Notes under the pieces: model-generated | Seen by the model: the letters and a program-made list of their open reading frames with translations, nothing else | What the model was told of the DNA's origin: nothing | Database searches by the model: none | In this document: piece by piece, positions 1 through 64,000 of the stretch | Position numbering within the stretch: position 1 is the first letter of the stretch | How the letters are laid out: the number at the start of each line of letters is the position of its first letter | From: Lachnospiraceae bacterium | GTDB lineage: Bacteria; Bacillota; Clostridia; Lachnospirales; Lachnospiraceae | Length of the DNA stretch: 64,000 bases | Reading direction: 5' to 3' | NCBI GenBank assembly: GCA_900168235.1 | Contig: FUZG01000010.1 | Span: 1 to 64,000 of the forward strand | Program-made: the position numbers and the translations under genes

Positions 1-84
1 TACAACTTATACCGATAAAATAATTATGCCGATATTTACTGAAACTACTGATGATTACTACTCATTCAGAAAAATATCGGCATA
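1..84. repeat. Left terminal inverted repeat of the RIT element
   Basis: Bases 1-43 match the reverse complement of 3378-3420 with one mismatch, and bases 65-84 match the reverse complement of 3337-3356 exactly. Between them lies a 21-base centre that differs between the two ends but has the same length. Within this end, the arms at 25-43 and 65-84 are themselves inverted copies (TATGCCGATATT), so the end is a large dyad and a likely recombinase binding site. Confidence 0.9.
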
Positions 85-127
85 AATTTTTGCATGATAT
101 ATACTTGCCTTAAGGAGGTATATTTCT

Positions 128-1360
128 ATGCATAATGAAACTAAAATCCAGGAAATACTCCGAAAAACTTTGGAGTCATTGAGAGAAAAAGAGTATAGCG
201 AAGAAACTATTCGCCGATATAGGCGAAAATTTAATGTACTTAATAAGTTGGCGCAAAGCTTAGATATCCAAGAGCCCACTGATAAGCTATTCAGTGAATA
301 TCTGAAAGACTGTAATAATGTATATACTGGTGAATTTTCAGTTTTAAAACAGCGGCAAAGAATCCGCGTTGTAAACCTGATCAAGTCTTTCATTGAAAAT
401 GGTGACGTAGATACTTCCAGAAAACCTGGGAATGCTGTTGCCAACAGGATAAAATCTGAAAGATTCCGCACTGAATTAGACAAATACATTCGGTTATTAG
501 TAGATGATGAAATACAGCCTAATACCATATGCACATACAAACGTATTGTTGCATATCTTCTGCTTTATTGCGAAGAAAAGTCGTATTCAACCGTTGAAGA
601 ATTAGTTTCCGGCGATATATGCGACTTTATACTGCATCTTTATGATCATGGTTATTTCAAACCAACAACAATTTCTAGCGGGTTATCAGGACTTAAAAGA
701 TTTCTGTCGCTTTATCCAGGTATAAAAAATCTTACGATGGAGCTCCCATCACATCTTCCCAGAGAACGAAAAATCATTGAAATATACAGCGAACCTGACA
801 AAGATTCTATCAATAAAGTATTGAATGATAACTGTATGACGAAGCGTGATATGGCTATATGTCTGCTTCTTTTAGAAACAGGGCTAAGAGCAGTGGATGC
901 ATGCAATATAAAGCTGTCAGATATCGATTGGAGCAAAGAGATAATCTATATAAAACAACAGAAGACTGGGCATGTAATAAGCCTACCACTCCGCAAATCG
1001 TATGGAAATGCTATAGCGGATTATGTACTAAGCGAACGGCCTGATTGCAAATCTAAATATCTTTTTGTCAGGGCACTTGCACCATTTTCACGTCTTGAGG
1101 GTGAGGGTTCCTCTATCCGAGTAGTGCTCCAGAAGATGGAAAAGCTGGCTGGCATATCTGATGCTGCAAGAAGTACTGGAAGTAGGACAACCAGACATAA
1201 CGCAGCTTCTATGATGCTAAGATCCGAAGTAACTATGGGCAATATCTCAGCAGTTTTAGGGCATCATGATCCAAATATAGTTTCTGTTTACCTTTCCACA
1301 GATGACAAGATCATGGCATCCTGCACGCTCCCCCTTCCAGGAGGTGTAAGCCATGAATAA
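128..1360 (+). CDS. Tyrosine recombinase, first of the trio
   Basis: A 410-residue site-specific recombinase or integrase. The N-terminal 200 residues are helical and resemble SAM-like DNA-binding domains. The C-terminal half has the phage-integrase fold with an arginine in LLETGLRAVDAC, a lysine in the beta-hairpin IKQQKTGHVISL, then TTRHNAA, LGHHDP and a probable nucleophile tyrosine in SVYLS. An AAGGAGG ribosome binding site precedes the ATG. Its 3' end overlaps the second recombinase by 8 bp, suggesting translational coupling. It would act together with the next two proteins in moving the element. Confidence 0.9.
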   Translation: MHNETKIQEILRKTLESLREKEYSEETIRRYRRKFNVLNKLAQSLDIQEPTDKLFSEYLKDCNNVYTGEFSVLKQRQRIRVVNLIKSFIENGDVDTSRKPGNAVANRIKSERFRTELDKYIRLLVDDEIQPNTICTYKRIVAYLLLYCEEKSYSTVEELVSGDICDFILHLYDHGYFKPTTISSGLSGLKRFLSLYPGIKNLTMELPSHLPRERKIIEIYSEPDKDSINKVLNDNCMTKRDMAICLLLLETGLRAVDACNIKLSDIDWSKEIIYIKQQKTGHVISLPLRKSYGNAIADYVLSERPDCKSKYLFVRALAPFSRLEGEGSSIRVVLQKMEKLAGISDAARSTGSRTTRHNAASMMLRSEVTMGNISAVLGHHDPNIVSVYLSTDDKIMASCTLPLPGGVSHE

Positions 1361-2315
1361 ATCATTAACTGAGCTAATAGACGATTTTGTAAACTATAAA
1401 AGACATAATGGTTATGTTTACGTATCAGCAGAATACCATCTTATGAAATATGTAGAGTATACTTCTGCCAACTTTCCTGATGAAAATGTCCCAAGCAAGA
1501 CATCCATAAACTCATTCTTGAAGGAACATTCACATACCCCGGGCACTTTGTATAATCTAGCAGCATTTCTTCGGGAGTTTTCAAGGTATCTCATCAGTAT
1601 TGGGTATACAGATGCATATATCATCCCCTACAAAAAGGTTCCATTACCGACACCTGTTCAGCCATATCTGTTTACCGAAGCAGAAATATCTGGATTTTTC
1701 ATGGCTTGTGATAGTATGCCATATGATTGTCATGTACCAAAAAGAAATATAGTTTTCCCAGCAATGTACAGACTTATGTACTGTTGCGGCCTCCGCTGTA
1801 AAGAAGCGCGTACACTTAAGTGTGAAAATGTGGTGTTGAATCATAACTATATCGACATTCTGCAGTCTAAAGGTCCTAAAAGCAGGCGCATTTTTATTTC
1901 TGATGAATTATCTCATTATCTTGATTCTTATAACGAATCGATTAATAGATTGCTCCCAGACCGAGTGTACTTCTTTCCATCAAGAGGAGATTCCCCATAT
2001 AGTTCCGGATCTGTAGAAAAAACTTTTCTCAAGATATGGTACACAGCATTCCCAGAGAAACGGGGAAATGGAGTAAGTATTAGAGCGTATGATTTCCGAC
2101 ATCATTTCGCCTACGCAAATATGAACCGATGGCTAAAAAAAGGAAAAGATGTAAATGCCATGCTTCCATATCTCATGCGTTATATGGGACATCAGGACAT
2201 TGAAAGCACTCTTTACTATTTTCATCTGGTTCCTGAGATATACCGAGAAATCATTGAAAAATCATCCTTTTTTGAAGACTTATTACCGGAGGTGACTGAT
2301 AATGATCAAGAATAG
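1353..2315 (+). CDS. Tyrosine recombinase, second of the trio
   Basis: A 320-residue phage-integrase-family recombinase. The catalytic region shows CCGLRCKEAR (first arginine), a lysine in LQSKGPKSRRIF, then AYDFRHHFAYANMNRW, MRYMGHQDIES and a tyrosine in TLYYFHL. The N-terminal core-binding part is shorter than in the first protein. An AGGAGGTG ribosome binding site inside the end of the upstream gene fixes the ATG start. The 14-bp overlap with the third gene keeps the three proteins in one translational unit, as expected if they work as a complex. Confidence 0.9.
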   Translation: MNKSLTELIDDFVNYKRHNGYVYVSAEYHLMKYVEYTSANFPDENVPSKTSINSFLKEHSHTPGTLYNLAAFLREFSRYLISIGYTDAYIIPYKKVPLPTPVQPYLFTEAEISGFFMACDSMPYDCHVPKRNIVFPAMYRLMYCCGLRCKEARTLKCENVVLNHNYIDILQSKGPKSRRIFISDELSHYLDSYNESINRLLPDRVYFFPSRGDSPYSSGSVEKTFLKIWYTAFPEKRGNGVSIRAYDFRHHFAYANMNRWLKKGKDVNAMLPYLMRYMGHQDIESTLYYFHLVPEIYREIIEKSSFFEDLLPEVTDNDQE

Positions 2316-3333
2316 AACAGCAGATACTGATAGTGCGTTTTTCTGGAATAACGCAACGGATTTTTTAAATAAAGAATTACCTACAATACGTCAGAAAAGC
2401 AACAATACAATTGAGACATACAGGAGATCGCTGAACTCTTACATAGACTATCTTGAAGCTGAAAAATTAATAAAACGCAAAGACATTTGTTATAAGGACT
2501 TTAATAAGAATAATCTTAAAGATTATCTTGTATATATGAAGGACATTCAGAAGCTTAGTCCTAAGACCTGCAATTTAAGAATCACTGCAATACGCGCACT
2601 TCTATCTTATGCTGCAGATGAATCAGTGGATATAACAGCAATCTATGTTAACTCCAAAGCAATAAAAGGACTTTCTGTGACGGAGCATGAAATTGAATAC
2701 TTTGAAAAAGCTCAGCTAAAAGAATTAATATCGGCTCCATCAGAAGATGCCAGGATTGGACGAAGAAATCGAATGATCCTAATAATAGGATATGATGCAG
2801 CCCTGCGTGTAAGCGAACTGATAAGCTTAAAAGTGTCATCACTCCATCTTGACGCAGAAGTGCCATATGTGACAGTTTTGGGGAAAGGACAGAAATATAG
2901 AAACATCCCCTTAATGAATAAGACTACCCGACATTTATACAACTATCTCAAGGAATTTCACGAAGATAAAAGAGTGGATAATCCTTTGTTTTATACGACC
3001 ACTCACGGTGTAATACATGCCCTTTCTGAAGATGCGATTCAAAATGTTCTAAAAAAATATGCTGATATTTCCAGAAAGAAAGTGATGATGCCGGAAAAAG
3101 TTCACTTCCACATGATGAGGAAAACAAGAGCTATGGACTTGTATCAGGCAGGTTGCCCGCTATCATACATCCAACAGCTACTAGGCCATGAGAGCGTATC
3201 GACCACAACAGGATTCTATGCATTTGCAACCTTAAAAACTCTTGCAGAATCAATAGAAAAGGCCAATCCATCTGGTAATGAAGAAAAGATTTGGAAAAAC
3301 AAATCCATTATGAAGCAGCTATACAGGCTATAA
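2302..3333 (+). CDS. Tyrosine recombinase, third of the trio
   Basis: A 343-residue integrase, the most XerC/D-like of the three. Residues near 15-110 form a SAM-like core-binding domain (NNTIETYRRSLNSYIDYL). The catalytic half contains GYDAALRVSEL, LGKGQKYRNIPL, FHMMRKTRAMDL, QQLLGHESVSTT and the tyrosine of GFYAFAT, so all expected catalytic positions are visible. GGAGGTGA precedes the ATG. The right terminal repeat begins almost directly after the stop codon. Confidence 0.92.
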   Translation: MIKNRTADTDSAFFWNNATDFLNKELPTIRQKSNNTIETYRRSLNSYIDYLEAEKLIKRKDICYKDFNKNNLKDYLVYMKDIQKLSPKTCNLRITAIRALLSYAADESVDITAIYVNSKAIKGLSVTEHEIEYFEKAQLKELISAPSEDARIGRRNRMILIIGYDAALRVSELISLKVSSLHLDAEVPYVTVLGKGQKYRNIPLMNKTTRHLYNYLKEFHEDKRVDNPLFYTTTHGVIHALSEDAIQNVLKKYADISRKKVMMPEKVHFHMMRKTRAMDLYQAGCPLSYIQQLLGHESVSTTTGFYAFATLKTLAESIEKANPSGNEEKIWKNKSIMKQLYRL

Positions 3334-3336
3334 AAC

Positions 3337-3420
3337 TATGCCGATATTTTTCTGAATTCCAAGTGAAGTTCAACGTTTTCAGTGAATATCGGCATAATTA
3401 TTTTATCGGTATAAGTTGTA
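3337..3420. repeat. Right terminal inverted repeat of the RIT element
   Basis: This is the mirror of the left end: a dyad with arms at 3337-3356 and 3378-3396, a 21-base unmatched centre, and an outer arm ending in ATAAGTTGTA. It starts four bases after the stop codon of the third recombinase gene, so the element carries almost no spare DNA. Confidence 0.9.
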
Positions 3421-3645
3421 TTATGACGATATCGTTATAGTACAACAAATGCCATAGAAAGCCTGAACTCTACTTATCGCAAGCTTAATCGTCAGCGTAG
3501 CGTATTTCCAAGTGATCAGGCACTGCTAAAAGCGCTGTATCTTTCAACTTTTGAGGCTACAAAAAAATGGACAATGCCTCTTCGTAACTGGGGAAAAGTA
3601 TATGGAGAACTTGCCATTATGTACGATGGGAGGCTTCCAGAGTGA
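3421..3645 (+). pseudogene. IS256/Mutator-type transposase, C-terminal fragment
   Basis: The reading frame directly after the RIT element encodes about 70 residues typical of the end of IS256-family transposases: TTNAIESLNSTYRKLNRQRS, then a SDQALLKALYL stretch, a WTMPLRNWGKVYGEL stretch and a stop after GRLPE. The N-terminal part and the catalytic acidic residues are missing here and would have to lie left of the window. The simplest reading is that the RIT element inserted into, or beside, this transposase gene. It cannot make an active transposase from what is visible. Confidence 0.85.
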
Positions 3646-3666
3646 TACCAGATTCACTGTTTTTTC

Positions 3667-3688
3667 GGGCAGTGCTTGGACTGCCCGT
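3667..3688. repeat. 8-bp stem hairpin downstream of the IS256 fragment
   Basis: CGGGCAGT and ACTGCCCG face each other across a six-base loop. The stem is preceded, not followed, by a run of six T on the plus strand, so it is not a convincing terminator for the transposase fragment. It may belong to the insertion sequence end. Confidence 0.4.
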
Positions 3689-3725
3689 TATTGACATGCC
3701 TTTCTTGATGACTTATATATAAAAT

Positions 3726-3755
3726 ATCAGGACTACTTTTCAAAGTAGTCCTGAT
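3726..3755 (-). terminator. Inverted repeat, probable terminator of the minus-strand genes above
   Basis: A perfect 14-bp stem (ATCAGGACTACTTT) with a two-base centre is followed on the minus strand by ATTTTATATATA. It lies about 90 bp past the stop codon of the acetyltransferase gene, which fits the end of that transcript. The T run is interrupted, so strength is uncertain. Confidence 0.5.
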
Positions 3756-3847
3756 CACATATCAACCTCATAGGAAGTCCTATTTACAGAAAAATCTTCA
3801 CACGCTCGGATTTCCTGACAGGTTTTTCATCCTAAAATGCATATCCC

Positions 3848-4390
3848 TTACTGATTTTCCTTTATTATCCTCTTCTCAAATCGGAACATCCCATCCGGAA
3901 ACTGCTCATCGATCTGCTCTGACATATCAGGATCATTCGGATTCGGATGATGGCTATTGAAGAACTCTACTATATGGAATCCGCAGCGATTAACATAGAA
4001 ATGGATATTCCTCTTTTCAAAATACGGAGTAACAGTCTCCCATACCCTGACTTCCGGATGCAGCTTCTCAACGGCACACCAGGCAGCATATCCTATTCCC
4101 TTGCTGTGAGCTTTCGGTGAAACAAAAAGCAGATCGAGATCTCCCTTGTCACCGTCTACCTTTATGACAACACCGCCGACTTTCTCTGTTCCAAGCATGA
4201 TGCGGTATGCTTCACCGGAATCAATAGACTTCTCTATAGTTGCACGCGAAATAATCTCGCCCTCTTCTTCAAAATGATCATCACTACAGCCAAATTCCTC
4301 AAGAGCACCATAGTTAAACGCTTCCTGATTATCCAGGATAAACTGCTCCCGGTCATCCGATGTTAATGCTGTAAGAATAATATCTTCCAA
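3848..4390 (-). CDS. GNAT-family N-acetyltransferase
   Basis: A 180-residue protein that would move an acetyl group from acetyl-CoA to an unknown amine. The acetyl-CoA pyrophosphate-binding motif is visible as LDLLFVSPKAHSKGIGYAAW near residues 85-105, followed by FEKRNIHFYVNRCGFHIVEF, the usual end of the GNAT fold. The first codon is TTG, with AGG-rich sequence a few bases upstream; no better ATG lies close by. It is the last gene of a minus-strand group and is followed by an inverted repeat. The substrate cannot be told from the sequence. Confidence 0.8.
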   Translation of the reverse strand: MEDIILTALTSDDREQFILDNQEAFNYGALEEFGCSDDHFEEEGEIISRATIEKSIDSGEAYRIMLGTEKVGGVVIKVDGDKGDLDLLFVSPKAHSKGIGYAAWCAVEKLHPEVRVWETVTPYFEKRNIHFYVNRCGFHIVEFFNSHHPNPNDPDMSEQIDEQFPDGMFRFEKRIIKENQ

Positions 4391-4420
4391 ATCCTGTTAC
4401 CTCAGTTTCCTATACACAGA

Positions 4421-4636
4421 TCAATATATCTTTTCAATTTCTCCGGAAATCCCATACTGCTCCCTGAAAAGTCGGAGATCATTTTCATTTCTTATTAACA
4501 TGACCTCTTCAAATGAGCCGGTATGAATATCCTGAAAGCCGGCAACCTGCTCACCATTACAGATGCTAGCTTTGATCACCGGCTTTTGCGTTTCTTTATT
4601 ATAAGATTTCTTTTCTATCTTTTTCTTGAAAAACAT
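4421..4636 (-). CDS. Small conserved-type protein, function unknown
   Basis: A 71-residue protein with a lysine-rich start (MFFKKKIEKKSYN) followed by a compact domain containing ICNGEQVAGFQDIHTG and EVMLIRNENDLRLF. Small proteins of this pattern are found in many Clostridia, but I know no demonstrated function. It has no membrane segment or signal peptide. It sits between the acetyltransferase and a frameshifted gene, all in the same direction. A GGGG stretch lies about 11 bases before the ATG. Confidence 0.6.
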   Translation of the reverse strand: MFFKKKIEKKSYNKETQKPVIKASICNGEQVAGFQDIHTGSFEEVMLIRNENDLRLFREQYGISGEIEKIY

Positions 4637-4658
4637 AGAATTTTAACCCCATCAAACC

Positions 4659-5207
4659 TCAATACCATAACCGTTTACAAAAATCATCAGGTTTGTAAGC
4701 AACTGACGTGCCCTTTACTGCACTGTTTTCAATCTGAATCCATCCATCAGCTCTTTTGAAAATAGTAAAAACGGAACCATCATCTTTCTCTACCGTAAAC
4801 TTATCTCCTATCGGTTCACATGCCAGATCACCCTTGTCGGTGTATTCCTCAGTAAAGATATTGTCCCAGTTATCCATAAACCGTTCGATAATAATATGGT
4901 ACTTCTGAAAATATTCCGGATGCAAAAGAAATACATATGATCTCTGTGTTCCCTTGTGAAATGTCAGCACTAATGGCTTAGCATCCGGAAAAGCTTTACA
5001 CATAATGCTCTTGTAGTCAAGCCACTCCCCCAACTTTCTACGTCCCTTATGGCAATAGTAGACCACATTGTGCCCAGCTCTGTAATACTGTTCTTCTTCA
5101 TCAGGAAGCGCATACTTTTCTGCACCGCGCTTTCTCGGATTATTATCTTCTAAGAGTCCATTATCCGGATCCAAATATATAAGTTCTGCACTTACAAGTT
5201 CATTCAT
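4659..5207 (-). pseudogene. C-terminal part of a frameshifted conserved protein
   Basis: This frame encodes the second half of a protein whose first half lies directly upstream in another frame. It carries AELIYLDPDNGLLEDN, a conserved segment that in intact relatives follows the MKNQYVGDI half. The apparent ATG start overlaps the upstream stop (ATGA), but homology-like sequence continues upstream of the ATG in this frame as WFRES, so the ATG is probably internal. One missing base near 5223 would rejoin the halves. Whether the break is real, a sequencing error or tolerated is not decidable here. Function unknown. Confidence 0.65.
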
Positions 5208-5545
5208 GCTTTCCCTAAACCAGGCACTTCGCCCCTGTCGTCTGGAGTACCAATTGGTTTCAACAAATACGAAAAGAAAACTGCATCCGGAATAATTCCG
5301 CTTTCTTCGATATTCTTTACTGATTTATCTCGGATAACAGCTATCCTTTTCAGTTCATCAAATACTTCTGGATCATAAATCCGAAAATCATCTTTTTTAA
5401 GATAATCTGTAAACTTACCATCATTCGAAGTATCATCGTCTGTCAGATACCAATTGACTCCTACCTTGACTCCAGCTTCAGCAAACGCCCGAAGCAACGC
5501 ATATTTTCCAAAATCACCTATATCACCGACATACTGATTTTTCAT
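5204..5545 (-). pseudogene. N-terminal part of the same frameshifted protein
   Basis: The frame begins with MKNQYVGDIGDFGKYALL, the usual start of a widespread uncharacterised family, and continues with VGVNWYLTDDDTSNDGKF. It stops early after DRGEVPGLGKA, where intact relatives continue with an EWF-type segment and then the LDPDNGL motif found in the next frame. A GTG start 45 bases earlier would overlap the KAP gene stop, but the ATG chosen matches the family start. The gene directly follows the KAP NTPase and may have worked with it. Confidence 0.65.
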
Positions 5546-5586
5546 ATTGAAAACCAATCCCCTTGCCGCTACTTTAAACAGTTCTA

Positions 5587-7773
5587 TCACTCTTCATAAA
5601 CATTACAGCAGTGACGCCATTCTTCAATTAAAGCCATAGCTTTCTGCTCATTAGCACGATCAAATGTATCCTTTTTGTAATTTAACACAAATGTAGCTAG
5701 CTTTAACTGCTCTGTTCTATTAAACCGGTTAAGATTTGTTTTATCCATCTCCGTTATTGTTTGAAGCATATCCTCTTCTGTAAAGTATTCCTGATAAAGC
5801 TCCTTATTGAATATCCATCCTGATCCATTTGTTCCATTCCATCTGCCCGCAAAGATGCATAAAAACTTTAGTTTTGAAACGATGTTTTCGAGAGCCTTTT
5901 TTAAAAACTTATTAGCTGACTCCTTGTCCAAATCTTCCCATAAGCAAAAAGTATGTATAAAATCTTCTTCCTCAATCGATTCAGATGATAACTCCAATTT
6001 ATTTATTTTTTTCAGAAAGGCCTTTTCAAGTTCTAATAACTTTTCAAAGCTAATTATTTGCTCTTCTTTTCTTTCCGGTATATCAGTAAAACGTCCATAC
6101 GCACATTCTTGATCTCTTATTTCATATGCGATTGTCCCCAATGATTCTTTTCCTGCCTGCTTAAGAACGTGCAAATATACACCATATCTTTCTTCCTCTG
6201 TTCTTAATTTACGAATCATATTTTCTGCACAGTATCTCGCTTTTTCTCCCGCAGTAGTCGTAAAAATTGTACTTCCAGATAATCCTTTAAGGTCATACCG
6301 CATATCCAAAAACAATCCTGATAACAGAGACAATCTATCTTCCGGAATTATGTCTATCATTGATTGAATTTCATCAATAAAATAGATTATATTTCCTTTA
6401 CTATTAATATCTGATATAGTCTTTTTCAATTCCTCTTCGTTTAATGAGAATGCACATCTATTAATAACTGTTCTAGGCACTTGTACTTTTTCCATATCAA
6501 CCATGAAATATAATTCAAAACGATCTGGTTGAGCCGCACGCATTTTCATTCTGGCAATTTTGTTGAACTCACTTCCATAGAAATTCTCTTCCACATCTTT
6601 AGCAAATATCGGGAAAATTGCAGCTACGCTTTTAATTGCCTTTTCAGAATCCACCCCCAATAATCGAAACTCTTCCTCATACCTTTTCCTATAAGTTCCC
6701 CGCTTCACCTGCGATGACAAAAAACTATGCCTCATACCACCACATACTGCCTCTTGATTTTCGGCTATCCATTTATAAAGTGTAGGTATCAAAACTTCCA
6801 GTGTTGTAATTGCAATCATATCTTCAAAAGATGTCTCTTCGTATAACATACTATATCTAAACTGAAAAGTATTGATAACACGATTAACATCTCTTAAAGT
6901 GCATATATATGGAGAAATACAATTTTCAAAAACCCTACTCCAATACCGTTGATCCAACTGTATGTCTTTAGATAAGTCTTTTATTACCGTGTCCAATTTT
7001 GTAAAGAAAATTTCATGCAATTTCGTCCTATTGAGCTCGGGTATTTCAAAGGGAATTTGAACAATTTTTTCTAAGTACTCGTTTCCGTCAGTATTATGAA
7101 TTTCAGATAGTGCTCGTCTAACAATCTCCCGATCCATTGCCAAAAGATATGTAATATTTGGCAGATCTCCTACCTGCTTCACAAGTTGAAAAATATCCCT
7201 TATTTGCTGATTGGTAAGACGATCTATATCATCGATAAGTATTACTATTTTTTGATCAACCTTCAGCAAAGCTTCTTCAAGTGCTGCTTTAGATGTTTCC
7301 AAATCCGATGGTTTTGCTAAAGCTTCTCCTCCAACTTGAGCCGCTTTTTTTAGAAAAGCTGCCAACGGTCCTCCAACAACCGGAACAAGCGTGGCAAATT
7401 CAAAAACATCTGCATACTCGCTTAATGCCTTGCCCACCACATTCTTTAATTCGTCACTGCCATCTATGTCTATTTTCGATTTCAATGATGAAAAAAATCG
7501 AGCTATTAAACTATCTTTATCCGAATAATTCCATGGTGCAAATTTGATAATTACTGGCTTGTTCTTATCCTCTAACGCCAATTCCTCCATTGTCTGTAAA
7601 GCCATATTTGCAACAGACGTCTTACCTGATCCCCATTTACCATAAAGTGCAATTACAATACTTTCTTTTTCCTTATTCTCATAAATTGCTCTTCCTAATT
7701 GTTTCGAAAAATCTGCACGTCCCAATAAATCTTCATCAATACTCTTTATTGCACGATCTGAACTATAATTCAC
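5587..7773 (-). CDS. KAP-family P-loop NTPase
   Basis: A 728-residue ATPase of the KAP class within the STAND/AAA+ group. Walker A is GKWGSGKTS near residue 45 and Walker B is IVILIDDIDRL near residue 176. Between them lies the hydrophobic stretch EFATLVPVVGGPLAAFL typical of the membrane-associated insert in KAP proteins. The C-terminal half is long, helical and not recognisable. The start is taken as GTG because GAGGAGGAGAAGG lies just before it; a TTG six codons earlier falls inside that ribosome binding site. The next gene is only metres of sequence away (its possible GTG overlaps this stop). KAP proteins are often found in mobile or defence regions, so a defence role is possible but unproven. 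Confidence 0.85.
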   Translation of the reverse strand: MNYSSDRAIKSIDEDLLGRADFSKQLGRAIYENKEKESIVIALYGKWGSGKTSVANMALQTMEELALEDKNKPVIIKFAPWNYSDKDSLIARFFSSLKSKIDIDGSDELKNVVGKALSEYADVFEFATLVPVVGGPLAAFLKKAAQVGGEALAKPSDLETSKAALEEALLKVDQKIVILIDDIDRLTNQQIRDIFQLVKQVGDLPNITYLLAMDREIVRRALSEIHNTDGNEYLEKIVQIPFEIPELNRTKLHEIFFTKLDTVIKDLSKDIQLDQRYWSRVFENCISPYICTLRDVNRVINTFQFRYSMLYEETSFEDMIAITTLEVLIPTLYKWIAENQEAVCGGMRHSFLSSQVKRGTYRKRYEEEFRLLGVDSEKAIKSVAAIFPIFAKDVEENFYGSEFNKIARMKMRAAQPDRFELYFMVDMEKVQVPRTVINRCAFSLNEEELKKTISDINSKGNIIYFIDEIQSMIDIIPEDRLSLLSGLFLDMRYDLKGLSGSTIFTTTAGEKARYCAENMIRKLRTEEERYGVYLHVLKQAGKESLGTIAYEIRDQECAYGRFTDIPERKEEQIISFEKLLELEKAFLKKINKLELSSESIEEEDFIHTFCLWEDLDKESANKFLKKALENIVSKLKFLCIFAGRWNGTNGSGWIFNKELYQEYFTEEDMLQTITEMDKTNLNRFNRTEQLKLATFVLNYKKDTFDRANEQKAMALIEEWRHCCNVYEE

Positions 7774-7921
7774 GTTCCTTCTCCTCCTCAATACCTACTC
7801 CATTCCCTGCTACGATTTCATCACCGAAAATCATATCTGCAAAAAATATTTAATCATCTGTCTGACTTTTATCAATACTAATGTGATTTCATTGCAACAA
7901 AAACGAGCACTTATTTACTAT

Positions 7922-7930
7922 ATTATAGCA
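7922..7930 (-). promoter_or_regulatory. Extended -10 promoter for the KAP gene
   Basis: On the minus strand the sequence TGCTATAAT gives a perfect -10 box with an extended TG motif; no good -35 box is visible. Inverted copies of AAAAACGAG flank it about 17 bases to either side, so it may also be controlled or end the transcript above. The implied leader before the KAP start is roughly 140 bases. Confidence 0.5.
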
Positions 7931-7971
7931 AAACAGTAACTCGTTTTTTCCGTATCGAAAGCCGTCTTATA

Positions 7972-8690
7972 TCAACTTGAATGATTTTTCAGGAAATTAG
8001 GTATTTCCAGTTTTCCCTTTATGTCATAGTCACGCCTAAGAAATGACGCACTATTATTTATAGGCATTTTAGGCGGAATTATCATTTCGCCCGGAAACTT
8101 ATTGATGCCATTAAACGAAACAGGATTTTTTGCGACATCCTTTTCATTTACATCATTCCCAGCGGTTTCATTTGCATCTATTCCTGTCGCAATAAGCGTT
8201 ATTACAACCGAATTGTCTTCAATCTGTTTTGGATCTGTGACAGTACCCCAGATGATATTGCTCTCTTTACCAACGATACTTTTGATATATGAAACAGCTT
8301 CATTCAGCTCAGCAAGATTTACTCTTCCGCTGGTATTCAGCATTATGGTTCCTGCTCCTTTTATCGAATAATCGAGCAAAGGCGAATCGATAGCCTGCTT
8401 TACTCCATCAAGCAAGGAAGCTCCCTCTTTTACTACTCCAATTCCAATATGAGCATTTCCCTTGTCCTTCAAAATCGTGCATAGATCATTAAAGTCTAGA
8501 TTAATTAACCCTTTATTGAAAATGATATTTGTAATACCGCTTATCGCCCATCTCAAAACATTATCTGCAACTTGGAATGCCTCATCAACAAAGAAAGGTT
8601 TATCTGATATTTCCAACAACTTATCATTAGGAATTAGCTGTGTAAAAGTTCGCCGATGCCTGTTATATTTCCAATAACATCCCCTTCGCA
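7972..8690 (-). pseudogene. Truncated ftsZ copy (C-terminal half only)
   Basis: The frame reads as the second half of FtsZ: LIPNDKLLEIS, DNVLRWAISGITNIIF, GLINLDFNDLCTILK, AGTIMLNTSGR and a C-terminal LEIPNFLKN tail. The GTP-binding first half with GGGTGTG is absent. Upstream of LIPNDK the homology continues in another frame (EGDVIGNITGIGELLHS), showing a frameshift near 8640, and stops at a 25-bp palindrome. Without the nucleotide-binding domain it cannot polymerise like FtsZ. The remaining part is only mildly diverged, so the truncation may be fairly recent, or the piece may be a paralogue remnant. Confidence 0.8.
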
Positions 8691-8715
8691 ACTTAGTGCC
8701 AACTTGGCACTAAGT
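8691..8715. repeat. 25-bp near-perfect palindrome
   Basis: ACTTAGTGCCAA and TTGGCACTAAGT are perfect reverse complements around a single C. The palindrome starts at the break of the ftsZ fragment and includes the last base of the GyrI-like gene's stop codon region. It could end transcription, bind a dimeric protein, or mark a recombination junction. There is no T run, so it is not a standard terminator. Confidence 0.6.
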
Positions 8716-9350
8716 CAAATCCCTTTCCTGATCGGATGCCGGATCACGGTCTTCAGTTTCTCCGGTTCAACCCTCCGCGCATCGGAGAGATAAATCTCAT
8801 GGTGGTGCCTTTTGTCTGTGATATCCAGAACATAACCCTGTTCTTCCATAAATAAGTGCATCGCATCTACCGTAGCAGGCTCATCATCATACGATCCGAT
8901 ATGAATACACTGTACGCAGAGCGCTTCATCGTAGGTGAAAAACTCGACCTTTGAAAAATCCAGCTTTTTCTTCACTGCTGCCTCTTCTATCGCCCAATCA
9001 AAATCTGCTTTCGTAACAAAGTCCGGCAATCGAATGACAGAGATCCAGTTGAGATCGGCTTTACGGGAATAGTCTATCCCGTCAACGCCGGTCATCCACC
9101 AGAATCCCTCCAGCGGAGGCACCACAAAATCAAAGTAACCGTCAATCTTCCTATCACCTTTTTTGCTCATCTTGATCGTATACGCAATCCCATACAAAAG
9201 CTCTATGGCGTGCTTATACTCGCCGCCCTCATCATTAGGATCACCGCTGCCTCTGACCGCTATGTAATTCATTTTGGGAACAGTGACGATAGACGGCTTA
9301 CCTTTCGGCATGTAGAACTCTTTGTATTCTTTCTTAAAATCAAATGCCAT
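8715..9350 (-). CDS. GyrI-like small-molecule-binding protein
   Basis: A 211-residue cytoplasmic protein of the GyrI-like (SOUL/effector-binding) fold. It starts FDFKKEYKEFYMPKGKPS and contains VPKMNYIAVRGSGDPN, the usual opening beta strand of the family, then FVVPPLEGFWW and QCIHIGSYDDEPATV. No DNA-binding domain is attached. Proteins of this kind are thought to bind small or cationic compounds. It lies 5 bp downstream of the isochorismatase-like gene and is probably cotranscribed with it and the WYL regulator. The ligand is unknown. Confidence 0.8.
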   Translation of the reverse strand: MAFDFKKEYKEFYMPKGKPSIVTVPKMNYIAVRGSGDPNDEGGEYKHAIELLYGIAYTIKMSKKGDRKIDGYFDFVVPPLEGFWWMTGVDGIDYSRKADLNWISVIRLPDFVTKADFDWAIEEAAVKKKLDFSKVEFFTYDEALCVQCIHIGSYDDEPATVDAMHLFMEEQGYVLDITDKRHHHEIYLSDARRVEPEKLKTVIRHPIRKGI

Positions 9351-9355
9351 ACCCT

Positions 9356-9850
9356 TTACCTCTCCATATAGTCATTAAGTTCTTTGACCTCACAGCCCTT
9401 GCTCGCATAGTAGTCATACATTTTATCCATCTTCTTCAGATCATAACTTGTTATACAATCTGATATCACGTGCACCGTGTATCCTGCCTTTGTCATATTG
9501 AAGCATGTTGATTTCACGCAGGCAGTGGCATCAGCCCCCGTAATAAAGAACTCATCTATTCCGTTATTTTTAATGAACCCAGAAAATTCCTCGCTTGTCA
9601 GCGCATTTGCTTTTGTCTTTACGAAGATATTATCTGATACCACGGTCAGCTCAGGAACCAGCTCAGCACCTTTTGTATCAGGCTTAAAGTTTCTCGTCCC
9701 TGCCGACAGATTGTTATGCTTGATGTAGACGACCTGCATATTTCCTTTCACAGCCCAGTCAATAGCCTGATTGATACGGTCGATGATCTTTTTGTAATTC
9801 TTCGTAATATCATTTTGAATGTCGATTACGACCAGTGCTTTGTTTCCCAT
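9356..9850 (-). CDS. Isochorismatase-like cysteine hydrolase
   Basis: A 164-residue enzyme of the isochorismatase/nicotinamidase superfamily. The catalytic aspartate is in ALVVIDIQND near residue 10, the lysine in VKTKANALTS near residue 78, and the cysteine in GADATACVKST near residue 110, so the Asp-Lys-Cys triad is present. Such enzymes hydrolyse amides or related bonds; nicotinamide is one possible substrate but not shown. The ATG is preceded by GGGAGGAAAAG. Its 5' end overlaps the 3' end of the regulator gene by about 40 bp, which suggests coupled expression. Confidence 0.85.
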   Translation of the reverse strand: MGNKALVVIDIQNDITKNYKKIIDRINQAIDWAVKGNMQVVYIKHNNLSAGTRNFKPDTKGAELVPELTVVSDNIFVKTKANALTSEEFSGFIKNNGIDEFFITGADATACVKSTCFNMTKAGYTVHVISDCITSYDLKKMDKMYDYYASKGCEVKELNDYMER

Positions 9851-10769
9851 GTTTCTTTTCCTCCCTATCGTACTTAATTGTCATGTCACGGGCAATCTGA
9901 TACAGTTTGTTTCTTACGGATTCCGGCTCGATCACAGTCACCTTATCCCTGCAAGAAAGCATCCATGATATCAGGCCTTCATCATCCGCATACTCGTGTT
10001 CAAAAAGAAGCGTTCCATCAGGCTGTTCTTCAAAGGAACCCACGCCGTACTCTTCAACAAGCTGCCATTTCATGGAAGGATCAAAAACTGCCTTGACCAT
10101 TCCTCTTGCCGGAAAGACCTTTTCATTTGACAGCTCCGGCAAAGGAATCTCGGATCTTCTGTCAAATGCCTCTCCATGTACGATACCGTCCATCCGATTC
10201 AGCTTGAACAGCCTAAAATCCTTTCTCAGCAGGCAGAATCCATACACATACCAACCGGCCCATTTAAAGATCAGATAATATGGCTCAATCTCTCGTTTTG
10301 TTTCACCGCTTGGAGAATAGTAATCAAAACTGATCCTCCTTCTCAGTTCAATGGCATCCTGAATAAGACCTATTTTCGGCGGAAGCGTATCCCTGTACCA
10401 AGAAGACAGATCGATCAATATGGAATCCCTGCCATTTACAAATTCAGAAGAACCAGCCTGTATTTTCTCCATCAGCTGCCCGTAGTATCTGCTACCACTT
10501 ACACTATCCAAACTCCTGAGTCCGGCAAGGATCATCTGCATATCCCGGGATGTCAGCAGTGTCCTGTCCATCCGGTATCCATTCATGATGCTGATGCCTC
10601 CTCCCAATCCCTGAGATGTCTGTATAGGTATTCCTGCTTTACAAAGAGCTTCAATATCCCTGTTGATCGTCCTCCTGGACACTTCAAAATGGTCAGCTAA
10701 CTCCGGAGCTGTCGTCATCTCCTTTTGCAGAAGTATTGATAATATTCCGATCAGTCTGTCTATCTTCAT
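9810..10769 (-). CDS. YafY-type transcriptional regulator with HTH and WYL domains
   Basis: A 319-residue DNA-binding regulator. Residues 1-60 form a winged helix (TAPELADHFEVSRRTINRDI), and the middle and C-terminal part form a WYL ligand-binding domain (ISFDYYSPSG, IEPYYLIFKWAGWYVYGF). WYL regulators sense nucleic-acid or small-molecule ligands. The start is put at the ATG of KIDRLIGIL because AAGGGTG lies upstream of it; an upstream ATG would add 13 unlikely residues. It overlaps the following hydrolase gene and probably controls that gene and the GyrI-like gene. Confidence 0.88.
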   Translation of the reverse strand: MKIDRLIGILSILLQKEMTTAPELADHFEVSRRTINRDIEALCKAGIPIQTSQGLGGGISIMNGYRMDRTLLTSRDMQMILAGLRSLDSVSGSRYYGQLMEKIQAGSSEFVNGRDSILIDLSSWYRDTLPPKIGLIQDAIELRRRISFDYYSPSGETKREIEPYYLIFKWAGWYVYGFCLLRKDFRLFKLNRMDGIVHGEAFDRRSEIPLPELSNEKVFPARGMVKAVFDPSMKWQLVEEYGVGSFEEQPDGTLLFEHEYADDEGLISWMLSCRDKVTVIEPESVRNKLYQIARDMTIKYDREEKKHGKQSTGRNRHSK

Positions 10770-10804
10770 TTTGATCACCCTTGTTACGTATATTAGCAAG
10801 CCAA

Positions 10805-10973
10805 ACATGACAGCAGCATGTCATGTTCTTTATTAAAAAATTCCGCTTGCGGAATTTTCTGCGCCGAGCGCGGTTGCGAAGCAACCATTTCCTCTCGCGC
10901 GAGTGCGCATCCCAAGCGGAGCGTAATTGGCGTAAGCCAATTATATTTCCCGTACCCCGGTTTCCCAGGGTAC
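10805..10973. repeat. Cluster of short hairpins between two regulator genes
   Basis: About 170 bp of locally GC-rich DNA contains at least six short inverted repeats: 10805-10826, 10837-10858, 10861-10871, 10872-10886 (GGTTGCGAAGCAACC), 10894-10903, 10924-10943 and 10952-10973. One of them has the GCGAAGC core, which forms an unusually stable mini-hairpin. The block covers most of the gap between the WYL and AraC genes and encodes no recognisable protein. Confidence 0.6.
10837..10858 (-). terminator. Rho-independent terminator after the AraC-type gene
   Basis: A 10-bp perfect stem (AAAATTCCGC) with a two-base centre is followed on the minus strand by a run of six T. It lies 130 bp past the stop codon of the AraC/GyrI gene. 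Confidence 0.65.
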
Positions 10974-10985
10974 AGGAGTTGAATC

Positions 10986-11879
10986 TTATGCCTTCTTTTT
11001 TACAGGAATCCATATCGCGCTGTGATAATCCTTGTCTGTCTTTTCCCCATTGATGCAGTCATACCACTCAACATTGGCGTTCCCGCAGAGCTCATAGTCA
11101 GGGTTCCCCGGCAGCCACTCCTTAAATATGCGGGTATTAAGGCTTTGCAAAGAGTCGGGAATCGGACCGATACAGTCGAACACCGCCCACTCACAACTCG
11201 GAAACTCATAGACCGCCATGCCTTCCGGCACATCTCCGCCAGCGTACTTTCCCGCAACCAGATATCGGAACTTATCTCCGCCGATATCATCAACACATAC
11301 TCCATACTCTCCGATACAATGATCTATGATTGCTTTCTCATATGGATTAACCGGCTTATTCCCTGCATAAACATTTGCGGCATACTTCTCGCAAATCTCA
11401 TCCCAGAACTTCGGAATCTCCTGATAAGCCGTTTCGTAATCAAATTCCTTCTGAAATCCGATCACCTTGAACTGAAACATCGTTGTTATCTTGTATTCCA
11501 TTTGGAAACCTCCTTGAACCTGAACTTTTAGCGTCAAAGGAAGAAAAGTCTTTACATCAGCTCCCTCACGTGCCTGCGTAGGTGTTACACCGTGAAAACG
11601 GGAAAAAGCTTTGGTAAAACTCTCAGGCGTTTCGTAGCAATAACGTAATGCGATATCGATTACTTTATCCTCTGTCTCTTTCAGATCAAGTGCCGCTTTA
11701 TACAGCCTGCGGTTGCGGATGTACTCTCCGATTCCATAGCCTGTCATAAGCGAAAACCCTTTCTGAAGAAAGAATGGAGAAAGATACACCTGCTCAGCCA
11801 CATCCTGCGCACTGATGTGGTCGGTAAGATGCTTCTCCATATAATCGATTGCTGTCCGGATACCGGTAATCCACTCCAT
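10986..11879 (-). CDS. AraC-family regulator with GyrI-like effector domain
   Basis: A 297-residue regulator. The first 105 residues hold two helix-turn-helix motifs of the AraC type (ISAQDVAEQVYLSPFFLQKG and DIALRYCYETPESFTKAFSR). Residues from about 125 to the end form a GyrI-like ligand-binding domain (YKITTMFQFKVIGFQKEF, then AVYEFPSCEWAVFDC and the ending HSAIWIPVKKK). This Rob/BmrR-like layout is common in regulators of drug or stress responses. GGAGGAGCAGGCG precedes the ATG. It is transcribed alone, with a terminator downstream. Its targets are unknown. Confidence 0.92.
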   Translation of the reverse strand: MEWITGIRTAIDYMEKHLTDHISAQDVAEQVYLSPFFLQKGFSLMTGYGIGEYIRNRRLYKAALDLKETEDKVIDIALRYCYETPESFTKAFSRFHGVTPTQAREGADVKTFLPLTLKVQVQGGFQMEYKITTMFQFKVIGFQKEFDYETAYQEIPKFWDEICEKYAANVYAGNKPVNPYEKAIIDHCIGEYGVCVDDIGGDKFRYLVAGKYAGGDVPEGMAVYEFPSCEWAVFDCIGPIPDSLQSLNTRIFKEWLPGNPDYELCGNANVEWYDCINGEKTDKDYHSAIWIPVKKKA

Positions 11880-11970
11880 CGCCTGCTCCTCCTTTCCTGA
11901 TGTGGTCAGTATATTCTTTCAGCAGGTAAACGTCCTGTCATTTTCTGTTCTGATCTGTCCTGTTAAAATA

Positions 11971-11976
11971 ATTATA
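11971..11976 (-). promoter_or_regulatory. Possible -10 box for the AraC-type gene
   Basis: A TATAAT hexamer on the minus strand lies about 90 bp upstream of the AraC-type start codon. No clear -35 box is seen at the right distance, so the call is tentative. Confidence 0.35.
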
Positions 11977-12064
11977 GAATAACACGATGAGATGCTATAT
12001 TTTAATGTATTTCTGCAAATTATAATTCATGCAGACTTTTATCTAATAAATTTAAAAACAAGTA

Positions 12065-12099
12065 AAAGAGCGAAGTCATTTATCCTGATTCCGCTCTTT
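12065..12099 (-). terminator. Terminator of the five-gene operon
   Basis: AAAGAGCG and CGCTCTTT pair, and pairing extends inward to 12 bp with two mismatches. On the minus strand the stem is followed by a T-rich stretch (TTTTACTTGTTTTT). It lies about 60 bp past the stop codon of the MFS gene, the last gene of the operon. Confidence 0.7.
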
Positions 12100-12157
12100 C
12101 CAAAAACACTATTATGATTTTTGATTTTTCCATTGCTTATTCAGGAAGACCTTTTTC

Positions 12158-14371
12158 TTACTGTACTTTCTTTCGTCTGCTTTTCTTCATCAGCAGAATC
12201 GCGCAAACGATCAGATAAATACCGCTGCCGTACATCCAAACCGCATTTTTTTCACAAAGCTCCAGTATAAACGGAGCCGCAGACATAACTGCACTTCCAA
12301 GAACAGAATACAGCACAAGACTCTCTGTATCATCCAAACCTTCTATGATACTGATATTTCCCATATATATATCCATAGAAACCGGTGTTCCTATTCCGTC
12401 CACAAGCCCTGCAAGAATAGAAGACAATATTATTATTGCGGTCATAAAAAAAGGTACATTCAAAATCATCATCGAAACAGCACCTGTCACCAGTACCAGC
12501 ATCTGAATCGCAATATCGCTTTTGAACTTATTCTGCAAAATTTTGTAGATATGTTCTCCAAGATACAGTCCGGCTACTCCGTTCAGTAGATTTGCATAGG
12601 TCAGTACAACTCCCGGAAGCCGAAGGGATTGTATTCTTCCCGGTATCAGACATACGATCACCATTAAAAGGAAATACTGCGGAATGATGATCAGAAATAT
12701 CGTTTTTAACAGTTTCATCGAAGAGATCGTTTTTTTCAGCCGTATTATAAAATTATCAGCCAACGTATTTTCTTTTTCATTTGAAGATTTTGAAAGCAGT
12801 TTCCATGGCATGAAAAAGAATTCAAATATCAAATACAGCAAATATCCTATCGCAGTTGCAATAAAGGTTGTCTGATAACCAAATACTCCTGCTATCACGC
12901 CGCCAAAACCCATACCGCATAGAAGTCCACCGATCACACCATTGTTATTGGCTGTCAGATTAGCGCTCCGTTCTTTCTCACAGGAATAGCCATCTGAAAT
13001 GACAATATTTCTGACCTGTTTGACACCTGCCGTTCCAACGCCTGCAAAGAATCTCATTATGATCATAATTAATGTCGATGTGGTAAAAAAACATCCGAAA
13101 TTAGCAATGATCATAACCATTGATGAAGTCACAGCCAGCTTTTTTCCCTTAAGCCGCTTCCCGATATAAGGCATAAAAAACATTCCAAGAAGATCCGCAA
13201 TAGAGCAGATTGAAATAGACAGTGCTGCCGCTGTGATCGGAGACATACCCAGAGCACCCTGATTCCATTCCTTGATCTGAAGCGCGGAGAAGGAGAGGCA
13301 CATATAGTCAAAAGTGACTGAAAGGAAGTTTCCGTACCGGATCGCGTTCGCTATCTGCTTATATTGCTCATCAGAAGGCAGTCCAAATAATCTGCTTCTT
13401 CTAAAAGTGATCATTTCTGAGAGTACCATCGACTCCTTCATGACAATAATAGCGAGAACGATCGTGGCAATGAAAGTCAGCGCCATATCCAGCACATTTC
13501 TATGGATATAGCCATCCGAGATGCTGTAGGCAAGCGTTCTCTTTTCATTATCTCCATATAAAGGCAGTATGTATTCATTTTGTCCGTTTTCCGCATCGAG
13601 GTCCTTTATATACAGAGAAGCTATCGAATCATTTTCCTGGCGCTTTTCTTCCAGGTACTCATCCAGATCATATATTTCCTCTATCACAACTCCTTTTTTC
13701 AGGATATCATTGATCGTTGAGTTTACATATGCCGCCGTACCTTCAGCACTTTTTTGTGCCGCCTTTACAAACTCCGGACGATAATTCACTGTCAAAAAAA
13801 TTCCCTGTATTATCACCCCTAAGATCATCAATAAAATTATACGGTTATCTGACGCCCCTCTTTTATAACCTACAAAACAGAAAATGGTCATGATCAGAAA
13901 TACGATCATGCTTCCGATAATGGATTTTTTGAGTGAATCCTTTAATTCCTCTTTTATCTGGATATATGAATAAAAAGTCTTTAGATATCCCTCTAATCCA
14001 TCCTCGCTGTTTCGTATTTCCTGTATGACTTCCCCATAATCAGACCGCTCTAACTGAAAATAGGTCTCTTCCGTTGTAGATGCGATGGCTTCATCATCTT
14101 TATTTGCAAGGATTATGATACTGCCTTCATTAAGAAGTAAAGCAGCTCTCTTTAAAACATCCGAAATCCCATAGTAATTTGAAAGTGTCTTACCATATTC
14201 CAGCGAGGTCGTTATCTCTTCAATAACTTCATCATTACAAGATGTGATAAACTGCTCCTCATTTTTTTTGAAATAATCGAGAATCGTAAGATAACTTAAA
14301 ACACATAGCCCCGCAGCTGCAAACAGTGAAACGAACTGTAAAACATAATATTTCCGAAAAAACCCTCTCAT
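12158..14371 (-). CDS. MFS-type permease with N-terminal sensor-like membrane domain
   Basis: A 737-residue membrane protein. Residues 1-30 form a first membrane helix, followed by an outside loop of about 120 residues, two helices (155-196), a second outside loop (about 200-290) and a further helix. From about residue 345 on come around twelve helices with MFS-like signatures, such as DLLGMFFMPYIGKRLKGKKL. This is longer than a normal 400-residue MFS transporter; the extra part looks like an extracytoplasmic sensing unit. It is the last gene of the operon with the PP2C phosphatase and the binding lipoprotein, which suggests sensing linked to transport. Substrate unknown. Confidence 0.75.
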   Translation of the reverse strand: MRGFFRKYYVLQFVSLFAAAGLCVLSYLTILDYFKKNEEQFITSCNDEVIEEITTSLEYGKTLSNYYGISDVLKRAALLLNEGSIIILANKDDEAIASTTEETYFQLERSDYGEVIQEIRNSEDGLEGYLKTFYSYIQIKEELKDSLKKSIIGSMIVFLIMTIFCFVGYKRGASDNRIILLMILGVIIQGIFLTVNYRPEFVKAAQKSAEGTAAYVNSTINDILKKGVVIEEIYDLDEYLEEKRQENDSIASLYIKDLDAENGQNEYILPLYGDNEKRTLAYSISDGYIHRNVLDMALTFIATIVLAIIVMKESMVLSEMITFRRSRLFGLPSDEQYKQIANAIRYGNFLSVTFDYMCLSFSALQIKEWNQGALGMSPITAAALSISICSIADLLGMFFMPYIGKRLKGKKLAVTSSMVMIIANFGCFFTTSTLIMIIMRFFAGVGTAGVKQVRNIVISDGYSCEKERSANLTANNNGVIGGLLCGMGFGGVIAGVFGYQTTFIATAIGYLLYLIFEFFFMPWKLLSKSSNEKENTLADNFIIRLKKTISSMKLLKTIFLIIIPQYFLLMVIVCLIPGRIQSLRLPGVVLTYANLLNGVAGLYLGEHIYKILQNKFKSDIAIQMLVLVTGAVSMMILNVPFFMTAIIILSSILAGLVDGIGTPVSMDIYMGNISIIEGLDDTESLVLYSVLGSAVMSAAPFILELCEKNAVWMYGSGIYLIVCAILLMKKSRRKKVQ

Positions 14372-14398
14372 CTTAACTCCCCTTTTCCGGCTGTCCGT

Positions 14399-15568
14399 TT
14401 ATCGGTAAATATGATCCACGCTGCGTAAAAGTCTGATCCTGGTATTAAATCCTGTTTTTTTTGCAGTTGCCATATTCATAACAATATGCGGTGAACTTTG
14501 ATACAGACACGGCTGGTCTCCTGCTTTCTTTCCATGAAGGACATTGCTCAGCACCATAGCAGCATAATTTCCATAGCCTTCATAATCAAAACAGGACAAG
14601 CACATAAGTGCACCGCCTTTACTGATAGAATCACCATCGCCTACAAGAGACGGGATCCCTCTATCAGACATTAATTGTGAAATACTATGTACATTATCAT
14701 CATCCATTGTCCCATAGCAAAAAAGGAACGCATCAAAATCCTGCATATTAGTATTTTCAAGATCTAAAAGGAATTTTTCGTCAAAATCATCTTTATAACT
14801 ATCCTCTTCACGATAGATCATTTCATGAAGATTTACGTCCAGTTTCTTCGCGGCATCCCTGTACTCTGTATTCCCTGCTATCACATCAAATTCATCAATA
14901 CATGCCATGCCGATATTCTTAAACTCAAACATGCTCTGATATCCTTCAAACTGACGCTTATAGGGATTTTTTTCTACAAGCGCCCAGATGTCATCATCTC
15001 CTGTATCCTCAGCAGAATCAATGATTCCCGCTGCAACCGGATCAGTCGCGAGACATACTAAAAAAGGAATTGGCAGATCCAGTTCCTTAAGAAATAGTCC
15101 CGGATCTGTTCCGGTCGCTACGATAACATCCAGTTCACCGTTTTCAACCTTTTTTTTGAGTTTTTCTGCTATCTCATCATTTCCTTCAACATCTATCATA
15201 TAAGGTTCATCATCAAAGATGACCGCATTCCCCTCCTGATTCCTTACTATCCGCTCATAGTAATCAAAAAAATCTTCGGAAGAGCCGGAAAGATCTGTCT
15301 GCTCCCCAAGATATCCCATTTCCTTAAGGCCTTCTGCCAGTCCTTTCAGACAAAGGTATGAGCTCTCGATAGGCGGTCCAAGATCCATGAAGCCGATACG
15401 GTATGGTTCTCCGGAAGGCTTTTTGCAAGGGGTTATATCAAAATCATGTTCCTGTCGTATGAGTTTCACTTCAATTAAATCCTTTTGGGCACATCCGGAC
15501 ATTATTAATCCTGAAAACAGCATCAGGCATCCCAAAAGAACCCGTGATACTTTATAGTATATTTGCAC
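14399..15568 (-). CDS. ABC-type substrate-binding-like lipoprotein
   Basis: A 389-residue exported protein. The N terminus has a hydrophobic signal ending in the lipobox-like LIMSGC at about residue 26, so it should be lipid-anchored outside the membrane. The rest has the two-lobed periplasmic-binding pattern of the family found beside uncharacterised ABC transporters: YRIGFMDLGPPIESSY, LDVIVATGTDPG, FLVCLATDPVAAGII and FDAFLFCYGTMDDD. No ABC ATPase or permease is nearby; the next gene is an MFS-like protein instead. A GTG start with AAAGG upstream is chosen; an earlier ATG would lie within the preceding gene. Confidence 0.75.
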   Translation of the reverse strand: MQIYYKVSRVLLGCLMLFSGLIMSGCAQKDLIEVKLIRQEHDFDITPCKKPSGEPYRIGFMDLGPPIESSYLCLKGLAEGLKEMGYLGEQTDLSGSSEDFFDYYERIVRNQEGNAVIFDDEPYMIDVEGNDEIAEKLKKKVENGELDVIVATGTDPGLFLKELDLPIPFLVCLATDPVAAGIIDSAEDTGDDDIWALVEKNPYKRQFEGYQSMFEFKNIGMACIDEFDVIAGNTEYRDAAKKLDVNLHEMIYREEDSYKDDFDEKFLLDLENTNMQDFDAFLFCYGTMDDDNVHSISQLMSDRGIPSLVGDGDSISKGGALMCLSCFDYEGYGNYAAMVLSNVLHGKKAGDQPCLYQSSPHIVMNMATAKKTGFNTRIRLLRSVDHIYR

Positions 15569-17024
15569 TGAACCGCGCCTTTGAATATCTCGCAATGCTC
15601 TCATACCAACCCTCACTCTTATTCTCTGAACTTATGAGATCATTATAAAATTCAAACATTCCCATTTCATGGGCGCTTCTGATATCCGTTTTTAAGAAGC
15701 TTAAAAAACGCTCTTCCTCCGGCATTTTTGCCAAAACCTCAAAGGGTCCGGCGTTAACCGCACCTTCTACGGTGTCATACAGCATCACAATGGGACCGCT
15801 GATATATCCGGAGAAGTCATAATTTTCTGCTGAATCTGCAAGATCATAATATCCGCAGGATCTTAACGCCTCGAGTGTCAGTTTGTGCCAGTCAGGAAGA
15901 TAACAGGACTGAAAAACACCGCCATAAAAACTGAATCCACGCAAAAATCCTGTAAGAAACCACGAAAGATATACATCCGGAATTATCTCCCTTTGCAATA
16001 GCTTCTCCTTAAGAATTTCGGACTTTACAGAAATCTCGACTGTTTCTCCATCATTTTTCCGTCCCCTTAAGTAACCATCCTCCTCAAGACTTAGGATAAA
16101 ATACCGCTTTTCTTCGTCACATCCTCTGAATAAAAGACTTGCAAGAGGACGCCCTTCAAGATCATAAAGATCATTTAGCCTTTTCACGTATGAAACATTA
16201 AAAAGAAGCTCATAAAGAATACTGTTTTTTCTATCCATATCCTTTATGATAAGCTTTGCAAACAGTTCTTCCGCTTCCAGATATATGAGGCTTTTCCCAC
16301 CGGTCAGCTGCGGAATCCTGTCCATTATTCCTTTCCCGATAAAAAACGCCTGGTCAGGAAATCGATCAAGTGAAAGAATATCCTCCCGAAGATAAAGCTC
16401 ATTAAAAAGCCTCTTAACCTCTTTCTTCACCAGATACCTGCTTATTTTAGGAAGCGCTCTATCCCTTGCTCTGGTTACCAATCCACGATCAAAGCCTTTT
16501 GTCAGCGTTGCAATGGCGCCAGTCGGTTTTTTGGGAAAAATCGGAATATGAAGCGCTTCGCAGGTTTCTGTATACGTAATAATTCCCCGTGCATAGGTGG
16601 AACTGATCAATGGTACACATCCGTATGTCAGGATCGGTATAACAGGAACATCCTTTGACACTCCGAGAAGCAGCCGTGCAAAAAACAGATCTCCCTGAAA
16701 TGACTGGGAAGAATAAAAGCCTCCGAGGTGATCTGCGGTATGAAGCGCTCTTAATGACAACGCTTTTCCGATTTCTTCAGCTTCTTTCAGTCCGAGCCGT
16801 TCTCTGACATATTCTGCTGCAATATCTGTAAAATCCTCTATACACTGTACAGGTTTATACAAATTATTTTTTTTTAACTTTTGACTCTCATCCTTTATCC
16901 ATTCATCAACGGTCAGTTTTGAATCAAGCATGCGGTCAATAGTGTTATTCCGGCTCCTTACCTGAAGGATAAGCCTTGGCACCAGCTCTTCCTGAGCCAC
17001 GGAGATATCACAGTTATTTGTCAT
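15552..17024 (-). CDS. Uncharacterised 490-residue protein of the PP2C operon
   Basis: I do not recognise this protein. It is soluble in appearance, without signal peptide or membrane helix. A conspicuous segment reads LHTADHLGGFYSSQSFQGDL near residues 115-135, with a histidine/aspartate motif that might bind metal. Another, FFIGKGIMDRIPQLTGGKS, resembles a binding loop. AAAGGAG lies before the ATG. It overlaps the PP2C gene by 11 bp and the lipoprotein gene by about 17 bp, so it is certainly part of this operon and likely works in the same pathway. An enzyme role is a guess. Confidence 0.7.
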   Translation of the reverse strand: MTNNCDISVAQEELVPRLILQVRSRNNTIDRMLDSKLTVDEWIKDESQKLKKNNLYKPVQCIEDFTDIAAEYVRERLGLKEAEEIGKALSLRALHTADHLGGFYSSQSFQGDLFFARLLLGVSKDVPVIPILTYGCVPLISSTYARGIITYTETCEALHIPIFPKKPTGAIATLTKGFDRGLVTRARDRALPKISRYLVKKEVKRLFNELYLREDILSLDRFPDQAFFIGKGIMDRIPQLTGGKSLIYLEAEELFAKLIIKDMDRKNSILYELLFNVSYVKRLNDLYDLEGRPLASLLFRGCDEEKRYFILSLEEDGYLRGRKNDGETVEISVKSEILKEKLLQREIIPDVYLSWFLTGFLRGFSFYGGVFQSCYLPDWHKLTLEALRSCGYYDLADSAENYDFSGYISGPIVMLYDTVEGAVNAGPFEVLAKMPEEERFLSFLKTDIRSAHEMGMFEFYNDLISSENKSEGWYESIARYSKARFSANIL

Positions 17025-18807
17025 ATAGCTCCTTTATTTTAATGCAGAGCATTGTCAGGTCATCAAACTGGACCGCATCCCCTACAAAAAGGTCAACATC
17101 CGCTCTTAAAGCCGGAAGCAGTTCTTCAGGCGACATACCTGCACACTTTTCCAATGCACTTTCCATACGCTCCATTCCGTATAGTTTATCCGATGAATCC
17201 GTCGCCTCGGGTACACCATCTGTATAAAGGAAAATCATATCACCCTTTTTCAGCATGAGCTCGTTATTCATGTATTTTATTCCTTCAAGCGTAGCTATCG
17301 GAGGCCTTTTCTTTGCTGCACGTATCAGTTCTATAGAAGAGTCTTCATGTATAAGTACCGGATATTCATGTCCTGCATCTGCAAAGGTCAGTTTTCCATC
17401 TCTTAAGTCTAAGATCCCAAGCCACACTGTAACAAACAACTCAGCATCATTTCCTTCACACAGCTGATTATTGGCTTTTGAAAGTGCCATGGCAGGATCA
17501 CCGCATTCAATAGTATTATCCTTTATGATCGTCTTGGATATAGCCATAAACAAAGCTGCGGGAACCCCCTTTCCTGATACATCCGCCATTACCATTACTA
17601 ACCTGTGATCATCCAGCATAAAAAAGTCATAGAAGTCACCGCCAACCTCTTTCGCCGGATCCATACTTGCAAACAGCTCAAACTCTTTCCGCTCCGGGAA
17701 TGCCGGGAACATTCTCGGCAGCATTGATGCCTGAATCTCAGTTGCAATAGACAGTTCTGCCCCGATCCTCTCCTTTTCCGCGGTGATCTTCTGCAGATTC
17801 TCCATATATTCATGGAGTGTTAAGATCATTTCAGAAAAATTATCTGAAAGAGAGCCGATTTCATCATTAATTAGATTTCCTTTGGAAATCATTTTTGCGA
17901 TTTCGGGATTTTTATCCTTTGCATAGGCTTGAACCTGTTTTTCAAGACTCAGGACACGGCTGAGAATATTTTTTTGTACGAATCCCATCATTCCAACAGA
18001 GAAAAATCCCAATACAAGAACCGAGATCAGTACCAGGTTAAGCACCGAGCGTTGGATTTTTCCGGAAACGAAGCCCACCCCCACATCGGTTAAGATCACA
18101 CCCAACACCTCGCCGTTATACATTAGCGGAGTCGCACAGGTGTAGACATGACCAAATTCATTATCGTATGAATCCATTTTTTCCGGTTCTGTGCCTTTAT
18201 CAAATGCCTCCCACATAGCCACATGCTTTGCCGGATCCTCATATACTTCATATCCGAGCAGCAAGAGAGATTCATTATCTACGATCTCCTCTTCTCTAGG
18301 GCCGTCAAACATATAGCAGACATGGTATTCTTTATCAATTTTATAAACATAGTAGGCGTATTCCAGACCATAATCCTTTTTAATCTTGTCAAATAAGATT
18401 AAATAATCGAGATACTTATACCTCGCGTACAGCAGCTTTAGATCATCATCCATTTCAGAAAAACTGATATCTTTTCCATATATACGGTCTGGATATTTTT
18501 CACGGAATGCATTCTGAAATTCATATGCTTCTTTATCAGCATTATCAGCATAATGGAATGGGATCTTGAATTCCTTCATATGCTTATCAAAGTAGTCCTG
18601 CAAAGATGCAAACTCATCTATATCTTCACCAAGCGCGCTCGCAAAACTGCGATTGATAGAACGCAAAGTATCCCTGTACTGCTCATAATACATTTGTTTT
18701 TGGGAAATATAGGTCGCAAGAGCACTTATCAGAACCGCAATGAAAATAAAAGCAATAAACAGCCTTCCGAATTTTTTTGATAATGATGTTTTATTACCTT
18801 CTTTCAT
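17014..18807 (-). CDS. Membrane-bound PP2C (SpoIIE/RsbU-type) phosphatase with sensor and HAMP domains
   Basis: A 597-residue signalling protein. After a first membrane helix (about residues 14-35) comes an outside sensor domain of about 220 residues with a Cache-like ending (CATPLMYNGEVLGVILTDVG). A second helix, a HAMP linker and a coiled coil (QKITAEKERIGAELSIATEI) follow. The C-terminal third is a PP2C phosphatase: VGGDFYDFF, ADVSGKGVPAALF, ADAGHEYP, LYTDGVPEA and FDDLTML keep the metal-binding aspartates. Such enzymes usually dephosphorylate anti-sigma antagonists. GGAGGGAG fixes the ATG start. It overlaps the alanine-racemase-like gene by 14 bp; no anti-sigma partner is encoded next to it. 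Confidence 0.9.
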   Translation of the reverse strand: MKEGNKTSLSKKFGRLFIAFIFIAVLISALATYISQKQMYYEQYRDTLRSINRSFASALGEDIDEFASLQDYFDKHMKEFKIPFHYADNADKEAYEFQNAFREKYPDRIYGKDISFSEMDDDLKLLYARYKYLDYLILFDKIKKDYGLEYAYYVYKIDKEYHVCYMFDGPREEEIVDNESLLLLGYEVYEDPAKHVAMWEAFDKGTEPEKMDSYDNEFGHVYTCATPLMYNGEVLGVILTDVGVGFVSGKIQRSVLNLVLISVLVLGFFSVGMMGFVQKNILSRVLSLEKQVQAYAKDKNPEIAKMISKGNLINDEIGSLSDNFSEMILTLHEYMENLQKITAEKERIGAELSIATEIQASMLPRMFPAFPERKEFELFASMDPAKEVGGDFYDFFMLDDHRLVMVMADVSGKGVPAALFMAISKTIIKDNTIECGDPAMALSKANNQLCEGNDAELFVTVWLGILDLRDGKLTFADAGHEYPVLIHEDSSIELIRAAKKRPPIATLEGIKYMNNELMLKKGDMIFLYTDGVPEATDSSDKLYGMERMESALEKCAGMSPEELLPALRADVDLFVGDAVQFDDLTMLCIKIKELYDK

Positions 18808-19945
18808 CGTCTCCCTCCATATAAACTTTTGGTATCCGTTCAATTCCCGAAAAGAGTGTCTGGCAATTCCCAAATCCAAACATTGAACGGTCTATCCAGT
18901 CACTAAAACGTATTCCGAAAGTATTTCCTATGATCTGTACCTCGTCAAATTCTATGATATCGTCATTACCTGTTATATCAGCAATACAGGTATCCATGCA
19001 GGGAATCCCTACAATGTTGAAAAGTTTCCCTCGTATCCTTACAACCGGATCTTTGCATAATAAAACAAACGGCAGATCCCAACTTCCAAAAGAAAGAAGA
19101 GCAACTTTTTGTACATTACCGGGCATCTTTCCGGAATAATCTGTCTGAGTACCGGGTTTAAGCTCGGTTGTTTTTAAGACCGTGCCATAAACGGAAAGGA
19201 TCTCCTGTACAGCCGGTTTATCGCTTTCTTCTCCTGTTCCTATACCATACATAAACGCACCGACCCGTACCATATCAAAGGTATACTCAGGATGTTGAAA
19301 GCATAGCGAAGAACTGCACAGATGAAATGTCAGATTTTTCCTTATATCGCTGTCAAAAGAATTAAAAATCTTTGCATAAGACTCGATTTCCCCTATAGTC
19401 TTATCTTCATCTCCGGAATACGCCGGATAAATATGTGCATAGATTCCTGAGATTTTTACCTTGCCGTTCACTCCTATCCGATTTCTAACTTTTTCAAAGT
19501 CATCTTTATCAAAACCTTTAAGACCTGATTCAAAGTCCAGACGAAGATGAACATTAACAGTAGTATCAGTACAAAGTTCCTCATAATCCTGAAGCCCGGA
19601 ATAAGAATAAACAGAAAAGATCACCTTGCTTAAAAGCCGTTTTCTTTTGGGGGTATCACATCGTTCAAGAACAGCTTGTATCTCTTTAACAGGCTCACGA
19701 TTTAAGATAAGTGTCGACTTATTGATATTTGTTTCGTACAACTTTGTTGCTTCATAAAAGGATGCAGTGACAAACATTTCAACTGCACTTTCCTTATCCA
19801 AAATCTCAGCGATTCCCCTCATTCCGTGCCCATAGGCATCTCCCTTAATAACAGCTGCAAGTTTGCAGTGTTCCGGCAGGCTGCTTTTGATCGTATGTAT
19901 ATTATCAATCAGTTTTCCCGAATCAATAACAGTTCGGTTCAGCAT
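18794..19945 (-). CDS. Alanine-racemase-like PLP protein lacking the usual catalytic tyrosine motif
   Basis: A 383-residue protein with the alanine racemase fold. The PLP lysine is Lys34 in AAVIKGDAYGHG, and the C-terminal CMDTCIADITGND matches the usual CMD motif. Where racemases have GYADG, with the tyrosine that serves as second base, this protein reads LSFGSWDLPF. It may therefore act on another amino acid, use another base, or only bind PLP or a ligand. AAAGGAG precedes the ATG. It is the first gene of the operon with the PP2C phosphatase, which is an odd place for a housekeeping racemase. Confidence 0.85.
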   Translation of the reverse strand: MLNRTVIDSGKLIDNIHTIKSSLPEHCKLAAVIKGDAYGHGMRGIAEILDKESAVEMFVTASFYEATKLYETNINKSTLILNREPVKEIQAVLERCDTPKRKRLLSKVIFSVYSYSGLQDYEELCTDTTVNVHLRLDFESGLKGFDKDDFEKVRNRIGVNGKVKISGIYAHIYPAYSGDEDKTIGEIESYAKIFNSFDSDIRKNLTFHLCSSSLCFQHPEYTFDMVRVGAFMYGIGTGEESDKPAVQEILSVYGTVLKTTELKPGTQTDYSGKMPGNVQKVALLSFGSWDLPFVLLCKDPVVRIRGKLFNIVGIPCMDTCIADITGNDDIIEFDEVQIIGNTFGIRFSDWIDRSMFGFGNCQTLFSGIERIPKVYMEGDDERR

Positions 19946-20022
19946 ATGAGCTCTCCTTTAACATGACAAACAGAGAAAATATACTCTCATATATTTATCG
20001 AATGATAAAACACAATAAATAA

Positions 20023-20051
20023 GCCCGGCAGACAATGCTAGTCCGCCGAGC
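20023..20051 (-). terminator. Terminator after the hairpin repeats
   Basis: GCCCGGCAGAC and GTCCGCCGAGC pair over 11 bp with two mismatches. On the minus strand the stem is followed by TTATTTATTGTGTTTTA. It ends the transcript that comes through the repeat region from the glycosyltransferase gene above. Confidence 0.65.
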
Positions 20052-20085
20052 CTATCTCAATTATTAAATTTTTCTAAATGTATAG

Positions 20086-20225
20086 TTTTTGAAACTAATA
20101 ATCAGAAACACGCATTTACTGCGTGTTTCGTATGAAAGTTTTCACTGAACAGAAATGGGCAATTTTTAAATGCGAAGCATTGCCCATTTCATGGCTTTTG
20201 GAATGCTTGCATTTCAAAAGTCATA
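20086..20225. repeat. Hairpin-rich tandem repeat, copy 1
   Basis: This 140-bp unit is almost entirely made of three hairpins: a perfect 10-bp stem (GAAACACGCA, 20105-20129), a 12-bp stem (GAAATGGGCAAT, 20152-20190) that encloses a GCGAAGC mini-hairpin, and a 12-bp stem with one mismatch (20195-20220). It recurs 141 bp further on. It lies in the 3' untranslated region of the minus-strand operon. Confidence 0.8.
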
Positions 20226-20226
20226 T

Positions 20227-20366
20227 GTTTTGAAACTGAGGATCAGAAACACGCATTTACTGCGGGTTTCGTATGAAAGTTTTCACTGAGCAGAAATGGG
20301 CAATTTATGAATGCGAAGCATTGCCCATTTCATGGCTTTTGGAATGCTTGCATTTCAAAAGTCATG
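20227..20366. repeat. Hairpin-rich tandem repeat, copy 2
   Basis: Second copy of the 141-bp unit, about 95 percent like the first. Its first hairpin carries one stem mismatch (GCGGG in place of GCGTG), while the second and third keep their pairing. It ends 15 bp before the stop codon of the glycosyltransferase gene. Confidence 0.8.
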
Positions 20367-20380
20367 ATAAGAAGTCAAAA

Positions 20381-21808
20381 CTATTGATTCATTACACTAT
20401 TAATTCCCGAAACAATATTTTCCATACTGTTTTCCTTCCAGAAATCACTTATATCATACTTACCATGACCGGATTCCCGGGACTCCAACAGGCTTACAAA
20501 TTCTTTCTCATCCGAAAAAAGCTTTGCATATCCGCTTTCTACGAGATTTAGAAGAGACGCAGCCATCGGAATGTCCCATATGAAAGTATCCAGATTAAAT
20601 CCCATTCCTTCATAGATCGCTGTTGACTCAACTCCGACCTGCATGGAAGATCTTGAGAACAGATCATACAGAGGAGTTTTATTGTCAGCTATGACCTCTA
20701 TGTCTGAATTTTGAAGCTCGATGTAACTTTCTTTATATGCATCAACTTCTCTTGGGTGAAGCTTATAAATGATCTTTAATTCCGGCTTCAACCTGCTGAT
20801 CTTAACCGCAAGCTCAGAAAGCTCTTTTCCGTATTTTCTGCTGGACAAGAACAACACTGTATTTTTATCTCTTTCACACTTCGAGAGCGGATATGACTCC
20901 ATCATTTTGTCATGATACGGAAATCCCGTTGAGACAACATGATCATCGGGTATGGGAAGATTTATCATCCCGTTCCAGAAATTTCCGAATGAGTAAAAAT
21001 AATCCGGAAACTGCCTGATCCGCACATTATCGGGATAAGTTGTCCTGATCGTGCCATGCTGAAGTTCTATTGTAGGAATATGCAGTTTTTCAGCTGCCTC
21101 GTTGAATATCTGAACATCAAAACTGCCTCCAACAACCTCTACTATGACTTTTGGAGATACCTTTTTCAGGATATTCTCATATCTCTTTCTCTTATATCTG
21201 TATAAATAGTAGAGAACTGTCGCCCGGTCTGAAAATTCATTTAAATTCGGATGAAAACCGTAATTATCCCTAAGATCCTTAAACGGCTGTTCAATTTCAT
21301 TTTTTATCTGATCATGGACCTGCCTGTATTTTTTTGGAAAAAGGTACTTTTTCAAGTATCGATAAATATATCCGCAAATACTTATCTTATCAAGGAAAAA
21401 CAGATTTTCAGAATACAGCTTTTCTCGCTTATATTTTCCAAGCCCCTTTACCTGTATCGTGACCGAACCCGGAAATTTCTCAGCAACATAATCCGTATAA
21501 ATACTGACCATTTTGCCGTCTATTTCCTGTCTTCTGGCATGACATAGGAACAGAACATCTGCCTTCGGGATTCTGCGGGGAACAAGCTCAGAAAAGAAGA
21601 CCAACGCCGTCTTTATCTTATCGACTAATCCCTCTTTTGCCTGATCCTTTATCTGACGGAAAAAAGCGGGCTCAACCTTAGCTAACTCATCCTTAAATGA
21701 CATCACCATGTCACGGCGCATATAATTCCAATACTGGAATCCGTCTATGCTCCTGTTATTTAAGAGTTCATACGCTTTTTCCCATTCATAAAATTGTTCT
21801 ATTTTCAT
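20381..21808 (-). CDS. GT-B-like glycan transferase (CDP-glycerol transferase/capsule type)
   Basis: A 475-residue cytoplasmic protein. The C-terminal half shows the signatures of capsule and glycerophosphate transferases with GT-B-like folds: IPTIELQHGTIRTTYPD, VLFLSSRKYGKEL, KIIYKLHPREVDAY and MQVGVESTAIYEGMGF, the last being the usual nucleotide-binding region. The N-terminal 200 residues are specific to this protein. It follows the radical SAM gene by 9 bp and is the last gene of a three-gene set. It probably adds a sugar or polyol phosphate to a surface polymer; the substrate is not predictable. Confidence 0.75.
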   Translation of the reverse strand: MKIEQFYEWEKAYELLNNRSIDGFQYWNYMRRDMVMSFKDELAKVEPAFFRQIKDQAKEGLVDKIKTALVFFSELVPRRIPKADVLFLCHARRQEIDGKMVSIYTDYVAEKFPGSVTIQVKGLGKYKREKLYSENLFFLDKISICGYIYRYLKKYLFPKKYRQVHDQIKNEIEQPFKDLRDNYGFHPNLNEFSDRATVLYYLYRYKRKRYENILKKVSPKVIVEVVGGSFDVQIFNEAAEKLHIPTIELQHGTIRTTYPDNVRIRQFPDYFYSFGNFWNGMINLPIPDDHVVSTGFPYHDKMMESYPLSKCERDKNTVLFLSSRKYGKELSELAVKISRLKPELKIIYKLHPREVDAYKESYIELQNSDIEVIADNKTPLYDLFSRSSMQVGVESTAIYEGMGFNLDTFIWDIPMAASLLNLVESGYAKLFSDEKEFVSLLESRESGHGKYDISDFWKENSMENIVSGINSVMNQ

Positions 21809-21817
21809 ATTCTTAGA

Positions 21818-22702
21818 TCAAACCTGCTTTTGTTCCAGCTGTTCTCCGGCAGGAATTACCTTTTTCAGCGCATGATCACAATAGTTGCAGGCATCTGCAT
21901 ACTCTATTGTAAGGAATTCTCTGAGTTCTTTCTTAAACTCCTTATCTGTACGCTCTTTTCTCAGATCAAAGCTGTCGTGCTTTCCATCCATGTATCCGAG
22001 ATCCACAAGAGACGCTGCTCTGGCACATGTGTAAAGCTTACCGTTCAAAAGAGTACGGCAGTATCTTGCAGAAAAGCATGCATTGTACTCCTTTGCAAGC
22101 TGCGGAATATCTTTTCCTCTGTTCTCCGTTCCGCCCGGATCAACCCAGGAAGTTGCTTTTCCAAGCTCGCAGTGAATACCCTTCTTTTTACATAGCTCGG
22201 ACAGCTCCTGAACCTTCTGGACCTTCAGACCATAGTCACTGATAACGATCTTCGGATTTTTAGAAGCAGCTATCAGATCCATGAGCTCATCCTTAGGAAT
22301 GACTGTTCCATTTGTTACAAAAGTCAGGCAGTAAATTTTTTCATGATTCTGAAATGCCTTAACAACCTTTGCAAGCTCAGGATAAACAAAGGGTTCTCCG
22401 CCAAGGAGAGTTAATTTTACGCAAAAATCTGTACGCGAGAGAAGATTCTCAACATCCTTTATCACATCCTCTGCCGGAACGTGGTATGGCTTCTCGTAGC
22501 AAGACATAAGATTATTGCAGTGCGCACATTTAAGTGAGCAGTGAGTTGTAAGCTCGCATACGATATCCGGATAAACAAGCGAATTAGGAACAATAAGTCC
22601 CTTTATCATTTTAAAAAGATCACCGATCTTCTTTTTTCCCGGAGTATTAAAATAATATTCTCTAATACAGGGTCTAAAGACCCTTTTCCAATATGATCCC
22701 AT
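21818..22702 (-). CDS. Radical SAM enzyme of the glycan locus
   Basis: A 294-residue enzyme. The iron-sulfur cluster motif is CSLKCAHC with cysteines at residues 55, 59 and 62, and LLGGEPFVYPEL is the usual glycine-rich SAM-binding strand. More cysteines near the C terminus (ARYCRTLLNGKLYTCARA and ACNYCDHAL) suggest an auxiliary cluster of SPASM or twitch type. It would use S-adenosylmethionine to start radical chemistry on a sugar, lipid or peptide. AGAAAGG precedes the ATG. It resembles three other radical SAM proteins further right in the window, which share a LPYY/LMSCYEKP-type segment after the motif. Confidence 0.88.
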   Translation of the reverse strand: MGSYWKRVFRPCIREYYFNTPGKKKIGDLFKMIKGLIVPNSLVYPDIVCELTTHCSLKCAHCNNLMSCYEKPYHVPAEDVIKDVENLLSRTDFCVKLTLLGGEPFVYPELAKVVKAFQNHEKIYCLTFVTNGTVIPKDELMDLIAASKNPKIVISDYGLKVQKVQELSELCKKKGIHCELGKATSWVDPGGTENRGKDIPQLAKEYNACFSARYCRTLLNGKLYTCARAASLVDLGYMDGKHDSFDLRKERTDKEFKKELREFLTIEYADACNYCDHALKKVIPAGEQLEQKQV

Positions 22703-22717
22703 TTTTTACCTTTCTAA

Positions 22718-23815
22718 TTAATCGGCAAGTAATTCTTCCAAAAGAGTCTTACCTTCGGAAGTCTTGATATTATTAAATACCGGTCCCAGAACGTACTGTG
22801 TCTGGATTATTCCCGGCACAAGAGCATTGTACTCCATGCAGACGATCTTGCCGCTGTCATCCACAGTGAAATCCCATCCGATTATTTTGTTATGAGGAAA
22901 TCTCTCATGAACCTTCACAGCAAGTTTTTTCATATCCTCAAACTGTTCGATCCTGCCCTCAGGCTTATTGCCCCAAATATCAGGATAAACAGTTGCTGTA
23001 TCCGGATCGACCACCTTATCCATCAGATGTCCGTCCTCAGTGATACCGACAATCCTCGGATGCTCACCGCTCTTTGACACTGCAAGGTCACAAAATTCTC
23101 CCGGAGGGCCGACACGAAGTATTGCCCCGAGAACATATATTGTACCCTTCCAGTAAAGAGTTGTCACCCTCACAATATTTACAGATGAAGGATTCCACTG
23201 TGCAAGGAAATCACTCTGACGCATAGGGATCTGTATAACATAATCCTCTCTGTAGTTCTTGAGCGCCTTTTTATAATCCTTTTTCTCGATAAGCCCTACA
23301 TTCATTGTATGACCATGAAGCACGGAGCCCTTAAAAACAAGCTTTTCATATTTATTCAAAACTGCCATAGGGTCACTGCATACTTTATAGTCACTTGTTA
23401 AAAATTCTCCGTCGATGTTTCTTAAAACAACCTCCGGAAAATTCACCTCAGGCATAAAGACTTCAAAATAATTCTTATCATTAAATATGTTCTTTGTGAT
23501 AAGTGAGCGTCCCATCAAATAATCCATTTTATGGAGCTTCGGAAGCATGATGTTCTGGTACACGATATCAGATACAAAGCCCGGAACAAAAGCTTTTCCA
23601 TCACAGTAAACATTCTTAAAAGCCGTGTGCTGGCTTATATCTTCTTTATAATAAACATATTTCTGTTCTTCTTCCGTAAGCGCTTTCCATTCCGGATGAA
23701 TCGAAAGGAGTTTTTTATCTCTCTTTCCGAACTTTCTTCTCCTGTCAAACGGCACCCATTTTGTCTTCAGTGCACTATATGACCCGTTTAACGCATAAAC
23801 AATATTAAAAGCCAT
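22718..23815 (-). CDS. Sugar-transfer-associated ATP-grasp protein
   Basis: A 365-residue protein of the ATP-grasp class found in polysaccharide loci. Supporting segments are YVIQIPMRQSDFLAQWNPSS, NIVRVTTLYWKGTIYVLGAI, ILRVGPPGEFCDLAVS and the metal-binding end IIGWDFTVDDSGKIVCMEYN. ATP-grasp enzymes join a carboxyl group to an amine, thiol or similar group through an acyl phosphate. GGAGG precedes the ATG. It is the first gene of the set with the radical SAM enzyme and the GT-B transferase, and is divergent from the next gene on the plus strand. Confidence 0.8.
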   Translation of the reverse strand: MAFNIVYALNGSYSALKTKWVPFDRRRKFGKRDKKLLSIHPEWKALTEEEQKYVYYKEDISQHTAFKNVYCDGKAFVPGFVSDIVYQNIMLPKLHKMDYLMGRSLITKNIFNDKNYFEVFMPEVNFPEVVLRNIDGEFLTSDYKVCSDPMAVLNKYEKLVFKGSVLHGHTMNVGLIEKKDYKKALKNYREDYVIQIPMRQSDFLAQWNPSSVNIVRVTTLYWKGTIYVLGAILRVGPPGEFCDLAVSKSGEHPRIVGITEDGHLMDKVVDPDTATVYPDIWGNKPEGRIEQFEDMKKLAVKVHERFPHNKIIGWDFTVDDSGKIVCMEYNALVPGIIQTQYVLGPVFNNIKTSEGKTLLEELLAD

Positions 23816-24010
23816 GCCATGCCTCCATAAGGACTCTCTTCAAATTCCATGTCCGACATATTATCTGATCAAAGTCGATAATAAACCACAAGATAAAATA
23901 ACATATTTTCAATTATTCGTACAGAATAAGAGTTTTTTCCATTTTATTTGTCTCCGGGCAAAGGTACAATAAATGTAGCACATCATCATAGAAAACGTGA
24001 GGGGCATCCT

Positions 24011-25183
24011 ATGAATACATATAACCATCAGTCCGAAATATGCGGGCTTTCTATATGCATCATCACACGAGACCAGGCAGACAAACTGGAAAAGTGCCTG
24101 AAAGCTATCCATGATAATCTGATACCTATACTTCCTGAAAACACCTTGGAGATCGTTATTGTGGATACAGGAAGCACGGACAATTCAAAAGACACCTCTC
24201 TAAAATATACCAGTGCCCTGTATGACTTTCCGTGGATCAACGACTTTGCCGCTGCCAAAAATGCAGCTGTGTCTCACGCTTCAAATGACCTTGTCCTTAT
24301 CCTGGACACGGATGAATATATCGAGCCTTTTACATCAACGACCTTTTTTTCAGAAGTATTATCCCATATGTCCGAAGCTCCGTGTTCTGTAGGGCGGATA
24401 GAACGTATAAACCACTACACCAATCCCGATGGACATGCCACCGAATACCGTGAATGGATAAACCGCCTCTTTGACAGACGATATTTTCATTATGAAGGAC
24501 GGATCCACGAACAGCTCGTAACTGTCTCTGATTCCGATGTGACCTACTCTACCTGGAAAACACCGTTCAAAATTTTGCACGACGGATATGACCTGTCTCC
24601 TGAAAAGATGAAAGAAAAAGCTGAAAGAGATGCCTCACTCCTCAGGATTTCGCTCGCTGAAACCCCTGACGACCCATATCTCTGGTATCAGCTCGGCAAG
24701 TCATGCTTTGCAGCGGAAAACTACATTTCCGCCGAAGAAGCCTTTATGAAAGGCATTTCTCTAAGCCCTGCGCCAAATCTGGAATATGTGGAAGATCTGC
24801 TGGAAACGGCAGGTTACACTTTACTGAAAATAAATAAGGCGCCCGAAGCTCTGCAGCTCCTTGCGCCTTATAATGATCAAGAACCTTTTCATTCTTCTGC
24901 CGATTTTCAGTTTTTATTTGCCACAATTCTAATGAACTGCGGTCGATTCGAAGATGCTATCGACAACTTTGTCTTCTGCACGACCCTGCCTGCGTCACGT
25001 ACCACCGGAACCAATTCTTTCATGGCATGGTACAATGCCGGAGTCATTCTCGAGATCGCAGGGCTTCCTGCAGAAGCCGCCGAATACTACAAAAAGGCCG
25101 GAGATTACATTCCTGCTGTCGAAGGCTTAAAAAGGCTCTCTGACGGAAATTCCACCAATGGTTTCCATCCTGTATCTTCCTGA
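24011..25183 (+). CDS. Family 2 glycosyltransferase with TPR-like C terminus
   Basis: A 390-residue protein. The first 100 residues are a GT-A fold: LSICIITRDQADKLEKCL, LEIVIVDTGSTDNSKD and VLILDTDEYIEP with the DxD metal site. The C-terminal half has tetratricopeptide-like helical repeats (YLWYQLGKSCFAAENYISAE and AWYNAGVILEIAGLPAEAAE). This combination is common in SunS-like and flagellin or peptide glycosyltransferases. The ATG with GAGGGG upstream is preferred over one 21 codons earlier. It is the only plus-strand gene of the region and its end overlaps the convergent epimerase gene by 79 bp. Confidence 0.88.
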   Translation: MNTYNHQSEICGLSICIITRDQADKLEKCLKAIHDNLIPILPENTLEIVIVDTGSTDNSKDTSLKYTSALYDFPWINDFAAAKNAAVSHASNDLVLILDTDEYIEPFTSTTFFSEVLSHMSEAPCSVGRIERINHYTNPDGHATEYREWINRLFDRRYFHYEGRIHEQLVTVSDSDVTYSTWKTPFKILHDGYDLSPEKMKEKAERDASLLRISLAETPDDPYLWYQLGKSCFAAENYISAEEAFMKGISLSPAPNLEYVEDLLETAGYTLLKINKAPEALQLLAPYNDQEPFHSSADFQFLFATILMNCGRFEDAIDNFVFCTTLPASRTTGTNSFMAWYNAGVILEIAGLPAEAAEYYKKAGDYIPAVEGLKRLSDGNSTNGFHPVSS

Positions 25184-26067
25184 ATCTTTGCTACAGACGG
25201 TCTTAATGAAACGATCTGCCCTGATCCTGCATCTCCGTATCGGATGTCGGCGTCAGGGTCGATTCTTTCACGGATGATCTCTACAAACTCTTTCAGAGGT
25301 CTGTACCGGCCGTCAGCTATATTATATATCTCGCCTGCATGGCCACGTGCCATAAGCGCCATCATCGCATCAGCTGCATCGCCCGCATCCAGATAATCCC
25401 AGGTCTGCATGCATGAAGAGAGCTTCGGTGTCTCGCCTTTCTCCAGACAGCTGATCACATACCTGAGCATTGTTTCCTTTCTCTCATACTTTCCATACAA
25501 AGAAAAGATCCTGCCCCATATCCATTCCACGTCAAGCTGCTCCGCAAGCCGCTTTGTGAGATATAGAGCAGCTGTTTTTGAAGCACCGTACGCCGAAAAC
25601 GGATCAGGCTTCATGTCCTCTGTGACTCCATTCTCTGCTCCTGATGAATAACCATACTCTGCCTGGGAACCTATCATGAGTATACGCCTGCACCTAAGTG
25701 CCGCTGCCTCTTTTACCGCATCGAGCGCAGGTTTTATATTCCTCATCTGACCTTCGAAGTCATCTCTGCCCCCAACCCAGCTCAGATGGTAAAATTCCTC
25801 GCACTTACGGATCCCGGTCTGTTCCTCTATCTTTTCTGAAATATGGTAATACTCCGTCATATCGAGCGGAACACGTATAAGCTCTCCTATCGATACCTCA
25901 CCATTTGCCCTGCGTTCCGCAGCCTCTAACCTTATCCGCTCCAAACGCTCATTGTGAGCAGATCCCGGTCTCTCGATACAGATGACCTTTCTTCCGCTCT
26001 CAACTAATTTTTCTGTAAGGTTGCAGCCTGCAAATCCCGCTGCACCTGTTATAACTGATGTGATCAT
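25105..26067 (-). CDS. NAD-dependent epimerase/dehydratase (extended SDR)
   Basis: A 320-residue sugar-nucleotide enzyme. The NAD-binding motif is TGAAGFAGCNL at the N terminus, the catalytic pair is YGASKTAAL, and WDYLDAGDAADAM with YNIADGRYRPLKEFVEI are typical substrate-domain segments. It should act on an NDP-sugar as epimerase, dehydratase or reductase. The C-terminal tail after GWKPLVEF is unusual and overlaps the plus-strand glycosyltransferase, so the gene end may have been reshaped. GGGGAAG lies before the ATG. Next gene upstream is a zinc dehydrogenase, 25 bp away. Confidence 0.88.
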   Translation of the reverse strand: MITSVITGAAGFAGCNLTEKLVESGRKVICIERPGSAHNERLERIRLEAAERRANGEVSIGELIRVPLDMTEYYHISEKIEEQTGIRKCEEFYHLSWVGGRDDFEGQMRNIKPALDAVKEAAALRCRRILMIGSQAEYGYSSGAENGVTEDMKPDPFSAYGASKTAALYLTKRLAEQLDVEWIWGRIFSLYGKYERKETMLRYVISCLEKGETPKLSSCMQTWDYLDAGDAADAMMALMARGHAGEIYNIADGRYRPLKEFVEIIRERIDPDADIRYGDAGSGQIVSLRPSVAKIQEDTGWKPLVEFPSESLFKPSTAGM

Positions 26068-26092
26068 ATTTTTGCCTTTCTTCCCCGCTATA

Positions 26093-27157
26093 TCAAAGCA
26101 TTATACCCATAACTTTAACATATGGCTCAGATTTATCTCTCATTAATTTAAATCCTTTATGAAGTTCATTCAGAGAAAACCTGTGGGTAATAAATTTCTC
26201 AGGCTTTATAGTGCCTTTCTTCAGCCTGTCCAGAACATAGTGCCAGTCATCACTTTTTTCTCCGGTAAAGGACGAGTTCCATGTACCTGTGATCTTAAGC
26301 TGGTTCCTGAGGATCTTCCAATAAACATCCCTGGAAAAATCCATATCAGAGTGTGGATTCCCCACAAAAACAATACGTCCCGATGGTGATGCATGATCCA
26401 CAGCCTGAACAACAGTCACGTTTTTTCCTACACATTCAAATGTCAACTCTACGCCCCTGCCATCCGTCTTTTCATTTATCCATCCGTCCGTATCGCCTTC
26501 CCTGATATCATAGAAATTATCAGCTTTTACACCTATCTCCAATGCCATTTCGCGTTGGAAGGATTTATTTCCTATAGCCAAAAGTTTATCAGGATCAACT
26601 CCTGCATCCAGCAAAAAGGCTGTGAGCATAAGACCAATGGTTCCCATTCCGAAAACAACAGCATAGCCATTTATAATCTCACAGGTCTTAAATCCTCTCC
26701 TCATCGCGTGAACAGCAACAGCCATCGGTTCAAGCATGGCTGCCGTCTCCATTGATATCTCATCAGGAATTACGATCACATTTCTCGAAGGAACAGCCAC
26801 ATACTCAGCAAAAGCTCCGTCCCTGCGAGAGCCTATATAGCTATAATGTCTGCACATCTCATATTTTCCATGCCGGCAGGGATCACACTCCATACATGGG
26901 ATAAGCGGAAAGACACCTACCCTCTTTCCGCTAAGACTCTCATCTGCACCATTTCCAAGTTCTTCTACTATTCCCGAAAACTCATGCCCGGGAATCAGCG
27001 GATGAACATGCGCCCCTGTGTCATATATCCGCGGAATATCAGAACCGCAGATTCCTGCCGCAGACACCTTTAATAAAACCTCACCGGGTGACGGTACAGG
27101 TTTTTGCACATCTTCAAATCTCAGATCATTTATATCATGCAGTACGTATGCTTTCAT
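26093..27157 (-). CDS. Zinc-dependent medium-chain dehydrogenase (sorbitol/galactitol-phosphate type)
   Basis: A 354-residue alcohol dehydrogenase. Catalytic zinc ligands are in GICGSDIPR and PGHEFSGIVEE; the structural zinc site is CMECDPCRHGKYEMC; the NAD-binding motif is VVFGMGTIGLM. The closest known type oxidises polyol phosphates such as galactitol 1-phosphate. In this setting it may make or use a sugar-alcohol or keto-sugar precursor of the glycan. GGGGAAA precedes the ATG. It lies between the acetyltransferase and the epimerase in one minus-strand series. Confidence 0.88.
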   Translation of the reverse strand: MKAYVLHDINDLRFEDVQKPVPSPGEVLLKVSAAGICGSDIPRIYDTGAHVHPLIPGHEFSGIVEELGNGADESLSGKRVGVFPLIPCMECDPCRHGKYEMCRHYSYIGSRRDGAFAEYVAVPSRNVIVIPDEISMETAAMLEPMAVAVHAMRRGFKTCEIINGYAVVFGMGTIGLMLTAFLLDAGVDPDKLLAIGNKSFQREMALEIGVKADNFYDIREGDTDGWINEKTDGRGVELTFECVGKNVTVVQAVDHASPSGRIVFVGNPHSDMDFSRDVYWKILRNQLKITGTWNSSFTGEKSDDWHYVLDRLKKGTIKPEKFITHRFSLNELHKGFKLMRDKSEPYVKVMGIML

Positions 27158-27172
27158 TGAACGGTTTCCCCA

Positions 27173-28204
27173 TTATACAAAAATCGGTCTATCAACTCCT
27201 GATAAAATCTTTTTTCCGTACCGCGCCGCGATCTCACATCTTCTGATCGTCTCTGGTGTTCGATTTGTAATATATGCATCAACCTGAGTTATCAGCTGAA
27301 CATCACTTTCCAACGGTTCATCAACCACATTTACCAAACTGTCTGCATCAGGATATTTGTCAAAACATTCCCATAACTGTTTCATGCAGTGATCATAAGC
27401 CGCTGAAGACCGTGAACAGTATAATACCAGCTCCGCATCACGTTTATGATACGCTTTCACAAACTCACTTATAACATGATCTGCCAATGGATACGGCTGG
27501 TCAAAATCGATGTAGTATAAAAACCTTGGAATGTCATCATCTGACATCCTTTGAATCGGGCAAGCAGAATATATCCTATCCTCAACAGTCTCCGGAAGAT
27601 ATTTATAAACAAACTCCTCAACAGGTAATTGTAGATCATCTTTCCTGGAAACCAGGAGTTCCTCCGGCCAGTTCCACCACTGAATCCGCTGCAGACCGTC
27701 GATTATTTCCTGCGAAAATCGATATTTAACAACCTTTGCAGGATTGCCTACTGCAATGGCATACGGAGGTATCTCACCTGTAACAACAGCCCCCGCACCT
27801 ATAACAGCTCCGTTATTGATTTTTGCTCCGGAAATGATCGTTGCCCTTGCTCCTATCCAGCAATCATTTCCTATAAATATCTGACCCTTTCGACGTATCC
27901 TGAAATCTTCTCTGCTCCGGATAATGAATGATGGTTCTCCCTGAAAAGTGTGCATATAGTCATGATTGGGGTCGATCTCCATCAATATATCATATCCCAT
28001 CGAAGTGTACTTTCCGATCAGAACATTGAAACAGGCATCATCAGAAAAAAACGTACGATTAGTTTCTATTCTGACCACCGCGCAATAACTGTCCCGTCCG
28101 AAAACAGCCACCGGAAAACCATTCTCATCCTCAGATAATCTCCCGTAATACGTCATCCACTCATCATGAATACTTCGGGCCGGTATCGATAGATCAAAAA
28201 ACAT
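27173..28204 (-). CDS. Left-handed beta-helix acetyltransferase with extra C-terminal domain
   Basis: A 343-residue protein. Residues from about 60 to 180 form a hexapeptide-repeat acetyltransferase of the CatB/XAT type: [20 protein letters not shown], then [19 protein letters not shown] and [12 protein letters not shown]. The remaining 150 residues are a separate domain of unknown role ([29 protein letters not shown]). It should O- or N-acetylate a sugar. The ATG of [10 protein letters not shown] is chosen because a longer version would overlap the upstream gene by 74 bp, although the ribosome binding site is weak. Confidence 0.85.
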
Positions 28205-28232
28205 ACACTCACACTTTCGCTCTGTCAGCTTT

Positions 28233-29252
28233 TTATAAATTCTTCTCCAAAATATATAGTGTACTTGTATCCGTAAGACCACATTCACGGAAGGTCTCTT
28301 CCCCAAAGAAATCCTTTCCTAATTGATGAACCGTAAACACACTCTCAAGCCTTTCCAACAACCCTTTCTTTGAGTAACACCTACAGTGATCACCCTGGCC
28401 AAATCTGCGCCAATTTTCCGCTTCACTTAATCCCCATTCTTCATCTATTTCATCCTGATTCAGATTGACCGGAACTAAAAACACAACTTTCCCCTTATAC
28501 TTCAAAATTCGTCTTAATTCCTGAAGCGCCTTTACATCATCTCTTACATGCTCCAAGACATGTGAACATATAACATAATCATATGTATTATCAGGAACTG
28601 CATTCATATCTTGAATATCACTCTTAAAAGACACCCCCTGCATATAGAGATCTGTCGACTCATAACTCACTTGTTCACAGTAATAATTAATCCAAAAATC
28701 TATCGCAGGTGATGGCGCAATCTGCAATACTCTCGTGCCATATGGAGCAAAAGGAAGACCATCCTTTAACAGAAAAGAAACAATCATTCTGTCACGGTCT
28801 GCAGACAAACACTCTGGACATATATATTCTTTTTTATTCAGTGTCTCTGACCTGCTGTCCAAAGACCCTCCGTATTTTTTCTTATTTTCTTCATAAAATG
28901 AAGGCAGCGGTCTGTATATTACACGTTTTTGACAACAAGCACATCTCTTTAATGAACCAGCAAAACCTCTCATCTCACCTATACACTCTATTGCCAGGTC
29001 AAGAGAACTGCATATCACATCATAATTGTTTTCAGACAACTCCGCCTTACTGCAAACATATCCAAATTTATTAAAAAATTCCGAATAAGGATGCCAAAGA
29101 TCTTTCCCAACCGATCTCTTTAATTCCCAAATACATGCTGATATATCTGAAAGGATCTTAGGATCATATTTTTGAGTTTCTGATAAAGCACTTTTAATAT
29201 CTTTTAATGATATCTCGATCTGATTTAAATCATTAAGTATAGCATCACTCAT
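28233..29252 (-). CDS. Class I SAM-dependent methyltransferase with zinc-ribbon segment
   Basis: A 339-residue protein. A helical N-terminal part (about 100 residues) is followed by a four-cysteine segment ([11 protein letters not shown] and [13 protein letters not shown]) likely to bind zinc. The methyltransferase domain follows: [47 protein letters not shown] and [10 protein letters not shown]. It would methylate a sugar or a glycan-linked group. AAGGGG suggests the ATG of SDAILND as start rather than one ten codons earlier. It sits between the ATP-grasp ligase and the acetyltransferase. Confidence 0.85.
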
Positions 29253-29305
29253 TTCCATCCCCTTCAACCTCTTCTCAATCAAACCGCCAAGCTGTTATAT
29301 TTCTA

Positions 29306-30508
29306 TCAAATTACAATCATACTCTTTCCATACACATCAACGACATTTATACTCTCTATAGCTTTTTTCATTTTTTTATCAATTTCAGCCCTGTTATTTC
29401 CCCGTACTGTAAATCCGGCAATTCTATCACCGCTGCTCTTTATTTCTCCCTTTATTTCTGCACCTGCCTCTTTATAAATATAATATGACGAAACCGTTTC
29501 ACGTTCTTTTAATTCCTCAAATCCTGATATACTCTCAATAATTCCTTTTTTTCCATATAAGAATTGTGTTCCGAAAATATCTTTGCTGTAATGAGGTTCT
29601 ACAATAACCTCATTACCTACTACTAAATTCATAGTCTGAAAAAGTACATCCACATTTGATGCATCCTCAATGACCCTATATTTTTCTCCTCCTCCTGTTC
29701 TCGCGCTAAATTCAAGTACATATAATTCGTCATTTCTTTCTATCATTTGAGCAATAAAAGGAGCTTTTACTAATCCCAGACTATCTACTATCTTCTGGCA
29801 CATTATTGTTACCCGTTCTCTTATCTCATCATTAGAATGTAACGTCTCGCAGCCTGCTATCAAACATCCGCTATCCGCAGACATTTTCTTTACTTCCGAG
29901 ATAAGAAGCAGGGTAAATTTCCCATTATTGACAAATCCATCTATAGTTAATTCTCGTCCCTTAATATACTCTTCTACTATAGCTTTTCCTGTCCGACTAT
30001 AATTGATCGCATTTTTTAAGCAGAGATCAATATCTCCTTTATCTAAAACTTTTTTTACACCTTTAGAACTGTTGCAATCGACAGGTTTAACAACGATCGG
30101 AAGCTCGATCATATCCTTATTCAGATCATTGATATCAGAAACAGTAACATATTTCGCATTTCTGATTCCTGCTTTGTCCAGAAAACATTTCATACTATCT
30201 TTCTTTGTACATATTTCTGCCTGCTCCAAATTCATATAACACGGCAGACCTAGTCTTTCAGAAACAGCACACATAGTATATAATGCCTGATCTGTGCATA
30301 CAGCAATCACCCTGTCAACATGCTCAGTTTCCGCAACTTCAACAACTTTTTCCACATCAAGAGTAGATATCTGAAAAAACTTATCTGCATATTTTTTGGC
30401 GATCGGATCTTTATCATACGTCAGCAGGCATACCTCATGACCATACTTATGTAAATAGTGTATAAATTGTACCTGAGGATCTCCCGCTCCCAACAGAAGG
30501 ATTTTCAT
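29306..30508 (-). CDS. ATP-grasp carboxylate-amine ligase
   Basis: A 400-residue enzyme of the carbamoyl-phosphate-synthetase-like ATP-grasp class. It begins with a Rossmann-like domain (MKILLLGAGDPQVQFI), then LPIVVKPVDCNSSKGV for ATP binding, AIVEEYIKGRELTIDGFV, and VLEFSARTGGGEKYRVIE with the metal-binding glutamate and arginine. It would form an amide bond. Its ATG overlaps the stop of the B12 mutase gene (ATGA), so the two are translationally coupled. This supports the idea that it attaches the product of the mutase/opine pathway to another molecule. Confidence 0.88.
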   Translation of the reverse strand: MKILLLGAGDPQVQFIHYLHKYGHEVCLLTYDKDPIAKKYADKFFQISTLDVEKVVEVAETEHVDRVIAVCTDQALYTMCAVSERLGLPCYMNLEQAEICTKKDSMKCFLDKAGIRNAKYVTVSDINDLNKDMIELPIVVKPVDCNSSKGVKKVLDKGDIDLCLKNAINYSRTGKAIVEEYIKGRELTIDGFVNNGKFTLLLISEVKKMSADSGCLIAGCETLHSNDEIRERVTIMCQKIVDSLGLVKAPFIAQMIERNDELYVLEFSARTGGGEKYRVIEDASNVDVLFQTMNLVVGNEVIVEPHYSKDIFGTQFLYGKKGIIESISGFEELKERETVSSYYIYKEAGAEIKGEIKSSGDRIAGFTVRGNNRAEIDKKMKKAIESINVVDVYGKSMIVI

Positions 30509-32397
30509 ATCAACACCTGCCTATCACTCAGCAGCTTTTCAGCTTCCGCCATATTGCCTATAGCCAGACTCACTCTATCTTCGTCCGTCATAGTCTTTCC
30601 ATTTCTCGTCAGAACAGCCTCTCCATATTCCAGTTTGGATCCAAAAGCCCTTGAAAATCGAAATTCTTCACTATCATTCCATAAATACGGTGTAGGAAGC
30701 CAGCCTGCCACAAACGCCAAATATAATCCGCTGGCACTGTACAAGTTCTCTATATAATCCTCCATATTTTTTATTCGGAAACGAGCTGATTTCTCTAATC
30801 GTTCTCTTCTCTTTTCGATTTCGTCATTCTGTTTTTCAATGATCGACCTGTCCCCAGACTTTTTTATCCTTCTATACTCCAATATGGCCTTTCTTGATAT
30901 TTTAATACTCTCATCAATAATTTCCGGCGTAGACAGCTTTATAGCTTCACTATAGCTCACCACATGAACTATCTCCGGACTATTCTCATTATTCGGTTCA
31001 ATATCGTCCATCATGCAGGATACAAATGCTAACTGTTTTTTTGCCTCTTCTTCGTCAGGATCAAAAAAATCCAGTCCGGCACGTGTCTGCAGCAGAACCT
31101 TAAAGGAATCATCTTCAAGTTCCCTGACAAGATTCAGCATTGCCCGTGCTTTTGCCAAGTCCTGTATTCCCCACAGATGCTTTGGTGTATTTAACATATT
31201 TTGTAAAATAAATGTCCTTATTCCACATTCCTTTGCTAATTTTGCGCTTAAATACCCTGCTGCAACATATGTAACATCATCACATCCGCGAAATGCAAAA
31301 TGATGCGGCACGTTAGCCTCAAATGCCCGATCACATGATGCTATAAACTTAATGGTATCTATATGCTCTTCAAGATTATCCAGCAGTCGGTTAGGTCCCC
31401 TTCCATCAAGTTCATCAAACCACCATAAAGAAAGTGCATGCCATGATATATTCAAGCTTTCTTCATGCACCCTTGCTAATTCACGTATTCCTTTTGTACC
31501 GGCATAAGTCCTTACAAGCATAGGTCTTGCAGCCTCTTTTATACACCTATATTCGTATTCGGAGTTAACAGGAACCCCTCCTCCATTTATGCGCCCTTCC
31601 CAATCTTCTCCAAACGCCTCCTGTGTAAGCTGGGACGAACCGATCGATAAAATATCTAAATAACCGCTTTTTGCAATGACTCGGCATTGATCTATAAAGT
31701 CATCAACATTTTCCTGCCTTGACTTATTTATAGAAAACGGTCCGAAATGCGCTCTGATCAACGGTAAACTTCCAGATTCCAATGCGCTCTTCACTCTTTT
31801 TTCGATAGTATCGCCATCTGTCCCGTATTCAGCATAAGCTTTGATAACGGCAGGTTTTTCGTCGAAATACAAGCCATCATCGATTATTTTACCGGCGATC
31901 CTCATCAATTCCTCTTTATATAGATCCATACTTATCACAGATCTGGGAATCATATTCATAGGAACATCAAGTCTGAACAAAGTATTCTCAGGAGGTTCCC
32001 CACCTCTAAATACTCTTATCTTATCCGATACATATTTTTGAATTTTTTCACAAGATTCAGGCAATCCGGCATAAAAGAAAAATTCCAATTCTCCGCCCTG
32101 TGAAATAAATAATCCTTCTTCATTCACAGCATGATATACCATATCAACAATATGCATCGCTGTATCCGGATCCAGTCTGTAAGAAATCCCCACAGCATTT
32201 ATTTTATTATTTTTAATCCAGTCGACTATCTCATCACAGTTTGATTTCAGATCAACATCGTTTAAAGCCGTTTCGATTTCTTTAGAAGCTCTTATAACAC
32301 TAAAACCACAGTCTTTAAGCAGATTTTCAACAAGATATATTCCCATTGTATGAGCATCGACTAATGGTTTCATAAGACCAAAGATACGTTTTTTCAT
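30505..32397 (-). CDS. B12-dependent mutase-like protein (fused B12-binding domain and glutamate-mutase-type barrel)
   Basis: A 630-residue protein. The N-terminal 130 residues have the cobalamin-binding signature DAHTMG (Asp14, His16, Gly19), GISYRLDPD and a GG turn in FISQGGELEF. Residues about 200-450 resemble the TIM barrel of glutamate mutase epsilon subunit: LIRAHFGPFSINKSRQENVD, then INGGGVPVNSEYEYRCI, MLVRTYAGTKGIREL and HHFAFRGCDDVTYVAAGYL. In classical glutamate mutase the two parts are separate proteins. It would rearrange the carbon skeleton of an acidic amino acid. It sits between an opine-dehydrogenase-like gene and an ATP-grasp ligase. Confidence 0.8.
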   Translation of the reverse strand: MKKRIFGLMKPLVDAHTMGIYLVENLLKDCGFSVIRASKEIETALNDVDLKSNCDEIVDWIKNNKINAVGISYRLDPDTAMHIVDMVYHAVNEEGLFISQGGELEFFFYAGLPESCEKIQKYVSDKIRVFRGGEPPENTLFRLDVPMNMIPRSVISMDLYKEELMRIAGKIIDDGLYFDEKPAVIKAYAEYGTDGDTIEKRVKSALESGSLPLIRAHFGPFSINKSRQENVDDFIDQCRVIAKSGYLDILSIGSSQLTQEAFGEDWEGRINGGGVPVNSEYEYRCIKEAARPMLVRTYAGTKGIRELARVHEESLNISWHALSLWWFDELDGRGPNRLLDNLEEHIDTIKFIASCDRAFEANVPHHFAFRGCDDVTYVAAGYLSAKLAKECGIRTFILQNMLNTPKHLWGIQDLAKARAMLNLVRELEDDSFKVLLQTRAGLDFFDPDEEEAKKQLAFVSCMMDDIEPNNENSPEIVHVVSYSEAIKLSTPEIIDESIKISRKAILEYRRIKKSGDRSIIEKQNDEIEKRRERLEKSARFRIKNMEDYIENLYSASGLYLAFVAGWLPTPYLWNDSEEFRFSRAFGSKLEYGEAVLTRNGKTMTDEDRVSLAIGNMAEAEKLLSDRQVLI

Positions 32398-32403
32398 AAT
32401 ACA

Positions 32404-33456
32404 TCACATAATCCTTATCTCTTTAACAACATCTTCATCCAGCCAATCCGCCGCTTTTCTGTAATCTGCGTTAAATAATTGCTCTGCCAGATCTATTACT
32501 AATGTAATCGTTCTGGTTTCCACATTTATTAATTTTCCGATTTTCTCTATCTGAACCAAACCAAATGGTATATCCTCTGTAATATATCTATGATCAAGAG
32601 AATCCGGTGCATCTATTTTTTTATAGGCCTCGTTATTTCTTATGCATTCATATAACGTTTTCCCCTTTATCCCATAACTTCTCTCCATCCACGCTTTGGT
32701 CGTTTCAATATCATATCCAAGACGCTTGGCAACACTTACTCTCTCATCATCTATCTTTTCGATAAATGCACCTATTGTAGGAGTAATTCCGTCATAGTAA
32801 TATTTATAGGAATTATCCCTATTTTCTGTCCATCCCGAATTTAGCAAAAGCGGTGCACAGTGAAGTACCATTCCCACATTACTTAACGTTGTTTTTGCAA
32901 GAGATTCTTCTATTTCAAACCTATTTCTAAATTCATACGGTAATTTCTCTAATATGCTATTAACAGTTTCCATCTTTTTTGATGCTATCCTTACATCCCT
33001 TTTTAACGAAAAAACTTTCACTCGATCTTCATCATACTTCCGACATGTATATAAAATTGTCTGCGTCTCTGCAATACTTACACTATTTAACGAACTATGC
33101 TCTTTTATTATCCTCTCCAACCTCATAGCTCCAAAGGTTCTTCCGGGATTTAATATGATCGGCACGTTCTCCTTTATTTTTGCTGCGATCAAACATCCAA
33201 TATCAAAAAAAGAATACGCCGGTGTTGTAACCATGATAATATCCACATCCTTAAGAGCCTCATCAATATCATCGGTTATCAGATTAATCCTTACACTATT
33301 TTCCTTTAATCCTTCACAAAATATAGTTTTTGTCCTTATAAGCTTTTCAATATTGTGCCGGGTTCTGTTCCACAAATTGACATCACAACCAAGCTGGGAC
33401 AAATGTGCTGACATCGCCAGACCAGAATTTCCTGCGCCTAATACCGCAATAGTCAT
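32404..33456 (-). CDS. Opine-dehydrogenase-family NAD(P)-dependent enzyme
   Basis: A 350-residue enzyme. The Rossmann motif VLGAGNSGLAMSAHLSQLG starts at residue 4; the C-terminal half (LSNVGMVLHCAPLLLNSGW, FIEKIDDERVSVAKRLGYD) matches the octopine/nopaline dehydrogenase catalytic domain with its conserved asparagine and histidine. Such enzymes join an amino acid to a 2-oxo acid reductively, giving an N-(carboxyalkyl) amino acid, or catalyse related reductions. GAGAGGGG lies before the ATG. Six bases separate it from the mutase gene. Some bacterial surface polysaccharides do carry opine-like substituents, so a glycan role is reasonable but inferred. Confidence 0.82.
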   Translation of the reverse strand: MTIAVLGAGNSGLAMSAHLSQLGCDVNLWNRTRHNIEKLIRTKTIFCEGLKENSVRINLITDDIDEALKDVDIIMVTTPAYSFFDIGCLIAAKIKENVPIILNPGRTFGAMRLERIIKEHSSLNSVSIAETQTILYTCRKYDEDRVKVFSLKRDVRIASKKMETVNSILEKLPYEFRNRFEIEESLAKTTLSNVGMVLHCAPLLLNSGWTENRDNSYKYYYDGITPTIGAFIEKIDDERVSVAKRLGYDIETTKAWMERSYGIKGKTLYECIRNNEAYKKIDAPDSLDHRYITEDIPFGLVQIEKIGKLINVETRTITLVIDLAEQLFNADYRKAADWLDEDVVKEIRIM

Positions 33457-33489
33457 TAACCAATCCCCTCTCTATATTGATCAATCAAT

Positions 33490-35103
33490 CTAGTCCATTA
33501 GATCTATAACAAAATTCTCAGTCCCCTTATCTGCAAGATATAGAGACATATCACAAAGAGTTTTCATTATAATTTGAAGATTCAATTTATCTTTTTCATC
33601 AAATCCTTCCGCATCAACCAGATGTATGCGCAAGATCTGACAGGCTAATCCGATCCAGCTTACATATGCCATCTTTATATCAATACTATCCTCTAAATAT
33701 ATGTGTTTTTTTATAGCATACTGTATTTCTAGTGCCATACAGATCGTTCCCGATGCAAGAGTCTTTGGATTAGATCCTCCCTGATTTTCATGACATCGAT
33801 AAAAGCTCAAAGTGTCAGTTATATAAACCATATTTCCTTTTTCAAGCAACCTTAGCCACGTAGGAAAATCAGTTATACTATAGTTTTTTTCATTACCTGA
33901 CCAATTACGACTCCTTCCCTCAAGCAGAGATTTTTTCATCAATACAGTCGTTGGTTCTCCAATAAAATTTACGCAATTCGTCAAAATCGCGTTCCCTACA
34001 CATCTTCCATCTATCATTCCGGTTTTTGCAATAATCGGTTGAGTAAATGCCGTGTCTTTTAGATACTTACCATTCTCATCAATTCTCTGACGATGTGATG
34101 TAACAAGAGAAACCCCATCCTGACTAATATAACAATCAACCATCTTTTCTATCTTTTTTGCATCAAAAAGATCGTCATCCATTAGCCAGTTTATATATTC
34201 AGACTTTTTATTGGATTCTGCGTACTCAAATGCTCTATTCCAATTATCACTAAAACCTGTATATTCCGGATGATGTTCATAAACAATCCTTGAATCTTCT
34301 GCAAGATACTTCTCCATCAACTTCGCTGTCCGGTCATCCTTGCTGTTATCCGTTACAAAAATATCAAGATTTCGATAAGTCTGGGTAATTGCACTATTTA
34401 ATGCTAATTCAAAGTATTCCGGTCTTTGAAATGTAGGAATAAGAATTGATACTAACGGATAAATATCCTTTGAATATTCATTTAAGAAATTATTTTTTTC
34501 ATAATACGAATATTTCTTATACTCACGATTATATGAAACCCATGTTTTTTCTGTATTTGCAACCACTATTCGTTTGGCCGCACGTGTATACTCTACACAT
34601 AATGCTGTAACCAAAAATGCTTCTCCTGAGAAAAGATCATTTCTCCAACTTATATCTCCACGAACTGCCACAAAAAAACTCTCAACAGCCATTACATCCA
34701 CTGGATTCCCCATGCTGCCAACACCTTTTTCCACTTCTCCGGCTGAATTAATTATCGATCCATATTTTCTCCTACTCTCCTCCAATATACCGGATGTGGG
34801 TATATACGTTGACCCCAATACACCAACTACAGCTATGCGTTCATCCTGATCAAATATCGCTGTCAACTCATAAAGCATATCCTGATTTACAATATATGCT
34901 TCCCCATCTATATATATATTAATATCTGCGTCTGATGCCTGTCTTGCTTCTTCATATGCCGCTGCCACTCCATCTTCTGACATTGTCTCCCAAAAATTCA
35001 ATGAATATCCTTCCGGCACATTTAGACTTTTGACCGACTCAATCAATCGTTCAAATTTTTCCTCATCCTTTTTTATTGAAACAAAACCAACCTGTTTCAT
35101 CAC
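33490..35103 (-). CDS. Two-domain glycosyltransferase (family 2 type)
   Basis: A 537-residue protein with two GT-A-like domains. Residues 1-210 resemble the family that starts VGFVSIKKDEEKFERLIESV and contains INIYIDGEAYIVNQDM and AVVGVLGSTYIPTSG. Residues 215-500 are a classical family 2 domain: VSILIPTFQRPEYFELAL, LDIFVTDNSKDDRTAKLM and INWLMDDDLFDAKKI with the metal-binding aspartates. It would add one or two sugars to the glycan. GGGGGAA precedes the ATG. It is the first gene of the minus-strand series that ends with the epimerase gene. Confidence 0.87.
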   Translation of the reverse strand: MMKQVGFVSIKKDEEKFERLIESVKSLNVPEGYSLNFWETMSEDGVAAAYEEARQASDADINIYIDGEAYIVNQDMLYELTAIFDQDERIAVVGVLGSTYIPTSGILEESRRKYGSIINSAGEVEKGVGSMGNPVDVMAVESFFVAVRGDISWRNDLFSGEAFLVTALCVEYTRAAKRIVVANTEKTWVSYNREYKKYSYYEKNNFLNEYSKDIYPLVSILIPTFQRPEYFELALNSAITQTYRNLDIFVTDNSKDDRTAKLMEKYLAEDSRIVYEHHPEYTGFSDNWNRAFEYAESNKKSEYINWLMDDDLFDAKKIEKMVDCYISQDGVSLVTSHRQRIDENGKYLKDTAFTQPIIAKTGMIDGRCVGNAILTNCVNFIGEPTTVLMKKSLLEGRSRNWSGNEKNYSITDFPTWLRLLEKGNMVYITDTLSFYRCHENQGGSNPKTLASGTICMALEIQYAIKKHIYLEDSIDIKMAYVSWIGLACQILRIHLVDAEGFDEKDKLNLQIIMKTLCDMSLYLADKGTENFVIDLMD

Positions 35104-35310
35104 TATTCCCCCATTGTCCTGTTAAAATCCCCGGTCATCCGATGGTCCTTAACCATCCTTACAAGATTCTACCTGTATAAAATATGTCACTTACTTTTAT
35201 CCTGATGACCTGTTCCTTATCATCTAAGAAATGTACATTTTTTTGAAAGTATCTTTTATAGTATATCGGTCCCAATCTCCATTATGTATAGTCTTCCTTA
35301 TACACAAAAA

Positions 35311-35342
35311 CCACAGAAAACAAATGACTTTGTTTTCTGTGG
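35311..35342 (-). terminator. Strong terminator after the epimerase-like gene
   Basis: A perfect 14-bp stem (CCACAGAAAACAAA) with a four-base loop lies 30 bp past the stop codon. T runs follow on both strands, so it could also work in the other direction. The 200 bp to its left, up to the glycosyltransferase start, hold no gene and probably contain the promoter of that operon. Confidence 0.8.
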
Positions 35343-35372
35343 CCATCTTTTTTTATCAATCTTAAGTTTTAG

Positions 35373-36035
35373 TCAAAATCTCATATTACGTACATCCTTT
35401 ATCAATTCCCCATAAGGCCTCTCATGACCAAAGAGAAGGGATGTTCCTAAGACAAATCCATCTATCCCTCTCGGTGCATATTTCAATATTTTTTCGGAAG
35501 TACATGCTCCATCCCACCATAGCTCGATCTCAGAGTCTTCCTTTATCGCTAATAACTTCGTTATTTTTCTCTCAACAAAAGGCAGGAACATCTGGGATGC
35601 ATTTCCTGGATTTACACTCATTATGAGTACTTTTTTCACTATATGAAGAAGTTCCACTATGGATTCAACACTGGTTCCGGGATTTATCGCTATTCCGGGA
35701 ATCATTCCGGCATCCTGGATCTTCATAACCGTGACAGACGGATGATACTCCGCCTCAGGATGGATATAGACCGTATCCCCGGGACGAAGCTTTTTTAAGA
35801 AAATGTCAACCGTATTAACAGGATGCTCAACCATAAGATGCACATCTAAAGGCTTCTTTGTAAGACCTGCAATACATGACATATCATTTAATGACATGGC
35901 AAAATTTCCCACAAATCTGCCATCCATGATATCAATATGAAAAGAATCTATGCCGCCCTCATCCAACATCCGGACTTCCTGTTCCAGATTCCGATAATCA
36001 GCGCACATCATAGATGCTGTAAGCTTAAAGTTCAT
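35373..36035 (-). CDS. rpe: Ribulose-phosphate 3-epimerase-like enzyme
   Basis: A 220-residue TIM-barrel enzyme that interconverts ribulose 5-phosphate and xylulose 5-phosphate or a related ketose phosphate such as allulose 6-phosphate. Metal ligands are seen in SFHIDIMDGRFVGN and DVHLMVEHP, and LWWDGACTSEKIL carries the late aspartate normally found in VDGG. The phosphate-binding region is IDGFVLGTSLLFG. Sequence around the last motif differs from standard Rpe, so the substrate may be a different sugar phosphate. AGAGGGGGAG precedes the ATG. It stands alone between its own terminator and a divergent toxin-antitoxin pair. Confidence 0.8.
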   Translation of the reverse strand: MNFKLTASMMCADYRNLEQEVRMLDEGGIDSFHIDIMDGRFVGNFAMSLNDMSCIAGLTKKPLDVHLMVEHPVNTVDIFLKKLRPGDTVYIHPEAEYHPSVTVMKIQDAGMIPGIAINPGTSVESIVELLHIVKKVLIMSVNPGNASQMFLPFVERKITKLLAIKEDSEIELWWDGACTSEKILKYAPRGIDGFVLGTSLLFGHERPYGELIKDVRNMRF

Positions 36036-36172
36036 GAGCTCCCCCTCTCAATTACCCACGCAAACATTCAGCGCTATATATTATTTCGGACAGATCAGCA
36101 AATTTTTTAACATCTCAAAATCACTTATCTGCTACTTACATTTTTACATTATTTTAAAATCAATTTTCCAGC

Positions 36173-36201
36173 TTGACCAGGTATCGCCTCAGCGATACAA
36201 T
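36173..36201 (+). promoter_or_regulatory. Promoter and operator-like dyad of the toxin-antitoxin pair
   Basis: TTGACC and TACAAT are separated by exactly 17 bases, a near-consensus promoter. The spacer holds the dyad GTATCGC-CTCA-GCGATAC (36181-36198), which a dimeric XRE protein could bind to block polymerase. The ribosome binding site AAGGAGG (36208-36214) is so close that the messenger RNA would start almost at it. Confidence 0.75.
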
Positions 36202-36223
36202 TCTATCAAGGAGGATCATCTTT

Positions 36224-36895
36224 ATGATCGTATATCACGGTTCTGACCACATTATCGAACATCCCATTTTCAACGGAAGCAAACGAACAAATGACTATGG
36301 GTATGGCTTTTACACAACAGAAAGCATCGAATTAGCTAAAGAATGGGCCTGCTCCGAAAACCGGGACGGTTTTTCAAACAAGTACAACGCTGATTTAGAT
36401 GGCTTAAACGTGCTTAATCTGACCGATTCACAGTATAACATCCTCAACTGGCTTGCAATCCTAACAAAATACAGAACTTATTGGCAAAACGGAAGCATTG
36501 CTGAGGAAGCCAAGAACTATTTACAAAAAAATTTTTTTATAGACCCATCAACTTATGATGTAATCATTGGGTACCGCGCTGATGATTCATACTTTAGTTT
36601 CGCACAGGATTTTGTAGCAGGAACGATTTCCCTGTCAAAACTCTCTGAAGCCATGCGCCTTGGCAAACTAGGCGAACAGATAACACTCAAGAGTCAAAAG
36701 TCATTCTCACAGATTAACTTTATAGAGGCAGAACCAGTTAACTCCGAAATATATTATCAAAAGAAGATGGCACGCGATCGTGAAGCACGCCGCGCTTATC
36801 GTCAAACAAAACAGTCTGCCGATAGTATCAATGATCTGTTCATGATTGATATCATGAGAGAGGAAATAAAAAATGGAGATCCGCGCTTACGATGA
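36224..36895 (+). CDS. DUF3990-type putative ADP-ribosyltransferase toxin
   Basis: A 223-residue protein. The start MIVYHGSDHIIEHPIF and the following TNDYGYGFYTTESIELAKEW match the DUF3990 family, which belongs to the ADP-ribosyltransferase fold group; the YHGS and GFYTT segments correspond to NAD-binding positions. SYFSFAQDFVAGTISL may supply the later motif. Toxins of this group are expected to modify a protein or nucleic acid target, which is unknown here. AAGGAGG fixes the start. The 3' end overlaps the next gene by 23 bp, as usual for toxin-antitoxin pairs. Confidence 0.78.
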   Translation: MIVYHGSDHIIEHPIFNGSKRTNDYGYGFYTTESIELAKEWACSENRDGFSNKYNADLDGLNVLNLTDSQYNILNWLAILTKYRTYWQNGSIAEEAKNYLQKNFFIDPSTYDVIIGYRADDSYFSFAQDFVAGTISLSKLSEAMRLGKLGEQITLKSQKSFSQINFIEAEPVNSEIYYQKKMARDREARRAYRQTKQSADSINDLFMIDIMREEIKNGDPRLR

Positions 36896-37514
36896 TTTAT
36901 ACCTAAACACCGCTCAGAATATCCTTGGACATGCCACTGATTTCGCTGTATTAACCCTTAATATCGAGCCGGATATTTTCGGAAAAGCGCTGTCAGTTTC
37001 ATCCGCTTCTAAACAATTCGCAAACGGAAATCCACGATATGTCGCAGGAATGAACGGATGTGAGTTTGCAAGAGAAGTGCTTACAGAGACCTGTACCCCC
37101 TTCCAAAATGCAGAAGACGAAATGTATCTGGACAAAAGTCCCGAATTTTGGGCAGGTTGGGCACTTGCATTTTATCAGTGGTACTCTTGCCGTTCATTTA
37201 TGGATATCTTACGCATTGTTCCTCTTTCTCAGATTATAAATATGTACACTGTCTACCATGAGATGGATATAAAGCGCTTTGCCGAGCATATGGACGATTT
37301 GATAAAATATGCCTCTTCGGATTCCCGCTTAAAAAAATTGCGCATTAACAGCGGTCTTTCTCAATCAGAACTTGCATCCATCTCCGGAGTAGCCCTTCGT
37401 CAGATACAACTTTTTGAACAACGCCAAAGAGACATCAATAAAACTTCAGCTATAACATTACTTAGACTTAGCAAAGCACTGCATTGTCATATGGAGGACT
37501 TGATAGAATTTTGA
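36873..37514 (+). CDS. XRE-type antitoxin/regulator paired with the DUF3990 protein
   Basis: A 213-residue protein. The C-terminal 60 residues form a Cro/CI helix-turn-helix (LKKLRINSGLSQSELASISG, then VALRQIQLFEQRQRDIN). The N-terminal 150 residues are of the kind found next to DUF3990 toxins (DFAVLTLNIEPDIFGKALS, EFWAGWALAFYQWYSCRSF) and probably bind the toxin. It likely represses its own promoter through the dyad upstream of the toxin gene. No terminator is visible in the 36 bases before the convergent HAD-type gene. Confidence 0.78.
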   Translation: MEIRAYDDLYLNTAQNILGHATDFAVLTLNIEPDIFGKALSVSSASKQFANGNPRYVAGMNGCEFAREVLTETCTPFQNAEDEMYLDKSPEFWAGWALAFYQWYSCRSFMDILRIVPLSQIINMYTVYHEMDIKRFAEHMDDLIKYASSDSRLKKLRINSGLSQSELASISGVALRQIQLFEQRQRDINKTSAITLLRLSKALHCHMEDLIEF

Positions 37515-37550
37515 CTGCAAAAGTAAATCTTTTTCACTAAAAATATATCT

Positions 37551-39644
37551 TCATCCAATAACATCCGTGATATCAGTCATACGACCAAAGAATAAATCCT
37601 CTACCTTTAACTTCAGAAAATCTTCATCCAAAATATGAACCTTGTTAACGAGTTCCAACATTTTCTCATCAAGTTTCTTATTTACCGTCCTAGCTGACTC
37701 AGGCAAGATACTTATATAATCCTTAAAGTACTCTTCTATTCCCGCCTGCATCCGTTTGACGACTTCAATATCTGCCTCGCTCCTTGTCTCATCTGCAAAA
37801 ACTGGTATACCGTTATCCCCCATCTCAAGCATCTGCGGATAGGGTGATGTCAAAATTGTTTCCAATATATAGTAGTTATCAAATATGACACTTGTATTCT
37901 TTTCTTCATCAGAATAAAACGGTTCAATATCCAGACATCTGCCTTCCATAAATTCAGGCTCTAGCTTCAAAAAATAAAATCCCTTTATGTGACACGGAAA
38001 CAACCTCTGAAGGTAAAGTTGTGTTGTTCCCTTTGCAACAAAATCAAACCATGCTAATCGTTCTTCCTTAACACAATGTTCATCCGAACAAATCTGCCTA
38101 CCTTTTTTACCTTTCAGCCCAAGCTTCTCTATGTATATATAGTAATTATCTCTCTGTTTCCTGCTCTTCTCTAGAATAATTGCAGTCCTGTCAACCTTTT
38201 CAATATCTCCAGCATCAATCCCAAACCGTACACTCAGTGCCTCTTCCTGTTTGCCAGAATACTTCATGCTATCTACATATTCTATATCTGATTCTGTACA
38301 CATCCCCATTCTTATGGCTGCAGTTCTTGATATAAGGAAGTAAACTACTTTCCTAGTATTATCAATCATTCGGTATAAACGCCCCATCAGATATCCATCT
38401 CTGGATCCAAACAAAACCTGAGCAAATGCCTGTTTCTCTATACTCTCTTTCATCCAATGTACATAATCCGTAATCATTGGTGCACAAAAAAGAAATCCTA
38501 TTTCATAGGATTCTCTCACTGAAAACCGACGATCATCATCTTCAAACCAAAACGGACTATTAAACGCATGTGCCATAAACAGACCAATCTTTACCCGATC
38601 TGATATAGACTGAAACTCCTCAATCCCAAGACCCCCAAGCTCATCACATAAATCTGATGCACTGTATAATCTGTACGCTTTCAACCCGTTACATTTAGCC
38701 TTCTCAAAATCAGCATACTCATCATCACCAATATGCAGAATTGATCGACCTGGATAAGCCTTTTTCAGAAAATTGTACAAATCCTGAGTTTTTGCTGTCC
38801 CATATTCACACGAAACAAACAATTCATTATATCCGGTCAACCCAAACCTGATCAGTATCTTCTCAATCTGCTTTCTGGAATAATAGCTGTCTGTAGTAAT
38901 AACAACTCTTTTACCATTTGAAACAACAGAACAAAACACTTCTCTGACCTCATCTCTCACAATGAACAGATTGAAGTCCATATCCCACTCCATCTCAGCT
39001 AGTTCTGATGCTGTAATAAAGTTTCCTCCAACAACAACCAGAAGTCTCTCATATATTTGTTCAAGTCTAGGAGAAACAATTCTTGACAAATCTTTCTCAA
39101 CATGAAGCCTGAGTTTTGCAAAATCGGGAATATATATGCCCATGTCCCGAAGCCTTAATTCCATAAGATCAAACAGATCCACATAAGACTTCGTTTTCCG
39201 CATCACAAGCGTATCAAATAAATCAAAACTTATCACATCAGATGATTCGATAATTTCATACAATTTATTTCTGCTAGTACCGCTAGTAGTCTTAAAGTCA
39301 TATTTTACAGAAGTGCTTGCTAACAGATTCCTACCTCGTACATCATACAGAGCAATTTTATTCTCTTCACAGAATTTTCCAATTCTTTTTGTTATTGCTT
39401 TACACGAGCCAGGACGGGCAACGACAACAATCAAAGAAACTTTCTTTGATGGAAGAGAGATGAGCGGAATAATGGGATATCCGTATATTTCACCATCATA
39501 TTTAAACCCATCTAAAATTCCTACAATAGAAAAATGCTTTCTGTATTCTGTTATAAACCGTTCTGTCTCGGTACCAAGACCATACAAGGCAATTTTATCT
39601 CCAGCATAAAACCTTAATATTGATTCTATCCCCCCCATTAACAT
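37551..39644 (-). CDS. Large HAD-superfamily protein with N-terminal Rossmann-like module
   Basis: A 697-residue protein. Residues 15-110 are the GxGxxx module seen throughout this locus (IALYGLGTETERFI, GILDGFKYDGEIYGYPI). A HAD domain follows from about residue 135: VISFDLFDTLVMRKT carries the first aspartate pair, VVITTDSYYSRKQIEKIL the middle motif, and ILHIGDDEYADFEKA the last. The remaining 340 residues are unknown; VLFGSRDGYLMGRLYRMI is similar to a segment of the HAD protein at 41-43 kb. Proteins of this build occur in polysaccharide loci. TAGGAGAG precedes the ATG. It is the last gene of the long minus-strand series. Confidence 0.78.
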   Translation of the reverse strand: MLMGGIESILRFYAGDKIALYGLGTETERFITEYRKHFSIVGILDGFKYDGEIYGYPIIPLISLPSKKVSLIVVVARPGSCKAITKRIGKFCEENKIALYDVRGRNLLASTSVKYDFKTTSGTSRNKLYEIIESSDVISFDLFDTLVMRKTKSYVDLFDLMELRLRDMGIYIPDFAKLRLHVEKDLSRIVSPRLEQIYERLLVVVGGNFITASELAEMEWDMDFNLFIVRDEVREVFCSVVSNGKRVVITTDSYYSRKQIEKILIRFGLTGYNELFVSCEYGTAKTQDLYNFLKKAYPGRSILHIGDDEYADFEKAKCNGLKAYRLYSASDLCDELGGLGIEEFQSISDRVKIGLFMAHAFNSPFWFEDDDRRFSVRESYEIGFLFCAPMITDYVHWMKESIEKQAFAQVLFGSRDGYLMGRLYRMIDNTRKVVYFLISRTAAIRMGMCTESDIEYVDSMKYSGKQEEALSVRFGIDAGDIEKVDRTAIILEKSRKQRDNYYIYIEKLGLKGKKGRQICSDEHCVKEERLAWFDFVAKGTTQLYLQRLFPCHIKGFYFLKLEPEFMEGRCLDIEPFYSDEEKNTSVIFDNYYILETILTSPYPQMLEMGDNGIPVFADETRSEADIEVVKRMQAGIEEYFKDYISILPESARTVNKKLDEKMLELVNKVHILDEDFLKLKVEDLFFGRMTDITDVIG

Positions 39645-39696
39645 ACACTCTCCTAATCCACATAAACAGTCATCAAACGTTTTTACAGATTTTACA

Positions 39697-40272
39697 CTAA
39701 TTCTCTGCCTTACCTATCATATCCTCAACATACTTGAGTAAATTTTTTTCAAAAGCTTTTGTCGAAAATATATCTTCATAAATTTGATGTGCCTTTTCTC
39801 CCAATCCTTTTAAATCATCCCGGTGTTTAATACACCAAATAATCTTATTCATTAATTCCAATGAGTTTTCAGACTTAAAAATCAATCCATTATATCCATC
39901 CTTAATATATTTTGCCGTTCCTATGGAATCCGAAACAATACAGAAAACACTATGCATCATAGCTTCCGCACAAACAGTTGGCATAGGATCCTCCCTTGAC
40001 GGACAAATCATCACATCTGTATTAGCAAGCATTTTATGTATTTCATCCCTGGAAACCTTGCCCATCATTTTCACATTAGGAATTCCATTAGTCCGTTCAA
40101 CTAATTGTTGTCCCAAATTTGTTGTGTTTTGTCCAACTATGACAAACTCCGTCAATGCAGAAATTTCAGATGGAAGCTGTTCTATAGCATCCACCAAAAT
40201 ATCCTGTCCCTTTCTCCATTCTAAATATCCAATTGTCACAAACTTTAATTTATATCCCATCCGAGACACCAT
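39697..40272 (-). CDS. C-terminal half of a split family 4 glycosyltransferase
   Basis: A 191-residue frame containing only the nucleotide-sugar-binding half of a GT4 enzyme: FVTIGYLEWRKGQDILVDAI, VKMMGKVSRDEIHKMLANTD and MICPSREDPMPTVCAEAMMH with the usual E-x7-E region. It lacks the acceptor half, which is encoded directly upstream in another frame. The two frames overlap by 23 bp; removing one G from GGG near 40261 would fuse them as VSDGYKLKFVTIGY. The product alone is unlikely to be active unless the halves associate. Confidence 0.75.
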   Translation of the reverse strand: MVSRMGYKLKFVTIGYLEWRKGQDILVDAIEQLPSEISALTEFVIVGQNTTNLGQQLVERTNGIPNVKMMGKVSRDEIHKMLANTDVMICPSREDPMPTVCAEAMMHSVFCIVSDSIGTAKYIKDGYNGLIFKSENSLELMNKIIWCIKHRDDLKGLGEKAHQIYEDIFSTKAFEKNLLKYVEDMIGKAEN

Positions 40273-41038
40273 ATATCAGATCACTTATCAAAACATCTTG
40301 CCTATATAAATTCATTGCTTTTCCCGGTATTGGTCCTACCGATACGATTTTCATATTTTCAGTATCAATATCAATCAACCGGTCAGACTTTATACCTTCG
40401 TAAAAAAAGGAAGAATCATGAAGCCACCAAATTACCGGTCTGCTCACATCCCTGCTCGAAAGAAAAACATTAAAATTAATCGTATTACACACCACAAGAT
40501 CAAACTTATTCGTCCATTCAAGCTCTCTCATTGTACTTATTTGAAGACGCCTATCAATTATTACCGGTATGAGACTTTCTTCCAACTTATCCTTTAATTC
40601 ACCGTCTATCATAGACGCAAATACAACTTCATACCCCGCTTTTTTCAGAATTATCGCCGCATGATATAGGGCAAGTTCCGGTCCACCTGATATAAGATCA
40701 TGGGACAAAAGCAGAATACTCTTTGTATGTACTTTTTTTACACTACATTTTTTTTCTCTATCAAACAACTCATGAATATCAAAAAAATGGAATATCTTAT
40801 CTGACGAAACACCCAAATCTATAAGCTGTTTTTTCATCTCGGTAACATAAAAACTCAAAATCACTACTACATCATATTCAAGACCTATAATAATCGAAGG
40901 ATCACTAACTATATATCCATCCATTATTGTCTGTTGCTTTTTTTTATCATTGTCCAAAACTGCCACTACTTCAAGATCATCAAACCAATGACGAAATCTC
41001 TTAAAGTAATCTCCTGTTCCAAAAAGCACATACCTCAT
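40250..41038 (-). CDS. N-terminal half of the split glycosyltransferase, with Rossmann-like module
   Basis: A 262-residue frame. Residues 1-95 are the locus-specific module (MRYVLFGTGDYFKRF, VVAVLDNDKKKQQTI). Residues 105-262 are the acceptor domain of a GT4 enzyme (SILLLSHDLISGGPELALYH, IIDRRLQIS, PVIWWLHDSSFFYEG), which ends at DLIYGVSDGI just where the linker to the second half should be. The frameshift that splits the enzyme lies in a short G run, so it may be natural, phase-variable or a sequencing error. Confidence 0.75.
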   Translation of the reverse strand: MRYVLFGTGDYFKRFRHWFDDLEVVAVLDNDKKKQQTIMDGYIVSDPSIIIGLEYDVVVILSFYVTEMKKQLIDLGVSSDKIFHFFDIHELFDREKKCSVKKVHTKSILLLSHDLISGGPELALYHAAIILKKAGYEVVFASMIDGELKDKLEESLIPVIIDRRLQISTMRELEWTNKFDLVVCNTINFNVFLSSRDVSRPVIWWLHDSSFFYEGIKSDRLIDIDTENMKIVSVGPIPGKAMNLYRQDVLISDLIYGVSDGI

Positions 41039-41077
41039 GACTACACGCTCCTATAAACATTCGTTCAGAAAACCTTT

Positions 41078-43045
41078 TTATGACAGAAGCTCTATACATT
41101 TATCTCTGTATATTATTTTTTCTTTCTGAACACCTGATAAAAGCAACAGTTTTTTTATTTCATCACATTTTTTCGTATCTAATAATGAAATAACTATATA
41201 ATCATATTCCATTTTATTTATCACATCCGGAGCAGATACATCCACCAAATCTCCTGAATACCTTTCCGAATTGATATCTACAATGCAAATAACATTTGCA
41301 TTTCTGCATCCAAATATCCTGTGATACAATTCCTGACCGTATTTACCATAACCATAAATAATTATTTTCTTACAGTTTTTATCTCTATCAATTTGTTGTG
41401 AAAAGTATTCTTTTTTGCATTGCTCGACATAACCACGTTCTTGAATTGAAAGGCGTTTGTATGACATATTAAGGTCTTCGCCATCATAAACATCTTCAAT
41501 CGCCTGGTTAGTTCTTTCATACTCAATTCTTCTAATATCACATTTATCTAATTTAGGCGCATAAGATTTTGTGTCATTTTCATTATCCGTATCATGAGGC
41601 ATATTTCCAAGAACATCTGCCATCTGTCTGTCCGCACTATCACAACAATATCGGAACATACCGTCAGCAGCTTTTCTTATCGGAATGCCTCCTGGAATAA
41701 TTCTTTCTAATACTATCATTTCTCTTACAAAATCATTTATCCCGTGAAAAAATTCACACATATCGGATTTCTTTACTGCACTTAATATAAAATCTTCCAA
41801 TATAGGGCAGATTTTCCTATCTTTACGTTCATACCCACTCGTTGCACCATGTGGTGCTCTGCAAATAGCTTCAATAACACTTTCACCATATTGTGTTGTA
41901 TAGGTAAAAGCGTCTATATTTTTATCCATAGGATTTTCTCGAAGCATGTAATATAATACAGTAAATCTATGATTACATATTTCCGACAGATAATGTATTG
42001 ATATTCCTGTTCCCTGTGTATCTACCAACGCAACATCATCTAGCACATTATCAAATTCCTGAAATACATATTCCCTGACATGCTGTGAATTATCTTTGTC
42101 TTTTACTCTCCATGCCTTTCTTGAACCATAAAGATATACAGTTGATATATCATAACCATTTTCAGCAATTATTCTGTCAGCAATCTGTCTCAGGATATAT
42201 CCGTCTCTTGCTATAAACCCCAGCTTTCTTATGCCATTTGATTTCGAATATTCAATGACCCATTTAATATATGAATACAGAATAATTCCGATAGCAGAAA
42301 AACCCACTCTATATGCCTCTGATGAATAAGCATTCATCATCTCAACAGCACCAAACAGAAACTGCCTAACAAGTGGATGTACATCATCATAAGCCGACTC
42401 TATTCGCCGACGTGCTTCATTATCTGATTTTCTTTTATAGAGTTTTGCATGGATACCTAAAAGACGAGGAATATTCACATCGGATACATTATTATCACCA
42501 AAATGAATCCAATCCGAGTAGACAACCTTCTCTCGTTTTGATATTAATTCATATAACAATCCTGAAGATTTTGAAACGCCTTCTTCACAAGATATATATA
42601 ACGGAAATTTATTTAAATCAGGGCATACTTTTTCAAACAACTTTTGATAAAAATCTTTCGGCATATACATATCTGAAATCAACACGATATGTTCACCCTT
42701 TTCAGCCATTTCCCTGACAATACGAATATTTTCAGCTATATAAACTGAATTTTCAAGTTCACATTGAAGCTCCAGTTCTTCAATCCTATGAATCAATCTA
42801 TCATCTAAATTATGCGTTTTTTTTATGTTGATATAAATGTCATCAATACCGATTTCTTTTTGGCTGTTAAGCCTTGCTATTCTTTCTGCATTTTTCCTGA
42901 TTTCAGCAAAATCAACAGCATAAACCAATGGGATATCATACTCTTCCGGATGAGAAAACATAATATAACTCATCAACATAAATATCCCTTCAGGTGTATA
43001 CGTTCTTCTGGTAATCAATGTATCATAGACATCAAAACTGTACAT
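41078..43045 (-). CDS. HAD-superfamily protein with C-terminal Rossmann-like module
   Basis: A 655-residue protein. The HAD domain starts at once with MYSFDVYDTLITRRTYT; the middle motif is HIVLISDMYMPKDFYQKLF and the last is WIHFGDNNVSDVNIPRLLG. A central part contains LGFIARDGYILRQIADRII and VALVDTQGTGISIHYL. The C-terminal 100 residues are the repeated module (KIIIYGYGKYGQELYHRI, ICIVDINSERYSGDLV). Compared with the protein at 37.5-39.6 kb, the HAD and Rossmann parts are in opposite order. It may act as a phosphatase or phosphotransferase on a glycan intermediate. Confidence 0.78.
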   Translation of the reverse strand: MYSFDVYDTLITRRTYTPEGIFMLMSYIMFSHPEEYDIPLVYAVDFAEIRKNAERIARLNSQKEIGIDDIYINIKKTHNLDDRLIHRIEELELQCELENSVYIAENIRIVREMAEKGEHIVLISDMYMPKDFYQKLFEKVCPDLNKFPLYISCEEGVSKSSGLLYELISKREKVVYSDWIHFGDNNVSDVNIPRLLGIHAKLYKRKSDNEARRRIESAYDDVHPLVRQFLFGAVEMMNAYSSEAYRVGFSAIGIILYSYIKWVIEYSKSNGIRKLGFIARDGYILRQIADRIIAENGYDISTVYLYGSRKAWRVKDKDNSQHVREYVFQEFDNVLDDVALVDTQGTGISIHYLSEICNHRFTVLYYMLRENPMDKNIDAFTYTTQYGESVIEAICRAPHGATSGYERKDRKICPILEDFILSAVKKSDMCEFFHGINDFVREMIVLERIIPGGIPIRKAADGMFRYCCDSADRQMADVLGNMPHDTDNENDTKSYAPKLDKCDIRRIEYERTNQAIEDVYDGEDLNMSYKRLSIQERGYVEQCKKEYFSQQIDRDKNCKKIIIYGYGKYGQELYHRIFGCRNANVICIVDINSERYSGDLVDVSAPDVINKMEYDYIVISLLDTKKCDEIKKLLLLSGVQKEKIIYRDKCIELLS

Positions 43046-43063
43046 TTATACTCTCATCATCCC

Positions 43064-44476
43064 CTAAAAGACATCCATAAACCCCTTACACTGCAGCATA
43101 TAAAATATTTCCGAATAATAAATATCACTTGTGACGAATATTACTATACTATCCTTTTTATCCATCACTTTATCTATCTCATAAACTCTATGTCCCATAA
43201 CAGTATTTGGATTATTATCAATAGAAGAAACAAGTATCCCTTCAATAGAAATATCATATTGATCCAGATTAAGTATCGTCCCCCTGCACATTTTTCCGGC
43301 ACCATAAAGAAACAGTTTTTTTGTTTCTCTCCTACAAAATTCCCTGAGTTTTTCAATCCTATTCATGTCAGGTTCTAATCCCATCAATGCTTCTGCCTGT
43401 TTATAAGAGTCTGAGCCTTTCTTCCCTTTCTTTTGAATGATCTCATAATCCTCATCATTAATCTTTGTTGATTTATCAATTGCCTCAAAAAAACATTCTG
43501 ACGAATGATTCCAGTCTATCCAATCTTTTGCCGTCTTTAAAGCATTCTCTTTGAGCCTATTCAGTTCATTTCTATCCTCAATAAGTCTCTTTACAGCTCC
43601 TATAACAGCCTTCTCGTCCCCTTTTTTCAAAACAAAAGAATTCTCACCGTCAATCATGTATTCTTCAGATCCCTCTACATCGTAAGTTATTGCCGTTCCT
43701 CCACAATGAAACATTTCCAAAGGTGGTCCAAACATTCCCTCCACAACACTTAGCTTCACCAACACATCACATGAACGATAAATTTCCGGCATCATTTTCA
43801 TTGGAACTTTAGAAAAAAAACGGCTTACACCAAAATCTTCTATCTTTTTAACCCTATCCGGAGTAACAAGCCATACATCATCTGCACCCGCTTTTTTACA
43901 TACTTCTATAGCTTTAGGTACATTTTTCAGCCAATTTGTCATACTCCCCTCTATAAGAAATCGAACATGATCAACCGGTCTTTCATCAATTCTTTTACCA
44001 TCGCATGTAAAGATTTTTTTATCTATACCATTCAATACCAATTCTGCCTTTTTATGATAAAATCTCAACAAATATTCTTTTATCCACGTCACCTCTGTTA
44101 CGTATTCCATAGGCATATCATAAGAAGTTTCAGCTATATACCCCAGCAGGCTATTATTCCTTTGGAAAAACTTTGATTCTATTGACTGAACAAAATATAT
44201 ATATTTATCTGCATGTACTTTATAAATATCAAATGCAGATCTCCACTCCGTCGCAATAGCCACATCAAAATACAGTGTAACAATATCCTCAAATTTTTTA
44301 TAATCAAAACAACCTGCTGCCTCATGCCATGACGCATCAACATGTGTCTGACCATTCATTGACACAATCGTAACCTCAATTCCCTGAGAAACTGCATACA
44401 TAGCATGTTGAAAGATTACATTAGCGCCACCCGATATTCCAAGTCCATAAAGCAGAATCGCCCATTTTTTTTTCAT
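43064..44476 (-). CDS. Family 4 glycosyltransferase with C-terminal Rossmann-like module
   Basis: A 470-residue protein. The GT4 part covers about residues 1-350 (ILLYGLGISGGANVIFQHAM at the start, VRFLIEGSMTNWLKN, VLVKLSVVEGMFGPPLEMFH and GSEEYMIDGENSFVL for the donor site). Residues 385-470 are the repeated module (KLFLYGAGKMCRGTILNL, SSIDNNPNTVMGHRVYEI). Codons 2-4 form a run of nine A directly after the start ATG, a tract prone to slippage that could switch the gene off. The HAD gene begins 18 bp downstream. Confidence 0.85.
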   Translation of the reverse strand: MKKKWAILLYGLGISGGANVIFQHAMYAVSQGIEVTIVSMNGQTHVDASWHEAAGCFDYKKFEDIVTLYFDVAIATEWRSAFDIYKVHADKYIYFVQSIESKFFQRNNSLLGYIAETSYDMPMEYVTEVTWIKEYLLRFYHKKAELVLNGIDKKIFTCDGKRIDERPVDHVRFLIEGSMTNWLKNVPKAIEVCKKAGADDVWLVTPDRVKKIEDFGVSRFFSKVPMKMMPEIYRSCDVLVKLSVVEGMFGPPLEMFHCGGTAITYDVEGSEEYMIDGENSFVLKKGDEKAVIGAVKRLIEDRNELNRLKENALKTAKDWIDWNHSSECFFEAIDKSTKINDEDYEIIQKKGKKGSDSYKQAEALMGLEPDMNRIEKLREFCRRETKKLFLYGAGKMCRGTILNLDQYDISIEGILVSSIDNNPNTVMGHRVYEIDKVMDKKDSIVIFVTSDIYYSEIFYMLQCKGFMDVF

Positions 44477-44530
44477 ATCGCTACGAAATCTGTCCTTCCT
44501 GATTACAACGCATGTGAATTATTATAAAAA

Positions 44531-45535
44531 TCAATCTGAACGAAAAAACCTTTTGGCATCAAATATACAATTCATATATTCATTCAAAAGTGCACTAATA
44601 GTAATGGTTCTTTTACCATTATTCCGATACTGATTCTCTATGGTTTCTCCTTCATAAACAGCAACAATCACCTGTCTATCGAATTCACATTCATTAACCG
44701 GCATGACGCCGATTCCATTTATAACAGTTTCCTTTTTTTTATCATAATTTTGATCGACCCATATAATATTATTCGTATATAATTCTGTTAGTTTTTCAAC
44801 CAACCATGTCCCCCAAAATCCTGCCCCATGAACAACGATCCTTAAATCTAATAATTTTTCAAAACATTCTCTTAAAATCTTGTCATCTATTCTTTTTTTC
44901 ATTATTTCATGGGTTTCTTTTTCCGAAAGATCAACATTCAATGTACTCAATCCCCCCAATGAAAAATTTGACAGTACATCATTTATATATCCAAATGATT
45001 CGTTTGACATATAACAATTCAGCGCAAAATCATAATCGGCAGCCATCTTGTATCTAAGATTATACCCCCCCATTTTATTGTAAACACTTCGTTTTACAAA
45101 CATTGTTGGATGCGGGGTCACCATTTCTGTGCACATTTTTTTTAATTCATGCGCTTTCTGTATTCTTACTTTCTCTCCATCAATAACATTAAAATCTCCA
45201 TAAATAATGTCACAGTTGTTCACAGAATAAAACTCTACAACCTTCTTTATGCACCCAGGTTCATACCAGTCGTCACTATTAATAATCCCAACAAGATCAC
45301 CTGATGCCATACTAATCCCCTTATTCATGGCATCATACAAACCCGTATCCTTTTCACGAATATACTTTGTGACATATTTCCGATATTTTCTGATAATGTC
45401 ATCAGTACCATCTGTTGAAAGACCATCAACAATAATATATTCTATCAAGACATCTTTCTGGCTAATGACCGACCGTATAGTTCGCTCAATAGTAGATGCT
45501 CCGTTAAAAACAGGCGTAATAATACTGACCTTCAT
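44531..45535 (-). CDS. Family 2 glycosyltransferase with C-terminal Rossmann-like module
   Basis: A 334-residue protein. Residues 1-220 form a WcaA-like GT-A domain: VSIITPVFNGASTIERTI, EYIIVDGLSTDGTDDII, LVGIINSDDWYEPG with the DD metal site, and MVTPHPTMFVKRSVYNK. Residues 235-334 are the repeated module (RIVVHGAGFWGTWLVEKL, IIWVDQNYDKKKETVING). GGGTGAG lies before the ATG. It would transfer a sugar during assembly of the repeat unit. Confidence 0.88.
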   Translation of the reverse strand: MKVSIITPVFNGASTIERTIRSVISQKDVLIEYIIVDGLSTDGTDDIIRKYRKYVTKYIREKDTGLYDAMNKGISMASGDLVGIINSDDWYEPGCIKKVVEFYSVNNCDIIYGDFNVIDGEKVRIQKAHELKKMCTEMVTPHPTMFVKRSVYNKMGGYNLRYKMAADYDFALNCYMSNESFGYINDVLSNFSLGGLSTLNVDLSEKETHEIMKKRIDDKILRECFEKLLDLRIVVHGAGFWGTWLVEKLTELYTNNIIWVDQNYDKKKETVINGIGVMPVNECEFDRQVIVAVYEGETIENQYRNNGKRTITISALLNEYMNCIFDAKRFFRSD

Positions 45536-45576
45536 GTATTCTCACCCAATTCTCGTATTATTTACTGAACAGAAAC

Positions 45577-46671
45577 TCAGTTTACCACAAGAAAATCTTC
45601 CATTTTTTTATCCAGACCACACTGTTCCCACTCTATCTCACAATAAACACAATATTCACAAAGAGGTATTGATTCACTCATGGCTGAATTAAATTTATCC
45701 ACGCTTTCAAATTCATCTAATGATCGAATCCCATCTTCTGGAAGTGTAAGATTAAATCTATCATTTAATCTTTTTAGATACATAACTGCAGGACATCTTG
45801 CCGCTAAACCTTTATAAATATTTACACATCCTCTGCATATACACGTTTTAGGATAGAGCGAATCAGCAGATATACTAATTGTCTTTATAAACCTATTCTT
45901 AGAATCATACTTACGTATTATATAAGGAACTCTAAATTCAGAAAGAATCTTACATATTTCTTCTCTTCGACTTTGAGTAGGCTTATACTCAGATACAGTT
46001 AGTGTGACATTAGTATCATGAAGAGTACACAATAATTCTCCATATTCCTTTGAAATAAGAAGACCATTCGTTAGAACCTGAATATCACTATACGGAAAAG
46101 TCTTTCTCGCATAACGTATAACATCAGACAAATCATCTCTAAGCAACGGTTCTCCGCCCATTATATAAAACGAAACTATATTCGTTGTCAGACCGGATAA
46201 CAAATCTATGTCATTAAAAATCGTATCAAATGACTGTTCTTCTTTTGAATATAGCGCTGAAAAATGAATACATGCCTTACAATTTAAATTACAGTAGTCG
46301 ACAGCATGCATTTCAATATGTGGAATATAATCCTCTGATTTTCCCATCAGTAAAGCACATTCACTTTTAAAAAAATCTGTTTTATCATACCTTGGATTAT
46401 CCCTATTTAAAAACATGAAGATTTTTTCAACCCCAACCTGTCTTAATTCCCTGTAAATTTCGGAAACAACATATCTATTATCTATTGCGACTACAACAGG
46501 AAAATCTTCACAAGCATTCTCCAATCTAATAATAGGAATATGATTTAACTCACCTGTTTTATTCTTGTCAATAAAAGAAACTATATCTATCTCTTTTTCA
46601 TAATATGTTTTTATACGTTTCAATACATAATGTCCGTATAATCCTGCACCATATACATATATTTTAATCAT
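45577..46671 (-). CDS. Radical SAM enzyme with N-terminal Rossmann-like module
   Basis: A 364-residue protein. Residues 1-85 are the repeated module (IKIYVYGAGLYGHYVLKRI, VSFIDKNKTGELNHIPII). The radical SAM motif CNLNCKAC has cysteines 127, 131 and 134; IMGGEPLLRDDL is the SAM-binding glycine motif. Further cysteines (CICRGCVN, CEYCVYCEIEWEQC) suggest one or two auxiliary clusters. It probably carries out radical chemistry on a sugar or other glycan precursor. The module at the N terminus forces the start at this ATG. Confidence 0.87.
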   Translation of the reverse strand: MIKIYVYGAGLYGHYVLKRIKTYYEKEIDIVSFIDKNKTGELNHIPIIRLENACEDFPVVVAIDNRYVVSEIYRELRQVGVEKIFMFLNRDNPRYDKTDFFKSECALLMGKSEDYIPHIEMHAVDYCNLNCKACIHFSALYSKEEQSFDTIFNDIDLLSGLTTNIVSFYIMGGEPLLRDDLSDVIRYARKTFPYSDIQVLTNGLLISKEYGELLCTLHDTNVTLTVSEYKPTQSRREEICKILSEFRVPYIIRKYDSKNRFIKTISISADSLYPKTCICRGCVNIYKGLAARCPAVMYLKRLNDRFNLTLPEDGIRSLDEFESVDKFNSAMSESIPLCEYCVYCEIEWEQCGLDKKMEDFLVVN

Positions 46672-46728
46672 CCTTTACACCGTATATAACATAGAAAAAG
46701 TCATCGAAATACAACATCGAACAACAAA

Positions 46729-47901
46729 TCATCCTACCGTTTTCTGAATAGCAGGCGGAATAAGATTTTCCCACCTGTTATTTCCATTGCAATAATAACA
46801 AGCTTCGAAATATTCTCTTCCATATAGAAAATCTTCTATATCTTTTTTTGTGTATCGTGCAGCCTTTTTTTCACTGGAAAAATCCATAACTTCAAATTCT
46901 TTGTTTTGAAAAATTCCAATTTTTTCAAGATGCGCAGCCCTTGGACAAATATATAATCGTCCATTACAGAAAGACGGACATTTAGCATTCTCACATTTGT
47001 TAAAAACATTCTTTAACTGGGTCACGGTATAACTTCTTTTTTCAACCCCTCCCATATCACGCCACTCATTCTCATTCAGTATCTCATACAAAATTCCGTT
47101 TTTTTCACAGCTATTAATTAATGCGGTTTTATTTCTACTTAATTCACCATAATCTGAAATTCTTAAACACGTTTTATCACTTCGAATTCCCCTTAACACA
47201 TCTTCTTCTGGTAACATAACAGCATTGGTATATATATATATTTTTTTGATTTTTGTATTAGTACTATAATGACTTACAATATCTGTCAGATTAGGATATA
47301 AAAATGTTTCACCACCCAGTATTCTCAGCTCGTCTAATTCATTGATATGAAACATCAATCTGTCAAAACTATTCACTATATATGCAGCTTCAAAATGATG
47401 TGGGGTCTTATAATACGGCATTAAACTTCCACAATCCCTACATCTAAGGTTACAGTACTGTGTTACAACCAAATCAATATTACTTATTCTAAGCTTTCGA
47501 TTAACTATATCTTCAACAGCCTTCTCATATTCTCTGTCAAGTTTCCTCACGCCTTTTGTATAATCGGAAAGCTTATCTTCATTTATTGAAAGTTTTAAAA
47601 GACTTGATATAATAAAATAATTATCAACTCCCTCATGTTTTAAAAAATCAATAATTACTTTAAGATAAGTCACACTTGCCAACAGAACTACAGCATTTTT
47701 TACATTCTTGATCTGCTCTGGCGCAATTACTTTAATTCCCATATAGTGAGTCATATCACTTCTTCGATCCGCAAATGCATAAGGTATAATATTAACAGAC
47801 TCCAGACATCTCAAACATAATTCCCCGTATACTCCCGCTCCATAAATCACAACAGGTGTCATACGATTAAACTTATCCACTACAAAATCATTTAGCACCA
47901 T
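46729..47901 (-). CDS. Radical SAM enzyme with N-terminal Rossmann-like module
   Basis: A 390-residue protein. Residues 15-100 are the repeated module (VVIYGAGVYGELCLRCL, YAFADRRSDMTHYMGIKV). The cluster motif CNLRCRDC has cysteines 150, 154 and 157, followed by GSLMPYYKTPHHFE and LRILGGETFLYPNL. C-terminal cysteines (CENAKCPSFCNGRLYICPRA, ACYYCNGNN) fit an auxiliary cluster. It is similar over its radical SAM part to the enzymes at 21.8-22.7 kb and 53.5-54.7 kb, so the three probably act on related substrates. TGGAG precedes the ATG. Confidence 0.87.
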   Translation of the reverse strand: MVLNDFVVDKFNRMTPVVIYGAGVYGELCLRCLESVNIIPYAFADRRSDMTHYMGIKVIAPEQIKNVKNAVVLLASVTYLKVIIDFLKHEGVDNYFIISSLLKLSINEDKLSDYTKGVRKLDREYEKAVEDIVNRKLRISNIDLVVTQYCNLRCRDCGSLMPYYKTPHHFEAAYIVNSFDRLMFHINELDELRILGGETFLYPNLTDIVSHYSTNTKIKKIYIYTNAVMLPEEDVLRGIRSDKTCLRISDYGELSRNKTALINSCEKNGILYEILNENEWRDMGGVEKRSYTVTQLKNVFNKCENAKCPSFCNGRLYICPRAAHLEKIGIFQNKEFEVMDFSSEKKAARYTKKDIEDFLYGREYFEACYYCNGNNRWENLIPPAIQKTVG

Positions 47902-47917
47902 TTATGTCGCTCCATTA

Positions 47918-49030
47918 TCAACATAAGAATAACGTGTCACAATATCTGCACCTTGGAATATTAATTCTTCCTTCACGCATTTTCTTTCTAATATTCCTGA
48001 ATTCTCTTCCATTCCATATTTCGCTTAATGAATTCAATGATACATCACCCAGCGTACATTTTCCTAATGCATCATTACAGCAAAGAGAAACTTTTCCATC
48101 TGGTCTTATTATCAACTGTTTATACGGTAACAGACAACTAACATCAGCTTCACTTTTTTCTCGTACTTTATTAGGTGAATCGCCTCCTCTACTCGTTAAT
48201 ATCTCATTTGGTTTCCGTAATACAATCGTAACCTTTGATTTTAAGTCTGCATGATTTTCACAGTAATCAAAAATTATTTTTGCATTAGGAATTAATAAAA
48301 GTTCCTGATTATAATTATCGATGATCAATTCATCCAAATTTTCCATAAGCGCTGTAAAAATATCCAATGACAATAATGTTCCATTCGTACACAAGTGCAT
48401 TCTGGCATTTGGAAGTTTTTTTCTCGTCATTTCATGGAATTTTACGATCCTGTCATCCAATAAAGGCTCATTGTTTGAAAAAAGAGCAATCCTGCCTCTA
48501 TAATTCATTTCAGCTAATTCATCTATTATCTTTTCAAAGACAGAATCATCCATCCGTCTGTATACCCGCACATCATTGTTTCTATTAACTGGACAAAATG
48601 AACATACTCCATTGCATCTGTTTATTGTTTCTATTTCAACATGATCAAACATAGCATCAGGTTCAATTTCTTTTACCTGTCTATTTATCTCTTCTCGCAA
48701 CCATTTTTTATTTACAGGTCTTTCCTCTACATACGGATTTAAAACAAGTTCTGGTATATCTATATAACCGGAATTACCATATATTTCATAATTCCTTAAA
48801 TTAAAACTCAACAACTGTTTTTCGATTGTTTTCCAAGCTTTGCAGGCTATGATAATATGTGCAGTCCTTAAATCTTCAATACAATCCTTAAAATATCTAA
48901 CCGGAATACCAAATATGAAACTTCCACTCTTAGCAGTATCATTATCCACAAAAAAGACAACGTTTTTCTTACCATATTTACTCAACGCTCTTTTTCCTGT
49001 TTCCCCTGCCCCAAAGATTACGTTAATCAT
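47918..49030 (-). CDS. Radical SAM/SPASM enzyme with N-terminal Rossmann-like module
   Basis: A 370-residue protein. It begins with the repeated module (MINVIFGAGETGKRALSKYG, VVFFVDNDTAKSGSFIFG). The cluster motif CNGVCSFC has cysteines 139, 143 and 146. The C-terminal SPASM domain is clear (LIIRPDGKVSLCCND, LGDVSLNSLSEIWNG, RCRYCDTLFLC). It is of a different subgroup from its two neighbours, lacking their GSLMPYY segment. GAGAGGGTAG precedes the ATG and only 5 bp separate it from the gene above. Confidence 0.88.
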   Translation of the reverse strand: MINVIFGAGETGKRALSKYGKKNVVFFVDNDTAKSGSFIFGIPVRYFKDCIEDLRTAHIIIACKAWKTIEKQLLSFNLRNYEIYGNSGYIDIPELVLNPYVEERPVNKKWLREEINRQVKEIEPDAMFDHVEIETINRCNGVCSFCPVNRNNDVRVYRRMDDSVFEKIIDELAEMNYRGRIALFSNNEPLLDDRIVKFHEMTRKKLPNARMHLCTNGTLLSLDIFTALMENLDELIIDNYNQELLLIPNAKIIFDYCENHADLKSKVTIVLRKPNEILTSRGGDSPNKVREKSEADVSCLLPYKQLIIRPDGKVSLCCNDALGKCTLGDVSLNSLSEIWNGREFRNIRKKMREGRINIPRCRYCDTLFLC

Positions 49031-49035
49031 CTTGG

Positions 49036-50217
49036 CTACCCTCTCATTATCTGATCATATAAAGCAATATGTCTATCAACATACGTATCGAATGAATACT
49101 TATTTCTAACGTGTATAAAACCTTTTCTTTGATAGTCTTCGCGGATTCTTTTACTATCTATCAACAACTTCAATTTATTAAACAAATCATCTTCATCTTT
49201 ATACGCTGCAGTTAATGCATTTTCTGGTGCTTCTGCAAGCTCCTCTATGATGGTATCCTTAAAACAAAGAAGAGCACATTTACTTCCCATTGCCTCAATT
49301 GCCATAATTCCAAATGATTCATTAATAGACGGCATAACAAAAATATCCCAACCATACATGATCTCATTTAACTTGTTCTTATCATGGACCCATCCGTATT
49401 TTTTTATTACAAAACGCTTTTCAATATCATCTGGAATATGCCCTTCATCTACGCATTGAAACTCAATCTTACTTTCATATCCTTTAAGCTTCCTGATAGC
49501 CTGATAGAGGAACTGACACCCCTTTATTTTTGCATCAGTAAGTCTAAAACCTATTACAATCTTATTGCGCTTCTCCTTTTTTCTATCACAAAAACTAATT
49601 CCAAATGGAATAACATTTATATCATTAAAATGACCTGTAAGAGGACTTTTTCTGATTATGCTCTCCATATTTTTTGTAGAAACAATAATATGCGGATTTA
49701 TATCCTTATAAGCTTCCTTTTTTATTTTCCACATGAAAGCTGTATTATCCATCTTCATCGGGAAATAATCATCATCATATCTTTGACAATCTCCGCATCC
49801 GGAAATCCATTTTCTACATTCAAATGGATTCGTACAATTACCTGTGACCGGCCACATATCATGAATTGTCCATACCGCTCTCCTATCCATTATCAATTTG
49901 TAATCGAGCAATGAAAACATATCATGATACGGGAAATGAAAATGTACAATATCTGCTTCCTTAAATAGTTTCAAATTGAATAGTTTCTCTGCATAAGGAA
50001 ATAGTAGATTTTTCAAACAGTTTTTTTCTTCTTCATAAATTATCAATTCTCTTTCCAATGCATCAATTTCTAATTGTTTAACGGTTACATCATCGCTAAA
50101 CTTATCAATAACAACAAGATTTGCTGTTATTCCTTTTTTAATTAAAGCATTATGAAGATCATACCCATTAAAAACTCTTCCCGGAAGATCACAATTATTT
50201 ACAAACAAGACTTTCAT
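49036..50217 (-). CDS. Family 4 glycosyltransferase
   Basis: A 393-residue GT-B enzyme without the Rossmann-like module. The acceptor domain contains ADIVHFHFPYHDMFSL and AVWTIHDMWPVTGNCTNPFE, with CRKWISGCGDC as a small cysteine-rich loop known in some WcaC/GumH-type transferases. The donor domain has IVIGFRLTDAKIKGCQFLYQ, IFVMPSINESFGIMAIEAM and a C-terminal helix. It probably adds a hexose to the lipid-linked glycan. It starts directly after the stop codon of the small module protein. Confidence 0.88.
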   Translation of the reverse strand: MKVLFVNNCDLPGRVFNGYDLHNALIKKGITANLVVIDKFSDDVTVKQLEIDALERELIIYEEEKNCLKNLLFPYAEKLFNLKLFKEADIVHFHFPYHDMFSLLDYKLIMDRRAVWTIHDMWPVTGNCTNPFECRKWISGCGDCQRYDDDYFPMKMDNTAFMWKIKKEAYKDINPHIIVSTKNMESIIRKSPLTGHFNDINVIPFGISFCDRKKEKRNKIVIGFRLTDAKIKGCQFLYQAIRKLKGYESKIEFQCVDEGHIPDDIEKRFVIKKYGWVHDKNKLNEIMYGWDIFVMPSINESFGIMAIEAMGSKCALLCFKDTIIEELAEAPENALTAAYKDEDDLFNKLKLLIDSKRIREDYQRKGFIHVRNKYSFDTYVDRHIALYDQIMRG

Positions 50218-50595
50218 TTAAAAAATCATTCCCCCGAATCTTTCACGTAACTTCAATAATTCATCAAACCCCTTAATCCTTTTGTATGTTCTTGAAATCT
50301 GCTTCTCTATATTCCTAAAATAAATAACTTCACAGCTAAGAACATCTCTCAGCTTCTCATAAACAGAGTTATCATTAATTGCAACAATAACTATATCTTC
50401 CTTATTATATTGTTCAATATACTTACCAAAAGAAATACAACCAATCTCATCAAATGACATTTTCTGTTTTATATCTGAGCTGTCAATAAAGCTTTTTACT
50501 CTTACATTATTTTCCTTCAGAAGTAAATATGTCCTCACTCCCATTTTCCCCATGCCATAAATGAAGATGTTTGAGCCAAAAAACAGAGTTTTCAT
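50218..50595 (-). CDS. Stand-alone copy of the Rossmann-like module
   Basis: A 125-residue protein that consists only of the module fused to many other proteins here: IFIYGMGKMGVRTYLLLKEN, VKSFIDSSDIKQKMSFDEIG and DIVIVAINDNSVYEKLRDVL, plus a short charged tail. It resembles the N-terminal nucleotide-sugar-binding domain of PglD-type enzymes, but without the catalytic beta helix. It may bind a nucleotide sugar or act as a docking subunit. The ATG with AAGG upstream is preferred over a GTG nine codons earlier. Confidence 0.7.
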   Translation of the reverse strand: MKTLFFGSNIFIYGMGKMGVRTYLLLKENNVRVKSFIDSSDIKQKMSFDEIGCISFGKYIEQYNKEDIVIVAINDNSVYEKLRDVLSCEVIYFRNIEKQISRTYKRIKGFDELLKLRERFGGMIF

Positions 50596-50673
50596 AATCG
50601 TATACCTTGACTTCGAACACACAAACTATCATAGAAATTAAAGGACACTCAAAAATCTGCTTAAATCTCAATA

Positions 50674-52200
50674 TCACATACACGGATCATTTTCCAAAAA
50701 GAAATAATCTCTATTTCTTTTTTTACCTAACAAATCTAACTTACTTCCAACCTGTCTACACGTATCTATATCTGCTATCGCAACAAAGATTAACTCTACT
50801 GATAACAAATGATCATTATCCGGTTTCAAAATAGTAAATCCAAAATATTCCCCTTTTTTATTTGAATCAATAAATCCCACTACATCTAATCCTAAAATAG
50901 CGCACCACTCCAACGCATATTTTCCATATTCTCCAGCCCCCCAAATGCAAGTCTTCCCCCGTCCATTAGTTTTTACTAATCTTTTTATATTCCACAGATA
51001 CCAGAAATGTCTCCGAGTAAACGTGCTAACATCAGAATATCTTAAAAGATATTCCTTTAATCTTGTCGCTATAATTGTACTACCCGTTCTTTTTACCTTG
51101 TCTTTATTAAGAATCTCCTGATAATAATTTATTAATTCCTTACTAACAGCTTCTCGACTATGATAGTTTTCATATAATTCATACGCGTTTTTTATTAAAT
51201 GGTCTATTCTTCCATTTGCATTTAACTCAACAAGTCTACAAAAAGTATCATAAATTTTATCGGCCGAATAATCTTCTGTCAGTAATCCATTTTCACCATC
51301 AACTAATAATTCCGATATACCGCCTGCAGGGTAAGCGATAACAGGAACTCTGTTTGCCATTGCTTCGATTATTACCCCTGGATATGACTCTTTGAAACTA
51401 ACATGTATAAGAGCATCTGCAGAATCAAAGTATTTTTCAACATCAATGACAAAACCCTTAAAATCAACAAATTTCTCAAGATTGTGATCATGAACATAAT
51501 TTACACATTTATTTCCATATTCCGTTGAATAAGCACCCAAAAGTGTTAAATGTGCGTTGACACCTTCAAATGTCAGCCTTTCCAGAAATTTAATTATCTC
51601 CAGCTGATTTTTATAAGATGTCATTAATCCAATGCTCAAAAATTCATACTCATGATTCTTATTAAATATACCCTTTGGATATTCTTTTTTTATATAACAT
51701 ACTCTTATACACTTTGACTTAGTACCTAGTCCTCTACTCCATTGATCTACATAATAGTGACTATCACCTATAAGATATCTTGGGAATATATCATCCCATT
51801 TTAAATTAAACATATCATAGGACAATGGATATATACTCATTACATGAGGAATGTTTAACTCTCTACACGCCAATTCAACTGACGTATTAATCTGCAGGCT
51901 ATGAACAATATCCGGTTTTAACCTTTGAATTAATGATGAAATTTGCGGAATTTTTTTTATACTGTCTTCTATATCTATATTCTCAATACATGTAGCTATA
52001 GAATATGTCGCTTCAAACATTTCCAAATCATATTTTTTACAAAATGAATCATACGTAGAATCATGTTCATTAGCTTCATTGTTTTGAACAACCACACAAA
52101 CATCATTTCCCAGCTCTTTTATTATTCGTGCGTGTATGAGCATTTGTTTAGCTGCACCGCCTATCCCCATTGGATGTGCCAGAAAATACAATACTCTCAT
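50674..52200 (-). CDS. Family 4 glycosyltransferase with C-terminal Rossmann-like module
   Basis: A 508-residue protein. The GT4 part runs to about residue 375: LAHPMGIGGAAKQMLIHARI, LKPDIVHSLQINTSVELA, LSIGLMTSYKNQLEIIKFLE, ALIHVSFKESYPGVIIEAMA and IAYPAGGISELLVDGENG. The last 90 residues are the repeated module (KTCIWGAGEYGKYALEWCAI, VVGFIDSNKKGEYFGFTI). It likely adds a sugar to the glycan; the module may bring its donor or hold it to a complex. Confidence 0.88.
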   Translation of the reverse strand: MRVLYFLAHPMGIGGAAKQMLIHARIIKELGNDVCVVVQNNEANEHDSTYDSFCKKYDLEMFEATYSIATCIENIDIEDSIKKIPQISSLIQRLKPDIVHSLQINTSVELACRELNIPHVMSIYPLSYDMFNLKWDDIFPRYLIGDSHYYVDQWSRGLGTKSKCIRVCYIKKEYPKGIFNKNHEYEFLSIGLMTSYKNQLEIIKFLERLTFEGVNAHLTLLGAYSTEYGNKCVNYVHDHNLEKFVDFKGFVIDVEKYFDSADALIHVSFKESYPGVIIEAMANRVPVIAYPAGGISELLVDGENGLLTEDYSADKIYDTFCRLVELNANGRIDHLIKNAYELYENYHSREAVSKELINYYQEILNKDKVKRTGSTIIATRLKEYLLRYSDVSTFTRRHFWYLWNIKRLVKTNGRGKTCIWGAGEYGKYALEWCAILGLDVVGFIDSNKKGEYFGFTILKPDNDHLLSVELIFVAIADIDTCRQVGSKLDLLGKKRNRDYFFLENDPCM

Positions 52201-52221
52201 AAATTATTATTCTTAACCCTT

Positions 52222-53493
52222 TTAATCACCATATTCTGTCTCAAAGCGTCTGAGCAATCTAATACTACTATTTAATTCTAGCTCCTGACCAATATTAACC
52301 CTTGGAATAAGCCCATTATTAAAATCAGCTCCTGACATTCCTGGAAACGCCGCAAAAATCTTCTTATATCCAGCTCTATTTGCTATTTTTATCGTATCGA
52401 AAGTAAAATCCTCTTTTTGTCCAAAAGGATATGAAAAAACCTCTATTTCTGTGCCAATAATATCCTCTATTTCCTTTTTAGATTGTTCAATCTCCCATTC
52501 CTGCTGTTCATAACTCTCAAATGCAAGGCAACTGTGTGTAACTGTATGACCTCCAATTGTTATTAATGGTGATTCTGACAACTCTTGAATCTGTGACTTA
52601 TTCATTGAGCGACAATAATCCCGTACAATCAATTGTCTCGTCTCCGCCTTCCACTTTAGCAATAATTCTCTCCGCTCCCTATAATCCATCTGTTTAAGCA
52701 AAGGATGCAAATAATAACACGTTTCTACTCTATTATTTGAACCCCTAATCCTATAATCTTTCCCAGAAACCGATAAATCATAAAACTCTCTATTCGACGA
52801 AAAAACAATTCTCTCAAGTTCATCCCACCAAAATTCTTGTTCTGTATCAAGATTACCTGTACAAACAAAAACAGTAGCAGGCGCCTCATACTTTTCTAAA
52901 ATAGGTAATGCATTTCTGTAAATATCTTCATATCCATCATCAAAGGTGATAATAGCTGCAGTTTTTCCACTCGTCCTACTCCAATCATCATCCGACCTTA
53001 TCAAAGTGTAATTTTTTTTTATATATTCTACCTGTTGTTCAAACAATTCAGGCTTAACTGCCAACTTCCACGTATCCATCGGCAAATCAGCAACACGATG
53101 ATAACAAAAAACCGTTATATTATTTTTGTAATAATAACGGTTTTTGTATTCACAGTTTTTTTCAACGTCCAAAAACAATTCTTCGTCCATGCAAAAATAA
53201 TCTGTGATGCCATATTCATGAAGGATCTTTAATACTTCTTTACGATATTTGTCAGATACGCTTATAATCATACCCGTTTTCTGGATACTAGGTTTCAGAT
53301 AGTCTGTCACAGAATATACCTTCTTTTCAAGGATCATTCTACCCGACTCGATTTCATCTGAAACAATGAAACCTTCTATATCTATTCCATGCTCTGCAAG
53401 ATAAACTCTTACTGTCCTACCGTATAATCCAGCCCCGTAGCAATATACCTTATCATGTTCTGAACAATAAATATTTAGACTAGCTGCGTTCAC
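52222..53493 (-). CDS. Polysaccharide deacetylase (NodB/CE4) with N-terminal Rossmann-like module
   Basis: A 423-residue protein. Residues 1-100 are the repeated module (KVYCYGAGLYGRTVRVYLAE, GFIVSDEIESGRMI). The deacetylase part has the CE4 motifs ITFDDGYEDI with the catalytic aspartates, GGHTVTHSCL with the two metal histidines, and VFSYPFGQ. It would remove an N- or O-acetyl group from a glycan. No signal peptide is present, so it acts inside the cell. The GTG start with AAAGGGAG upstream is chosen over a TTG six codons before. Confidence 0.88.
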   Translation of the reverse strand: MNAASLNIYCSEHDKVYCYGAGLYGRTVRVYLAEHGIDIEGFIVSDEIESGRMILEKKVYSVTDYLKPSIQKTGMIISVSDKYRKEVLKILHEYGITDYFCMDEELFLDVEKNCEYKNRYYYKNNITVFCYHRVADLPMDTWKLAVKPELFEQQVEYIKKNYTLIRSDDDWSRTSGKTAAIITFDDGYEDIYRNALPILEKYEAPATVFVCTGNLDTEQEFWWDELERIVFSSNREFYDLSVSGKDYRIRGSNNRVETCYYLHPLLKQMDYRERRELLLKWKAETRQLIVRDYCRSMNKSQIQELSESPLITIGGHTVTHSCLAFESYEQQEWEIEQSKKEIEDIIGTEIEVFSYPFGQKEDFTFDTIKIANRAGYKKIFAAFPGMSGADFNNGLIPRVNIGQELELNSSIRLLRRFETEYGD

Positions 53494-53549
53494 CTGCTTC
53501 TCCCTTTGCAACCCATGTAAAAATCACGATTTCATGTTCAAATCTTATT

Positions 53550-54746
53550 TCATTTCAATTGCTCTGCCCGACACGCTTTATTCCCCGCTTCTTTATTGCA
53601 ATATTCACATCCGGTTGGATACGAGGATCGTTTTAAAAAAGATCCTATCTTTATTCTAAGTTCGTCTTCAGTACATCCTTGATTTTCATCATCTATCAAA
53701 TCTATATAGTTATCATCTAACTGCTCTGGTATCAACCCAAGATTCACTCCGTGTGCAATTCTAGGACAGATATAAAGTCTTCCATTTAACAAAGTGTGAC
53801 AATACTTAGCATCTCTACACTTATCGAACATCTCTTGATTATAATTTGAATTGTTGTCATAATGTACCAACTCCCCATAATCAATCCAATACGTATTGTT
53901 CTCAACTGTAATATCCTCTTCGGATAAAACCATGCACGGAATACCAGCTTTCCTTAACTTTTCAATAGCTTCATCTTGCTTATAAGACAAACATCCATAA
54001 TTACTGAAAACAACGAAAAATCTTCCTGTTTCCTTCATTGCTTCAATAGTAGTATCTTCAGGAATTACCGTACCATTTGTTATTGATTGAAAAACTCCTA
54101 TTTGCTGACAATCCTTATATCTCAATAAAAACTTCCTCAAAAAATCCTGGTTAAGAAATGGTTCTCCTCCTATAATATCAACAACATCAATACAACATCC
54201 TGAACGAAGTAATTCATCAAAAGCATTACATTGACTATCAAAAGACACATTTAACGGATGCTTATAATAAGGTATCAGGCTTCCACAATAACGACAATTT
54301 AGCGTACATACTTCAGTATTTACGACATCTATATGGTATAATGACCATCCATTAATCACCTCTGTTATCAATTTCTGAAGATTTTCACTATATGAAAAAT
54401 AATCCGGAACTGAAGAAAATGATCCACTACCTATATCATCTAAACCGATTAAATATAAATTTCGTGCCGTGAAAATTCTTTTCTCTGAAATATTATTATT
54501 AAGTAAAATATGATAAATCTCTATGCAATACTTTGAACTACCTATAATAATATTGGAGTCTTCAAAATCACTTAATTCCTCTAATGATATTACATTAGTA
54601 TTTTTCAATTCTCCCTGACTATCACAAAAAACAGCATCACCCCCAACTTTTCTTATTCCGTTCATAATGATTTTTCCATCATGTCCGAAACCATAGACAA
54701 TTATTTTTTTCTTATTCCATTTTTTTATATCGAATTCTCTAATCAT
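53550..54746 (-). CDS. Radical SAM enzyme with N-terminal Rossmann-like module
   Basis: A 398-residue protein. Residues 10-95 are the repeated module (KIIVYGFGHDGKIIMNGI). The cluster motif CTLNCRYC has cysteines 147, 151 and 154, followed by GSLIPYYKHPLNVSF and VDIIGGEPFLNQDF. C-terminal cysteines in AKYCHTLLNGRLYICPRIAH and CEYCNKEAGNKAC suggest an auxiliary cluster. It is closely similar in layout to the enzyme at 46.7-47.9 kb. A run of six G serves as ribosome binding site for the chosen ATG. Confidence 0.87.
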   Translation of the reverse strand: MIREFDIKKWNKKKIIVYGFGHDGKIIMNGIRKVGGDAVFCDSQGELKNTNVISLEELSDFEDSNIIIGSSKYCIEIYHILLNNNISEKRIFTARNLYLIGLDDIGSGSFSSVPDYFSYSENLQKLITEVINGWSLYHIDVVNTEVCTLNCRYCGSLIPYYKHPLNVSFDSQCNAFDELLRSGCCIDVVDIIGGEPFLNQDFLRKFLLRYKDCQQIGVFQSITNGTVIPEDTTIEAMKETGRFFVVFSNYGCLSYKQDEAIEKLRKAGIPCMVLSEEDITVENNTYWIDYGELVHYDNNSNYNQEMFDKCRDAKYCHTLLNGRLYICPRIAHGVNLGLIPEQLDDNYIDLIDDENQGCTEDELRIKIGSFLKRSSYPTGCEYCNKEAGNKACRAEQLK

Positions 54747-54779
54747 TTTATCCCCCCAAAACATATACAATTTATTCGC

Positions 54780-54832
54780 ACATTCAAATCAGCAATATCA
54801 TTCTCTCTACCCAACATCCAGCTTTCTTTGAT
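54780..54832 (-). pseudogene. Remnant of the 3' end of the beta-propeller gene
   Basis: On the minus strand this stretch reads IKESWMLGRENDIADLNV, closely matching IKEIGMFCRENDIVDLNV at the end of the propeller-like protein encoded at 60.8-61.9 kb. Only the last 18 or so codons are present. It shows that the DNA beside the methyltransferase gene was duplicated or rearranged. Confidence 0.65.
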
Positions 54833-54835
54833 TAG

Positions 54836-55108
54836 TCATTTAACAGCTTTTATTCCAATACATATGCTATATGTACTATCTTGAACACGTAAGATACTCT
54901 TATCTGGCAAATCTTCAACCGCTAACCCTTGTATAAATGCCGTGGCCAAAGCAACATTACCAAAGCATTCAACTTCAACTTGTTCTCCAAACCATTCATG
55001 CATTAATTTTTTTATGGCAAGATCAGTAAAGCGCCAATAATCACCATAATCATTCATATCCGCCCAACTAACCTGTGATATATTTCCGGCAACAGTTGCC
55101 AAAAGAAC
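54836..55108 (-). pseudogene. C-terminal fragment of a methyltransferase split by transposition
   Basis: About 90 residues, read from VLLATVAGNISQVSW through DYGDYWRFTDLAIKKLMHEW to IGIKAVK and a stop. This is the usual end of a class I methyltransferase of polysaccharide loci. The missing front part lies 5 kb to the right at 60.0-60.7 kb. The break is exactly at an IS66 end, and the 8 bp AAAAGAAC is repeated at both sides of the inserted segment. The piece alone has no SAM-binding site. Confidence 0.85.
55101..55108. repeat. Target site duplication, left copy
   Basis: AAAAGAAC directly precedes the left IS66 end (GTAAGC...). The same 8 bp follows the right IS66 end at 60026-60033. Eight bases is the usual duplication length for IS66-family elements. 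Confidence 0.8.
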
Positions 55109-55372
55109 GTAAGCTCCTAATCACGCGTACCTTTTCATAACAACCAATTCATGAGACAATCCCGCTATCATATCTAAATTCGTGTTGCGCGATCTGCGCG
55201 ATTCGTGCCTGATTCTAAGGAGGTCGTTCTCATGAACGCTAAAAAAAAATTCATCAGGTCAAAATGACCGGATGGGCGGCTCTCATCAAAGAGCAGTCCG
55301 AAAGTAATCTTACTGTCAAGGAATGGTCTACTCAAAAAATTATTCCATCCACACTTATAATTACCGGAATCA
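55109..55372 (+). mobile_element. IS66-family left-end remnant, copy A
   Basis: The 264 bp match the start of copy B (from 59107) with few differences, including the end GTAAGCTCCTAATCACG, the AAGGAGG ribosome binding site and the first codons of tnpA. The tnpA frame is broken after about ten codons (an indel in an A run gives a TGA), and the sequence stops just before the GT9-like gene's stop codon. Confidence 0.8.
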
Positions 55373-55375
55373 TAA

Positions 55376-56413
55376 TCAGCTATTTTGTTCCAACTGCAAT
55401 TGTAATATTCTCTTTTGAATTAAATTATGAATTATATTTTTTGCTTCTTCTAACTCCATACAAATGATCAAATCTGAACCTTCTTCGTTCTGAACAAATT
55501 TTAGGTCAAATCCACACTTCCTCAATAAATCCATCTCTTCGTCAATCTTGCAAGCACGATTTAAGATGTTCAAAATCAAATTCTTAAAATAATAAATAGT
55601 TTTAACCTCCTGTCCAAACATCCTGCCTAGATCATAATGATATAAATAAATATCGCTTAAACAAATTACAAAACCTCCAAGTTGTGTCACTAAATCAAGT
55701 AATCCACACCTAATGCCTATAAACCCAACTGTATTTTTGCATAAATATGCCAATTCCTTACCTGATGTTATCATAGCCTCAGTATTATTTATTGGCTTTT
55801 CTTCCCCATAAGTATTCGTATAAATTACGCAATTAAATTTTTCTTTTAATAAACGTACTACTTCATCCCAAAAGCCTATTTCTATTAACTTTCTTGATAA
55901 CTCCTTAGTGGCACTGTTACCATGCGGAACAAGAACAATTGTTCCCCTCCTATTTAAGGTATATTTCGCATTTAATTCTTCAATTTCCCCTAAAGTTAGA
56001 CCCCATATACTCGGTTTAACCACCTCTGTCTCTATAGGTAGGCCAAATACATACTTCTTAAATTCATCTGCAAACGTTAACTCAACCGAGCCTATCTGAC
56101 TTTCACTTTGTGTACTCCTAAACCAGCCATACAAAAAATTCTTCGTGCTATCTAATTCTCTGTTTTCACATTTCTTTTTTAATTCTTCATATTCCTCATT
56201 CGTAACATATATAAATGTAACATTTTGAAAGCTTAAAAAGAATCGTTTAAAATCCTCGTGACATACATAGAAAATATGTTTCTTTATAATCCTAGAATAC
56301 GAAGAACAAAGACCTCCAACTATAATAAAATCACCAATACCATCATTAAACGGATAAAAAACATAATAGTTTTTTTCATCATTTTTTATATTTGAGATTA
56401 CAGAATTCTTCAT
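55376..56413 (-). CDS. GT9 (heptosyltransferase)-like protein
   Basis: A 345-residue protein of a GT-B-like fold. It starts with YVFYPFNDGIGDFIIVGGLC, the fast-turning N-terminal region of family 9 transferases, and the second half has GTIVLVPHGNSATKELS, FNCVIYTNTYGEEKPI, LCKNTVGFIGIRCGLLDLV and FVICLSDIYLY, the donor-binding pattern. It is the last cargo gene of the IS66-bounded segment, and its stop codon lies right at the edge of the IS remnant. It most likely transfers the sugar that the other three cargo genes prepare. Confidence 0.72.
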   Translation of the reverse strand: MKNSVISNIKNDEKNYYVFYPFNDGIGDFIIVGGLCSSYSRIIKKHIFYVCHEDFKRFFLSFQNVTFIYVTNEEYEELKKKCENRELDSTKNFLYGWFRSTQSESQIGSVELTFADEFKKYVFGLPIETEVVKPSIWGLTLGEIEELNAKYTLNRRGTIVLVPHGNSATKELSRKLIEIGFWDEVVRLLKEKFNCVIYTNTYGEEKPINNTEAMITSGKELAYLCKNTVGFIGIRCGLLDLVTQLGGFVICLSDIYLYHYDLGRMFGQEVKTIYYFKNLILNILNRACKIDEEMDLLRKCGFDLKFVQNEEGSDLIICMELEEAKNIIHNLIQKRILQLQLEQNS

Positions 56414-56510
56414 CTATTATTCATCCTCAATACACAGATATTATATTTCATCAAAATTTTGTACATCTTTCTTTTAGGCTTCATGTTATATAATCTGAAC
56501 TGCCTGATGA

Positions 56511-56879
56511 TTACAACACTCTTATTATCTCAGGTAAATTAAACTTGTCTCTTTCTAAATTGAACGAAAAAGCCATATCTAATCCAGATGTCTTTCTGTC
56601 GTTTACCACTATTCTTTCACCGTAAGGAATGCCAAATAGAATGTCATCGTACCGGATTTCATTTTCTTTCAAAAACTCAAGTGTCATTTCCCGGTATTCT
56701 TCTTTTCTTGAAGTTAAAAAAATTATCCTGTCATCTTTTGGAAGTTCATCCAAATACTCTTTTGCTCCGGATAATAAAATATCTTTTCCATCAAGCTTAT
56801 ATCCATTGTGTTTTACGATCGTTCCATCAAGATCAAGTATCCACGTCTTTCCAAGAGTGGACATTTCTACCCTCTTCAC
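56511..56879 (-). CDS. Small HAD-superfamily phosphatase
   Basis: A 122-residue minimal HAD protein. Motif I is WILDLDGTIVKHNGY with both aspartates, motif II is IIFLTSRKEEY, and the late acidic motif may be IVVNDRKTSG. Size and sequence fit phosphatases that act on sugar phosphates or heptose bisphosphate. The first codon is a GTG with TGGAGG seven bases upstream; an ATG five codons later is possible. It lies between the SIS isomerase and the GT9-like gene. The gap of 97 bp to the GT9-like gene has no other gene. Confidence 0.75.
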   Translation of the reverse strand: MKRVEMSTLGKTWILDLDGTIVKHNGYKLDGKDILLSGAKEYLDELPKDDRIIFLTSRKEEYREMTLEFLKENEIRYDDILFGIPYGERIVVNDRKTSGLDMAFSFNLERDKFNLPEIIRVL

Positions 56880-56891
56880 AAAACACCTCCA

Positions 56892-57485
56892 CTATAAACA
56901 TCCATCCTTCTCCAATACTTGACCTATATGTCCTCCCGGATGATTTTGCTTAAAATCAAAGAGAGTAAGTCCCTTTTCTTTCGCAATCTGCATCGCCAAC
57001 CCCTGTAAAACTATAAGATATACGGTAGTCGAATTATTAGGCATGATATTCCACATATCTCCCTCGTGGATCAGATCAAGTACCAACGAATTTTTTATCT
57101 CACGTACCAAAGTACAATTTTTTTCAAAAGTCATGCACCAAAGATTGATCTTTCTGTCTTTCAGTAATCTTTCAAGATATATTGATTCTTCAGTTTCCCC
57201 GCTCTTTGACAAAATAATGACCATGTCACCATTCTTAACGATACCCATATCACCGTGGACTGCTGAATTTGTATGAAGAAAATATGCATCCATCCCAAGC
57301 GAGATCATTGAACCCACAAATTTGTCACATATCGGGACATTTTTTCCCAGACCACTTACTATGATCTTGTGCCCCGCATCTATCGTATCTACTGCCTCCG
57401 CAGTCAATCTTCTAAAGGTTGCTTCATCCATTGAATGGATCGAATGATCGATCTCTCCAAGTTGTTTTTCAAAATATGAGATCAT
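56892..57485 (-). CDS. SIS-domain sugar-phosphate isomerase (KdsD/GutQ-like)
   Basis: A 197-residue enzyme. The sugar isomerase fold is shown by KIIVSGLGKNVPICDKFV, FLHTNSAVHGDMGIV, VIILSKSGETEESIYLERL and the ending DFKQNHPGGHIGQVL, the last being typical of arabinose-5-phosphate isomerases. The CBS domains of KdsD are absent. It would interconvert a ketose phosphate and an aldose phosphate as the first step for an activated sugar. It overlaps the upstream nucleotidyltransferase-kinase gene by one base, with GAGGAGGTG as ribosome binding site. Confidence 0.85.
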   Translation of the reverse strand: MISYFEKQLGEIDHSIHSMDEATFRRLTAEAVDTIDAGHKIIVSGLGKNVPICDKFVGSMISLGMDAYFLHTNSAVHGDMGIVKNGDMVIILSKSGETEESIYLERLLKDRKINLWCMTFEKNCTLVREIKNSLVLDLIHEGDMWNIMPNNSTTVYLIVLQGLAMQIAKEKGLTLFDFKQNHPGGHIGQVLEKDGCL

Positions 57486-59071
57486 TACAGCACCTCCTCA
57501 AGATAATAGAGTCCATTGTAAAATGCTCCACAAATGGAATCGTAATCCTGCCATGCGTATGTCGTTAGACTAAGCCAGATAACTGCATGAAGAAGTCGTA
57601 TCTCATACGGATCCGTACCTGTCATTTCAAAGAAGTCCTTCTCGAGATCTTCCCATTTGTTAGATTCGATACTTAGTTTAATCTCTCCTACCGGAATTTC
57701 CAGACCGCATCCCGCCTGATTACCGGCTTTTCCAGTCTCTTTCTCATCTGCGTGACCGGCATTTCCACCTATAACCAACGAAAACTTCTTGAGATTAAAT
57801 CTGTCATAATTCCCAACTATCGAATAGTACAACTTTGCCCAGTCATAATTCGAATCTCCAAAAAGCTCCGTATAACCAAAATACCCTCTGGGATCGATCA
57901 ATACCGGCTCTCCTGTATCTCGAACCATTAGATTTGAAAATGTACAATCTCCGTGAATAAACGCGAAATGATCACACTTCATTCTTTCCAAAGCATGCTC
58001 CAACTCATCCTGATGAAAGAAAATATTGCGGCACTTTCTGCCATTAACAGTGATAAACGGTTCCCTTGCAAAAGGCACCAGATCACGCACCTTCTCAAGG
58101 CGCTTCATTGTCTTATTAAAATAAGCCTCCTGCATACTAAAAGAATCCGTCGGAACACATTCTGCGCTATGCAAAAGCTGTAAAGACTCCACTAACTTTT
58201 CAAGTATCTTTTTCTTTTCATCATAAGAAAAAACACAATCATAGATATTTTCCCCCTGAACATATTCCATTTTTAAGGGATCGTATCCATATATTCGAGG
58301 CAATACAGGTATACGAAGATCCTGTGCCTTTTTATACCAGGCATTTTCTCTTACAGCCAGATTACGTCCCTGCTCATCAATAGCTTCTTTTACAAAAAAA
58401 TCACCATCTCTATACGCACGATTAAACGGGCGACATTTTTCTGTACCTAAGTTTAGTACATCCTCTATCAGTCCAAACTCACGAGTACCTGCAAGACTCA
58501 CCTCGCCAAATATCATTCCACTCTCGCTCATCCAGCGAACCAATTCACCTTCAGAAGGAACATCTTTAAGCTGTTCCTTATCTTTAAAAAGAAAAAATCC
58601 TGCAACACCATGCTCTGTAGATCTTTCCTCTGCAAATTTACCATTCTCATACTTCCATCTGCATGAAAAAGACATAGAAATGCCTATGTAATTTTTATCT
58701 ACTTTTGATGGATCGTTTTGAAGATATTCCAGTGGAATACATAAGTCTTTCGGCAATATAAGGTCCGACCATACAAGCATAAACGGCTGTGCATCAGGTA
58801 TCCGTGAAAGAGCCTCTCTGACTCCCGATGCAGTCCCTTTACCAACTGCATCCACCACCTCATATTTCACATTCGCAAAAGCGCGCAGATAATGCCTAAG
58901 AACCTCTTTTTGGTAATCAGCAATAATAACATATTTCTTATCTGGAAATTTTCTAAAAAGATAGAACAGCATCGGCAGATTCTCTATCGGAACCAGTGCC
59001 TTTGGCTTGTTCTCAGTAAGATATGTAAGGCGAGTCCCCTTCCCGCCTGCCTGAACGATGATATATTCCAT
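57485..59071 (-). CDS. Fused sugar nucleotidyltransferase and APH-type kinase
   Basis: A 528-residue bifunctional protein. Residues 1-230 are a nucleotidyltransferase with VQAGGKGTRLTYLTENKPKA and VWSDLILPKDL. Residues 245-528 are an aminoglycoside-phosphotransferase-like kinase: FVKEAIDEQG for the lysine, FAFIHGDCTFSNLMV for the catalytic aspartate and PVLIDPRGYFGYTELFGDSN for the metal site. It could phosphorylate a sugar phosphate and then activate it with a nucleotide. AAGGGGGAG precedes the ATG. It is the first gene of the four-gene cargo set. Confidence 0.85.
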   Translation of the reverse strand: MEYIIVQAGGKGTRLTYLTENKPKALVPIENLPMLFYLFRKFPDKKYVIIADYQKEVLRHYLRAFANVKYEVVDAVGKGTASGVREALSRIPDAQPFMLVWSDLILPKDLCIPLEYLQNDPSKVDKNYIGISMSFSCRWKYENGKFAEERSTEHGVAGFFLFKDKEQLKDVPSEGELVRWMSESGMIFGEVSLAGTREFGLIEDVLNLGTEKCRPFNRAYRDGDFFVKEAIDEQGRNLAVRENAWYKKAQDLRIPVLPRIYGYDPLKMEYVQGENIYDCVFSYDEKKKILEKLVESLQLLHSAECVPTDSFSMQEAYFNKTMKRLEKVRDLVPFAREPFITVNGRKCRNIFFHQDELEHALERMKCDHFAFIHGDCTFSNLMVRDTGEPVLIDPRGYFGYTELFGDSNYDWAKLYYSIVGNYDRFNLKKFSLVIGGNAGHADEKETGKAGNQAGCGLEIPVGEIKLSIESNKWEDLEKDFFEMTGTDPYEIRLLHAVIWLSLTTYAWQDYDSICGAFYNGLYYLEEVL

Positions 59072-59229
59072 AGACTCCCCCTTGACATCATCTATGTCGA
59101 ACTATCGTAAGCTCCTAATCACGCGTACCTTTTCATAACAACCAATTCATGAGACAATCCCACTATCATATCTAAATTCGTGTTGCGCGATCTGCGCGAT
59201 TCGTGCCTGATTCTAAGGAGGTCGTTCTC

Positions 59230-59637
59230 ATGAACGCTAAACAAAAAATTCATCAGGTCAAAATGACCGAATGGGCGGCTCTCATCAAAGAGCAGTCCGA
59301 AAGTAATCTTACTGTTAAGGAATGGTGTGATCAAAACAATTATTCCATTCACACTTATAATTACTGGAAGCATCAATTAAAGGAAGAAGCTTTCAGTTCT
59401 ATTGTACCCGACATTGTTCCTTTGGCTCAGCAATCTTTTACATCCCTTTTGCCGGATGACTTGGCTTTACAATCTTCTGTTTCGTTTGATTCGTGCAATT
59501 CGCGCGATTTGCACAACTCAAAAACTACTGAAACTCAATCAGCGCTTATCTCCATTGGAGATATCCGCATTGAAGTAGGTTCCTCTGTTTCAGACGAAGT
59601 TATACTCGGAGTGATCAAGGTGGTGCGCCATGTTTAG
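59230..59637 (+). CDS. tnpA: IS66-family accessory protein TnpA
   Basis: A 135-residue protein. The N-terminal helix-turn-helix is visible in TEWAALIKEQSESNLTVKEW and NNYSIHTYNYWKHQLK, the standard pattern of IS66 TnpA. The tail is low in similarity, as usual. AAGGAGG lies before the ATG. The 3' end overlaps the tnpB start by 8 bp as in complete IS66 elements. It is intact, but the transposase it would assist is deleted. Confidence 0.85.
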   Translation: MNAKQKIHQVKMTEWAALIKEQSESNLTVKEWCDQNNYSIHTYNYWKHQLKEEAFSSIVPDIVPLAQQSFTSLLPDDLALQSSVSFDSCNSRDLHNSKTTETQSALISIGDIRIEVGSSVSDEVILGVIKVVRHV

Positions 59638-59941
59638 AACAATACCTTATAGCTCCTTTTCTTCAATCTACCTTGTTTGCGGCTATACCGATATGCGACT
59701 TGGAATTGACTCTCTTGCCGCCATCATCTATAGTCTTGTAGAAACTGCGAAGGCCAACAACCTCAAAATCTATGACTACTTTGAATTTCTCATCACTGAG
59801 ATTTCAAAACACAGACATGAGGAACAAAAACACAAAAACGCAGATGAAAAATACAAACCTGACAGCTCCTATCTTCATGATCTTCTTCCTTGGTCAAAAG
59901 ACATACAGAAGAATTTTCATCGTAAAGAGAAAAAATCCTAA
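59630..59941 (+). pseudogene. TnpB-TnpC deletion fusion of IS66
   Basis: The first 32 residues are the start of TnpB (SIYLVCGYTDMRLGIDSLAA). From IYSLVETAKANNLKIYDYFE on, the frame is the end of the IS66 transposase, including DLLPWSKDIQKNF. About 2 kb that should lie between, with the rest of tnpB and the catalytic DDE part of tnpC, has been lost in frame. The product has neither function. Confidence 0.85.
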
Positions 59942-60025
59942 TTAACTTATCAATGTTCAAATATATGAAATCGCCAATAAAATGGCGGTTTCTTTTTGTT
60001 TAGGTACTCAGAAATGAGTGCTTAC

Positions 60026-60033
60026 AAAAGAAC
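60026..60033. repeat. Target site duplication, right copy
   Basis: AAAAGAAC directly follows the IS66 right end and equals the 8 bp before the left end at 55101-55108. Joining the two flanks at this octamer restores a continuous methyltransferase reading (KKGGVLL followed by ATVAGNISQ), apart from the upstream frameshifts. Confidence 0.8.
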
Positions 60034-60730
60034 TCCACCTTTTTTAAGGTATACCAAGCACCACCAATCGCCTTTTTTACATCAAAAATAAAATTAAAAA
60101 CTTGTGTTGATATAAATACGTCATATGTTTCCTTAGGCAGTGAGTTCCATACTGTCAGATCCATCCCCTTATCATATCTAAGTACATCTTTGGAAATTTC
60201 TTCTTGAGGAAAAAAAGTTTTACTATAATAATAATCACCAACTTCCAAAATACGGCTGACGCATCTTTTATCCAACGTATTCGTTTGAGTCAGCAAGAAT
60301 TTCTCTATGAACCACCTATCTATCGGCATTCCCCTGTCAAATCCAAACAGAGTACTTACAGGATTTTTATTAATAAGAAAGTCACTACTGTAAAAAGGAT
60401 GTAAATGCCTGAATATTAAATAATAGTCCTTATCCGTTAAACAATAATAATCAACAGTATATTTATTCAACTCAGAAGTAATTTCTTTAACATATTTTGG
60501 AGAAACAGCAACTAAAACCACGGAATCTTCTGCTGAGTTCCCGTCAATCCATTCAGCAAACTCATAAACTTTCTTTCCGCATACTTCCTGCTCCGTGTCA
60601 TTACCTTCCGTCACTAAATAACATTCTGGAACAATCCCCCCCGACTCAAGAATGCTGTTTAATCTTTTTCCGTTTCTGCCTGCTCCATATATTGCAATGT
60701 TTTTTTTAGAAACTCAAGAACATCTGACAT
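60026..60730 (-). pseudogene. N-terminal part of a methyltransferase with Rossmann-like module, split and frameshifted
   Basis: An ATG with GAGG upstream starts SDVLEFLKK; after a run of eight A the homologous reading continues one frame away as NIAIYGAGRNGKRLNSILE, the repeated module of this locus. A SAM methyltransferase start follows (RILEVGDYYYSKTFF, DVFISTQVFNFIFDVKKAIG). A second one-base loss in an A run near 60040 hides KKGGVLL. The gene then stops at the IS66 right end and the duplicated AAAAGAAC; its end is at 54836-55108. One more A in the first tract would restore the start. Confidence 0.75.
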
Positions 60731-60820
60731 ATTATTAACCTCATATTCCTGAATTTTCCACTAGCTTCTGGCACTTTCTGTCAAACACTTGATCTCATCC
60801 AGTAGTTTGAGCGGGACTTT

Positions 60821-61906
60821 CTACAGGAAGTTCAGAAATACATTCAAATCAACAATATCATTCTCTCTGCAAAACATCCCAATTTCTTTTATAGACTTTC
60901 TAAAAGATTCTATTGTTTTATTCTCAATTCTTATTTTTACTTGTTCATACATCGAACAATCATCTTTAATGCACATTATAGATGAACTGCATCTGTCAAT
61001 ATAGATATAACCAGTATTTCTTTTTATGACAAATCCGCTTTTATCAATTAGTCTCCCCTCATCTTTATCACAAAATATCCCACCATTCTCAACTATTATG
61101 TTTCCGTCTTTACTAACCACACAATTTCTATGATCCACCTTCGAATCCACAAACAATTCCCCTGACTGTAAATATGTTAATTTCACATCATCATAAGGCA
61201 TATTCAAATTATTAACAATTTTCTTCTCAGATGTTGAAAAAAAGGCTAGTTTTTTTTCGCTATGATTCTCAATAACAATAATATTATCTTTACATGTCAA
61301 ATTAAAAAACGCATTATTTTCACCTAAATAGAAATATCCCATCTTTTTTTCAACAAGATCAAAACAAAAAAGAATTCCCGTATCTGCTATAGTTCCATAA
61401 ATAGAATTTCCAGACAATGTAGTAGAATAACAATTAACCTGTTTTCCATTTTTTATATCATCTATTAAAACTACATCGATAATAGAAAGATTATCCACAT
61501 CAATACAAATAATATTATTTCTAAAATCGTAAGGAATTAACCATAATCTATTCCCTATTAAATGTGCCCCTATTATCAATGAATCTTTATAGTAATCACC
61601 CCTAAATTTTCTTTTCACTTCACCCATTGAAGAGATAATATCTATAAATTTAAATTCATTAGTGTCTAAATCTAAAACCGCAATTTTACTTGCTCCGTCT
61701 GGAATGAGAAATAATGAATTTTTGTAGGGTATGATAAAATCATATAAATAATAAAAACAAATACGCTCTCCAGGAATCGAAATGATATCAGTAACTTCTT
61801 GTTTTATCATATTGAATTTAATGAGCATATTCATGTCTTGTTGAAATAAAAACAGATCATTATTTATTAATGTGACAGCAATTGGATTAATGATTTTCCT
61901 TCTCAT
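60821..61906 (-). CDS. Beta-propeller-like protein of unknown function
   Basis: A 361-residue protein made of repeating short beta strands, for example LFLIPDGASKIAVLDLDTNE, LWLIPYDFRNNIICIDVDN and ILFCFDLVEKKMGYFYLGEN, which is the look of a six- or seven-bladed propeller. No signal peptide or membrane helix is visible. It follows the carbamoyltransferase and precedes the split methyltransferase, so it belongs to the glycan locus and may bind sugar or protein. The ATG chosen avoids overlap with the upstream gene; a GTG 17 codons earlier is possible. Its last codons recur near 54.8 kb. Confidence 0.7.
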   Translation of the reverse strand: MRRKIINPIAVTLINNDLFLFQQDMNMLIKFNMIKQEVTDIISIPGERICFYYLYDFIIPYKNSLFLIPDGASKIAVLDLDTNEFKFIDIISSMGEVKRKFRGDYYKDSLIIGAHLIGNRLWLIPYDFRNNIICIDVDNLSIIDVVLIDDIKNGKQVNCYSTTLSGNSIYGTIADTGILFCFDLVEKKMGYFYLGENNAFFNLTCKDNIIVIENHSEKKLAFFSTSEKKIVNNLNMPYDDVKLTYLQSGELFVDSKVDHRNCVVSKDGNIIVENGGIFCDKDEGRLIDKSGFVIKRNTGYIYIDRCSSSIMCIKDDCSMYEQVKIRIENKTIESFRKSIKEIGMFCRENDIVDLNVFLNFL

Positions 61907-61946
61907 ATAATTATGAATGCTAACCTGTACCGTAAAACACCTTACA

Positions 61947-63716
61947 TTACGAATCACGTAAAATCAAATTGTCATTTATTAACAATCCATCTAAATCGCT
62001 ATTTTCAAAAACATGAAATGCCTGCTTTGCTGTTCGTACAATCGGATACCCATGCAAATTTAATGAAGTATTTAACAGTACCCCAACGCCTGTTAGTTTC
62101 TTAAATTCACGTATAATATCGTAATACTCCTTGTTGATCGCTTCCGTAACAATCTGAGGTCTGGCTGTTTTATCTGCCGGATGAATCGCTGCCTTAATAG
62201 CATTCTTTCCCACCTCTGTTGTTTCACAACCTATAGTCATATAAGGGAAACTGAGCTGCTTAGGATTATTAAGATATTTGTCTTTATCTTCGTCCAATAT
62301 TGATGGTGTAAAAGGCATCCAAAAATCCCTGTTTTTTATCTTCTTATTTATTCTTTCTATTATTTCATTATTTCTTGGATCAGCTAAAATAGAACGATTT
62401 CCAAGCGCTCTTGCTCCAAATTCCATTCTTCCTGAAATTCTACCAATAACCAATCCCTTACTTAAATAATTAGCAACATCTGCTGCATCTAATTTTTTTT
62501 GTAGAACATATCCGTTATTTTTTGCTTTAGCCAAAGTACTCGCAACATCCGTTTCTCCTAACGAATCACCTAAGTACAATGACTTAATCTTTTCTATCTC
62601 ATTTCCTCTGCCGCAGTTGTCTAAATACGCAAAAATTGCCCCCATGCAATGACTTTCATCACCACCGCTTCCTGGAACAAACAAGTCTTCTACGCAATCC
62701 ATCTTCCCGATTTCCATATTTGCCTTGATATTTAACGACACGCCTCCGGAAAGCACTAACTTCTTTTTCCCTGTCTTTTCCATCCAAAATTTAATTAACT
62801 TCTTATTCATTTCCTCTGTAAAAATTTGTAGTGCAGCAGCTATCCCATCAAAACGCATACCTTCTAATCTATTTTTAAAATAAAAATAATGATCTTTTAA
62901 ATCACTATCTACAACAACTTCTCCATCGATAAAATCATACGCTTTCCTAAACACTTCTAACGGCTTAGCGTAAATATACTCCGTTGCATATGGTGCTAAA
63001 CCCATAACCTTATACTCATGTTCAAGTGGCTTCATGCCAAGTAAAAGCGTTATATACCTATAAATTCTGCCAACATTATAATTAGTATACTTTTTTATCT
63101 GATGTATTTTTCCTTCTTTATATTCATAAATACTTGCATTGCTTTCATCTCCCCATCCATCAAATACCACTGCCATGACATCCTCAAAATCTTCATAACT
63201 ACTGCCATAATATCCCCATGCAGCATGAGACAATTCATGATTTATAAATACAATTTTATTTTCATCTATGTCCCAAATATTTCTAACTTCCCGAACAACC
63301 CAATCATGAAAAGCTGCTTCTCTATCCTTACCAGATAAAACATCTTCTAATAATTTTTTATATTCTGTTTTCTCAACCTTATCATCGAAAACTTTCAGAT
63401 AATCAACATCTGTCTTTTTTTCTATTATCAGCGGATACCAATATTGATTTTGCTCTTTTAACCAATCTCCAATCGAATACGAAGAGACATTTGTCAACTG
63501 CTTAACAGCATCCCCATGTATAGTGGCTATAACGACTTTTTCTATTTCATTTACACGTACATCGCATAATTCTACTGCTCTTTGTATTGCCATTTTAGGA
63601 AAATTAGAATCATTTTTTTTTCCAGAAAATCGCTCTTCACTTGCTGCATAAAGGATTTTTCCTTTTGAATAAACAGCAGCTCCCGACGTTTCCCCTATTT
63701 GAATTCCAATAATCAT
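61947..63716 (-). CDS. NodU/CmcH-family carbamoyltransferase
   Basis: A 589-residue enzyme that would carbamoylate a hydroxyl group of a sugar using carbamoyl phosphate and ATP. The N-terminal Kae1-like domain shows MIIGIQIGETSGAAVYSKGK, metal-binding NHELSHAAWGYY, AVVFDGWGDESNASIYEYKE and LVLSGGVSLNIKANMEIG. The C-terminal YrdC-like part has IGRISGRMEFGARALGNRSI and LNTSLNLHGYPIV. Length fits the family. GGGGAG precedes the ATG. It is the first complete gene of the second glycan locus as seen in this window. Confidence 0.92.
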   Translation of the reverse strand: MIIGIQIGETSGAAVYSKGKILYAASEERFSGKKNDSNFPKMAIQRAVELCDVRVNEIEKVVIATIHGDAVKQLTNVSSYSIGDWLKEQNQYWYPLIIEKKTDVDYLKVFDDKVEKTEYKKLLEDVLSGKDREAAFHDWVVREVRNIWDIDENKIVFINHELSHAAWGYYGSSYEDFEDVMAVVFDGWGDESNASIYEYKEGKIHQIKKYTNYNVGRIYRYITLLLGMKPLEHEYKVMGLAPYATEYIYAKPLEVFRKAYDFIDGEVVVDSDLKDHYFYFKNRLEGMRFDGIAAALQIFTEEMNKKLIKFWMEKTGKKKLVLSGGVSLNIKANMEIGKMDCVEDLFVPGSGGDESHCMGAIFAYLDNCGRGNEIEKIKSLYLGDSLGETDVASTLAKAKNNGYVLQKKLDAADVANYLSKGLVIGRISGRMEFGARALGNRSILADPRNNEIIERINKKIKNRDFWMPFTPSILDEDKDKYLNNPKQLSFPYMTIGCETTEVGKNAIKAAIHPADKTARPQIVTEAINKEYYDIIREFKKLTGVGVLLNTSLNLHGYPIVRTAKQAFHVFENSDLDGLLINDNLILRDS

Positions 63717-63778
63717 TGATAAAACTCCCCATTTTTTATTTAGTATTTTCTAAATTCCTGGCATTCATATTTAAGTTA

Positions 63779-64000
63779 TTATTTATCTAAAGGAATTACT
63801 TCATAACATGTACTGCAACATTTAATTTTACCGTATTCTCCATTAGCAATTATCTCTCTATATATATCAGCTGCTCGACAGTTAAATATTTGTTTAATAT
63901 CGTTATCAAGTATATTTCCAACGATCATAAAATTATCATAGTCTGAGCAGCAAAGGGTTATATCTCCATTCCAGTTTATAGAAAGTTTATCAAACGCTTC
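63779..64000 (-). CDS. C-terminal part of a radical SAM/SPASM protein (cut by the window edge)
   Basis: The last 73 codons of a gene that continues beyond the window. The reading LSINWNGDITLCCSDYDNF followed by IFNCRAADIYREI and KIKCCSTCYEVIPLDK is the typical SPASM end of a radical SAM protein, with cysteines for auxiliary iron-sulfur clusters. Sixty bases separate its stop from the carbamoyltransferase start. It would be the fifth radical SAM protein of the two glycan regions. Confidence 0.75.
   Translation of the reverse strand, partial: EAFDKLSINWNGDITLCCSDYDNFMIVGNILDNDIKQIFNCRAADIYREIIANGEYGKIKCCSTCYEVIPLDK

Follow-up and report, generated by a model that had tools for sequence, protein, structure and literature searches.

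A 64,000-nucleotide stretch of Lachnospiraceae DNA (the window) contains four genes for the putative activation and transfer of a sugar, which lie between two IS66 remnants and divide a methyltransferase-like gene into two parts. The favored reading, given a probability of about 0.6, is that IS66 mediated the acquisition of a pentose-activation and transfer set into this gene, and that the unit then decayed to an immobile relic. All of the pieces belong to known kinds, and the new element is the match to genes of the T4-like phage RB69 that have been proposed to supply an arabinose donor. The region records a single, clearly marked event that brought genes for surface-sugar activation into a glycan cluster together with an insertion sequence, at the cost of another gene. 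It also connects a gene set widespread in bacteria with the phage genes that are suspected to make the arabinose donor for DNA, and the unsolved donor pathway could therefore be tested with compact bacterial enzymes.

Insertion boundaries and IS66 remnants

The unit is delimited by the octamer AAAAGAAC, which is flush with the outer IS66 ends at positions 55101-55108 and 60026-60033, as the earlier note had claimed. The left octamer is included in the C-terminal part of the methyltransferase-like gene (54836-55108), and the right one adjoins the right IS66 remnant. IS66 family elements have terminal repeats and produce an 8-bp target duplication, and both GTAAGC ends and the flush AAAAGAAC are present here. 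The octamer is common across the window (6 occurrences versus 4.0 expected), and an exact flush match has a chance probability of ~5e-5 given the local composition. Coincidence was rejected as an explanation because the octamer directly abuts the two outer ends and no others. The inner end of the right IS66 copy is preceded by GAACTATC instead, and the duplication is therefore restricted to the outer ends. The anatomy is that of a composite transposon, with two insertion sequence copies around the cargo and one outer duplication, the left copy having no 3' end.

The left remnant (55109-55373, plus strand, 265 bp) starts GTAAGCTCC and retains only the 5' end of the element, with the start of tnpA frame-shifted. 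The right remnant (59107-60025, plus strand, 919 bp) has both ends and a large internal deletion that leaves TnpA, the start of TnpB and the tail of TnpC, nearly all transposase sequence being gone. Its tnpA, for the accessory protein (59203-59637, plus strand), matches NF047593 at 48.1 bits against a cut-off of 28. The adjacent relic (59630-59941, plus strand) fuses the TnpB start to the C-terminal tail of TnpC; PF05717 matches positions 2-30 of 101, below its cut-off, and PF13817, above its cut-off, is the only part of the TnpC DDE transposase left. In the draft genome nothing matches IS66 TnpC (PF03050), the relic is the one TnpB match, and the element has no additional copy. Neither flanking copy encodes a working transposase, and the IS66 sequences are remnants rather than a working element. 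With no IS66 transposase and no further element copy in the draft assembly, the whole unit looks like an immobile fossil, and the earlier proposal of a transposable cassette is not supported for the present. The description of four genes bounded by IS66 holds for the boundaries; the copies have the same direction, and a clean pair of them is ruled out, since both are partial.

The acquisition could have followed another course, in which a single IS66 inserted alone into the methyltransferase-like gene and made the octamer, and the cargo arrived later by homologous recombination of that IS66 with an incoming molecule carrying cargo and IS66. This course is a branch of the favored explanation, and its likelihood is put somewhat short of one half. 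Two copies in the same direction would be left, as is seen in the window, and would then decay; the anatomy predicted is the same. The left and right copies are 96% identical rather than identical, and the nine changes private to the left copy (including two one-base gaps) all fall past position 136, a mosaic-like pattern that agrees with recombination, but such unevenness is weak evidence when judged against four other IS66 copies over one 265-bp fragment. Nothing separates recombination between IS66 copies from composite transposition; the two are indistinguishable here, where only two copies survive, both partial.

The interrupted methyltransferase-like gene

The sequences flanking the unit are halves of one gene, for which an uninterrupted homologue is found in genome G030 (locus L038). 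The C-terminal part (54836-55108, minus strand) is 60% identical to residues 224-321 of that homologue, and the N-terminal part (60034-60730, minus strand) is 40% identical to residues 8-266, in an alignment that continues past the junction. The homologue matches Methyltransf_11 at 23.5 bits (Pfam cut-off 21.2), and neither window half, searched singly against Pfam, matches any family. The immediate neighbors of the gene in G030 include relatives of the deacetylase and the glycosyltransferase of the window.

The homologue is uninterrupted in all five other genomes where it was found (G030, G012, G044, G253 and G403). One protein search scored the first 5 candidates per genome, and two DNA searches scored the first 6 and the first 2, with misses possible in each. 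The three other genus genomes with the homologue are all outside the 7 of 48 that carry the fusion described below. The intact gene anticipated in related genomes is thus present, but the single octamer that was expected with it is absent from the G030 gene, as may be expected from divergence. Near the junction the reading frames of the halves differ by one base, and joining the flanks alone therefore fails to restore the gene; the proposed restoration of a methyltransferase holds for the identity of the halves and not for the reading frame. The methyltransferase may have been working when it was hit, or acting on the glycan; other frame shifts are carried too.

A second frame shift near the start of the gene is probable, which would put the first ~10 codons of the N-terminal part in another frame.

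Cargo genes and proposed pathway

All four genes of the cargo have open frames and are read from the minus strand. The nucleotidyltransferase-kinase (APH-type) fusion (57485-59071, 528 aa) matches PF00483 and PF01636 above their cut-offs, and phrog_4098 spans its residues 1-528. Its structure model (mean pLDDT 78.5, with residues 10-32 below 50) has folds like those of MurU and HddC in the nucleotidyltransferase domain and of LicA and APH in the kinase domain. The short, KdsD/GutQ-like SIS-domain sugar-phosphate isomerase (56892-57485, 197 aa) matches PF01380 above cut-off and TIGR00393 at E 1.5e-31, under the full-length cut-off of that model; its best family models are KpsF/KdsD/GutQ, its PDB matches are 5uqi and 2xhz, and it also matches phrog_5670. 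The small HAD-type, PNKP-phosphatase-like protein (56511-56879, 122 aa) has weak Pfam HAD/PNKP matches below cut-off and matches phrog_1238 at E 2e-8. The fourth protein (55376-56413, 345 aa) is glycosyltransferase-like, with a predicted GT9/heptosyltransferase fold, and has no Pfam or NCBIfam match over cut-off; no glycosyltransferase model matches four relatives either. A Foldseek search with its AlphaFold2 model (mean pLDDT 69.9) returns TibC first (E 3e-6), followed by the GT9 structure 3tov (1e-4) and WaaC/WaaF, with TM scores (query) of 0.36-0.55 for matches at E <=0.001. The GT9-like assignment made in the earlier note accordingly finds no matching profile model and depends on a predicted fold that is itself of moderate confidence.

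In the proposed mechanism, the set would have entered a large surface-glycan cluster through IS66, whether in a composite transposition or because one IS66 copy recombined with another, and the inserted unit would later have decayed to an immobile relic. The SIS enzyme would convert D-ribulose 5-phosphate to D-arabinose 5-phosphate (or interconvert a related pair), phosphorylation of the anomeric position would fall to the APH-type kinase domain, the HAD enzyme would take off the distal phosphate, the nucleotidyltransferase domain would make NDP-arabinose and the GT9-fold enzyme would transfer the sugar to the glycan. By analogy, the overall logic would be that of the nucleotide-heptose pathway with an unrelated kinase, and the most likely sugar for the cargo is a pentose, D-arabinose or another, activated by this heptose-like route. 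The suggestion that the cargo covers every step between a ketose phosphate and the transfer of the sugar is plausible for the gene set.

The phage comparison bears on the identity of the sugar. A profile of the bacterial fusion finds RB69 p052 (E 1.5e-39) and p053 (E 4e-5), and a profile of the bacterial isomerase finds RB69 p055 (E 2e-29), to which the window isomerase is directly 32% identical over 157 aligned positions. The HAD protein appears more weakly linked: it shares phrog_1238 with RB69p051 (E 2e-42 for the phage protein), but a HAD profile of 46 bacterial members and the window's own does not find RB69p051, and no Pfam family matches that phage protein. The RB69 counterparts lie in one gene run, and in a Synechococcus phage the isomerase, fusion and HAD genes are contiguous. 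PMC6024577 reports that RB69 contains arabinosyl-hmC and puts forward p055 and p053/p052 as the genes behind its donor, describing arabinose-nucleotide production by the phage genes as speculative.

A different sugar nucleotide, for example of a heptose, hexose or deoxypentose, is the less likely product, although the transferase fold search returns heptosyltransferases and MurU and HddC are similar to the nucleotidyltransferase domain. For a homologue of the fusion from a phage, with 53% identity to its RB69 counterpart, PMC12838424 reports no identified in vitro activity, and it finds a deoxypentose, not arabinose, on the DNA of that phage; this counts slightly against the favored reading. 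Against these points, the best family models of the isomerase are arabinose-5-phosphate isomerase models of the KpsF/KdsD/GutQ group, and the fusion and isomerase have relatives in RB69 with its arabinose-bearing DNA, as PMC6024577 reports. Returning to arabinose as the product, it is conceivable, at rather less than even odds, that the isomerase, fusion and HAD genes (the trio) form a general nucleotide-activated D-arabinose route common to bacterial surface glycans and the decoration of T4-like phage DNA, with IS66 units as one way of entry into glycan clusters. Such a route would run from arabinose 5-phosphate through the 1,5-bisphosphate and 1-phosphate to NDP-arabinose.

Relatives, expression and base composition

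Among the best 80 of 377 relatives of the cargo, the isomerase is nearby in 77 and no more than 100 nt from the end of the fusion in 70. An IS66 protein match is found beside the cargo in none of these 80 and an IS66 DNA fragment in one, many of the flanks ending at contig ends. Judged from these sequences, the cargo is not generally IS66-borne. Six genus genomes other than that of the window carry the fusion, and the check for IS66 DNA covered five of their loci (all but that of G002), one of which has a one-sided scrap. At this locus, in G005 (Lachnospiraceae bacterium MA2020; L039, the same record as L101), 110 bp of IS66 5' sequence stand beside the trio, oriented relative to it as in the window, and the sequence examined on the other side has no match to IS66. 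Common descent of the two arrangements was not accepted because identity is 92% for the IS66 piece, against 62-75% for the cargo proteins.

No second IS66-cargo-IS66 unit is found in the genome itself, the flanks of the best 80 of 377 relatives, the five genus loci or 72,556 plasmid records, of which five have any fusion match and one a match over 80% of the query. A recurrence of the same four genes between IS66 copies elsewhere thus finds no support in these sets, and a generally mobile cassette was rejected on the same searches of relatives, genus loci and plasmids, in which many flanks are cut by contig ends. No fusion relative above about 66% identity was found, which leaves the unit with neither a known donor nor a known second copy. 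The titles and abstract openings listed from an open-licence PMC library describe no IS66-bounded cassette of this kind.

The cargo is probably transcribed by read-through, because it has the orientation of the neighboring genes and its first gene begins 35 bp away from the IS66 copy on the right. A promoter belonging to the cassette was considered and rejected, with no promoter-like site on the minus strand at 57473-60730; promoter-like sites in the region are at chance level (21 versus 22.5). The GC3 of the fusion (0.359) and isomerase (0.379) exceeds that of all 15 other window genes compared, a hand-picked set (0.235-0.338), and the values for the GT9-like gene (0.272) and HAD gene (0.325) are inside this range, so that a difference in base composition between cargo and host genes appears in two of the cargo genes and not in the other two.

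A history in which the cargo had long been part of the cluster, with the two IS66 copies inserted later and separately on either side, would agree with the absence of detected IS66 at 79 of the 80 relatives' loci (best 80 of 377) and with the GC3 of the latter two genes, but is very improbable given the same octamer at both outer ends and not at the right copy's inner end, flanks that are halves of a gene uninterrupted in the five other homologues found, and the higher GC3 of the fusion and isomerase.

Comparison with known systems

As in IS66 composite and pseudo-composite transposons, two IS66 sequences surround unrelated cargo with a single 8-bp duplication outside. Unlike in those transposons, both copies in the window are defective, and the draft genome has no transposase and the searches no second unit. 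The nucleotide-activated heptose pathway comprises GmhA, HddA/HldE, GmhB and HddC. The window set resembles it in the proposed order of isomerase, anomeric kinase, phosphatase, nucleotidyltransferase and GT9-type transferase, and differs in that its kinase is of APH type and fused to a MurU/HddC-like domain and its isomerase is KdsD-like. The SIS domain of this isomerase is shared with the KdsD/GutQ arabinose-5-phosphate isomerases and with PDB 5uqi; the KdsD/GutQ models have lengths of 321-328, of which the match covers just the first part, whereas the short SIS isomerase 5uqi, at 198 aa, has the same size. The RB69 genes proposed for the arabinosyl-hmC donor (p055, p053/p052 and p051) are like those of the window in their related and adjacent isomerase and nucleotidyltransferase-kinase; a small protein in each matches phrog_1238, but this HAD link is weak. 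The nucleotidyltransferase-kinase is split in two in RB69 and fused in the window, and the phage genes are neighbors of the DNA polymerase gene with a presumed role in DNA modification, whereas those of the window belong to a bacterial glycan cluster and are accompanied by a GT9-fold transferase.

Structure of the insertion

The four cargo genes lie in a real, single and decayed IS66-bounded insertion within a methyltransferase-like gene. From the left, it consists of the octamer AAAAGAAC (55101-55108), only the initial 265 bp of an IS66 element (55109-55373), the minus-strand cargo (55376-59071; GT9-like, HAD, SIS and kinase-nucleotidyltransferase genes in left-to-right order), a 35-bp spacer, a 919-bp IS66 copy with both ends present (59107-60025) and an identical octamer (60026-60033). 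The right copy still carries tnpA, followed by a tnpB start and a tnpC tail; its middle part is missing. Since the octamer is common in the window (six occurrences against 4.0 expected), its significance lies in its flush position at both outer IS66 ends (chance about 5e-5), where the earlier note had correctly placed it. At its inner end, the right copy is preceded by a different octamer, so the inserted piece either spanned the left copy's left end to the right copy's right end or started as a lone IS66 at this site. Composite transposition accounts for this arrangement about as well as does recombination between IS66 copies.

The two flanks are the halves of a 322-aa protein encoded in the same-genus genome G030 (identities of 40% and 60%). 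This protein attains the Pfam cut-off for Methyltransf_11, and neither window half taken singly matches a Pfam family. The homologue was found at E 1e-25 or better in G030, G012 and G044 (four of 48 genus genomes including the window's own) and, with five candidates scored per genome, at E 1e-40 or better in the family genomes G253 and G403 (three of 397 including the window's own); it is uninterrupted in all five other genomes. In G030, its neighbours are a deacetylase and a glycosyltransferase related to those of the window (35% and 38%, respectively), whereas a radical SAM gene intervenes in the window. Among the 48 genus genomes, the methyltransferase-like gene and the fusion (the 528-aa nucleotidyltransferase-kinase) occur together only in the window's genome. 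The proposal that joining the flanks restores a methyltransferase holds in that they are halves of one gene with uninterrupted homologues elsewhere, but their frames are one base apart near the junction. A second frame shift probably lies near the gene's start, and the gene is either a pseudogene beyond the insertion or affected there by assembly errors.

State of the IS66 element

The idea that the cassette is presently transposable is not borne out, and a mobile cassette is historical at best. The draft genome (3.79 Mb in 28 contigs, of which contig 27 begins with the 64-kb window) has no match to DDE_Tnp_IS66, compared with at least one in 20 of the 48 genus genomes. It also has no TnpB match besides the relic and no additional copy of the element, although a draft assembly could miss copies. 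In a comparison of five IS66 copies, excluding two terminal gaps in the left fragment and a single base trimmed from the right copy, the left fragment carries nine real private changes (seven substitutions and two one-base gaps) and the right copy one. All nine lie past the fragment's first 136 bp, leaving its outer part unchanged; this unevenness, seen in one fragment, weakly suggests that it may be a mosaic.

Among the candidates scored, more than 90% identity to the element over more than 300 bp is found only in partial copies in the same-genus genome G001. A stretch of about 39 kb in G001 (C2:214-253 kb) contains three partial copies of the same IS66 lineage (L043, L044 and L045), and the genes around them resemble glycan genes by reading. 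One copy retains both ends, and its flanking octamers do not match.

Genomic setting and base composition

The unit is embedded in a long minus-strand gene run of surface-glycan type. A glycosyltransferase, a polysaccharide deacetylase and a carbamoyltransferase score above Pfam cut-offs, the radical SAM neighbour scores slightly under, and the remaining glycan-type neighbours are assigned from reading translations. Within the same cluster, the translation of 35373-36035 resembles a ribulose-phosphate 3-epimerase, which could supply or deplete the pentose phosphate pool drawn on by the cargo. Three overlapping consecutive ORFs at 128-3333 have translations resembling tyrosine recombinases.

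The composition of cargo and host genes divides the cargo. With GC3 values of 0.359 and 0.379, the fusion and isomerase genes lie above all 15 other window genes chosen for comparison (0.235-0.338), but the HAD (0.325) and GT9-like (0.272) genes fall inside this range. Some cargo genes, if not all, may be foreign to the cluster.

Predicted functions and distribution of the cargo

The fusion combines a MurU/HddC-like nucleotidyltransferase with an APH/LicA-like kinase (model pLDDT 78.5, residues 10-32 poorly modelled). The isomerase is short and KdsD/GutQ-like, and the HAD protein bears a weak likeness to the PNKP phosphatase. PHROGs matches are phrog_4098 for the fusion, phrog_5670 (arabinose 5-phosphate isomerase) for the isomerase and phrog_1238 for the HAD protein. 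The GT9-like protein reaches no Pfam or NCBIfam cut-off; its model (pLDDT 69.9) is nearest to TibC, followed by a GT9 protein and WaaC/WaaF, at modest TM-scores. A complete sugar-activation set is plausible, and its sugar is most likely a pentose.

Genomes were scanned with eight aligned fusions, giving 377 encoded relatives, and the best 80 were analyzed; flanks often end at contig ends, so neighbour counts are lower bounds. Near these 80 fusions lie an isomerase in at least 77, a HAD gene in at least 46, both in at least 44, and a match to the GT9-like protein of the window or of the same-genus genome G005 in at least 56. The isomerase starts less than 100 nt from the fusion end in 70, and both partners are within 3 kb in 32. 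The search suggested in the earlier note, for the cargo between IS66 copies elsewhere, found no such case: within these often truncated flanks, none of the 80 has an IS66 protein match and one, the G005 locus (L101), has IS66 DNA. That 110-bp 5' piece (L039:2605-2714, 92% identical) sits immediately beyond the HAD gene of the trio, oriented as in the window, and adjoins two ORFs resembling istA/istB (IS21). The fusion occurs in seven of 48 genus genomes (E 1e-30 or better), and 71 of 200 family genomes have a match at E 0.001, mostly short and single-domain. The nearest relatives examined are about 66% identical, so no donor or sister copy of the unit was found among them. On a Planktothrix agardhii plasmid (L160:5983-7874), a fusion of 40% identity occurs together with a HAD relative, and amidinotransferase and sulfotransferase genes are nearby.

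Comparison with phage sugar genes

Fusion relatives occur in 352 of 50,697 phage records, all below 60% identity and 336 covering at least 80% of the query; the commonest hosts in record names are Escherichia (173) and Acinetobacter (57). In all four records whose neighbourhood was inspected, the isomerase precedes the fusion. According to PMC12838424, no activity could be assigned to a phage fusion homologue, and the DNA of that phage bears a deoxypentose. The deoxypentose result slightly lowers our confidence, to about 0.6, in the favoured explanation, that IS66 mediated the acquisition of a pentose set into the methyltransferase-like gene and that the unit then decayed to an immobile relic. 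Both findings of PMC12838424 count against an arabinose link, as do the lack of a Pfam match for RB69p051 and the failure of the HAD profile (46 bacterial members plus the window's) to retrieve it.

RB69p051 nevertheless matches phrog_1238, as the window's HAD protein does, and is listed with a polynucleotide-kinase phosphatase domain in PMC8056088. The bacterial fusion and isomerase profiles retrieve p052, p053 and p055 of RB69, a T4-like phage, and the window's isomerase aligns directly with p055 at 32%. In the Synechococcus phage S-SRM01 (L159:4411-6823), isomerase, fusion and HAD genes are contiguous and match all three profiles; this trio is located among fucose genes. A sugar-gene cluster like that of RB69 is mentioned for Mosigvirus in PMC13390438. 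The connection of the cargo to phage arabinose-donor genes is the most useful lead: PMC6024577 reports that RB69 hydroxymethylcytosine carries arabinose, puts forward p055 and p053/p052 as providing the donor, and already mentions Butyrivibrio relatives.
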